This document shows positions 1 to 38,232 of a stretch of DNA of 38,232 bases, one piece after another. Every line of letters begins with the position of its first letter. Position 1 is the first letter of the stretch. Made by a program: the position numbers and the translations under genes. The notes below the pieces were generated by a model. The model was not told the DNA's origin and did no database searches. It saw only the letters and a program-made list of their open reading frames with translations. The DNA is from Clostridia bacterium (GTDB lineage: Bacteria; Bacillota; Clostridia; Christensenellales; Aristaeellaceae): positions 1 to 38,232 of the forward strand of contig JAUNJB010000008.1 of assembly GCA_030535375.1 (NCBI GenBank), read 5' to 3'.

Positions 1-2
1 GC

Positions 3-533
3 CGCTATGCCATCCGCATCAACGGCGGCACGCTGCTGCATGAGGTGCTGCACGATCTGGGGGCGGACGGCAAGACGAGGATCTACGACAAGTATGAGCC
101 GCAGCTGGGGCAGAAGGCCAGCCATGGCTGCGTCCGCATCCAGCGCCGCGAAAATGCCGAGGGCCAGAACATGGCCTGGCTGTGGAACAACCTGGAGCTC
201 AAGACCAAGGTGTTCATCTGGGATGACAAAGGGCGGGAAATGTACGATCCCGAATTGCCGGACGCGGATCTGCAGCTCTACCGCAATCCGAACGGCGGAA
301 GCAATTATCACCTGGATGCGAACTGTTCCGGCGTTAAATCGCAGTATCTGCCGCTGACGGGCGATTTCACTTACGGCGATCTGACGAGCGGGGAATTTGC
401 GAAGCTGACGCCCTGCGTCTACTGCGGCGCGCCGGCACGCCCGGAGACGCTCTACGAGCGCTACAAAGCGGCGGCGGAGGAAATCGGCGCGCAGCTTCCG
501 GATGATATTCTTGCACAATTCGGCCTGGAATGA
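3..533 (+). CDS. L,D-transpeptidase (YkuD family), 3' part only
   Basis: This is the C-terminal 176 codons of a YkuD-type L,D-transpeptidase; the N-terminus lies beyond the left edge. The family forms 3-3 peptidoglycan crosslinks outside the membrane through a catalytic cysteine. The signature SHGCVRI is visible, with the nucleophilic Cys codon at 129-131 and its His at 123-125. A segment rich in Trp, Asn and Lys follows, ending in KVFIWDD. After the catalytic domain there is an extra tail of about 85 residues. It contains YHLDANC, then CVYC (Cys codons 324-326, 414-416 and 423-425, His 309-311), a spacing that resembles a small metal-binding knuckle. The gene ends at TGA 531-533. The family call is firm; the role of the tail is unknown to me. 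Confidence 0.88.
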   Translation, partial: RYAIRINGGTLLHEVLHDLGADGKTRIYDKYEPQLGQKASHGCVRIQRRENAEGQNMAWLWNNLELKTKVFIWDDKGREMYDPELPDADLQLYRNPNGGSNYHLDANCSGVKSQYLPLTGDFTYGDLTSGEFAKLTPCVYCGAPARPETLYERYKAAAEEIGAQLPDDILAQFGLE

Positions 534-641
534 CGGCGCGCGGAGCGGGACAATATTGATGCACAATCGAAATTTTCAGTATGCGTTTTTTGTCTTAAAA
601 AATAGAATTGGCGTGTAATTTGCATTTTTGAAATATAATAC

Positions 642-670
642 TTGCAAATTGGCAGAAGGTGTGTTATACT
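642..670 (+). promoter_or_regulatory. sigma-70 type promoter P1 upstream of the ABC importer
   Basis: TTGCAA at 642-647 and TATACT at 665-670 are separated by 17 bases. Transcription should begin near 677, which falls inside the 5' arm of the hairpin at 672-703. Confidence 0.6.
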
Positions 671-671
671 G

Positions 672-703
672 AACCCACAACGTTTCAAAAGGCGTTGTGG
701 GTT
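672..703 (+). terminator. 11-bp hairpin, terminator or 5'-end stem
   Basis: Bases 672-682 pair perfectly with 693-703 (11 bp, loop of 10), followed by a short T-containing tail. For transcripts coming from the transpeptidase gene this would act as a Rho-independent terminator. For transcripts starting at P1 most of it would sit at the very 5' end as a protective stem. Both uses are inferred. Confidence 0.5.
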
Positions 704-750
704 TTGCATTTTCAGGCGGTTTTTTCACCGGCACTGACCCGATTGGCGTT

Positions 751-778
751 TTGCTTGGAATGAACAGAACGATATGAT
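751..778 (+). promoter_or_regulatory. promoter P2 for the ABC importer operon
   Basis: TTGCTT at 751-756 and TATGAT at 773-778 are 16 bases apart. The predicted start near 785 gives a leader of about 50 nt before the TTG start codon at 837. Confidence 0.5.
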
Positions 779-836
779 ATAGTAAATCCTATAACGAATA
801 TTTGGATATATGCTTTGGATGTAGGAGGAGTTCCCG

Positions 837-1559
837 TTGATTAAGCTCAAGAACGTTCATAAAAAGTTTGGCCACCTGGAGGTGCTCAAGGGCATCGATC
901 TGGAGGTGGCCAAGGGGGAAAAGCTGGTCATCATCGGGCCGAGCGGCTCGGGCAAGAGCACGCTGATCCGGTGCATGAACGGTCTTGAGGAGGTCACCAG
1001 CGGAGAAGTGTACATCGACGGGCAGCTCATGACGCACAAGACGCGCGCGGCCCTCAACAGACAGTATTCCTCGATGGTCTTCCAGCAGTTCAATCTCTAT
1101 CCGCACCTGACGGTCATGGAAAACCTGACGCTTGCACCCATCAAGCTCAAAAAGATTCCCAAGGCCGAGGCCGAGGATTTGGCGATGATCAATCTGAAGC
1201 GCGTCGGCCTCGCGCAGAAGGCGAACGTATATCCGACGACGCTCTCCGGCGGCCAGCAGCAGCGCATCGCCATCGCCCGGTCGCTCACGATGAAAAACCC
1301 CGTGATCTACTTTGACGAACCGACCTCCGCGCTTGACCCTGAGATGGTGCAGGAAGTGCTGGATATCATGGTGGAGCTTGGCCACGACAATATCACGATG
1401 GTCGTGGTCACCCATGAGATGGGCTTTGCCCGCGAGGTCGCCGACCGCGTGGTCTTCTGTGACGGCGGCTATATCCTGGAGCAGGGTACGCCGGAGCACT
1501 TCTTCACCAATCCGGAGAACGAGAGGACGAAGGCGTTCCTTTCGAAGATTCTCCGGTGA
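837..1559 (+). CDS. glnQ: polar amino-acid ABC transporter, ATP-binding subunit (GlnQ/HisP type)
   Basis: This 240-residue cytoplasmic ATPase energises the importer encoded by the next three genes. All ABC motifs are present: Walker A GPSGSGKS (about residues 34-41), the Q-loop in VFQQFNL, the signature LSGGQQQR, Walker B VIYFDEP and the switch histidine in VVTHEMGFA. The length is normal for the polar amino-acid uptake family. The start is a TTG at 837 placed 8 bases after AGGAGG (823-828); no better start is in frame. The symbol is a family label, because the substrate cannot be read from the ATPase. It is the first gene of its operon. Confidence 0.93.
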
Positions 1560-1584
1560 GGGGCGGCTTGAAAGGCAGCGAGAG

Positions 1585-1603
1585 TAACCGCATTGTGCGG
1601 TTA
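1585..1603 (+). promoter_or_regulatory. intercistronic hairpin between ATPase and binding-protein genes
   Basis: Bases 1585-1592 pair with 1596-1603 around a 3-base loop (8 bp). There is no T-run, so an mRNA-stabilising or processing stem in front of the binding-protein message is more likely than termination. Confidence 0.45.
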
Positions 1604-1634
1604 TGATAAACCGATCAACAAGGAGGACATGATG

Positions 1635-2420
1635 ATGAAAAAGATTTTTGCTCTTGCTCTGGCGCTGTGCATGGTGTGCGGCCTGGCCGCGGCTTCTGCG
1701 GAAGGCACCTTCCGCGTGGGCGTGAAGCAGGATGTGTATGGCTTCGGTTATCTCGATGAGACGACCGGCGAATACTCCGGCATGGAGGTTGATCTGGGCG
1801 CCATGATCGCCGAAGAACTCGGCTATGATGACGTGGAGTACACCACCGTTACCGCCGCGACCCGCGGACAGATGCTTGACAACGACGAGCTTGACTGCGT
1901 GATCGCAACATTCACCATCAAGCCGGAGCGCAAGGAGAGCTGGGATTTCTCCACGCCGTATTACATCGACGCCGTGACCGTGCTGATCAAGACGGATTCC
2001 GGCATCACCGATCTGTCCGGCCTCAAGGATAAGGTCGTCGGCGTGTCCACCGGCTCCACCTCCGCCAAGGCTCTGGCCACTGCGATGGCCGACGCGGGCG
2101 TGATCGACGCGTTCGATGCGGATACCTTTGAGATCGCGACCTTCAAGAGCGGCGTCTCCTTCAAGGAGTTCGACGATTATCCGGCCATCTCCCTGGCGCT
2201 GGACGCGGGCGATGTCGACGCCTTCTGCGTGGACAAGTCCATCCTGGCCAACTACAAGACCGCTGACCGCAGCTTCATCGCGGATTCCTTCTCCCCGCAG
2301 GAGTATGGCGTGGCGACCAAGAAGGGCTCCGAGCTCTCCGCCAAGATTGAAGAGCTGATCACCGGCTGGCTGGCCGACGGCACCATCGACGCGATGATCG
2401 CCGAGTGGGGCCTCGAATAA
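1635..2420 (+). CDS. extracellular polar amino-acid binding protein
   Basis: This is a family-3 solute-binding protein (261 residues from this start) that captures a polar amino acid for the importer. A signal peptide is clear: MKK, a hydrophobic stretch, and a likely signal-peptidase-I site ASA|EG near residue 23. The mature part has the family pattern: FRVGVK at its start, GMEVDLGAMIAEELG, the substrate-pocket region ATFTIKPERKESWDFSTPYY, and the hinge stretch KDKVVGVSTGSTS. Three in-frame ATGs lie at 1629, 1632 and 1635; 1635 has the best spacing (8) from AGGAGG 1621-1626. There is a Cys in the signal peptide, but the residues before it do not make a lipobox, which is unusual for a monoderm. 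Glutamine, glutamate or a similar amino acid is the likely ligand, not proven. Confidence 0.92.
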   Translation: MKKIFALALALCMVCGLAAASAEGTFRVGVKQDVYGFGYLDETTGEYSGMEVDLGAMIAEELGYDDVEYTTVTAATRGQMLDNDELDCVIATFTIKPERKESWDFSTPYYIDAVTVLIKTDSGITDLSGLKDKVVGVSTGSTSAKALATAMADAGVIDAFDADTFEIATFKSGVSFKEFDDYPAISLALDAGDVDAFCVDKSILANYKTADRSFIADSFSPQEYGVATKKGSELSAKIEELITGWLADGTIDAMIAEWGLE

Positions 2421-2441
2421 TCCGGAATTGAACTGACGCAG

Positions 2442-2483
2442 GTTGGGGCGGCGAGCCGGATCAGGCTTTCGCCCCAACTTTTT
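2442..2483 (+). terminator. Rho-independent terminator inside the ABC operon
   Basis: Bases 2442-2450 pair with 2470-2478 (9 bp, GC-rich) with an inner AGCC/GGCT pairing, followed by five T at 2479-2483. It lies between the binding-protein and permease genes, so it probably keeps permease expression below that of the binding protein. Confidence 0.75.
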
Positions 2484-2583
2484 ACCCTTGAAAAACCAAA
2501 CCGCATCCCGTCTCTGTCCGCGCGGCGGGAATGGGAAGACGGGCGGGCGAGGGCAGCTTTGAGACGAAATGAGGCTTGATGAC

Positions 2584-3315
2584 ATGGGAACCGTATTCAG
2601 CGCAAAGGCATGGGCGACCGTCTGGCAGTACCGCGCCACCTTCCTTAATGGCCTGATCAACACGCTGGAAAGCGCGGTGGTGGGCCTGTTGATTGCGATG
2701 GTGATCGGATTTACGCTGGGACTGATGGCGACAAGCGGCAGGAAGCTGCTGAGGGGAATCGCCCGTGTGTACGTGGAGTTTTTCCAGAACACGCCGCTGA
2801 TCCTCCAGGTTTGCTTCCTATATTATGCGCTGGCGTATTCCGGCATCAAAATCACGGTGGTCATGGTGGGCTTCATCTCGCTGGGGCTGTATCACGGCGC
2901 ATACGTGGCCGAGGTGGTGCGCGCGGGCATCCAGTCCATTCCATTCGGCCAGTTCGACGCGGCGCATTCCCAGGGCTTTGGCTATGTGGATACGATGCGC
3001 CACATCATCCTGCCGCAGACGGTCAAGATCATCCTGCCGCCGATGGTCAACCAGGTGGTGGCCCTGATCAAGAACACGTCCTGCCTGTACATCATAGGCG
3101 GGGCCGACCTGATTGCGACCACCTATAACTTTGTCACGGGTGAAAGCACGGGCGGCGCGTATGGCCCGGCGTATCTGGTCGGCGGCATGCTGTTCTTCCT
3201 GGTCTGCTATCCGCTCTCGCTGATGGCGGGACGCTGGGAAAGGAAGCTCAAAGAGCGGGATAAGATCACCGTTGCACCGGAGACGACGGACGAGGGGAAG
3301 GGGGCTGAGGCGTGA
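2584..3315 (+). CDS. polar amino-acid ABC transporter permease 1
   Basis: This is an integral membrane permease of the HisM/GlnP family (243 residues from this start). It has several hydrophobic segments, for example around TLESAVVGLLIAMVIGF and the stretch after LILQVCFLYYAL. The cytoplasmic EAA-type loop that docks on the ATPase is GQFDAAHSQGFG followed by ILPQTVKIILPP. The family hallmark VEFFQNTPLILQ is present near residue 62. An ATG at 2569 would add five residues; I prefer 2584 because GAGG at 2571-2574 is correctly spaced for it, but both are possible. It overlaps permease 2 by the stop/start sequence TGATG, indicating translational coupling and a heterodimeric channel. Confidence 0.9.
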   Translation: MGTVFSAKAWATVWQYRATFLNGLINTLESAVVGLLIAMVIGFTLGLMATSGRKLLRGIARVYVEFFQNTPLILQVCFLYYALAYSGIKITVVMVGFISLGLYHGAYVAEVVRAGIQSIPFGQFDAAHSQGFGYVDTMRHIILPQTVKIILPPMVNQVVALIKNTSCLYIIGGADLIATTYNFVTGESTGGAYGPAYLVGGMLFFLVCYPLSLMAGRWERKLKERDKITVAPETTDEGKGAEA

Positions 3316-4100
3316 TGGACAAGTTCATGGTGGATTTGCAGGGGAGCCTGGGCATCCTCAAGAATCCGGATGTGCTCAGCTACCTGCTTCAGGGCCTCCT
3401 GTTCACGATTGGCATTTCGGTGATTACGATTGTGCTGAGCCTGATCATTGGCGCCGTGCTGGCGCTGGTGCGCAATTACTGCACGAGCGGCCCGGCGAGG
3501 ATTCTGCGGTCAGTCGCTTCGGCATACATCGAGCTGTTTCGCAATACGCCGCTGATGCTGTGGATGTTTATCTGCTTTGTGATGTGCCCGGCGCCGGCGG
3601 TTTCCAAGGCGTTTGCGGAGATGCTGGGATTCACGTCGACCGTGGCGGTGAAGACGCTGTTCAAGGCGATCGTCGCTTTCACGCTGTTTACCTCGGCGAT
3701 CATGGCGGAGATCATCCGCGGCGGCCTCAATTCCGTGGCGCGCGGCCAGTTTGAGGCGGCATATTCGCAGGGATTCGGCACCATGCAGACCATGACGCTG
3801 ATTGTGCTCCCGCAGGCGTTCCGCAACATCATTCCGACGCTGCTTTCCCAGATGATCACCACCATCAAGGACTCCAGCTACATGGCCAGCCTGGTTACCG
3901 TGGAGCTGATGGCCCGCACAAAGCTGATCATCAGCAAGGCCAACTCCTACAACGGCACGTGGGTGGACCGCTTTGATCGCGGCACGATCAACGTAACCGA
4001 TGTATTCGTGCTCTTTGGCTTTGCGTTTCTCGTCTACTTCGCGATCAACTTCACATTGTCTTGTATCGTCAGAAGGATGAGGAGCCGAAAACGGGCGTAA
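3315..4100 (+). CDS. polar amino-acid ABC transporter permease 2
   Basis: The second permease half (261 residues) pairs with the preceding gene product to form the membrane pore. It shows the same hallmarks: IELFRNTPLMLWMF, the docking loop GQFEAAYSQGFG and VLPQAFRNIIPTLLSQMI. A short loop between the last helices (NGTWVDRFDRGTINVT) is longer than in permease 1. The ATG at 3315 shares one base with the upstream stop codon; a GTG at 3312 is an alternative. The C-terminus is basic (RRMRSRKRA), as expected for a cytoplasmic end. It is the last gene of the importer operon. Confidence 0.9.
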   Translation: MDKFMVDLQGSLGILKNPDVLSYLLQGLLFTIGISVITIVLSLIIGAVLALVRNYCTSGPARILRSVASAYIELFRNTPLMLWMFICFVMCPAPAVSKAFAEMLGFTSTVAVKTLFKAIVAFTLFTSAIMAEIIRGGLNSVARGQFEAAYSQGFGTMQTMTLIVLPQAFRNIIPTLLSQMITTIKDSSYMASLVTVELMARTKLIISKANSYNGTWVDRFDRGTINVTDVFVLFGFAFLVYFAINFTLSCIVRRMRSRKRA

Positions 4101-4111
4101 ATCATCTTCAC

Positions 4112-4139
4112 AGGGGCTTCCGAAAAGGAGGCCCCTTTT
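4112..4139 (+). terminator. Rho-independent terminator of the ABC importer operon
   Basis: Bases 4112-4121 pair with 4127-4136 (10 bp with one G-T wobble) around a 5-base GAAAA loop, followed by TTTT. It starts 11 bases after the permease stop codon. Confidence 0.9.
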
Positions 4140-4530
4140 GCGTGGCCGGATGAAAAATAGGCCGGACGTCTGACGACTGACGAGATGAGAGAAAACGCTT
4201 TAAAGCGATAAAGCGATGATGTGAAATGGAGGAAAAACGGGCAGGAGAGCATAGAAGACGGAAATTTAATTGTGCAATATGACGAAAAATGGGCGGTTGA
4301 CCGGGCTGAAATTGGGTGAAACTTTTATCAAAACGACGATGAAACGCGTGGATGAGTGGGCATGATTTGCTGGAATGAAACGCGTGGATGAGTGGATATG
4401 GTAAGGGCGATTGAAGGAAATTTCAGGAAGGGGGAAAATGCTTGAAACGGCTTGATTTTTTGCGGGAATCGCAGCGAAGGGGGAGAAAAGAAAAAGTTTC
4501 AAAATTTCGAAAAAAATTTCAAAATAGGGC
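4140..4530 (+). other. AT-rich gene-free stretch before the S10 operon
   Basis: I see no gene in these roughly 390 bases. They hold a 12-bp perfect palindrome (4196-4207), two identical 21-base direct repeats (4339-4359 and 4375-4395), and a run of A/T tracts from about 4485 to 4530 just upstream of the rpsJ promoter, which looks like an UP element for the RNA polymerase alpha subunit. Confidence 0.6.
4339..4395 (+). repeat. pair of 21-bp direct repeats
   Basis: Bases 4339-4359 and 4375-4395 are identical over 21 positions; their starts are 36 bp apart, with a 15-bp spacer. Each contains the core GAAACGCGTGGATGAG. The copies sit on one DNA face spacing of about 3.4 helical turns, 136 bp upstream of the rpsJ -35 element. 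A regulator-binding site or a slipped duplication are both possible. Confidence 0.85.
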
Positions 4531-4559
4531 TTGCATATTTTTGAAAAATAGAATATAAT
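4531..4559 (+). promoter_or_regulatory. strong promoter of the S10-spc-alpha operon
   Basis: TTGCAT at 4531-4536 and a perfect TATAAT at 4554-4559 are spaced by 17 bases, with A/T tracts immediately upstream. Transcription should begin near 4566, giving a leader of about 155 nt before rpsJ. Confidence 0.85.
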
Positions 4560-4565
4560 GATGCA

Positions 4566-4720
4566 GATGTCTGCAAAGGGGATGAAGTGACAGATTGCTC
4601 ACTGGCCGGTGAGGGAACTGCCATGGACCATGTCCGCCAATCGGACGACGGCTCAAGAATCCGTCATGCAGGGCAACAGCCAAGCAAGTCGTACTTGAGT
4701 ACGAACAAGGAGGAAAAGAA
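4566..4720 (+). promoter_or_regulatory. structured 5' leader of the S10 operon
   Basis: The predicted leader has four consecutive small stems: 4598-4602/4609-4613, 4632-4636/4642-4646, 4647-4651/4661-4665 and 4690-4694/4699-4703. The ribosome-binding site AAGGAGG (4708-4714) follows the last one. Leaders of ribosomal-protein operons are often autoregulated by one of their products (L4 in gamma-proteobacteria); I do not recognise a known consensus here. Confidence 0.45.
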
Positions 4721-5029
4721 ATGGCCAGCAAGAAAATCCGCATCAAGCTCTGGGCTTACGAGCACAGCCTCGTTGACCAGGCTGCTGAGCGCATCGTCGA
4801 GACCGCTCGCCGCACCGGTTCCAAGGTGTCCGGCCCGATCCCGCTGCCCACTGAGAAGGAAGTGGTGACGATCCTGCGCGCACCGCACAAGTACAAGGAT
4901 TCCCGCGAACAGTTCGAGCAGCGCACGCACAAGCGTCTGATCGACGTTCAGAACCCGACTCGCGCCACCTTTGACGCGATGGAGAAGCTCGATCTCCCCG
5001 CTGGTGTGGAAATCGAGATCAAACTGTGA
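4721..5029 (+). CDS. rpsJ: ribosomal protein S10 (uS10)
   Basis: S10 is a small-subunit head protein and, as NusE, part of antitermination complexes. The 102-residue length is standard. The start [19 protein letters not shown] and the conserved core [17 protein letters not shown] plus [13 protein letters not shown] identify it. It opens the ribosomal block directly after the leader and a strong AAGGAGG site. Confidence 0.98.
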
Positions 5030-5046
5030 TCAGGAGGTAAGATGAG

Positions 5047-5688
5047 ATGAAGAAAGGTATCGTCGGCAAGAAGATCGGCATGACGCAGATCTTTACCGAG
5101 GACGGCCGCCTGATCCCGGTCACCGTCATCGAGGCGGGCCCCTGCCCGGTTGTCCAGAAGAAGACGGTGGAAAACGATGGCTATGAGGCTATCCAGGTCG
5201 GCTTTGACGCTTATGCCCCCAACCGTGTTGAGAAGCTGGTCAACAAGCCCATCAAGGGCCACTTCGCCAAGGCGAATGTCGCCCCCTGCCGCAAGCTGCG
5301 CGAGCTGCGCCTTGACGATTGCTCCGCTTATAATGTGGGCGATGAGGTGAAGGTCGACGTGTTCGCCGCCGGTGACAAGGTCGACGTGACCGGCACGTCC
5401 AAGGGCCACGGCTTCACCGGTGCGATCCAGCGCTGGAACCACCACACCGGCCCGATGGCGCACGGCTCCAAGTATCACCGCGGCGTGGGCTCCCTGAGCG
5501 CCAACTCCACGCCGTCCCGCGTGTTCAAGAACAAGAAGATGTCCGGCCACTACGGCGTCGACCGCGTCACGATCCAGAATCTGAGCGTTGTGCGCGTGGA
5601 CACCGAGCGCAACCTCCTGCTGGTCAGGGGTGCGGTGCCGGGTCCGAATGGCGGAACCCTTGTGATCCGCGATTCCGTCAAGGCCTGA
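5047..5688 (+). CDS. rplC: ribosomal protein L3 (uL3)
   Basis: L3 (213 residues, normal length) is an early-assembly large-subunit protein whose extension reaches the peptidyl-transferase centre. The N-terminus [18 protein letters not shown] and the loop [23 protein letters not shown] (split motif around residues 120-142), followed by HRGVGSLS, are diagnostic. The Gln in that loop is the residue methylated in some bacteria. The start at 5047 is 8 bases after AGGAGG; an ATG at 5042 is out of frame. Confidence 0.98.
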
Positions 5689-5706
5689 TAAGGAGGAACC
5701 GTCACA

Positions 5707-6330
5707 ATGCCTAAGATTGCAATGCTGAATCAGGAAGGCGCCAAGGTCGGTGAGATCGAGCTGAGCGAAGCGATCTTCGCTTCCGAGATCAACGAGAGCG
5801 TCATCCACCTGGTCGTCCGCAGCCAGCTGGCCGCCAAGCGCCAGGGCACTCAGTCCGCCAAGACCCGCGGCGAGGTTCGCGGAGGCGGCCGTAAGATTTA
5901 TCGCCAGAAGGGCACCGGCAACGCGCGTCACCATGGCAACCGCGCTCCGCAGTTCACCCACGGCGGCGTCGTGTTCGCGCCGAAGCCCCGCGATTATGTC
6001 GTGAATGTTCCCAAGAAGGTCCGCCGCCTGGCTCTCAAGGGCGCGCTCACTTCGAAGGTGAACGAGGGCGAGATGATCGTGCTGGACAAGATTGCGCTGA
6101 CCGCGCCCAAGACCCGCGAGGTCGCCGCAATCCTCAAGAACCTGGGCGTGACCAAGAGCGCGCTGCTGGTTCTGGCCGGCCCGGACGACACCGTTACCCG
6201 CGCGTCCGCGAACATCGCGGGCCTGAAGACCGCTTACGTCAACACGATTAACGTGCTTGATATCCTCGGCAATGAGAAGTTCATCATCACCGAGGAAGCG
6301 GTCAAGCTCGTTGAGGAGGTTTACGCGTAA
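5707..6330 (+). CDS. rplD: ribosomal protein L4 (uL4)
   Basis: L4 (207 residues) lines the upper exit tunnel and, in Escherichia coli, represses its own operon. The globular start and the tunnel loop are visible: KTRGEVRGGGRKIYRQKGTG, then NARHHGNRAPQFTHGG. The second half contains KVRRLALKGALTSK. Its stop codon overlaps the rplW start by one base (TAATG), implying coupled translation. Confidence 0.97.
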   Translation: MPKIAMLNQEGAKVGEIELSEAIFASEINESVIHLVVRSQLAAKRQGTQSAKTRGEVRGGGRKIYRQKGTGNARHHGNRAPQFTHGGVVFAPKPRDYVVNVPKKVRRLALKGALTSKVNEGEMIVLDKIALTAPKTREVAAILKNLGVTKSALLVLAGPDDTVTRASANIAGLKTAYVNTINVLDILGNEKFIITEEAVKLVEEVYA

Positions 6331-6626
6331 TGAAGAATCCTCATGATATCATCCTCCGCCCCGTGCTGACGGAAAAGGCCTATGACGGCCTGGCGGACAA
6401 GCGCTACGTCTTTGAAGTGGCGATCAGCGCGAACAAGATCGAGATCAAGCAGGCTGTGGAAGCCGCCTTCGGCGTGAAGGTTGCCAGCGTAAACACCCTG
6501 CGCACCCTCGGCAAGATCAAGCGTCAGGGCCGCTATGCCGGCCGCACCCCCGAAATCAAGAAGGCTTACGTCACGCTCAAGGAAGACTCCAAGACCATCG
6601 AGTTCTTTGACGGCATGGCGCAGTAA
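6330..6626 (+). CDS. rplW: ribosomal protein L23 (uL23)
   Basis: L23 (98 residues) sits at the tunnel exit and docks trigger factor and signal recognition particle. Recognisable parts are IILRPVLTEKAYDGL at the N-terminus, YVFEVAISANKIEIKQAVE, and the basic loop GKIKRQGRYAGRTPEIKKA. It is coupled to rplD by a one-base overlap. Confidence 0.97.
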   Translation: MKNPHDIILRPVLTEKAYDGLADKRYVFEVAISANKIEIKQAVEAAFGVKVASVNTLRTLGKIKRQGRYAGRTPEIKKAYVTLKEDSKTIEFFDGMAQ

Positions 6627-6644
6627 TCAGGGAGGTTACAAGCA

Positions 6645-7478
6645 ATGGCTATTCGAGTTTATAAGCCGACTTCCCCGGCCAGACGTTTCATGTCGGTGCT
6701 CACTTTTGAGGAAGTCACCAAGACGAAGCCGGAAAAGTCCCTTCTGCAGACCAAGAAGAAGAACGCCGGCCGCAATAAGCAGGGAAAGATCACCGTTCGC
6801 CATCAGGGCGGCGGCAACAAGGTCAAGTACCGCGTGATCGACTTCAAGCGCAATAAGGACGGCGTGCCGGCCAAGGTCGCGTCTATCGAGTACGATCCGA
6901 ACCGCTCCGCGTTCATCGCGCTGCTCAACTACGCGGACGGCGAGAAGCGCTACATCCTGGCGCCGATCGACCTGAAGGTGGGCGATACCGTCATCAGCGG
7001 CGCTGAGGCGGACATCAAGCCGGGCAACTGCCTGCCGATCCGCAACATCCCGCTGGGCACGCTGATCCACAACGTGGAGATCGTTCCGGGCCGCGGCGGC
7101 CAGCTCGTCCGCAGCGCCGGCAACGCCGCGCAGCTGATGGCGAAGGAAGGCGCTAACGCGCAGGTCCGTCTGCCCTCCGGCGAGGTTCGCATGATCTCTA
7201 TGGACGCGAAGGCGACCATCGGCACCGTCGGCAATGCCGACCACAGCAACGTCCGCATCGGTAAGGCGGGCCGCTCCCGTCACATGGGCATCCGCCCGAC
7301 CGTCCGCGGCGTCGTCATGAACCCGTGCGATCACCCGCATGGCGGCGGCGAAGGCAAGAGCCCTGTCGGCCTGCCCGCGCCTGTCACCCCGTGGGGCAAG
7401 CCGGCTCTCGGCCTGAAGACCCGCAAGCACAAGAAGTACTCTGACAAGAAGATTGTCAAGCGTGCGGGCAAGAAGTAA
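6645..7478 (+). CDS. rplB: ribosomal protein L2 (uL2)
   Basis: L2 (277 residues, full length) supports peptidyl-transferase activity and subunit joining. The opening [20 protein letters not shown], the RNA-binding domain with [20 protein letters not shown], and the catalytic-centre region [20 protein letters not shown], with the highly conserved His, are all intact. The basic tail ends [16 protein letters not shown]. Confidence 0.98.
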
Positions 7479-7493
7479 TAGGAGGACTCATCA

Positions 7494-7772
7494 ATGAGCA
7501 GATCGGTCAAGAAGGGCCCCTATGTAGCTGCTAAGCTGCTCAAGAGGGTCGAGGAAATGAACGAATCCGGCAAGAAGAGCGTGCTCAAGACCTGGAGCCG
7601 CGCGTCCACCATCTTCCCCCAGATGGTTGGCCACACCATCGCGGTGCACGACGGCCGCAAGCATGTGCCGGTTTACATCGTGGAAGAAATGGTTGGTCAC
7701 AAGCTGGGTGAGTTCGCCCCGACGCGTACCTTCAAGGGTCACGCCGGTGAGAGCGCCAGCGGCCGCAAGTAA
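7494..7772 (+). CDS. rpsS: ribosomal protein S19 (uS19)
   Basis: S19 (92 residues) forms a head complex with S13 near the A site. [10 protein letters not shown] at the start, [20 protein letters not shown] and [13 protein letters not shown] near the end are family signatures. The gene lies 15 bases after rplB with its own AGGAGG. Confidence 0.98.
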
Positions 7773-7786
7773 AGGAGTGAAATCGC

Positions 7787-8170
7787 ATGGCTACCAGAAT
7801 TCGTGAAAAGGCGAAGGTCCGCAAGGAAAACGCGGACAAGCGTCCCCGCGCGACCGCTCGTTACGTGCGCATTTCTTCCCGCAAGGTGAAGATCGTCATC
7901 GATCTGATCCGCGGCAAGAAGGTCGACGAAGCGCTTGCGATCCTGATGTACACGCCGAAGGCCGCCGCCCCCGTGGTGGAGAAGCTGCTGCTTTCTGCGA
8001 TTGCTAACGCCGAAAACAACCTGAGCATGGACCGCGGCTCCCTGTATGTCGCGGAGGTGTTCGCCAATCCGGGCCCGACGCTCAAGCGTTACGTCGCCCG
8101 CAGCCGTGGCAGCGCTTCCCCGATGCTCAAGCGCACGAGCCACATCACCGTCGTGCTCGACCAGAAATAA
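7787..8170 (+). CDS. rplV: ribosomal protein L22 (uL22)
   Basis: L22 (127 residues) has a globular surface domain and a beta-hairpin lining the exit tunnel, the site of macrolide-resistance changes. The core [20 protein letters not shown] and the hairpin/C-terminal region [17 protein letters not shown] plus RTSHITVVL identify it. The N-terminus carries about 20 additional basic residues before the core, a common Clostridia variation. Confidence 0.97.
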
Positions 8171-8182
8171 GGAGGTTTTCGG

Positions 8183-8905
8183 ATGGGCCAGAAAGTGAAT
8201 CCGCATGGCGCCCGCGTTGGCGTCATCAAGGATTGGAGCACCCGCTGGTATGCGGATAAGAAGAACTTCGCTGACAACCTCGTGTCCGACGCGAAGCTCC
8301 GCAAGATGATCAAGAATCTGGAGTTCACCGATGACAAGAGCAAGAAGTCGGTGCGGCTCTACGATGCCGGCGTTTCTTCCATTGATATTGAGCGCCGCTT
8401 CGACAATGACAAGGTTCGCGTGATGGTCACCCTCAATGTGGCCAAGCCGGGCATCGTCATCGGCGCCAACGGCGCGAACATCGAGAAGATCAAGGCTGCC
8501 ATCGCTAAGGAGCTCGGCGCGAACGCGCAGGTGATCCTGAATGTGCAGGAGATCAAGAACCCGGATCTCGACGCGCAGCTGGTTGCTGAGAACATCGCCG
8601 CGCAGCTGGAGAACCGCGTGTCCTTCCGCCGCGCGATGAAGAAGTGCCTGCAGAGCTCCATGCGTGCGGGCGCGAAGGGAATCAAGACCTCCGTCGCGGG
8701 CCGTCTGGGCGGCGCGGATATCGCGCGCTCCGAGGGCTACCACGAGGGCTCCATCCCGCTGCAGACCCTGCGTGCTGACATTGACTACGGCTTTGCCGAG
8801 GCGAAGACCGCTTACGGCCGCCTGGGCGTGAAGGTCTGGATCTACAAGGGCCAGGTTCTTCCCAGCGCGAAGAAAGCTCCGGCCAAGACCGAAGGAGGCA
8901 AGTAA
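8183..8905 (+). CDS. rpsC: ribosomal protein S3 (uS3)
   Basis: S3 (240 residues) is at the mRNA entry channel and contributes helicase activity. The start [20 protein letters not shown], a KH domain with [15 protein letters not shown], and the C-terminal domain with [20 protein letters not shown] are clear. The C-terminus ends in a Lys/Ala-rich tail. Spacing to rplV is 12 bases. Confidence 0.98.
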
Positions 8906-8908
8906 ACC

Positions 8909-9346
8909 ATGTTGATGCCCAAGAGAGTGAAGCGCCGCCGCGTCTTCCGCGGCCGCATGAAGGGCAAGGCCCAGCGCGGCAACTTCCTGGCTTACGGCGA
9001 TTATGGCATTGTTGCCACTGAGCCGTGCTGGGTGACCGCCCGCCAGATCGAGGCCGCCCGTATCGCCCTGACCCGCTACACCAAGCGTGGCGGCCAGGTT
9101 TGGATCAAGATCTTCCCGGACAAGCCGATTACCGAGAAGCCGGCTGAGACCCGCATGGGCTCCGGCAAGGGCTCCCCGGAATACTGGGTTGCGGTTGTGA
9201 AGCCGGGCCGCGTGATCTTCGAGATCAAGGGCGTGGCCGAGGCCGATGCGCGCGAGGCGCTGCGTCTTGCCCAGCACAAGCTGCCGCTCAAGACCAAGAT
9301 CATCGCGCGTGAGACCGCGAAGACCAGCGAAGGTGGTGAAGCGTAA
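8909..9346 (+). CDS. rplP: ribosomal protein L16 (uL16)
   Basis: L16 (145 residues) organises the A-site side of the large subunit. [39 protein letters not shown], and [20 protein letters not shown] are diagnostic. The start at 8909 is 10 bases after AGGAGG (8893-8898); a second ATG at 8915 is too distant. It overlaps rpmC by one base. Confidence 0.98.
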
Positions 9347-9546
9347 TGAAGAAGAATCAGTTCAGCGAGATGTCCGCTGCCGAGCTCAACGATAAGGTTG
9401 TGGAGCTGAAGAAGGAGCTCTTCAATCTGCGCTTCCAGCTGGCAACCGGCCAGCTGCAGGACACGACGGCGATCGCCAACACCAAGCGCGATATCGCCCG
9501 TGCCAAAACCGCGCTGCGCAGCCTCGAGCTCAAGGCTCAGGCGTAA
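9346..9546 (+). CDS. rpmC: ribosomal protein L29 (uL29)
   Basis: L29 (66 residues) is a two-helix protein at the tunnel exit next to L23. MSAAELNDKVVELKKELFNLRF (shortened form ELKKELFNLRFQLATGQL) and the helix ending ARAKTALRSLEL match the family. Translation is probably coupled to rplP through the shared base. Confidence 0.96.
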   Translation: MKKNQFSEMSAAELNDKVVELKKELFNLRFQLATGQLQDTTAIANTKRDIARAKTALRSLELKAQA

Positions 9547-9567
9547 CCCGGGAAAGGAGACACAACC

Positions 9568-9828
9568 ATGTCTGAAGTTAGAGGAATGCGCAAGACCCGC
9601 GTAGGCGTCGTCGTCAGCGACAAGATGGACAAGACCATCACCATCGCGGTCAAGTATCGCGTCCGCCATCCGCTGTATGGCAAGATCATGAACCGCACCA
9701 CCAAGATCAAGGCCCATGATGAGAAGAACGAGTGTGGCATCGGCGACACCGTGCGCGTCATGGAGACCCGTCCGCTTAGCCATGACAAGCGCTGGCGCCT
9801 GGTCGAGATCATCGAGAAGGCGAAGTAA
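9568..9828 (+). CDS. rpsQ: ribosomal protein S17 (uS17)
   Basis: S17 (86 residues) is an OB-fold primary 16S-binding protein. [38 protein letters not shown] and the C-terminal [21 protein letters not shown] are typical and complete. Confidence 0.97.
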
Positions 9829-9857
9829 GCCCTGTCGGATAAGGAGGAAAAAACTCA

Positions 9858-10226
9858 ATGATTCAGCCGCAAACGCGTCTTAAGGTCGCCGACAATACCG
9901 GCGCCAAGGAAATTATGTGCTTCCGCGTCATGGGCGGTTCTTTCCGCCAGACCGGCTCGGTCGGCGATATCATCATGGCTTCGGTCAAGAGCGCAACGCC
10001 CGGCGGCGTTGTGAAGAAGGGCGACGTCGTGAAGGCCGTTATCGTCCGCACGCACAAGAGCTACCGCCGCAAGGACGGTACCTACATCCGTTTTGATGAC
10101 AACGCTGCCGTTATCATCAACAACGACAAGCAGCCCAAGGGCACCCGCATCTTTGGACCGGTGGCCCGCGAGCTGCGCGAGCACGATTTCATGAAGATCG
10201 TGTCTCTGGCCCCCGAAGTTCTGTAA
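9858..10226 (+). CDS. rplN: ribosomal protein L14 (uL14)
   Basis: L14 (122 residues, the invariant bacterial length) contacts the small subunit and is the docking site of silencing factor Rsf[41 protein letters not shown] and the end [20 protein letters not shown] are nearly canonical. Confidence 0.98.
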
Positions 10227-10244
10227 GGAGGTGGCAAAAGAATT

Positions 10245-10559
10245 ATGCATATCCGTTCCAAGGATACGGTGGTCGTGATCACCGGTAAAGACAAGGGCAA
10301 GGAAGGCAAGGTTCTCACTGCCTCTCCGAAGACCGGCAAGATCGTCGTCGAAGGCGTCGCGATTGCCACCAAGCATCAGAAGCCGCGCCAGCAGGGCGTC
10401 CCGGGCGGCATCATCAAGAAGGAAGCCGCCATCGATGCCAGCAACGTCATGCTCGTGTGCCCCAAGTGCAAGAAGGGCGTGCGCATCGGCTACAGCGTGC
10501 TGGAGAACGGCACCAAGGTTCGTGTCTGCAAGAAGTGCGGCGCGAGCTTCGAAGAGTAA
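10245..10559 (+). CDS. rplX: ribosomal protein L24 (uL24), zinc-ribbon type
   Basis: L24 (104 residues) initiates large-subunit assembly. The KOW motif [16 protein letters not shown] is near the N-terminus, and [19 protein letters not shown] follows. The C-terminal part carries two CxxC pairs, CPKC (residues 72-75) and CKKC (94-97), forming a likely zinc ribbon. This C+ form is known in many bacteria but is absent from the Escherichia coli protein. Confidence 0.97.
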
Positions 10560-10577
10560 GGCAGGAGGAAATCAGAA

Positions 10578-11120
10578 ATGGAAGCGCGTCTTTATAATAA
10601 GTACGTGACCGAAGTTGTTCCTGCCCTTCAGCAGAAGTTCGGTTACAAGAATGTGAACCAGATTCCCAAGATCGACAAGGTCGTCATCAACATGGGCCTG
10701 GGCGATTGCAAGGACAATCCCAAGGCGCTTGAGGCCGCGGTCAAGGAGCTGGAAGCCATTGCCGGCCAGAAGGCCATCACCACCAAGGCCAAGAAGTCCA
10801 TCGCAAACTTCAAGCTGCGCGAGGGCATGAACATCGGCGCCAAGGTGACCCTCCGCGGCGAGCGGATGTACGAGTTCGTCGACAAGCTGATGAACATCGC
10901 TCTCCCGCGCGTCCGTGACTTCCACGGCGTGTCCGACAAGGCCTTTGACGGCCGCGGCAATTACGCCCTGGGCATTCGCGAGCAGCTCCTCTTCCCCGAA
11001 ATCGATTATGACAAGGTGGAGAAGGTTCGCGGCATGGAAATGATCTTCGTGACCACGGCGCACACCGACGAGGAGTGCAAAGAGCTCCTTCGCCTGATGG
11101 GCATGCCGTTTGCGAAGTAA
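10578..11120 (+). CDS. rplE: ribosomal protein L5 (uL5)
   Basis: L5 (180 residues) binds 5S rRNA and forms an intersubunit bridge. [20 protein letters not shown], the segment [37 protein letters not shown], and [20 protein letters not shown] are the family blocks and are all present. Confidence 0.98.
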
Positions 11121-11134
11121 GGAGGAGGACAAAC

Positions 11135-11320
11135 ATGGCTAAGACCAGTATGATCAACAAGCAGCAGAAGGAGCCGAAGTTCTCTACTCGCGCTTACACC
11201 CGCTGCCGCCTGTGCGGCCGTCCGCACTCCGTGCTTCGCAAGTACGGCGTCTGCCGCATTTGTTTCCGCGAACTGGCGTACAAGGGACAGATTCCCGGTG
11301 TCCGCAAGGCCAGCTGGTAA
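11135..11320 (+). CDS. rpsN: ribosomal protein S14, zinc-binding type (uS14)
   Basis: This is the short 61-residue S14 with a zinc knuckle, CRLC and CRIC separated by 12 residues ([17 protein letters not shown] then [11 protein letters not shown]), ending KASW as in Bacillus type-Z S14. The ATG at 11135 follows AGGAGG (11120-11128 region, GGAGGAGG); any upstream start would run into rplE. Confidence 0.98.
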
Positions 11321-11332
11321 GGAGGGACTGAA

Positions 11333-11731
11333 ATGCTCGTTAACGATCCCATTGCAGATATGCTCACCCGCATCCGCAATGCTCAAATCGCCAAGCATGA
11401 TACCGTGGTGATTCCGGCTTCCAACATGAAGAAGTCCATCGCCAAGATCCTGCTCGACGAAGGCTACATCAAGAGCGTCGACATGATCGACGACGGCCTC
11501 TCCGGCCAGATCAAGATTGGCCTGAAGTACACCGATAAGAAGCAGAGCGTCATTGTTGGCCTCAAGCGCATCAGCAAGCCGGGCCTGCGCGTCTACGCGC
11601 AGTGCGAGGATCTGCCGAAGGTGCTCGGTGGCCTGGGCATCGCGATCGTCTCCACGTCCAAGGGCGTGATGACCGATAAGCAGGCCCGCGCGGCCAAGGT
11701 CGGCGGCGAAGTGCTCGCCTACATCTGGTAA
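11333..11731 (+). CDS. rpsH: ribosomal protein S8 (uS8)
   Basis: S8 (132 residues) binds helix 21 of 16S rRNA and in Escherichia coli represses the spc operon. [44 protein letters not shown] and the C-terminal [20 protein letters not shown] region identify it. Confidence 0.98.
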
Positions 11732-11760
11732 TCGACGACGCTGAAACGGAGGTAGAAACA

Positions 11761-12303
11761 ATGTCTCGAATCGGAAGACATCCGATCGCAATCCCGGCTG
11801 GCGTCACGGTCACCATCTCCGATGACAACCTCGTCACCGTGAAGGGCCCGAAGGGTACGCTGACCCAGGAGGTCAATAAGAACATCACCGTCAAGCAGGA
11901 GGGCAGCGAGATTTACGTCACCCGCCCGAATGACGAGAAGCAGAACCGCGCTTTCCACGGCCTGTACCGCGCGCTGATCGCCAACATGGTGACCGGCGTG
12001 ACCACCGGCTTCAAGAAGACGCTGAATCTGGTTGGCACCGGCTACCGCGCCGACGCCAAGGGCGACACCCTCAACATCACCATCGGCTACAGCCATCCGG
12101 TGATCATGAAGGCCCCGGCGAACATCACCTTCGCCACGCCGAACCAGACGACCATTGAGGTCACCGGTATCGACAAGCAGCAGGTGGGCAATATCGCTGC
12201 CGACATCCGTGCGGTCCGCAAGCCGGAGCCGTATCACGGAAAGGGCATCCGCTATGCGGATGAGGTTGTCCGTCAAAAGGAAGGCAAGACTGGTAAGAAG
12301 TAA
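11761..12303 (+). CDS. rplF: ribosomal protein L6 (uL6)
   Basis: L6 (180 residues) lies near the factor-binding site and consists of two similar domains. [36 protein letters not shown] and the C-terminal signature [20 protein letters not shown] are intact. Confidence 0.98.
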
Positions 12304-12321
12304 GAAAGGGAGTGAGCGCTA

Positions 12322-12690
12322 ATGTTCACCAAACGTGATCGTAATGAGATCCGTGTGATCCGTCATGAGCGTGTGCGTAAGAAGATCAGCGGCACGCCCG
12401 AAATGCCGCGTCTGAGCGTCTATCGCAGCCTCAACCACATCTATGTGCAGGTGATCGACGACACCGTCGGCAAGACCCTGGTCTCCTGCTCTACCCTCGA
12501 TCCGGCGATCAAGGGCCAGCTTTCTGAGCTGGATAAGAAGGGCGCGAGCAAGCTCGTGGGCAAGACCGTTGCCGAGCGCGCTCTGCAGGCCGGCATCAAG
12601 CAGGTCGTCTTCGACCGCGGCGGCTATGTCTACACTGGCCGCGTGGCGGAGGTCGCCGCAGGCGCCCGTGAAGCGGGCCTCGACTTCTGA
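12322..12690 (+). CDS. rplR: ribosomal protein L18 (uL18)
   Basis: L18 (122 residues) binds 5S rRNA with L5. The basic N-terminus [34 protein letters not shown] and the C-terminal block [20 protein letters not shown] match the family. Confidence 0.97.
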
Positions 12691-12709
12691 TCAAGGGAGG
12701 ATACGAAGA

Positions 12710-13267
12710 ATGCCTCAGGATATGGAAAAGAAACCGCAGGAGCGCGGCGAGCGCCGCGAGCGCGGTCCGCGCCGCGATCGCCGTCCGGAGAGCGAATTCC
12801 AGGAGAAGATGGTTGCCATCAACCGCGTTTCCAAGACCGTCAAGGGCGGCCGCAACATGCGCTTCGCTGCCCTGGTCGTCATCGGAGACGGCAAGGGCCG
12901 TGTCGGCTGCGGCATCGGCAAGGCGACTGAAATCCCGGAGGCCGCCCGCAAGGCGACCGAGGACGCCAAGAAGCATCTCGTGCACGTGAGCATGAAGGGC
13001 ACCTCCATCCCGCACGAAGCGGTCGGCCGCTTCGGCACGGGCGAGATCGTGCTGCTTCCGGCTCCGGAAGGTACCGGCGTTATCGCCGGCGGCCCGGCAC
13101 GTGCGGTGCTCGAGCTGTGCGGTGTCAAGGACATTCGTACCAAGAGCTACGGCACCAACAACCCGATTAACATGGTGAAGGCGACCATCGAGGGTCTGGC
13201 TTCCCTGCGCACGGCCGAGGAAGTGGCCAAGATGCGCGGCAAGACCGTCGAAGAGCTGCTCGGCTGA
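12710..13267 (+). CDS. rpsE: ribosomal protein S5 (uS5)
   Basis: S5 (185 residues from this start) helps decoding fidelity and mRNA unwinding. The core [20 protein letters not shown], with the spectinomycin-site loop, and [20 protein letters not shown] followed by [12 protein letters not shown] are present. The first 30 residues form an Arg/Glu-rich extension ([15 protein letters not shown]), longer than in Bacillus. The ATG at 12710 follows GGGAGG with 9 bases between. Confidence 0.97.
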
Positions 13268-13284
13268 GAAGGAGGAAAGAGACT

Positions 13285-13467
13285 ATGAAATTGCAGGTTA
13301 CGCTTGTGAAGTCTCCCGTCTCCAGCAAGCCCAACCACATCAAAATTGTGAAGGCGCTGGGCCTGCACAAGATCCGCTCCACCAAGGTGTTTGAGGATAC
13401 GCCGTCCATCCGCGGCATGATCTTCAAGGTCAAGCATCTGGTGTCTGTGGTCGAAATCAGCGACTAA
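13285..13467 (+). CDS. rpmD: ribosomal protein L30 (uL30)
   Basis: L30 is a 60-residue beta-alpha-beta protein of the large subunit. LQVTLVKSPVSSKPNHIKIV, LGLHKIRSTKVFEDTPSIRG and the tail FKVKHLVSVVEI are the standard bacterial short form. Confidence 0.97.
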   Translation: MKLQVTLVKSPVSSKPNHIKIVKALGLHKIRSTKVFEDTPSIRGMIFKVKHLVSVVEISD

Positions 13468-13479
13468 GGAGGATTCACC

Positions 13480-13920
13480 ATGAAGCTGAATGAGCTGAAG
13501 CCCGCTGTGGGCTCCACGACTGCGCCGCGCCGTCTCGGCCGCGGCGTCGGCTCCGGCCTGGGCAAGACGTCCGGCAAGGGCCACAAGGGCGCCAAGGCCC
13601 GCAGCGGCGGCGGCAAGCGCCCGGGATTTGAGGGCGGCCAGATGCCCCTGGTCCGTCAGCTGCCCAAGCGCGGATTCAAGAATATCTTTGCTAAGGAATA
13701 TGCGACCGTGAATGTCGGCGACCTTGAAGTCTTCGAGAACGGCACCGAAGTCACCGCGGCCCTGCTGATGGAGAAGAGGATCATCCGCAAGGAGCTGGAT
13801 GGCCTCAAGGTCCTGGGCGGCGGTGAGCTGACCAAGAAGCTGACGGTGAAGGCCGTTAAGTTCACCGGTTCTGCGAAGGAGAAGATCGAGGCGCTCGGCG
13901 GAACTGCTGAGGTGATCTGA
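13480..13920 (+). CDS. rplO: ribosomal protein L15 (uL15)
   Basis: L15 (146 residues) is a late-assembly protein with a long Gly/Arg-rich N-terminal extension, here [20 protein letters not shown] and [19 protein letters not shown]. The C-terminal domain ends [20 protein letters not shown]. The stop codon lies one base before secY, so the two are translationally linked. Confidence 0.97.
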
Positions 13921-13921
13921 T

Positions 13922-15166
13922 ATGCTGGAAAAGATGCAGAATGCCTGGCGCATTCCTGAGCTCCGCAAGAAGATCCTCTACACCTTCGGCATGCTGCTGG
14001 TCTACCGCCTGCTGTGCGTGATCCCGGTTCCGGGCATCAACATCTCAGAGGTGGCCAACGCCGTATCGCAGTATTCCATCCTGGACTTCATGAACATGAT
14101 GACCGGCGGTTCCTTCCAGAACATGAGCATCATGGCCATGGGTATCACCCCGTACATCAACTCCAGCATCATTCTTCAGCTGCTGACCGTGGCGATTCCT
14201 TCGCTCGAGAAGCTGGCGAAGGAGGGCCCGGAGGGCCGCAAGAAGATCAACGAGTGGACGCGCTACCTGACCGTCGTTCTGGCGTTCGTGCAGGCGGTTG
14301 GCCTGGTCTTCGCGATGCGCGCCAACTCTTACGGCGGCATCTGGTATCTGGTGATCGGTATTTCCATGGCGGCCGGCACCTCGCTGGCGATGTGGATCGG
14401 TGAGCGCATCACCGAGAACGGCATCGGCAACGGCATCTCGCTGCTGATCATGGCCGGCATCGTATCCAATATGTTCAACTGGGGCCGTCAGGCGGTCGTC
14501 GGCATGGTCGCGGGCACGGTGAGCCCCATCGCGGTCATCGTGATCGTGATCGCTCTGCTGGCGATGATCGTGGCGATCACCTATGTGGACATGGGCGAGC
14601 GCCGCATCCCGGTTCAGTATGCGAAGCGTGTGGTGGGCCGCAAGATGTATGGCGGCCAGTCCACCCACATCCCGATGAAGATTAACTCCACCGGCGTGAT
14701 GCCGCTGATCTTCGGATTCGCGATTCTGCAGTTCCCTGCTACGATCTTCGCGTTCTTCCCGACGAGCGGCGTGAACCTGTGGTGGAGCGGCTTCCAGTCC
14801 GGCGTTTGGTATCAGCTGGTGCTGGCGCTGCTGATCATCGCTTTCACCTACTTCTACACCAGCATCACGTTCAATCCGATTGACATCAGCAAGAACATGC
14901 AGCAGAATGGCGGCATCATCCCGGGCATTCGTCAGGGCCGTGCCACCAGCGATTACCTCGCTAAGGTTTCCAGCCGTCTGACGCTGTTCAGCGCGCTGTT
15001 CCTCGCCGTGTTGGCGACGATCCCGACCATGCTGACCCGGATCTTCGGCATCAGCGCGCCATTTGGCGCGAGCTCTGTGCTGATCGCGGTTTCCGTCGGC
15101 ATCGAGACGATCCGTCAGATCGAGGCGCAGATGGTCATGCGTCACCACAAAGGCTTCCTGGGTTAA
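13922..15166 (+). CDS. secY: protein translocase subunit SecY
   Basis: SecY is the channel of the general secretion pathway in the cytoplasmic membrane. The 414-residue protein has the ten expected hydrophobic segments. Diagnostic parts are RIPELRKKILYTFGML at the N-terminus, the plug-region GGSFQNMSIMAMGITPYINS, GERITENGIGNGISLLI, the ribosome-binding loop RRIPVQYAKRVVGRKMYGGQ, and NPIDISKNMQQNGGIIPGIR. It is slightly shorter than the usual 425-440 residues, mainly at loops and termini. It is the only membrane protein in this block. Confidence 0.98.
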   Translation: MLEKMQNAWRIPELRKKILYTFGMLLVYRLLCVIPVPGINISEVANAVSQYSILDFMNMMTGGSFQNMSIMAMGITPYINSSIILQLLTVAIPSLEKLAKEGPEGRKKINEWTRYLTVVLAFVQAVGLVFAMRANSYGGIWYLVIGISMAAGTSLAMWIGERITENGIGNGISLLIMAGIVSNMFNWGRQAVVGMVAGTVSPIAVIVIVIALLAMIVAITYVDMGERRIPVQYAKRVVGRKMYGGQSTHIPMKINSTGVMPLIFGFAILQFPATIFAFFPTSGVNLWWSGFQSGVWYQLVLALLIIAFTYFYTSITFNPIDISKNMQQNGGIIPGIRQGRATSDYLAKVSSRLTLFSALFLAVLATIPTMLTRIFGISAPFGASSVLIAVSVGIETIRQIEAQMVMRHHKGFLG

Positions 15167-15193
15167 ATGCTCCTGTAAGCGTGAGGTGTTCAC

Positions 15194-15823
15194 ATGAATG
15201 TGATTTTTCTCGGCCCGCCCGGTGCGGGCAAGGGAACCCAGGCCGTTCGCGTGTGCGAACGGCTGGGTATTCCCCAGATTTCTACCGGCGATATTCTTCG
15301 CCGCGCCATGAAAGAAGGGACGCCGACCGGTCTGGCTGCCAAGTCCTATGTGGACAAGGGCGAGCTTGTGCCGGACTCCGTCGTGATCGACATCGTGCGC
15401 GAGCGATTGGCTCAGCCGGACTGCCAGAACGGCTACGTGCTTGACGGTTTCCCGCGCACGGTGCCGCAGGCGCAGGCGCTGGGCGAGTTTGCCAGCATTG
15501 ACGCGGTGGTCAATATTGAGGTCAGCGATGAGAAGCTGACCGCGCGCCTCTCCGGGCGCCGGGTATGCCTCTCCTGCGGCGGCACCTACCATGTCAGCAC
15601 GCTGAACGGCGCGACGGCATGCGAAAAGTGCGGCGCAGAGCTGATCCAGCGCAAGGATGACAAGGCGGAGACGGTGCTCAGCCGTCTTGCCGTGTATCAC
15701 GCGCAGACCGCTCCGCTCATCGACTATTATGCGCAGCGCGGTCTGCTCAAGACGGTCGACGGCGCGCAGCCGATGGATGCGTGCACAGCCGCGATTCTTG
15801 AAGCGCTGGGTGAGGCGAAATGA
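15194..15823 (+). CDS. adk: adenylate kinase
   Basis: Adenylate kinase (209 residues) converts ATP and AMP to two ADP. The P-loop is GPPGAGKGT (residues 7-15), followed by ISTGDILRRAM for AMP binding and VLDGFPRT. The lid holds four cysteines in two CxxC pairs (CLSC and CEKC), the zinc-binding lid typical of Gram-positive enzymes, then QRKDDKAETVLSRL with catalytic arginines. Its stop overlaps map by four bases (ATGA). Confidence 0.97.
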   Translation: MNVIFLGPPGAGKGTQAVRVCERLGIPQISTGDILRRAMKEGTPTGLAAKSYVDKGELVPDSVVIDIVRERLAQPDCQNGYVLDGFPRTVPQAQALGEFASIDAVVNIEVSDEKLTARLSGRRVCLSCGGTYHVSTLNGATACEKCGAELIQRKDDKAETVLSRLAVYHAQTAPLIDYYAQRGLLKTVDGAQPMDACTAAILEALGEAK

Positions 15824-16593
15824 TCACGATCAAAAACTCCGCCCAGATCGCGAAAATGCGTGAGGCCGGCGCGCTCCTGCACGACGTGCTCACGCAGCTG
15901 AAAGGGAAGATCGAACCCGGGATCACCACGAAAGAGCTTGACCGCTTTGCGGAAAAGCTCATTCGTGCGCACGGGGCTGTTCCTTCCTTCCTGAACTATG
16001 AAGGGTATCCTGCCTCGATCTGTACGTCGGTGGACAGCCAGGTCGTGCACGGCATCCCGTCCAATCAAACTGTGCTTCGCGAGGGTCAGATCGTGTCCAT
16101 CGACGCGGGCGTGATCCTTGACGGATGGCAGTCCGACAGCGCGCTGACCGTGCCCGTCGGGCGGATTTCCGAGGAGGCGCAGCGGCTGATCGATGTGACG
16201 GAGCAGAGCTTCTTTGCCGCACTTGAAGTAGCGCGGGAAGGAAATCGCATCAGCGACATCGGTCACGCGGTGCAGCAATACGTCGAGTCGCGCAGCTTTT
16301 CCACGGTGCGCGCGCTCTGCGGGCATGGCATCGGACGGGAGATGCACGAAGATCCCAGCGTGCCGAACTACGGCATCCCTGGGCATGGCGTGCGGCTCCG
16401 CCGCGGCATGACCATCTGCATTGAGCCGATGATTGCCGCGGGCGACTACCACGTCAAGACGCTTTCGGACGGCTGGACGGTGGTGACCACCGATGGCAGC
16501 CTTTGCTCACACTATGAACACACCATCGCCATCACCGACGGTGAGCCGGAGCTGCTTTCGCTGCCCGGATACCATAAGGAGGAGAAGCGATGA
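15820..16593 (+). CDS. map: methionine aminopeptidase, type I
   Basis: This 257-residue enzyme removes the initiator methionine. The metal ligands can be seen: Asp in SIDAGVILDGWQSDSA (two Asp), His in CGHGIGREMHEDPSVPNY, Glu in TICIEPMI, and Glu in the C-terminal HYEHTIAIT. The substrate His lies in QVVHGIPS. It overlaps both adk and the following KOW gene by four bases, a tightly coupled group. Confidence 0.97.
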   Translation: MITIKNSAQIAKMREAGALLHDVLTQLKGKIEPGITTKELDRFAEKLIRAHGAVPSFLNYEGYPASICTSVDSQVVHGIPSNQTVLREGQIVSIDAGVILDGWQSDSALTVPVGRISEEAQRLIDVTEQSFFAALEVAREGNRISDIGHAVQQYVESRSFSTVRALCGHGIGREMHEDPSVPNYGIPGHGVRLRRGMTICIEPMIAAGDYHVKTLSDGWTVVTTDGSLCSHYEHTIAITDGEPELLSLPGYHKEEKR

Positions 16594-16892
16594 GCTCGTT
16601 CCCCATGGAGGTGGGCCGTGTGGTCTTCTCCCGTGCCGGACGCGACCAGGGACATTATTTCGTGGTCGTGGCGGTGCTCGACGAGGATCATGTGGCGATC
16701 GCAAACGGTTGTCAGCGTAAGGTGGACAATCCCAAGAAGAAGAAGATCAAGCATCTGGTGGCAAAGCCCGAAATTCTTGAGGAAATCCGGGAGAAAATTT
16801 TTGCAAAAAAGAGGATTTTTGACTCTGAGGTGCGAAATAAACTAGATGCTATCGGCTATCAAGAGGCTTTGTTGCCGCGTAAGGAGGGTTAA
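16590..16892 (+). CDS. KOW-domain RNA-binding protein (L14e/L6e-like)
   Basis: This small basic protein (100 residues) has an N-terminal KOW-like beta domain ([20 protein letters not shown]) resembling archaeal/eukaryotic L14e. A Lys-rich stretch follows ([13 protein letters not shown]). Equivalents occupy the same place between map and infA in many Firmicutes (YbzG in Bacillus subtilis); their function is not firmly known. The start overlaps map by four bases and its stop lies two bases before the infA start. Confidence 0.88.
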
Positions 16893-16894
16893 CG

Positions 16895-17116
16895 TTGCCC
16901 AAGAGCGACAATATCGAGGTTGAAGGCGTCGTCGTCGAGGCACTGCCGAACGCGAACTTCCGCGTGGAGGTGGCCGGCGGGCATAAAGTCATGGCTCAGA
17001 TCTCCGGCAAGATCCGTATGAATTTCATCCGCATCTATCCGGGCGATAAGGTCAAAGTCGAAATTTCTCCCTATGATCTGACCAGGGGACGCATTACCTG
17101 GCGCAGCAAGGGTTGA
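16895..17116 (+). CDS. infA: translation initiation factor IF-1
   Basis: IF-1 (73 residues, OB-fold) occupies the A site during initiation. [40 protein letters not shown], and [20 protein letters not shown] are canonical. The start is TTG at 16895, 6-7 bases after AAGGAGGG (16881-16888); no ATG is available, so initiation of this factor itself uses a rare codon. Confidence 0.97.
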
Positions 17117-17144
17117 GAAAACAAATTCGAGGAGGAACGGACAA

Positions 17145-17258
17145 ATGAAGGTTAGACCGTCTGTCAAGCCTATCTGCGAGAAGTGCAAGATCATCAAGCG
17201 CAAGGGCCGCATCATGGTCATCTGCGAGAATCCCAAGCACAAGCAGAAGCAGGGCTGA
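17145..17258 (+). CDS. rpmJ: ribosomal protein L36 (bL36), zinc type
   Basis: This 37-residue protein is complete: [20 protein letters not shown], then [17 protein letters not shown]. The zinc ligands are Cys-x2-Cys, Cys and His, the C+ form. GGAGG precedes the ATG at 17145 by 9 bases. It sits in the usual place between infA and rpsM. Confidence 0.97.
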
Positions 17259-17295
17259 TTCGCTTTTTTGACAGGAAGGATCGCTTGGGCGGCTG

Positions 17296-17314
17296 CACAG
17301 GCACTGCGCCTGTG
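17296..17314 (+). promoter_or_regulatory. hairpin in the rpmJ-rpsM spacer
   Basis: Bases 17296-17302 pair perfectly with 17308-17314 (7 bp, 5-base loop) within the 129-base spacer. There is no T-run after it. It may be an mRNA-stabilising or processing stem at the spc/alpha boundary. Confidence 0.4.
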
Positions 17315-17387
17315 AACCATGCGGCTTTTCATAGAAAAATCAAGCAGAACACCGTACTTACGGAGTAGAGTATCTGGAGGTAAAAGA

Positions 17388-17765
17388 ATGGCACGTATTT
17401 CTGGCGTTGACCTGCCTCGCGAGAAGCGGGTCGAAATCGGACTGACGTATATCTTCGGCATCGGCCTGAAGACCTCGCAGCAGATCCTGGCCGCGACGGG
17501 CGTGAATCCCGACACCCGCGTGAAGGATCTCACCGAGCAGGACGTCAACAAGATCCGTGAATATATTGAGCACCACCTGAAGGTCGAGGGCGATCTGCGC
17601 CGTGATGTCGGCCTGGACATCAAGCGCCTGATGGAAATCGGCTGCTACCGCGGCGTTCGCCACCGCAAGGGCCTCCCGGTCCGCGGCCAGAACACCAAGC
17701 AGAACGCCCGCACCCGCAAGGGCCCCAAGAAGACCATCGCCGGCAAGAAGAAGGCAACCAGATAA
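17388..17765 (+). CDS. rpsM: ribosomal protein S13 (uS13)
   Basis: S13 (125 residues) contacts the P-site tRNA and the large subunit. [38 protein letters not shown], and the basic end [20 protein letters not shown] plus [14 protein letters not shown] are typical. The ATG at 17388 follows CTGGAGG with 7 bases. Confidence 0.98.
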
Positions 17766-17780
17766 GAGGAGTGATTGACA

Positions 17781-18182
17781 ATGGCACCTAAGCAGAAGCT
17801 CAAGAAAGTCGTCCGCAAGCGCCGCGAGCGCAAGGTCGTGGAGCGCGGCGCGGCGCACATCCGCTCCTCCTTCAATAACACCATCGTGACGCTCACCGAT
17901 ACCCAGGGCAACGCCCTGAGCTGGGCGTCCGCTGGCGGACTCGGCTTCCGAGGCAGCAAGAAGTCCACGCCGTTCGCGGCGCAGACCGCTGCTGAGACCG
18001 CCGCCAAGGCGGCGATGGAGTACGGCCTGAAGACCGTTGAGGTTTACGTCAAGGGCCCGGGCTCCGGACGTGAAGCCGCGATCCGTTCCCTGCAGGCTGC
18101 GGGCCTGGAGGTCAACATGATCAAGGACGTGACGCCGATTCCGCACAACGGATGCCGTCCGCCCAAGCGCCGTCGCGTGTAA
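17781..18182 (+). CDS. rpsK: ribosomal protein S11 (uS11)
   Basis: S11 (133 residues) forms the platform near the E site. [40 protein letters not shown], and the end [18 protein letters not shown] are canonical. The ATG at 17781 is 9 bases after GAGGAG (17766-17771); a TTG at 17775 would be too close to that site. Confidence 0.98.
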
Positions 18183-18207
18183 GGTTTTGTAAGGAGGACT
18201 ACAGACA

Positions 18208-18804
18208 ATGGCTAACAATAAAGAGCCGATCGCCAAGAAGTGCCGGAGCCTTGATATCTCTCCGGCCGTCATGGGCTATGGCAATAAGAAGTCTACTCGC
18301 AATCCTGGCGGCAACAAGCGCAAGAAGGTTTCCGAGTATGGCACGCAGCTCAAGGAAAAGCAGAAGGTTAAGTTCGTCTACGGCGTGCTGGAGAAGCAGT
18401 TCCATCGCTACTACCTGAAGGCCGCCAACATGAAGGGCATCACCGGTGAGAATCTGCTCAAGCTCCTCGAACTGCGCCTTGACAACGTCATCTATCGCCT
18501 TGGCCTGGCCAAGACCCGCCGTATGGCGCGCCAGATCGTCGTCCATGGCCACGTGCTGGTCAACGGCAAGAAGGTGGACATCCCCTCCTACTCCGTGAAG
18601 GTTGGCGACGTCATCACCCTGCGTGAGCGTTCCCGCGAGCAGGCGAACTTTAAGGCCCTGCGTGAGGGCACCGGTGTCGTGACCCCGAAGTGGCTCACCT
18701 TTGACGCGCCGAACCTCACCGGCAAGGTTGCCGCGATGCCGGCGCGCGAGGATATCGATTGCCCGATCCAGGAGCACCTCATCGTCGAGCTCTATTCTCG
18801 TTAA
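18208..18804 (+). CDS. rpsD: ribosomal protein S4 (uS4), non-zinc form
   Basis: S4 (198 residues) nucleates small-subunit assembly and, in several bacteria, represses its own operon. The S4 RNA-binding domain is LELRLDNVIYRLGLAKTRRM followed by ARQIVVHGHVLVNGKKVDIP. The N-terminus holds a single Cys (residue 12, AKKCRSLDIS), so the four-cysteine zinc site found in C+ versions is absent. Confidence 0.97.
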   Translation: MANNKEPIAKKCRSLDISPAVMGYGNKKSTRNPGGNKRKKVSEYGTQLKEKQKVKFVYGVLEKQFHRYYLKAANMKGITGENLLKLLELRLDNVIYRLGLAKTRRMARQIVVHGHVLVNGKKVDIPSYSVKVGDVITLRERSREQANFKALREGTGVVTPKWLTFDAPNLTGKVAAMPAREDIDCPIQEHLIVELYSR

Positions 18805-18852
18805 TCAGCTGCAATGGTTTTTTCACGGCAACTATGAGGAGGAATCTGCCTA

Positions 18853-19791
18853 ATGATCGAAATCGAAAAGCCCCGCATCGAACGCGTGGAAACCGGCGAC
18901 AGCTATGGCAAGTTCGTCGTCGAGCCGCTTGAGCATGGCTTTGGCCAGACGCTGGGTAACTCCCTGCGCCGTGTGCTGCTGAGCTCTCTGCCGGGCGTTG
19001 CTGTTTCCAGCATCCGCATTGAGGGCATCCAGCATGAGTTTTCCGCCGTTCCCGGCGTCAAGGAAGACGTTGCAGAGATCATCCTCAACCTGAAAGAGCT
19101 TTCTGCCAAGCTGTATTGCGAAGGCCCGAAGACGATTTCCATCAACGTTAAGGGCCCCTGCGAGCTGACCGCTGCCGCGTTGGAGGTGGACGACCAGATC
19201 GAGGTGATCAATCGCGACCTGCACATCGCCACCCTCAACGAGGATGCTGATCTGATCATGCATCTCACGCTTGACAAGGGCCGCGGCTATGTCAGCGCAG
19301 ACCGCAATAAGAACCCGAACATGCCCATCGGGGTCATCCCGACGGATTCCATCTTTACCCCGATCCGCAAGGTGAACTACACCGTGGAAAACACCCGCGT
19401 GGGCCAGGCGACCGACTATGATCGCCTGACGCTTGAGGTGTGGACCGACGGCAGCATCCAGCCGGATGAGGCGATCAGCACCTCGGCCAAGATTCTGGGC
19501 GGCCATCTCAAGCTGTTCATGGATCTGACCGACCAGGTGGTGACCATCGGCTTCAACGAGAAGGAAGACGATCACCGCGAGAAGGTGCTGGAGATGACCA
19601 TCGAGGAGCTCGATCTCTCTGTTCGCGCCTACAACTGCCTCAAGCGCGCCGGCATCAATACGGTGGCCGAGCTTGTGCAGCGCAACCAGGAAGACATGAT
19701 GAAGGTTCGCAATCTGGGCAAAAAGTCTCTTGAAGAGGTCGAGCAGAAGCTCGCCGCTCTGGGGCTCGCTCTGCGTGCCAATGATGAGTAA
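18853..19791 (+). CDS. rpoA: RNA polymerase alpha subunit
   Basis: The 312-residue alpha subunit dimerises to assemble RNA polymerase. The N-terminal domain includes [20 protein letters not shown] and [13 protein letters not shown]; the C-terminal domain, which binds UP elements and activators, includes [16 protein letters not shown] and [16 protein letters not shown] with the DNA-contact Arg, Gly, Lys and Ser. Both domains are complete. A 48-base gap with GAGGAGG precedes it. Confidence 0.98.
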
Positions 19792-19994
19792 CCGGTTTTT
19801 TTAACCGGCTGAAGCTCAAATCCCGCGCAGCGATGCGCGTACATTTTGCCCGACATGGGCTTACTAAGGTCGCGCCTAAGGGAAATATGGGCGCGGCAGA
19901 CGGAGCCTGATCCGCCGCAGGCGGACAGGCTTCCTGTGTGCCGCGTGAAGAACTGTATTTGCAGGAGGCGGGCTGTAAAAGGAGGATAAATATA
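19792..19994 (+). promoter_or_regulatory. highly structured rpoA-rplQ spacer with alternative stems
   Basis: The 203-base spacer holds a 6-bp stem at 19792-19808 around five T, a 6-bp stem with a GCGA tetraloop at 19824-19839, and a 12-bp stem (19904-19909 and 19911-19916 with 19920-19931, one bulged A). The segment 19890-19898 can pair in two mutually exclusive ways: 19890-19895 with 19871-19876, or 19891-19898 with 19939-19946. The ribosome-binding site AAGGAGG (19979-19985) follows. Such competition is typical of regulatory leaders; no known class was recognised. Confidence 0.5.
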
Positions 19995-20504
19995 ATGGCT
20001 CAGCGTAAACTTGGCCGCACGGCCGCTCAGCGCAAGGCGCTTCTTCGCAATCAGGTGACCAATCTGATCTGGTATGGCCGCATCGAGACCACCCTGTCCC
20101 GTGCGAAGGAAGTCCGCAGCATGGCCGAGCGTCTGATCACCCTGGCGATCAACGAGTGCGACAACAATGTTCAGGTCGAGAAGACCTTCAACAACGATAA
20201 AGGCCAGACCGTGACCGTCACCGTGCAGAACGATGCTCCGAGCAAGCTGCATGCCCGCCGTCAGATCATGGCGTATCTGTACGACGTGAAGGAGCCCAAG
20301 CTCGAGGATGAGTCCAAGAGCGCCTACCGTGAGCGCACCAAGGACGTCAAGTATCCGTGCGTGGAGAAGCTCTTCCGCGAGATCGGCCCGAAGTACAAGG
20401 CCCGCAACGCCGAGAAGAACTGCGCCGGCGGCTACACCCGCATCCTCAAGAAGGGCCCGCGCCGCGGCGATGCCGCCGAGATGGTCATTCTCGAGTTGGT
20501 GTAA
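19995..20504 (+). CDS. rplQ: ribosomal protein L17 (bL17), long form
   Basis: L17 is a large-subunit protein at the tunnel exit. The N-terminal core [20 protein letters not shown] and the C-terminal [20 protein letters not shown] are canonical. At 169 residues it is about 40-50 longer than Bacillus or Escherichia coli L17. The extra sequence lies in the middle: a segment with [16 protein letters not shown] and an acidic/basic segment [17 protein letters not shown]. Longer L17 versions occur in Clostridia. It ends the S10-spc-alpha block. Confidence 0.96.
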
Positions 20505-20516
20505 TCCTTTTGCTAC

Positions 20517-20556
20517 AAAAGAAGCTGTTTCGTCGGGGGACGAAGCAGCTTCTTTT
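20517..20556 (+). terminator. terminator of the S10-spc-alpha operon
   Basis: Bases 20517-20534 pair with 20539-20556 (18 bp with one wobble, GGGG loop), flanked by A4 upstream and ending in T4. It could work in both directions, and closes the 16-kb ribosomal unit. Confidence 0.93.
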
Positions 20557-20630
20557 ACACTTCGATAAAGCCGGGCCCGGAGGAATGGGCGGCGGCGGTC
20601 TCAGGGGAATCAGTGGAGGGGAACCAACGC

Positions 20631-22073
20631 ATGAACGACATGATTCTGATCCTCAATTATTCGGATGAGTTTTCGATGGAGACGGCGCGCAGACTGCGCG
20701 GGGAGCAGATATACAGCCGCATCATCAGCGGAATGACTACGGCCGCGCAGATCCGAGAGATTGCGCCGCGCGGCATCGTGCTCAGCGGCGAGGCATCGAG
20801 CGCGCAGGGCGTGTTTGACGCCGGAATCCTGGAGCTGGGCATTCCCGTGCTTGCGCTGGGGCATACGGTGCATATGATGCTGGCCGCCCAGGGCGGGGCG
20901 AGCGCGGGTGTGGCCATCAATGAGCGAAAGGCGTACATCGAATACGGCAAGAGTGCGCTGTTTGCCGGGGTGACGGGCGGGGAGCGTTACCTCAAGGAGA
21001 CGCTGACGCTGATGCTTCCGCCGGATGTGCAGGTGACGGCGAGCGCCTCCGGCTGCACAATCGCGTTTGAGAACACGGAAAAGAAGCAGTACGGCATACA
21101 GTTTGAGCTGGAGCGCAATGATCCGGAAGGCTCCGCGATTCTCAAAAACTTTGCGCGCGATATCTGCGGCTGCACAGCCTGGTGGTCGCTTGGCGCGGCG
21201 ATGCGCGAGGCGGAGCGAGCGCTCACGGAGGCCGCGGAGCAGGGCGGACGGGCCGTATGCGCCGTCAGCGGCGGCGTGGATTCCACGGTTGCCGCCGTGC
21301 TCACCCATCGCGCGTTTGGCGAGCGGATGACCGCCATCTTTGTGGAAACGGGGCTCATGCGCGAGGGTGAGGGCGCGATGGTCCAGCAGACGTTTGACGC
21401 GCTGGGCATCCCGCTGCTGCACATGGACCGATCCGGCGTGGTGCTTGAGGCGCTGGCGCACCGCCGAAGCATGAGGGAAAAGCGGCTGGTCGTGATGAAT
21501 TGCCTGCATGAGGAAATGATCCGCCAGACTGCGTCCATGCCCGAGGCGAAGACGCTCGTGCTTGGAACGAATTACAGCGACTTTCTGCACGGCGGCAGCA
21601 CATCCGACCGCTGGAACGACTGCGAAATGAACGTTCTGGAGCCGCTGGCCACGCTGTTCAAGGACGAGGTGCGGGCGATTGCCCAGCAGCTGGGCCTGGG
21701 CGCGGAGATTGCGGAGCGCAAGCCGTTCCCGGCGCTGGGCCTGGGCGCCCGGATGGTGGGCGAGGTGACGGGCGAGCGGCTGCAGGCGCTGCGCAGGGCC
21801 GACAGCATCTTTGATGAGGAAATCCGGCTGGCCGGACTCGACCGCAAGCTGTACAAGTATTTTCCAATCCTCACCAGCAGCGATCCGATCTCCGGCATCG
21901 AGATGATGATCCTGCGCGCGGTGACCGTCTCCGGGGGACAGCTGCTGCCCGCGCGATTGCCGTACGACCTGATTGAGCGCACGGTGCGGCGCATTTGTGC
22001 GGATGCACCGACGGTTGCCCGCGTGTTCTATGACGAGACGCCCACGCCTGTGGGCAAGGAGACGTTCACGTGA
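20631..22073 (+). CDS. divergent GMP-synthase-like protein with degenerate glutaminase domain
   Basis: This 480-residue protein has the GuaA layout: an N-terminal class-I glutamine amidotransferase-like domain (about 1-180), an ATP-pyrophosphatase domain with the P-loop SGGVDS (213-218), and a C-terminal dimerisation domain with LPYDLIERTVRRI. The amidotransferase half looks inactive. The nucleophile-elbow position (normally Cys in GxCYGMQ) is Gly77 in LALGHTVHMM, the catalytic His of FHPE is Glu159 in IQFELERN, and the SGGP oxyanion strand reads SGEA. The XMP-contacting motifs also differ: the SHHNVGGLP region reads GGSTSDRWND, PFPGPGL reads PFPALGL, and the KPPATIEWE terminus reads TPVGKETFT. 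It could be an ammonia-dependent synthetase or a paralog with another substrate. The ATG at 20631 follows GGAGG by 11 bases. Confidence 0.75.
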   Translation: MNDMILILNYSDEFSMETARRLRGEQIYSRIISGMTTAAQIREIAPRGIVLSGEASSAQGVFDAGILELGIPVLALGHTVHMMLAAQGGASAGVAINERKAYIEYGKSALFAGVTGGERYLKETLTLMLPPDVQVTASASGCTIAFENTEKKQYGIQFELERNDPEGSAILKNFARDICGCTAWWSLGAAMREAERALTEAAEQGGRAVCAVSGGVDSTVAAVLTHRAFGERMTAIFVETGLMREGEGAMVQQTFDALGIPLLHMDRSGVVLEALAHRRSMREKRLVVMNCLHEEMIRQTASMPEAKTLVLGTNYSDFLHGGSTSDRWNDCEMNVLEPLATLFKDEVRAIAQQLGLGAEIAERKPFPALGLGARMVGEVTGERLQALRRADSIFDEEIRLAGLDRKLYKYFPILTSSDPISGIEMMILRAVTVSGGQLLPARLPYDLIERTVRRICADAPTVARVFYDETPTPVGKETFT

Positions 22074-22098
22074 GCGCGTGATGCCGGCAAGAGAATGA

Positions 22099-22135
22099 GA
22101 AGAGGCTGTGAAGCTACGGGCTTGACAGCCTCTTT
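22099..22135 (+). terminator. terminator after the GuaA-like gene
   Basis: Bases 22100-22109 pair with 22125-22134, with an inner AAGC/GCTT stem, and the 3' side runs into a short T-tract. It separates the GuaA-like gene from the purine cluster. Confidence 0.7.
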
Positions 22136-22256
22136 GTCATGCAAAGAAAGTGCGGATTTTTTCGCTGTTTTTGATCAAAACTTAGATAGCTCCATTGTAT
22201 TCTGCGTCAAAAGACGAATATTTTTTAAAAATCGAGGAAAAAGGTTAGAAAATTGA

Positions 22257-22285
22257 TTGAAAAGCGGAAAAAGACTTGCTATACT
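22257..22285 (+). promoter_or_regulatory. promoter of the purine cluster
   Basis: TTGAAA at 22257-22262 and TATACT at 22280-22285 are spaced 17 bases. The predicted start near 22292 leaves a leader of only about 27 nt, too short for a guanine riboswitch. The region 22136-22256 is AT-rich and holds nothing I recognise. Confidence 0.8.
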
Positions 22286-22318
22286 ATGGGCGATTTCTTT
22301 TTTGGAGGTGCTTTTTCC

Positions 22319-22807
22319 ATGCCCAAGGTTGCGCTCATCATGGGGTCCAAGAGCGATTGGCCATCCCTGAAAGGCTGTGTGGATGTGCTGCGCTCGTTCG
22401 GCATCGAGGTCGAGGTTCACGTTGCGAGTGCGCACAGAACGCCCGAAAAGGTGGCGGCCTTCGCGGACAGCGCTCGGGAAAATGGATTTGAGGCGATCAT
22501 TGCCGCGGCGGGCAAGGCGGCCCACCTGGCGGGCGTCATCGCCGGACATACGACTCTGCCGGTCATCGGCATTCCGATCAAGTCCTCGCTGATGGATGGA
22601 CTGGACTCGCTGCTCTCCACCGTGCAGATGCCCACCGGCATCCCGGTGGCGACGGTCGCCGTCGGCGGCGGGGACAACGCGGCCTATCTGGCGGCGCAGA
22701 TGCTCTCCATCAAGTATCCCGAGCTGGCGAAAAAGCTCGGCGAGCATCGTGAAAAGATGGCCGCGGCCATCGAGGCGGACGACGCCGAAATCAGGGCGCA
22801 GCTGTGA
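22319..22807 (+). CDS. purE: N5-carboxyaminoimidazole ribonucleotide mutase PurE
   Basis: PurE (162 residues) catalyses the carboxylation step of purine synthesis, giving CAIR. The signature GSKSDWP (residues 9-15), HVASAHRTPEKV with the catalytic His, and SLLSTVQMPTGIPVATVAVG are present. The first motif fits class I, which needs PurK to supply N5-CAIR, yet no purK lies in this window. The ATG at 22319 follows GGAGG. It is the first gene of the purine unit. Confidence 0.95.
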   Translation: MPKVALIMGSKSDWPSLKGCVDVLRSFGIEVEVHVASAHRTPEKVAAFADSARENGFEAIIAAAGKAAHLAGVIAGHTTLPVIGIPIKSSLMDGLDSLLSTVQMPTGIPVATVAVGGGDNAAYLAAQMLSIKYPELAKKLGEHREKMAAAIEADDAEIRAQL

Positions 22808-22827
22808 TTCGCCGCTCAGGAGGAGAT

Positions 22828-24240
22828 ATGACGGATATCAAGGAAAAGGGAGACCGGATGGAGGAAGCCTGCGGCGTATTTGGCATCTATGCGCAGGACA
22901 GGGACATCCATGCGGCGGATGCCGCCTACTATGGCCTGTTTGCGCTTCAGCATCGCGGGCAGGAGAGCGCGGGCATCGCCGTGGCGGACGGCAAGGGCAT
23001 TAAGCAGTACCGCAATCTCGGCCTGGTGCCGGAGGTCTTCGACGAGGACGTGCTCAAGGGGCTGACAGGCAGGATTGCCATTGGCCATGTGCGCTATTCC
23101 ACCTTTGGCGGCAAGGATGTCATCAATGCGCAGCCCGTGGTGGCGCGCTGCAAGATTGGCATGCTGGCCCTGGCGCACAATGGCACGCTGGTCAATGCCG
23201 ATGCGCTGCGCACCGATATGGAGGACAATGGCGCCATCTTCCAAACGACGGTGGACAGCGAGGTCATCCTCAATCTGATCGCCCGCGAAAGCAGCAAGGG
23301 GCTGCTGGAGGCAATCAAATCGATGATGAGCGTGGTGCGGGGCGCGTATGCGCTGGTGCTGCTCTCCAAGGACAAGCTGATCGGCATCAGGGACCCTTAC
23401 GGCATCCGCCCGCTGTGCCTGGGACGCATCGGGGACAGCTTCGTGCTGGCGAGCGAGAGCTGCGCGCTCGACGCGATTGGCGCGGAATTCGTGCGCGATG
23501 TGCAGCCGGGCGAGATCGTCATCATCGACGAGGAGGGCATTCACAGCGTGCACACGCCATGCCCGCTTGACAGCCGGCTGTGCCTGTTTGAGTTTGTGTA
23601 CTTTGCCCGGCCGGATTCGGTGATCGACGGCATCAATGTCTATCAGTCCCGCGTGGAGGCGGGACGCCGGCTTGCGATGGAAGACGATATCGAGGCGGAC
23701 ATGGTCATCGGCGTGCCGGACAGCGCGCTGGCCGCAGCGATGGGCTACGCGGAGGTCAGCGGCATCCCTTACGGCGACGGCCTGGCCAAAAACCGCTATG
23801 TCGGCCGCACATTCATTCAGCCCGATCAGGGCATGCGCGAGATGGGCGTGCGCACCAAGCTCAACGCGATGACCCGCAACGTCAAGGGCAAGCGCATCGT
23901 GCTGGTGGACGATTCCATCGTCCGCGGCACGACTAGCCGGCGCATCGTGGAGATGCTGCGCACGGCGGGCGCGAAAGAGGTGCACATGCGCATCTCCTCG
24001 CCGCCGGTGCTCCACCCATGCTATTTCGGCATTGACATCGCGACCAATGAGGAGCTCATCGGCCATGGGCACAGCGTGGAGGAGATCTGCCGCTTCATCG
24101 GCGCGGACAGCCTCAGGTATCTCTCCCTGCCGGATCTGCGCAAAACGGTCGCGGGCTCGGGCTGTCAGTTCTGCACGGGCTGCTTTGACGGACGGTATCC
24201 CATCGACCCCGCTACGGGCGAGATGATCGAGAAGGAATGA
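22828..24240 (+). CDS. purF: amidophosphoribosyltransferase PurF, iron-sulfur type
   Basis: PurF (470 residues) makes phosphoribosylamine from PRPP and glutamine, the first committed purine step. A propeptide of 14 residues precedes the catalytic Cys15 of EEACGVFGIY, to be exposed by cleavage as in Bacillus. The PRPP site is VLVDDSIVRGTTSRR. Cysteines at places equivalent to the 4Fe-4S ligands of the Bacillus enzyme are visible (SRLCLFEF, LHPCYFGID, CQFCTGC), which makes an oxygen-labile enzyme. A GTG at 22804 would extend it; 22828 directly after AGGAGGAG is preferred. Confidence 0.96.
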   Translation: MTDIKEKGDRMEEACGVFGIYAQDRDIHAADAAYYGLFALQHRGQESAGIAVADGKGIKQYRNLGLVPEVFDEDVLKGLTGRIAIGHVRYSTFGGKDVINAQPVVARCKIGMLALAHNGTLVNADALRTDMEDNGAIFQTTVDSEVILNLIARESSKGLLEAIKSMMSVVRGAYALVLLSKDKLIGIRDPYGIRPLCLGRIGDSFVLASESCALDAIGAEFVRDVQPGEIVIIDEEGIHSVHTPCPLDSRLCLFEFVYFARPDSVIDGINVYQSRVEAGRRLAMEDDIEADMVIGVPDSALAAAMGYAEVSGIPYGDGLAKNRYVGRTFIQPDQGMREMGVRTKLNAMTRNVKGKRIVLVDDSIVRGTTSRRIVEMLRTAGAKEVHMRISSPPVLHPCYFGIDIATNEELIGHGHSVEEICRFIGADSLRYLSLPDLRKTVAGSGCQFCTGCFDGRYPIDPATGEMIEKE

Positions 24241-24264
24241 CCCCACGACATATGGAGGATGATT

Positions 24265-25299
24265 ATGGTCACTTATAAGGATGCGGGCGTGGATGTCGAG
24301 CGCGGCTATGAGGCCGTGCGCAGGATGAAGCAGCATGTCGCAACCACGTTTGACGAGAATGTGCTTGGCGGTCTGGGCTCCTTCGGAGGGTTTTACTCGA
24401 TAGAAAACGCGGTCGCGGAAAAGCCCGTGCTCGTGGCGGGCACGGACGGCGTGGGCACCAAGCTCAAGCTGGCGTTCCTGATGGACAGGCACGACACGGT
24501 CGGCATCGACTGCGTGGCGATGTGCGTCAACGATGTCGTCTGCCAGGGGGCGAAGCCGCTGCTCTTCCTTGATTACATCGCGACCGGATATCTCGATCCG
24601 CAGAAGGTGGAGCGGATCGTCGCGGGCGTGGCGGAGGGCTGCCGTCAGGCGGGCTGCGCGCTGATCGGCGGCGAGACGGCGGAGATGCCGGACTTTTATC
24701 CCGCGGGCGAATACGATCTGGCGGGCTTTACCGTCGGGCTGGTGGACAGGGATAAGTCCATCTCCGGCGAGCGCGTCGCGGAAGGGGATGTGCTGGTCGG
24801 CATCGCGTCCTCCGGCGTGCATTCCAACGGCTATTCGCTCGTGCGCAGGCTTGTGCTCACAGAGGATCGGGACATCAACGCGCCGGTGGAGGTCTTTGGC
24901 GGCAAAAGCTGGGGGGAGACGCTGCTTACCCCCACGAAGATCTACGTCAAGTCCGCGCTGGCGGCGTGCGGGGCGGCGGATGTACATGGCATCGCGCACA
25001 TTACCGGCGGCGGCTTCATTGAAAACATCCCGCGCATCCTGCCGGAGGGCCGCAGCGCGTACATCGATCTGGGCGCGTGGCCGGTGCTGCCCGTGTTCAC
25101 CGAACTGCAAAGGCTCGGCGGCCTTGCCGACAGGCAGATGTACAACACGTTCAACATGGGCATCGGCATGGTATTTGCGGCCGCGCCGCAGGAAGCGGAC
25201 GCGCTCATCGCGTCGCTTACGGCGAGCGGCGAGGCGGCGTATCGCATCGGCGTGGTCGGCAGAACCGGCGCGGACGGTGAAAGGCTGGTGCTCCGGTGA
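24265..25299 (+). CDS. purM: phosphoribosylformylglycinamidine cyclo-ligase PurM
   Basis: PurM (344 residues) closes the imidazole ring to give AIR, using ATP. YKDAGVDVERGYEAV at the start, GTDGVGTKLKLAF, GGETAEMPDFYPAGEYDLAG, HSNGYSLVRR and ITGGGFIENIPRILP are family blocks. The ATG at 24265 is 6 bases from GGAGG (24254-24258); an ATG at 24259 abuts that site. It overlaps purN by four bases (GTGA). Confidence 0.97.
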   Translation: MVTYKDAGVDVERGYEAVRRMKQHVATTFDENVLGGLGSFGGFYSIENAVAEKPVLVAGTDGVGTKLKLAFLMDRHDTVGIDCVAMCVNDVVCQGAKPLLFLDYIATGYLDPQKVERIVAGVAEGCRQAGCALIGGETAEMPDFYPAGEYDLAGFTVGLVDRDKSISGERVAEGDVLVGIASSGVHSNGYSLVRRLVLTEDRDINAPVEVFGGKSWGETLLTPTKIYVKSALAACGAADVHGIAHITGGGFIENIPRILPEGRSAYIDLGAWPVLPVFTELQRLGGLADRQMYNTFNMGIGMVFAAAPQEADALIASLTASGEAAYRIGVVGRTGADGERLVLR

Positions 25300-25916
25300 G
25301 CACGAGGATTGCCGTCCTGTGCTCAGGTGGCGGAACCAATTTGCAGGCGCTGATCGACGCGGTAGAGGCCGGCCGCATCGACGGAACGATTGTGCTGGTG
25401 CTGGCGAACGCGTCCCGGGCGTATGCGCTGGAGCGGGCGCGCAAGCACGGCATTCCGGCGCAGTTTGTCAGCAAGAAGCAGGCGGGCAGCGACGAGGCGT
25501 TCAATGATGTGATCCTCGCCAGGCTGCAGGAGGCGGAGGCGGAGCTCGTCGTGCTGGCGGGATATCTGCCCATCGTCGGGCCGCAGATCGTGCGCGCCTA
25601 TGAGCACCGCATCATCAACATCCATCCGGCGCTGATCCCCGCATTCTGCGGCCCGGGCATGTACGGACATCACGTCCATGAGGCCGTGCTCGCCTATGGC
25701 GCGAAGATTTCCGGCGCGACGACGCATTTCGTCGACGAGCAGGTCGATCACGGCGGCGTGATCATGCAAAGGTGCGTGCCCGTGCTCGAGGGCGATACGC
25801 CCGACACGCTGGCCGCACGCGTGCTCACGGTGGAGCACGAAATTCTCCCGGAGAGCGTCAGACTGTACTGTGCCGGAAAATTAGGAGTAGATGGAAGACA
25901 GGTGCATGTGCTATAA
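25296..25916 (+). CDS. purN: phosphoribosylglycinamide formyltransferase PurN
   Basis: PurN (206 residues) transfers the formyl group of 10-formyltetrahydrofolate to GAR. The N-terminal phosphate loop CSGGGTNLQALIDA, the catalytic NIHPALIPAFCGPGMYG (Asn, His) and HFVDEQVDHGGVIMQ (catalytic Asp) are visible. It starts with GTG at 25296 inside the purM stop region. It is the last of four tightly packed purine genes; its stop codon overlaps a promoter element. Confidence 0.96.
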   Translation: MSTRIAVLCSGGGTNLQALIDAVEAGRIDGTIVLVLANASRAYALERARKHGIPAQFVSKKQAGSDEAFNDVILARLQEAEAELVVLAGYLPIVGPQIVRAYEHRIINIHPALIPAFCGPGMYGHHVHEAVLAYGAKISGATTHFVDEQVDHGGVIMQRCVPVLEGDTPDTLAARVLTVEHEILPESVRLYCAGKLGVDGRQVHVL

Positions 25917-25917
25917 T
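25909..25917 (+). promoter_or_regulatory. extended -10 promoter before the GNAT gene
   Basis: TG-C-TATAAT at 25909-25917 overlaps the purN stop codon. I find no good -35, but the extended -10 may suffice. Transcription would start near 25924. Confidence 0.5.
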
Positions 25918-25942
25918 AAACTGTTAGCATATGTGTAAATCC

Positions 25943-25987
25943 CGGGCGGAACGAAAAAGCGCGCTGGTTTGGCGCGCCGTCCGCCCG
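25943..25987 (+). terminator. large GC-rich hairpin between purN and the GNAT gene
   Basis: Bases 25943-25950 pair with 25980-25987 (8 bp), and inside it 25959-25964 pair with 25972-25977 (6 bp). There is no T-run, so it may be a processing stem or a 5'-leader structure of the next gene rather than a true terminator. Confidence 0.45.
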
Positions 25988-26013
25988 ATGCAATGAAGGG
26001 TGTCTTCCAGAAT

Positions 26014-26829
26014 ATGAGAATTTATCATCCCGTCAGGGGCGTGGGCGGTGCGCTGCGCGAGAACAGCTTCGCCATCATCGACGATGCGGGCGTGGAGATC
26101 GGCCAGGGAGGGCTGGAATTCCGGGTGCTCAAAAAAATGCTGCCGGACAGACCGCTGGATATTGAGATGAATATGAACGCGCATCCCATGGCCAGCGACA
26201 CGCTTTTTGGCGCGCTGAGCGCGCGGGCGGAGAGCATCAAGGACGAGCAGAAGGGCCTGCCCGCCCGGCTGTACACGCGCTGTGCCATCGACGATGCCGA
26301 GCGGCACGAGTATTTTACCCGCATGGGGTTTGACGACGTGGACGGCGACGAGCTGTTTGTTTTGCGCGTGCCGGCGGATATGAGCACCAGGCGGCGCAAT
26401 TACAGCCCCGTGGGCACCAAGGGGATCGATGTCGACCTGCGCACGCGCACCAGGCGCGAGGAGTTCCTGGTCAGCCTCAAGGAATTTGGCTGCGTGGAGC
26501 ACGCCAGCGAATGGCTGGAGGAGCGCATGAAGGACCCCGTGTTCATCGCGCGGGCGATGTACTACGGCAGCGACTTCGTGGGACAGATGCTGGTGACCGG
26601 CACGCAGAACGAGGCCGTGCTGGAGTTTGTGTGCGTGGAGCCCAAGTGGCGCGGCCGCGGTGTGGCCAGCGCGCTCGTCGACGAGGCGCTGATGCAGCTC
26701 TCCAGCCAGCATGTGCCGTATATGCGGGCTACTGCCGTGCGGCGCAATCAGAGCGCGATGCGCCTGTTCCAGCGCAGCGGCTTTGAGTGGGTGCGCACGG
26801 AGTGCTATCTGCTGGGGCGCGATCTGTGA
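26014..26829 (+). CDS. tandem GNAT-family N-acetyltransferase
   Basis: This roughly 271-residue protein contains two GNAT-like halves. The C-terminal half has the acetyl-CoA loop VEPKWRGRGVASALVDEAL and NQSAMRLFQRSGFEWV, both typical of active GNAT enzymes. The N-terminal half keeps a motif-B-like EYFTRMGFDDVDGDELF but no clear acetyl-CoA loop. The substrate is unknown. The start is uncertain: ATGs at 25993 and 26014 both lack a strong ribosome-binding site, which contrasts with all its neighbours. It sits between purN and purH but no link to purine metabolism is evident. Confidence 0.82.
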   Translation: MRIYHPVRGVGGALRENSFAIIDDAGVEIGQGGLEFRVLKKMLPDRPLDIEMNMNAHPMASDTLFGALSARAESIKDEQKGLPARLYTRCAIDDAERHEYFTRMGFDDVDGDELFVLRVPADMSTRRRNYSPVGTKGIDVDLRTRTRREEFLVSLKEFGCVEHASEWLEERMKDPVFIARAMYYGSDFVGQMLVTGTQNEAVLEFVCVEPKWRGRGVASALVDEALMQLSSQHVPYMRATAVRRNQSAMRLFQRSGFEWVRTECYLLGRDL

Positions 26830-26886
26830 CAGATGCGGCCGCGTGGGCGACGCTCTTGCGCCTGGCGTGCTGCCCGTCCGTCTTCG

Positions 26887-26927
26887 CCGGCATAGCTGCC
26901 GGATTCGCCGGGGGATATCCCGTTTTT
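26887..26927 (+). terminator. possible terminator before purH
   Basis: A 6-bp stem (26887-26892/26897-26902) is followed by a short stem (26909-26912/26919-26922) and five T at 26923-26927. The second stem is weak, so termination would be partial at best. Confidence 0.35.
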
Positions 26928-26992
26928 CCCCCGTATTTACGGAACAAGCCATCAACAGGTTCAGTGAGCAAGATAAGAGAGGAAGAAAGACG

Positions 26993-28540
26993 ATGATCAA
27001 GCGTGCAATTCTGAGCGTATCGGACAAGACCGGCATCGTGGAGCTTGCGCGGCGCCTCCATCATCAGGGCGTGACGCTGCTCTCCACCGGCGGCACCATG
27101 AAGGCGATCGCCGGGGCGGGCATTCCGGTGACCGGCGTGAGCGACGTGACGGGCTTCCCGGAGTGCCTGGACGGGCGTGTCAAGACCCTTCATCCGATGA
27201 TTCACGCGGGCCTGCTGGCCGTGCGCGGCAATGCGGAGCACATGGCGCAGATCAGGAAGCTGGGTGTGGAGCCCATCGACATGGTGATCATCAACCTCTA
27301 TCCCTTCCGCGCGACGATCGAGAAGCCGGGCGTGACGTTTGAGGATGCGATTGAGAATATCGACATCGGCGGGCCGACGATGCTGCGTGCCGCGGCGAAG
27401 AACGCGCAGGATGTCGTGGTTGTGATCGATCCGGCGGATTATGACAAGGTGCTCAACGAGCTGGAGACGACCGGCGATGTGTCGCTGAAGACGAAGCGCT
27501 ACCTCCAGTACAAGGTATTTGAGCACACCGCGCAGTACGATTGCATGATTCAGCAGTATCTGCGCTCGCAGCTGGAGGATGCCGAAGAGTTCCCGCAGAA
27601 CCTGACGGTGACATTTGAAAAGGTGCAGGAGATGCGCTACGGCGAAAATCCGCACCAGAAGGCCGCGTTCTATCGCGACCTGGGCGACATCGCGGGCACG
27701 CTGCCGGCGGCCAGGCAGCTGCATGGCAAGGAGCTTTCCTACAACAACATCAACGACACAAACGGCGCGCTGGAGCTTCTGCGGGAGTTTGACACGACGG
27801 CTGTCGTCGCGGTCAAGCACGGCAATCCCTGCGGCGTGGGCGTGGCGGATGAGGTCAGCGAGGCATACCGCCTGGCGTATGAGGCCGATCCCGTCAGCGT
27901 GTTCGGCGGCATCGTGGTGACGAACGCGCCGGTCGACGCGGCCACCGCGGAACAGATGAGCAAGATCTTCCTGGAGATCATCGTCGCGCCGAAGTTCACC
28001 GATGAGGCGCTGGCGATCCTCACCCGCAAGAAGAACCTGCGCCTGCTGGAGCTTGATACGACCATCCGGAGCTATCCCGAAAACGAGCGCGTGATGCGCA
28101 AGGTGGCGGGCGGCATGCTCGTGCAGGAGATCGACGACAAGCTGCTGCCGGAGACGGAGCTCAAGGTCGTCACCGAGAAGGCTCCGACCGAGGAGCAGAT
28201 GAAGGATCTGCTGCTGGCCTGGAAGATTGTCAAGCATGCCAAGTCGAACGGCATCGCCATTGCCAAGGCCAATCAGAGCCTGGGCATCGGCCCGGGACAG
28301 GTGAACCGCATCTGGAGCACGCAGATGGCGATTGAGCGCAGCGGTGAGAAGGTCAAGGGCGCAGCGCTGGCGAGCGACGCCTTCTTCCCGTTTGACGACT
28401 GCGTGAAGGCCTGTGCGGAGGCGGGCATCAGCTGCATCATCCAGCCGGGCGGAAGCGTCCGCGACCAGGATTCCATCGACGCCTGCAATCAGTACGGCAT
28501 CGCGATGGTGTTCACGGGCATGCGTCATTTCAAGCACTGA
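26993..28540 (+). CDS. purH: bifunctional AICAR transformylase / IMP cyclohydrolase PurH
   Basis: PurH (515 residues) performs the last two steps to IMP. The cyclohydrolase domain shows RAILSVSDKTGIVELA, GGTMKAIAGAGIPVTGVSDV, GRVKTLHPMIHAGLLA and INLYPF; the transformylase domain has KHGNPCGVG with catalytic Lys and His, and later KSNGIAIAKANQSLGIGPGQ, GQVNRIWS, and SDAFFPFDD. The ATG at 26993 follows GAGGAAG. Upstream in-frame codons to 26711 overlap the GNAT gene and are not family sequence. Confidence 0.97.
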   Translation: MIKRAILSVSDKTGIVELARRLHHQGVTLLSTGGTMKAIAGAGIPVTGVSDVTGFPECLDGRVKTLHPMIHAGLLAVRGNAEHMAQIRKLGVEPIDMVIINLYPFRATIEKPGVTFEDAIENIDIGGPTMLRAAAKNAQDVVVVIDPADYDKVLNELETTGDVSLKTKRYLQYKVFEHTAQYDCMIQQYLRSQLEDAEEFPQNLTVTFEKVQEMRYGENPHQKAAFYRDLGDIAGTLPAARQLHGKELSYNNINDTNGALELLREFDTTAVVAVKHGNPCGVGVADEVSEAYRLAYEADPVSVFGGIVVTNAPVDAATAEQMSKIFLEIIVAPKFTDEALAILTRKKNLRLLELDTTIRSYPENERVMRKVAGGMLVQEIDDKLLPETELKVVTEKAPTEEQMKDLLLAWKIVKHAKSNGIAIAKANQSLGIGPGQVNRIWSTQMAIERSGEKVKGAALASDAFFPFDDCVKACAEAGISCIIQPGGSVRDQDSIDACNQYGIAMVFTGMRHFKH

Positions 28541-28572
28541 CGGGAGCGCGCGCAGCGGGATTTACCGTGCTT

Positions 28573-28603
28573 TTCCTTTCCGCATTCCGGGGAGGGAAAG
28601 GAA
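28573..28603 (+). promoter_or_regulatory. hairpin in the purH-purD spacer
   Basis: Bases 28573-28581 pair perfectly with 28595-28603 (9 bp, 13-base loop), 24 bases before purD. No T-run follows; it is probably an intercistronic stem. Confidence 0.4.
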
Positions 28604-28627
28604 CCGAGGAGATGGAGGAATCGTTCC

Positions 28628-29896
28628 ATGAAGGTATTGGTTGTTGGCGGCGGCGGGCGGGAGCACGCTGTCTGCAAAAAGCTGGCCGAATCCCCGCTGG
28701 TGGATGCCCTGCTCTGCGCGCCGGGCAACGCGGGCATCGCGCAGACGGCGCAGTGCTTCCCGGATGTCAAGGCGACGGACGTTGAGGCGATTGTCGCGCT
28801 GGCCGGGAAGGAGCATGTGGATTTCGTCTGCGTGACGCCGGATGATCCGCTGGCGCTGGGGTGTGTGGACGCGCTGGAGGCGGCGGGCATCGCGGCCTTT
28901 GGTCCGAACGCGTACGCCGCGCAGATGGAGGCCAGCAAAATCTTTTCCAAGAATCTGATGAAGAAGTACGGCATCCCCACCGCGGAGAGCGAGGTCTTCA
29001 CGGAGATGGACGCGGCGCTGGCGTATTTGGACACGCGGCGCGCGCCCATCGTGGTGAAGGCGGACGGGCTGGCGCTGGGCAAGGGTGTCGTCGTCGCGGG
29101 AACCATTGAGGAGGCCAGGCAGGCCGTCGTGGACATGATGCAGGGCGGCAAGTTTGGAAAGAGCGGCGCGCGCGTGCTGATTGAAGAGTGCATGTTCGGG
29201 CGTGAGGTGACGGTGCTGTGCTTTACGGACGGCAAGTGCATCGTGCCGATGCGCGCGAGCCAGGATCATAAGCGCGCCTATGACGGTGACAAGGGCCCCA
29301 ACACCGGGGGAATGGGCGCGTTTGCGCCGAGCCCGCTGTACACGGAGGATATGGCAAAGCGGGTGACGGACGAGATCCTGCTGCCGACGCTGCGCGCGAT
29401 GAACGCGGAGGGCTTCACGTTCAAAGGGGTTCTTTACGTGGGGCTGATGCTCACGGAGGACGGCCCGAAGGTCGTCGAGTACAACGCCCGCTTTGGCGAT
29501 CCGGAGACGCAGGCCGTTTTGCCGCTGCTTGACTCCGACCTGATGGAGATCATGATGGCCGTGCGTGAGCAGCGCCTGTCCGAATTGGACATACGCTGGA
29601 AGGACGGCGCCGCGGCATGCATCGTATTGGCGAGCGGCGGCTATCCGGGCAAGTACGAGAGCGGCAAGCTGATCTCCGGCCTGGATGACGCGGCTGCGGC
29701 CGGCGCGACCGTCTATCACGCGGGAACCAAAATGACCGATGAGGGCTATGTGACCGCGGGAGGCCGCGTGCTGGGCGTGACCGCGCTGGGGGAGACGCTT
29801 GGCGATGCGGTGGTGAATGCTTACGCCGCTGCGCGCAAAATTCACTTTGACGGCGTGCATATGCGCACGGATATCGGCAGCAAAGATTGTAAATAA
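28628..29896 (+). CDS. purD: phosphoribosylamine-glycine ligase PurD
   Basis: PurD (422 residues) makes GAR from phosphoribosylamine, glycine and ATP. VLVVGGGGREHAVCKKLAES at the N-terminus, FGPNAYAAQMEASKIFSK, the ATP-grasp segment IVVKADGLALGKGVVVAG, GPNTGGMGAFAPSP and the metal/ATP-site EYNARFGDPETQ are complete. GGAGG precedes the ATG at 28628. It closes the purine unit and is followed by a strong terminator. Confidence 0.97.
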   Translation: MKVLVVGGGGREHAVCKKLAESPLVDALLCAPGNAGIAQTAQCFPDVKATDVEAIVALAGKEHVDFVCVTPDDPLALGCVDALEAAGIAAFGPNAYAAQMEASKIFSKNLMKKYGIPTAESEVFTEMDAALAYLDTRRAPIVVKADGLALGKGVVVAGTIEEARQAVVDMMQGGKFGKSGARVLIEECMFGREVTVLCFTDGKCIVPMRASQDHKRAYDGDKGPNTGGMGAFAPSPLYTEDMAKRVTDEILLPTLRAMNAEGFTFKGVLYVGLMLTEDGPKVVEYNARFGDPETQAVLPLLDSDLMEIMMAVREQRLSELDIRWKDGAAACIVLASGGYPGKYESGKLISGLDDAAAAGATVYHAGTKMTDEGYVTAGGRVLGVTALGETLGDAVVNAYAAARKIHFDGVHMRTDIGSKDCK

Positions 29897-29928
29897 TACA
29901 AAATATGAGCATTAAAACCATATATTTC

Positions 29929-29957
29929 ACAAAACGGGGTTGTAAACCCCGTTTTGT
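29929..29957 (+). terminator. strong terminator after purD
   Basis: Bases 29929-29941 pair perfectly with 29945-29957 (13 bp, loop GTA); the 3' arm ends in the T-rich TTTTGT. The A4/T4 ends suggest it could also work on the other strand. Confidence 0.92.
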
Positions 29958-29968
29958 TCTGTTAGAAT
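29940..29968 (+). promoter_or_regulatory. candidate promoter of the dap operon
   Basis: TTGTAA at 29940-29945 and TAGAAT at 29963-29968 are spaced 17 bases. The -35 falls in the loop of the purD terminator, so the two units are packed back to back. Predicted start is near 29975, giving a leader of about 260 nt. Confidence 0.5.
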
Positions 29969-29974
29969 GATGCT

Positions 29975-30234
29975 CGTTCAGGGACACTGATCAGGAAGAG
30001 ATGCCGCGGCGCGGAATTCGGCGCCGGCGGCGCGCAGCGATCCGTCCCGGAGAGCCGGAAGGTTATGAAAACGCACTCGCCGCCTTTCGCGCTTTTGCAT
30101 ATTTGCGCCTTTCTTTGCGGCCGGGAGTGCGGACCGCCGCACCCGGAAGGGAAGGCGGAGGCATGGCTTTGACGGCGCGTTTTCGGCGTCTGGGGAATGG
30201 GATCGATAAAATACGCAGTTCAGGAGGAACCTGC
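29975..30234 (+). promoter_or_regulatory. long structured leader of dapA
   Basis: This roughly 260-base stretch has no convincing gene. It holds a stem at 30007-30012/30021-30026, and a strong stem at 30121-30146 (CCGG plus GTGCGG paired to CCGCAC plus CCGG with a 2-base bulge). It does not match the lysine riboswitch core. An unnamed regulatory RNA is possible. Confidence 0.4.
30215..30234 (+). promoter_or_regulatory. hairpin with dapA ribosome-binding site in its loop
   Basis: Bases 30215-30221 pair with 30227-30234 (7 bp, one bulged C at 30231). The loop 30222-30226 is AGGAG, the ribosome-binding core, and the ATG begins at the next base, 30235. Occupancy of this stem would directly affect dapA translation. 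Confidence 0.55.
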
Positions 30235-31107
30235 ATGAAATTTTCTGGCAGCTATGTGGCGTTGGTGACGCCGTTTCACGAGGATGGCAGCGTCAATTTT
30301 GAAAAGCTGAAGGAGCTCGTGCTCTGGCACATGGAACAGGGCACGGATGGCATCGTCGCCCTGGGCACGACGGGCGAATCGAGCACCATGAGCCACGAGG
30401 AGGACGACGATGTCGCCCGCTGTGTGATCGAGACGGTGAACGGCAGGATTCCGGTGATCTGCGGCGCGGGTTCCAACAGCACCCAGACTCAGCTGGAGAA
30501 GAGCCGCCGTTATCACGATATGGGTGCGGACGGCCTGCTGCTGATCACGCCGTATTACAACAAGGCCAACGACGAGGGCATGTACCGGCACTTTGCGACC
30601 GTCGCGGATGCCGTGGATACGTCCATCATCCTCTACAATGTGCCGGGGCGCACGGGCTGCGCCATCTCCCCGGCGTGCTGTGCGCGCCTGGCCGCGCACC
30701 CGAACGTCGCGGGCATCAAGGAGGCCAGCGGCAACATCGGCTATACGGCCCAGATCGCGAAGCTGGTCGGCGAGGATTTCTGCATGTTTTCCGGAAACGA
30801 CGACATGATCGTGCCGGTCATGAGCCTGGGCGGCTGCGGCGTCATCTCCGTGTGGGCGAATATCTGCCCCGGCCGGGTGCATGAGCTGGTGGCGGCGTTT
30901 GCCGCGGGCGATGTTGCGGGTGCGCGGGATATCCAGCTCAAGTATCTTGACCTGATCAACGCGCTGTTCTGCGAGGTCAATCCGATCCCGGTGAAGGAAG
31001 CGATGAATCAGCTGGGCATGGAGGTCGGCGGCTATCGCCTGCCGCTGTGCGGGATTTCGGAGAGCGGACGCGAGCGCGTGCGCCGGGCGCTGGAGGTGCT
31101 GGGATGA
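30235..31107 (+). CDS. dapA: 4-hydroxy-tetrahydrodipicolinate synthase DapA
   Basis: DapA (290 residues) condenses pyruvate and aspartate semialdehyde at the entry to the lysine/diaminopimelate pathway. The motif GTTGESSTMSHEE, the catalytic Tyr region ILYNVPGRTG, and the Schiff-base Lys in AGIKEASGN are present. Upstream in-frame codons back to 30001 are basic low-complexity sequence without family resemblance; 30235 has AGGAGG and is the family start. It overlaps dapB by four bases (ATGA). Confidence 0.96.
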   Translation: MKFSGSYVALVTPFHEDGSVNFEKLKELVLWHMEQGTDGIVALGTTGESSTMSHEEDDDVARCVIETVNGRIPVICGAGSNSTQTQLEKSRRYHDMGADGLLLITPYYNKANDEGMYRHFATVADAVDTSIILYNVPGRTGCAISPACCARLAAHPNVAGIKEASGNIGYTAQIAKLVGEDFCMFSGNDDMIVPVMSLGGCGVISVWANICPGRVHELVAAFAAGDVAGARDIQLKYLDLINALFCEVNPIPVKEAMNQLGMEVGGYRLPLCGISESGRERVRRALEVLG

Positions 31108-31823
31108 ACATCGCTCTGGTAGGCAACGGAAAGATGGGCCGGATGATCGATACGCTCTGCGCGCAGGATGAGAATCTGCACGTGGCGGGATTTGTCGGCC
31201 CAGGGGCGTGCCGGACGCTGGACGAGCTGGCGGATGTTGACGTCGCGGTGGACTTCTCCTACCCCGGCAACCTCGATATGGTGCTGGAAACGGCCGTGCG
31301 CCGCAGGCTGCCGCTGGTCATCGGCACGACGGGCTTTTCCGCCCAACAGGCGGCGCAGATCCGCGCGGCGAGCGCGCAGGTGCCTGTCGTGTGGGCGAAT
31401 AATTTTTCCACCGGCGTGACGGTGATGTGCCGTCTGGCGCGCATGGCCGCCCAGGCGCTGGGCGACGAGTTTGACATTGAGATCGTCGAGACGCACCATA
31501 ATCAGAAGGAAGACGCGCCCAGCGGTACGGCGAAGGCGCTGCTTGCGAGCGTCGATCCCAATGGCGCATACGATGTGGTATATGGCCGCGAGGGGCGTCC
31601 GGGGAAGCGTGGGCGCGAGATCGGCATGCATGCGCTGCGCGGCGGCACGGTCGCGGGAGAGCACAGCGTGCGCTTCTTCGGCCAGATGGAGGAGATCGAG
31701 CTGCGCCATCGCGCGGACAGCCGAGAGATCTTCGCGCGCGGCGCGCTCAAGGCGGCGGCGTTTGCCGTGAAGGCACAGCCGGGGCTGTATGATATGGAAG
31801 ACGTTTTGTTTGGAGGCAAGTGA
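31104..31823 (+). CDS. dapB: 4-hydroxy-tetrahydrodipicolinate reductase DapB
   Basis: DapB (239 residues) reduces the DapA product with NAD(P)H. The Rossmann loop VGNGKMGRM (about residues 6-14), the strand [11 protein letters not shown], the catalytic [18 protein letters not shown] and the C-terminal [17 protein letters not shown] are typical. The Rossmann loop carries Asn-Gly-Lys in place of the usual Ala-Gly-Arg. The ATG at 31104 overlaps dapA; an upstream in-frame start would overlap far more. Confidence 0.95.
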
Positions 31824-31824
31824 T

Positions 31825-32517
31825 ATGGACGCGAATGAAATCATCGAGGCGATTCGCACGGCGAAGAAGAAGACGCCGGTGAAGGCCTACATCAAGGCGA
31901 GCAAGCCGTTGGCATTTGCTAACTGCCATGTGTTCACCGGTACGGATATGGTGGTCATGGGTGATCTGGCGGATATCGAGCCGGTGCTCACGGCCAACAG
32001 CGATGCGGTGCAGGACGTGGTGATCGAGTGCGACCGGCGCAACAGCGCGCTGCCGCTGCTGGATGTGACGCATGTCGGCGCGCGCATCGAGCCGGGCGCG
32101 ATCATCCGCGACCGCGTGGAGATCGGCGACGGCGCGGTGATCATGATGGGCGCGATCATCAACATCGGCGCGGTTGTCGGCGAAGGCACGATGATCGATA
32201 TGGGCGCCGTGCTCGGCGGACGGGCGATCGTCGGCAAGCACAGCCATGTCGGCGCGGGCGCCGTGCTGGCGGGCGTGGTTGAGCCGCCGAGCGCCAAGCC
32301 GGTCACCGTCGGGGATCACGTGCTCATCGGCGCGAACGCCGTGATCATTGAAGGTACGAGCATCGGCGACGGCGCGGTCGTCGCTGCGGGCGCTGTTGTC
32401 ACGCAGGACGTGCCGGCGAACGCTGTCGTCGCGGGCGTACCGGCGCGCATGATCAAGATGAAGGACGAGAAGACCGAGGGCAAGACGGCGCTGGTGGACG
32501 CACTGCGAGAGCTGTAA
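31825..32517 (+). CDS. dapH: tetrahydrodipicolinate N-acetyltransferase DapH
   Basis: DapH (230 residues) acetylates tetrahydrodipicolinate, committing the cell to the acetylase branch found in Bacillus. The N-terminal domain [19 protein letters not shown] is family specific; from about residue 85 the protein is a left-handed beta helix of hexapeptide repeats ([19 protein letters not shown] and on), with [20 protein letters not shown] and [25 protein letters not shown] lies 8 bases before 31825. The later enzymes of this branch (aminotransferase, deacetylase, epimerase) are not in the window. Confidence 0.95.
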
Positions 32518-32527
32518 ATGTCAATTC

Positions 32528-32554
32528 GAGGCTGCGATGGATCATCGCAGCCTC
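32528..32554 (+). terminator. terminator of the dap operon
   Basis: Bases 32528-32538 pair perfectly with 32544-32554 (11 bp, 5-base loop), followed by TTGCATTAT. The tail is also the -35 of the next promoter. Confidence 0.8.
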
Positions 32555-32582
32555 TTGCATTATAGGGTGTGCGTGATATAAT
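32555..32582 (+). promoter_or_regulatory. promoter of the CotH-family gene
   Basis: TTGCAT at 32555-32560 and TATAAT at 32577-32582 are spaced 16 bases. It begins one base after the dapH terminator stem. Expected start is near 32589. Confidence 0.75.
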
Positions 32583-32636
32583 GAGCGGGACGGAATGTGT
32601 GATTTTTTGTCTGCATGATGGAAAAGAGTGTGTGCC

Positions 32637-34292
32637 TTGAAAAAACTGAAGCTGCTTTTGGTGATGCTGGCGCTGTGCGCGCTGATGGTGTGCGCGGTGC
32701 TTCTGGGCTCGGTGTATGCGCCCGTGGTGGGACCCTGCCGGGAGATCGAGGAGCTGTGGGCAATCGAGGACGAGCGCATGGAGAGCGGCGCGCCGCTGGT
32801 GACGGCGCTGGAGAATCACGGCGTGCCGCTGGCGTATGATGAGCAGGCCAACACGTTTTACTGCACGCTGGGGCTTGAGCATGGAGAGGAATGGCCGGAC
32901 ATTCATCTCACGGCGCCGGGGGCGCGTGGCGTGACGGTATGCTTTGCGGACGATTACGGCTATGACTGGTGTGACGAGGCGATCCGCGAGGGATACGCTT
33001 ATCAGCTGATGGCGTACACGGAAGATGAGTATGCCTATTTTGACATCGTGTTTACGGGGCTGCCGATCATCAGCATCAGCACGCAGGCGGAGATCACCAC
33101 GGAGGATTCCCCGGTGCAGGCGGCAATCAGCGATGGAGACGAAGGACTGAAAAGCTTCGGGCGCATTCATACCCGGGGCGGATCGACGCTGTCGGCCGAA
33201 AAAATGGGGTACAGGCTCGAGTTTACGCGCAGAGCGGACGGGAGCAGGAAGGTCAGCCAGCAGGTGCCGGGCTTTGGAATCGCGGATGATATCATCCTGC
33301 TGGCGTGTGCATCCGACGGGACGAAGATGCGGGACAGGCTCAGCTGGGACATGTATGCGATGGTAACTGCGGAAGACGAGAGCTTCGGGCGGCGAAGGAC
33401 GGCGTATGCCGAGCTGTTTATCGACGGGCAGTACGAAGGCATCTATCTCATGGTGGAGCCGATTGATTGTGAGGAAGAGCTCGCCAAGGCCGGGGAGGGC
33501 CATCTGTTCACGGACAGCGTATATCGCACGGCGGTGCTCAGCCTGTCGCGGGACAGAATGTATTATGCGCACCCAATGGGGGATAATTCGGGATATGAGC
33601 TCTATTATGCGTTTGAATCCGGTCATGAATTTGATCATCTGTTTCCCTATCTGGAGCTGGTGACGCAGGAGAATGACGAGGCGTTTTGCCAAAAAGCGCT
33701 GGCATGTGTGGATTTGGATTCGGCGCTGCGTTATGTGCTCCTTGTCCAGGCGGGCGGCATGACAGACAATGTCTTCAACAACATGTACATGTGGGCGTGC
33801 TCAACGCCGCAGGGAATGATGTATCGCTTTGCTCCATGGGATATGGATCTCACATGGGGAGCCAAAAAGGAGGACATTGGGCAGCAATTTGAAAACTGGA
33901 TGCATTTTCCCGTGATCGACAGGATGATCAACCTTGACGCGGGCGGCGTGATGCGCGAAAAGCTGGCGGATACGTGGGCATGGATGAAAGAGGCGGCGTT
34001 TAACGAGGAGAATCTGGAGCGTCTCATCGCCCGGTATGCCCATGAGCTTGGCGATTCGGGCGCGATGGCCCGCGACGCGGAGCGCTGGCAAACGCAGATG
34101 TATGATCCGGACGGGTATGACATCATCAGCTTTGCGGCGGTGAGATTTATGCTGCTTGATTATGCGGTGGATGCCATTGTTCGGGCGGAAGGGGAGCCGG
34201 TAAAATTTTTGGCCGAAAGCGGATACGGGGAAAAGGGCGGTTCGATGCTCGATACGCTCGCGGAGATGTTCCGGGATGGCAATCTGCTGTAA
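32637..34292 (+). CDS. CotH-kinase-family protein, membrane anchored
   Basis: This 551-residue protein starts with a signal-anchor (KKLKLLLVMLALCALMVCAV), so the bulk lies outside the membrane. A CotH-like atypical kinase domain follows: the glycine-rich region HTRGGSTLSAEKMGYRLEF (about residues 181-199), the segment YEGIYLMVEPID, and the active-site APWDMDLTWG with paired Asp. CotH phosphorylates spore-coat proteins in Bacillus; in Clostridia many relatives are linked to surface proteins or cellulosome-like systems. No partner gene is adjacent. Start codon TTG 32637 is preferred, with GTG at 32628 possible; neither has a strong ribosome-binding site. It is a single-gene unit. Confidence 0.85.
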   Translation: MKKLKLLLVMLALCALMVCAVLLGSVYAPVVGPCREIEELWAIEDERMESGAPLVTALENHGVPLAYDEQANTFYCTLGLEHGEEWPDIHLTAPGARGVTVCFADDYGYDWCDEAIREGYAYQLMAYTEDEYAYFDIVFTGLPIISISTQAEITTEDSPVQAAISDGDEGLKSFGRIHTRGGSTLSAEKMGYRLEFTRRADGSRKVSQQVPGFGIADDIILLACASDGTKMRDRLSWDMYAMVTAEDESFGRRRTAYAELFIDGQYEGIYLMVEPIDCEEELAKAGEGHLFTDSVYRTAVLSLSRDRMYYAHPMGDNSGYELYYAFESGHEFDHLFPYLELVTQENDEAFCQKALACVDLDSALRYVLLVQAGGMTDNVFNNMYMWACSTPQGMMYRFAPWDMDLTWGAKKEDIGQQFENWMHFPVIDRMINLDAGGVMREKLADTWAWMKEAAFNEENLERLIARYAHELGDSGAMARDAERWQTQMYDPDGYDIISFAAVRFMLLDYAVDAIVRAEGEPVKFLAESGYGEKGGSMLDTLAEMFRDGNLL

Positions 34293-34339
34293 ATCGAGGA
34301 TAAATCGCTGTAAAATAAGGGAAAATTGTATTTTATTGA

Positions 34340-34368
34340 TTGACAGATGGCCGATGAGATGGTATGAT
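34340..34368 (+). promoter_or_regulatory. strong promoter of the str-type operon
   Basis: A perfect TTGACA at 34340-34345 and TATGAT at 34363-34368 are spaced 17 bases. Transcription should start near 34375. A stem at 34383-34388/34407-34412 occupies the short leader before the L7Ae-like gene. Confidence 0.88.
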
Positions 34369-34439
34369 AACTATGTTTGCTGTGCGCATCTTCCAAGGGG
34401 GAGGTCTGCGCAGAGGACAATGAAAGGAAGAAATGGTTT

Positions 34440-34685
34440 ATGCATGAAGCTCTTGCCGACGTTGACCGACGAGTAGTCGGAACCAAGCAGCTCCTGCGCG
34501 CGCTTGACGAGGGAAGGATTGCCCACGCCTATGTCGCCGCGGATGCGGATCTGCTTTTGACCAAGCGCGTGGTTGATCGCTGCTACGACATGAATATCCC
34601 CTGCACCCAGGTGGAAAGCATGGAAAAGCTCGGACATGCGTGCGGTATCGACGTGAAGGCGGCAGCCGCGGGCCTGCTCAAATAA
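34440..34685 (+). CDS. L7Ae-like RNA-binding protein (YbxF/RplGB type)
   Basis: This 81-residue protein belongs to the L7Ae/L30e kink-turn-binding family. [27 protein letters not shown] and the C-terminal LGHACGID are typical. It corresponds to the gene between rpoC and rpsL in Firmicutes; in Bacillus the protein binds kink-turns and associates with ribosomes. The ATG at 34440 follows AAGGAAG by 9 bases. Here rpoC does not precede it. Confidence 0.92.
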
Positions 34686-34706
34686 GGCGGCGGCTGTACA
34701 TACAAA

Positions 34707-34734
34707 CCGGCTGCTCCGGCACGCCGGCTCTTTT
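34707..34734 (+). terminator. terminator/attenuator between the L7Ae-like gene and rpsL
   Basis: Bases 34707-34714 pair with 34719-34727 (8 bp, TCCG loop, bulged C at 34722), followed by CTCTTTT. It is immediately followed by a GCGC stem with a GAAA tetraloop (34736-34747). Partial termination is likely, since the downstream genes are essential. Confidence 0.6.
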
Positions 34735-34750
34735 GGCGCGAAAGCGCAAA

Positions 34751-34759
34751 TGCTATGAT
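34751..34759 (+). promoter_or_regulatory. possible extended -10 promoter for rpsL
   Basis: TG-C-TATGAT at 34751-34759 fits an extended -10, with no good -35. A 5-bp CCCGG/CCGGG hairpin (34760-34773) would sit at the start of the transcript. It would allow rpsL transcription independent of the attenuator at 34707. Confidence 0.35.
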
Positions 34760-34840
34760 CCCGGGCTTCCGGGTTCATATAGATCAATCAGCAAGCAAGT
34801 GTTCCAAGATTTTGTACGAAGAAATATAGGAGGTGCTTCC

Positions 34841-35215
34841 ATGCCTACGATCAACCAGTTGATCCGCAACGGAAGAAAAGCGATCGCTGCAAAGCCGACC
34901 GCACCCATCCTGCAGAAGTGCCCGCAGAAGCGCGGTGTCTGCCTCTCGGTGAAGACCACCACGCCGAAGAAGCCGAACTCGGCTCTGCGTAAGATCGCCC
35001 GTGTCCGCCTGACCAACGGCGTCGAAGGTACCTGCTACATCCCCGGCATCGGCCACAACCTGCAGGAGCACTCTGTCGTGCTCATCCGCGGCGGCCGTGT
35101 TCGTGACCTGCCTGGCGTTCGTTACCACATCATCCGTGGTGCGCTCGACGCCGCGGGCGTGGCCAAGCGCATGCAGGCCCGCTCCAAGTACGGCGCGAAG
35201 CGCCCGAAGAAGTAA
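34841..35215 (+). CDS. rpsL: ribosomal protein S12 (uS12) with Arg at position 88
   Basis: S12 (124 residues) controls decoding accuracy. [18 protein letters not shown] at the start, [19 protein letters not shown] (Lys43 intact), [17 protein letters not shown] and [19 protein letters not shown] are canonical. Codon 88 (35102-35104) is CGT, arginine, where most bacteria have lysine. Lys-to-Arg at this place gives streptomycin resistance in Escherichia coli and Mycobacterium tuberculosis. AGGAGG precedes the ATG at 34841. Confidence 0.98.
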
Positions 35216-35470
35216 TTCTTCCGGGAAGATAAGTGGCGCCCTCCCAGTATCGGAGGTGTCGTCGGCCTGAAAGGGTGGCCGGTCGCGAAGCCGGGCTCAG
35301 GGCGCGTGCTGGAACAGCGCGCCGCAGGCCCCGCGGGCAGGACCGTGTGCTAGATCCGCAAAGAATCGCTGCTGTTGCTGAGGCGGCGGTTTTGCGGCCG
35401 ATCAGGCCATGCTGCAAGAAAACCGGAACGGACAAGCTTCCGTTCCCGACAATGTCCAGGAGGTAAACCC
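35216..35470 (+). promoter_or_regulatory. structured rpsL-rpsG spacer, possible S7 control region
   Basis: The 255-base spacer has no gene. It contains stems at 35240-35244/35252-35256, 35304-35310/35316-35322 and a perfect 8-bp stem at 35425-35432/35439-35446, 12 bases before the AGGAGG of rpsG (35458-35463). In Escherichia coli, S7 binds the spacer between rpsL and rpsG to repress translation; here an analogous role is inferred. Confidence 0.4.
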
Positions 35471-35941
35471 ATGCCAAGACGTGGTTTTGTACCGAAGCGC
35501 GAAGTGCTGCCGGATCCGGTTTACGGCAACACTGTCGTCACCAAGCTGATCAATCAGATCATGCTCGACGGAAAGCGCGGCATCGCGCAGTCCGTCTGCT
35601 ACGAAGCGTTTGAAATGCTGGCCGCCAAGACCGGCAAGGACGCGATGGAAGTGTTCACCGCCGGCCTGCAGAACATTCTGCCGAGCCTCGAGGTGAAGGC
35701 CCGCCGTGTCGGCGGCGCGACCTACCAGGTCCCGATCGAGATCCGCCCGGAGCGCCGCCAGACTCTGGCCCTGCGCTGGCTGGTTGACTTCTCCCGCAAG
35801 CGCGGTGAGAAGACCATGGCGGAGCGCCTGTGCGCCGAGATCATCGACGCGAGCAACAACACCGGCGCGGCTGTCAAGCGCAAGGAAGAGATGCACCGTA
35901 TGGCCGAGGCCAACAAGGCTTTCGCCCATTATCGCTGGTAA
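35471..35941 (+). CDS. rpsG: ribosomal protein S7 (uS7)
   Basis: S7 (156 residues) organises the 3' domain of 16S rRNA at the exit channel. [60 protein letters not shown] and the C-terminal KKRE-type region [19 protein letters not shown] are complete. AGGAGG lies 7 bases before the ATG at 35471. Confidence 0.98.
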
Positions 35942-35952
35942 TTCCGTAGCGG

Positions 35953-35982
35953 GGGCGCCGCGGACATGCGCCGCGGCCGCCC
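35953..35982 (+). promoter_or_regulatory. strong hairpin in the rpsG-fusA spacer
   Basis: Bases 35953-35963 pair with 35971-35976 and 35978-35982 (11 bp, one bulged C at 35977). It leaves only eight bases before the AGGAG of fusA. No T-run follows. Confidence 0.55.
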
Positions 35983-36003
35983 AGACAAAAAGGAGTATTG
36001 AAC

Positions 36004-38085
<2,082 letters not shown>

Positions 38086-38108
38086 GTCCGATCTTCGCTG
38101 TCCTGCGC

Positions 38109-38162
38109 ATTTGATGCGCGCAGGCGGCTCTGTTCCACAAAAATATGCCGGATAAACCGGCA
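38109..38162 (+). promoter_or_regulatory. two hairpins in the fusA-tuf spacer
   Basis: A stem with GCGCAT/ATGCGC around TTG near 38105-38119 is followed by a perfect 6-bp stem at 38146-38151/38157-38162. The second ends just before the GGAGG of tuf. They may serve as mRNA processing or stability elements. Confidence 0.4.
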
Positions 38163-38178
38163 CATGGAGGAAACCAAA

Positions 38179-38232
38179 ATGGCGAAGCAAAAGTTTGAGC
38201 GCACCAAGCCGCATGTCAACATCGGCACGATC
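38179..38232 (+). CDS. tuf: elongation factor Tu, first 18 codons only
   Basis: The protein start MAKQKFERTKPHVNIGTI is the EF-Tu N-terminus up to the strand before the P-loop; the rest is beyond the right edge. GGAGG precedes the ATG at 38179. Position after fusA is the standard one. Confidence 0.95.
   Translation, partial: MAKQKFERTKPHVNIGTI

Follow-up and report, generated by a model that had tools for sequence, protein, structure and literature searches.

The closest described relatives of the protein analyzed here are the two-domain GMP synthetases (GuaA), which carry a Cys-His-Glu glutaminase triad together with an oxyanion Gly and a glutamine-binding Gln, as well as a lid motif, an Arg249 loop, and a C-terminal KPPATIEWE. 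For the P. falciparum enzyme (GMPS), PMC10526850 describes the K386L, H388A, H389A, and Lys547/Glu553 single mutants as abolished or greatly impaired in GMP formation, a defect that for most such mutants was measured with both NH4Cl and Gln. Other relatives comprise the standalone GMPS ATPPase of the GuaAb type, which keeps the XMP site, and LarE and NAD synthetase, which have no glutaminase-like half of the class considered below. The trypanosome AdoMetDC prozyme, as presented in excerpts of PMC5201418, is a dead duplicate beside a live enzyme. Further background was taken from parts of PMC9312489 and, for context, of PMC3376133.

The gene at 20631..22073 (+ strand) of the window, which denotes the whole 38,232-nt stretch of DNA analyzed, encodes a 480-residue GuaA paralog (pseudo-GMP synthetase) that departs from each of these systems. 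In comparison with two-domain GuaA, it is devoid of the Cys, the His, the oxyanion Gly, and the glutamine-binding Gln, and likewise of the lid motif, the Arg249 loop, and KPPATIEWE, and it scored below the NCBIfam GuaA cut-offs (276.9 against 400 bits for PRK00074, 197.4 against 338.75 for TIGR00884, and 74.9 against 172.15 for TIGR00888). Whereas GuaAb retains the XMP site, the paralog instead retains a glutaminase-like domain, and standalone GuaAb-type sequences and paralogs formed separate groups in the first of our two trees. The scores as an NAD+ synthase (53.7 against 255 bits) and as LarE (TIGR00268, 52.2 against 150 bits) were far lower. The likeness to the prozyme lies in the dead duplicate beside a live enzyme; however, a different enzyme is concerned. 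Among the literature matches listed, a scope with most subscription journals and bioRxiv outside it, no description of such a GuaA paralog was found.

The reading frame extends from an ATG at 20631, with GGAGGGG a short way upstream, to a stop at 22073, and was confirmed to be open over 480 codons. It comprises, all on the + strand, a degenerate class I glutaminase-like domain (20631..21194, approximately residues 1-188) with Gly77, Arg119, Glu159, Glu161, Asn163, and Asp164, an intact PP-loop SGGVDS (21267..21284, residues 213-218), a lid region (21579..21644, Asp317 to Pro338) that is shortened and lacks IK(S/T)HHN, and a GMP_synt_C-like dimerization domain (21813..22070, approximately residues 395-480) with a changed C-terminal loop (PTPVGKETFT). 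The PF00958 profile matched the window protein at the edge of its cut-off of 27 bits (23.6 and 25.2 bits, and 27.7 bits with the neighbors in frame). An intrinsic-terminator-like hairpin 3' of rplQ (20517..20556, +, 18 pairs, fold z -6.2, ending in TTCTTTT), which was absent from the output of a simple scan, separates the paralog from the ribosomal unit, and the terminator of its own that the preliminary description of this DNA had assigned to the gene was recovered as a strong terminator-like hairpin at 22100..22135 (+, z -2.9 for the stretch). These signals support the paralog as its own transcription unit.

Alignment with 22 canonical GuaA sequences, with the Pf and Mj residue roles taken from excerpts of PMC10526850, bore out the replaced catalytic residues, the altered XMP signatures, and the intact SGGVDS noted earlier, and ruled out that the catalytic residues are present but shifted. 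The nucleophile Cys is replaced by Gly77, the triad His by Glu159, the oxyanion Gly by Glu54, and the glutamine-binding Gln, Gln93(Pf), by His81, with only the triad Glu kept as Glu161. The Cys-His-Glu glutaminase triad is therefore broken in the window protein, and Cys was found in none of 60 paralogs as against all 22 canonical proteins. The synthetase half keeps SGGVDS, Lys284, Arg285 (equivalent to Arg102 of Mj, but not general, being Arg in 12 of the 18 sequences of the genus subclade), and Asp317 (equivalent to Asp371(Pf)). On the other side of the ledger, Glu374(Pf) is replaced by His320, Lys386, His388, His389, and Asn390 (Pf) fall within the lid-loop deletion, the Arg249(Mj) loop is deleted too, and Lys302, Glu308, and Glu310(Mj) correspond to Thr472, Thr478, and Thr480. 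Given the loss of these XMP-site residues and the defects of the P. falciparum mutants, the window protein would be expected to make GMP by neither the NH4Cl nor the Gln route.

A search of 60 relatives and the window genome identified the gene in 20 of 29 genus genomes (G000-G028), at 52-69% identity to the window protein, and none in the other nine. Paralogs of G031-G034 showed 35-42% identity, and that of G029 (L066) was diverged. A scan of species genomes added paralogs from, among others, Candidatus Ventricola (L075), Pullichristensenella, Avichristensenella, Faecaligallichristensenella, and Alectryocaccomicrobium. After removal of copies 60 paralogs remained, to which an order-wide sample of 151 genomes contributed nine more, six in the window's family, from which the sample included 10 genomes in addition to the window's own, and three in family f23. 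The resulting 69, collected from the window's bacterial order and thus from a single group of Clostridia with gut and environmental members, are no census, as only nine of the likely paralogs among the order-wide matches were inspected, and they include two pairs of more than 90% identity (L102/L103 and L122/L126). Absences are weak throughout because the genomes include metagenome bins. In the first tree (80 rows), the 60 paralogs lay on one side of a branch supported at 100/99, with 12 canonical and 8 standalone sequences apart. A second, quicker tree, made with no bootstrap, comprised 57 of these 60 plus the nine additions, leaving out the long-branch L054, L055, and L066, and again placed all 66 paralogs on one side of a branch (SH-aLRT 99). 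With the root assumed between the paralogs and the canonical proteins, these trees support the window gene as a member of one paralog clade with the same losses, a prospect that the preliminary description had raised, rather than as an isolated oddity.

In the glutaminase-like half of the 69 paralogs, Gly in place of Cys, the triad Glu161, and Asp164 were universal, Arg119 was present in 68, and Asn163 in 62 with His in the other seven, and the triad His was kept in a single sequence (L107). Arg119, Asn163, and Asp164 each occur in at most one of the 22 canonical proteins, and Gly77, Arg119, and Asp164 are newly arisen conserved residues of the paralog clade. In the synthetase half, Lys284 was found in 69/69 and Asp317 in 56/69; the lid HHN remained in one paralog (L110), the HHNVGG-type motif being present in 25/25 reference rows, and a strict C-terminal KPPXTXEWE in 2 of 66 (L098 and L110), with looser forms elsewhere, e.g., in L101. 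The P-loop Asp was gone in 11 of the 69 (L050, L051, L054, L055, L066, L108, L115, L135, L137, L142, and L178), corresponding to six changes on the first tree and five on the second. The genus subclade conserved SGGVDS, Lys284, and Asp317 in 18/18 sequences and retained Glu477 and Phe479 in the C-terminal loop. The stretch from Asp317 to Pro338, however, held zero invariant or near-invariant residues in these 18 sequences at the expected site of a catalytic lid, which counts for a pseudoenzyme.

A normal guaA was found elsewhere in the window's genome, its product sharing 30% identity with the paralog, itself full-length, and the window gene was thereby ruled out as the only GMP synthase of the genome. 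The same coexistence was observed in most of the others. Among the 20 paralog-bearing genus genomes, another synthetase half exceeded the TIGR00884 cut-off in 18 (G019 included), and G018 had a contig-edge fragment of 140.8 bits whose glutaminase half passed TIGR00888; by type, 13 possessed a two-domain GuaA (G018 by its fragment), six a standalone ATPPase only, and in G021 none was found. A non-paralog match over the cut-off was present in 29 of 35 other paralog genomes, the remainder showing fragments only (G078, G080, and G087) or nothing comparable (G062, G071, and G077), and in 11 of 14 genomes checked further. In G021, G095, and G171, which are 94-99% complete, no GMPS besides the paralog was found, and all three have IMP dehydrogenase; these absences may be gaps in the bins or may be real. 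Separately, the only non-paralog GMPS-type match was an ATPPase without a glutaminase domain in G002, G003, G005, G007, G009, G015, G016, G019, and G023 of the genus, and likewise in G043, G044, and G046 of other families (examples overall being L057, L060, L061, and L069). The guaA_Nterm matches were below the cut-off throughout these genomes, and the inspected ATPPases keep the XMP motifs. A truncated glutaminase remnant was seen in L064 and L065, which belong to genomes outside this set. Ammonia-dependent GMP synthesis may be common in this order.

The paralog nearest the canonical proteins is L110, in which the glutaminase is dead and the synthetase half, with HHN and KPPATIEWE, scored 480.3 bits against the TIGR00884 cut-off of 338.75. 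Its gene (L110:4568-6082) encodes a two-domain protein with Gly for Cys, no triad His, and an intact synthetase half that looks like a true ammonia-dependent GMPS; another GMPS is present in the same genome. L098 keeps PFPGPGL and KPPASIEWE and has lost the lid motif, and the remaining paralogs are without the lid motif, several also without the ATP site. Since the paralogs of L094, L096, L098, L099, L101, and L110 (by contig), which lie near this end of the series, and also that of G033, exceeded the TIGR00884 cut-off, the boundary with GMPS is gradual, and not all paralogs are as distant as the window's. This series fits a putative order of loss in which the glutaminase went before the XMP site and, in some branches, the ATP site last, a direction set by placing the root at the canonical proteins.

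Selection on the gene, which had been proposed from its open frame, was supported by a simple Nei-Gojobori count with a custom script. The whole-gene dN/dS was 0.095-0.304 in 11 paralog pairs, with the highest value for the window and L033, and 0.211 in a control canonical pair (L070/L072). Three pairs without the P-loop Asp gave 0.095-0.139. In L050/L051 (0.135), the glutaminase-like half was more constrained (0.086) than the ATPase half (0.158); in L108/L135 (0.095) and L108/L115 (0.139), the respective values were 0.099 and 0.097, and 0.140 and 0.125.

The neighborhood was consistent with nucleotide metabolism, as had been suggested from the position of the gene between ribosomal and purine units, although the argument from position itself proved weak. 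Clustering placed rplQ directly upstream of the paralog in 18 of 20 genus neighborhoods; in L037 and L047 it recovered rpoA on the upstream side but no rplQ. In the window, hairpins separate the paralog from rplQ and from purE, which has its own promoter-like site. The names CHAP-type hydrolase, DapA/B/D/F, PurD, dipeptidase, LarC, LarE, and glycosidase-like are those we presume for the neighbors by eye. A GNAT-family gene (25969..26829, +), separated from the paralog in the window by purE-F-M-N, neighbors the paralog in several genera: 26 of 60 loci carry it no more than 4.5 kb away, and in 22 the distance is at most 350 bases; its product is perhaps a tandem protein, Pfam GNAT families matching the second half only. 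A GNAT match was found in 23/23 genus genomes (G000-G022) and, at E 1e-10, in 0/14 other-family genomes. Seven of these 23 show no paralog, which weakens GNAT as an obligate partner. Among the paralog-less genomes, the order was rplQ-GNAT-dapA (contig end) in G002, rplQ-GNAT-dapA-dapB-dapD in G015, rplQ-GNAT-dapA-dapB (contig end) in G022, and purE, purM, purN, GNAT, purH, purD, dapA in G001, with other genes between rplQ and GNAT in G004 and G020. Such linkages therefore need no paralog, and membership of a purine operon is also weakened by the two flanking hairpins. Diaminopimelate amidation, which the dap neighbors might bring to mind, is a weak lead.

A MazG-like gene and an IMP dehydrogenase gene provide better hints. 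The former is the gene next upstream of the paralog in 8 of 60 loci, including L110, and one gene further in L099, its identity being confirmed by Pfam for one protein (L105). The latter (NF005493, 978.5 bits against a cut-off of 585) was seen in G104, which the second tree places as sister to the genus clade (SH-aLRT 98); it lies directly upstream, ending 124 bases before the paralog frame, and is the only strong IMP dehydrogenase match in this three-contig genome. Together the neighbors suggest, without being conclusive, a link to nucleotide metabolism. LarB was matched by profile directly upstream in L099. By eye, larE/larB/larC-like genes are close to L179 and L180, two diverged GuaA paralogs from family f23, and a glycosidase-like gene (approximately 520-680 aa) is upstream of the paralog directly in L107, L118, L122, L126, and L133 and about 290 bases off in L093. 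No riboswitch was found in the window, and nine relatives yielded only a raiA RNA (L180:4649-4855, 175.5 bits) and a tRNA. PADLOC, within the range of its models, gave 0 matches at E 0.01 for a defense role.

The preliminary description had offered two functions, an ammonia-dependent GMP synthetase or a paralog adenylating another substrate. That the family may have passed through the former state is suggested by L110, and glutaminase-less GMPS do occur in these genomes; for the window gene itself, however, the missing lid and C-terminal XMP residues, the TIGR00884 score below its cut-off, and the canonical guaA in the same genome make it very unlikely, the least probable of the readings considered. 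Some other function is supported in general terms. A decaying gene with no function would account for the evolution of the gene at a higher rate than its neighbors, with 52-68% identity to the window protein in a genus where rpoA retains 81-97%, and for the genus genomes with none found, but the 20 genus copies have no internal stop, dN/dS is well below 1, and new residues are conserved lineage-wide, so that decay appears highly improbable. The second of the two functions may hold for the window's own subclade, where it is the main rival: with its perfect P-loop, the protein would act as an N-type ATP pyrophosphatase that adenylates some new acceptor, with free ammonia or a different nucleophile as co-substrate, the P-loop Asp losses elsewhere being secondary. 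SGGVDS, Lys284, Asp317, Glu477, and Phe479 of this subclade fit an active enzyme. Against it, the lid Lys and His that GMPS requires for adenylation have been lost, with no conserved replacement in the lid, and the P-loop Asp is missing from 11/69 paralogs, the three such pairs compared being under purifying selection; we regard it as a real possibility, though one that the evidence does not favor.

A prozyme-type subunit, forming a mixed dimer with the true GMP synthetase of the genome and tuning it, has the precedent of dead paralogs regulating a live enzyme (excerpts of PMC5201418). The dimerization-domain residues of canonical GuaA are retained in the paralogs, and Arg464, the equivalent of the trans-acting Arg294(Mj), is Arg or Lys in 59/60 even though its partner Glu308 is lost in 18/18 of the genus subclade. 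The position of the other trans residue, Arg249(Mj), is nevertheless a gap in 47/60 paralogs, and the prospective partners vary among the 20 genus genomes from two-domain GMPS through standalone ATPPase to none found, which renders this role quite unlikely. Instead, we tentatively prefer, at somewhat short of an even chance, a neofunctionalized pseudo-GMP synthetase serving as a ligand-binding or regulatory protein. A GuaA duplicate would have lost its glutaminase, then the XMP site, and in some branches the ATP site, while retaining the two-domain fold and the dimerization subdomain and presumably working as a dimer. The old glutaminase pocket (Gly77, Arg119, Glu161, and Asn163-Asp164) would form a non-catalytic site. 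ATP or AMP would be bound at the ATP site, its P-loop still perfect in the window's subclade. Our leading guess for the process served is purine metabolism. Against such a pseudoenzyme stand the enzyme-like residues of the genus subclade, Lys284 in particular being invariant in 69/69, and the glutaminase-like half, which was not more constrained in L108/L135 and L108/L115. The gene is also dispensable, with none found in nine of 29 genus genomes and GNAT directly after rplQ in three of these (G002, G015, and G022). G021, G095, and G171, with no other GMPS found, and the paralogs that exceeded the TIGR00884 cut-off count against it as well. A bolder form of the preferred reading, which we consider rather unlikely as it stands, is an undescribed pseudoenzyme family of nucleotide- or amino-acid-sensing regulators, in which the dead glutaminase pocket (Arg119, Glu161, and Asp164) would be a new sensor site preserved even where the ATP site died.

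Annotation by homology alone may label these paralogs GMP synthase. The family appears to provide a natural series in which the glutaminase, the acceptor site, and, in several branches, the ATP site were lost under continuing selection, and this series makes the question of what a dead amidotransferase is kept for directly testable.
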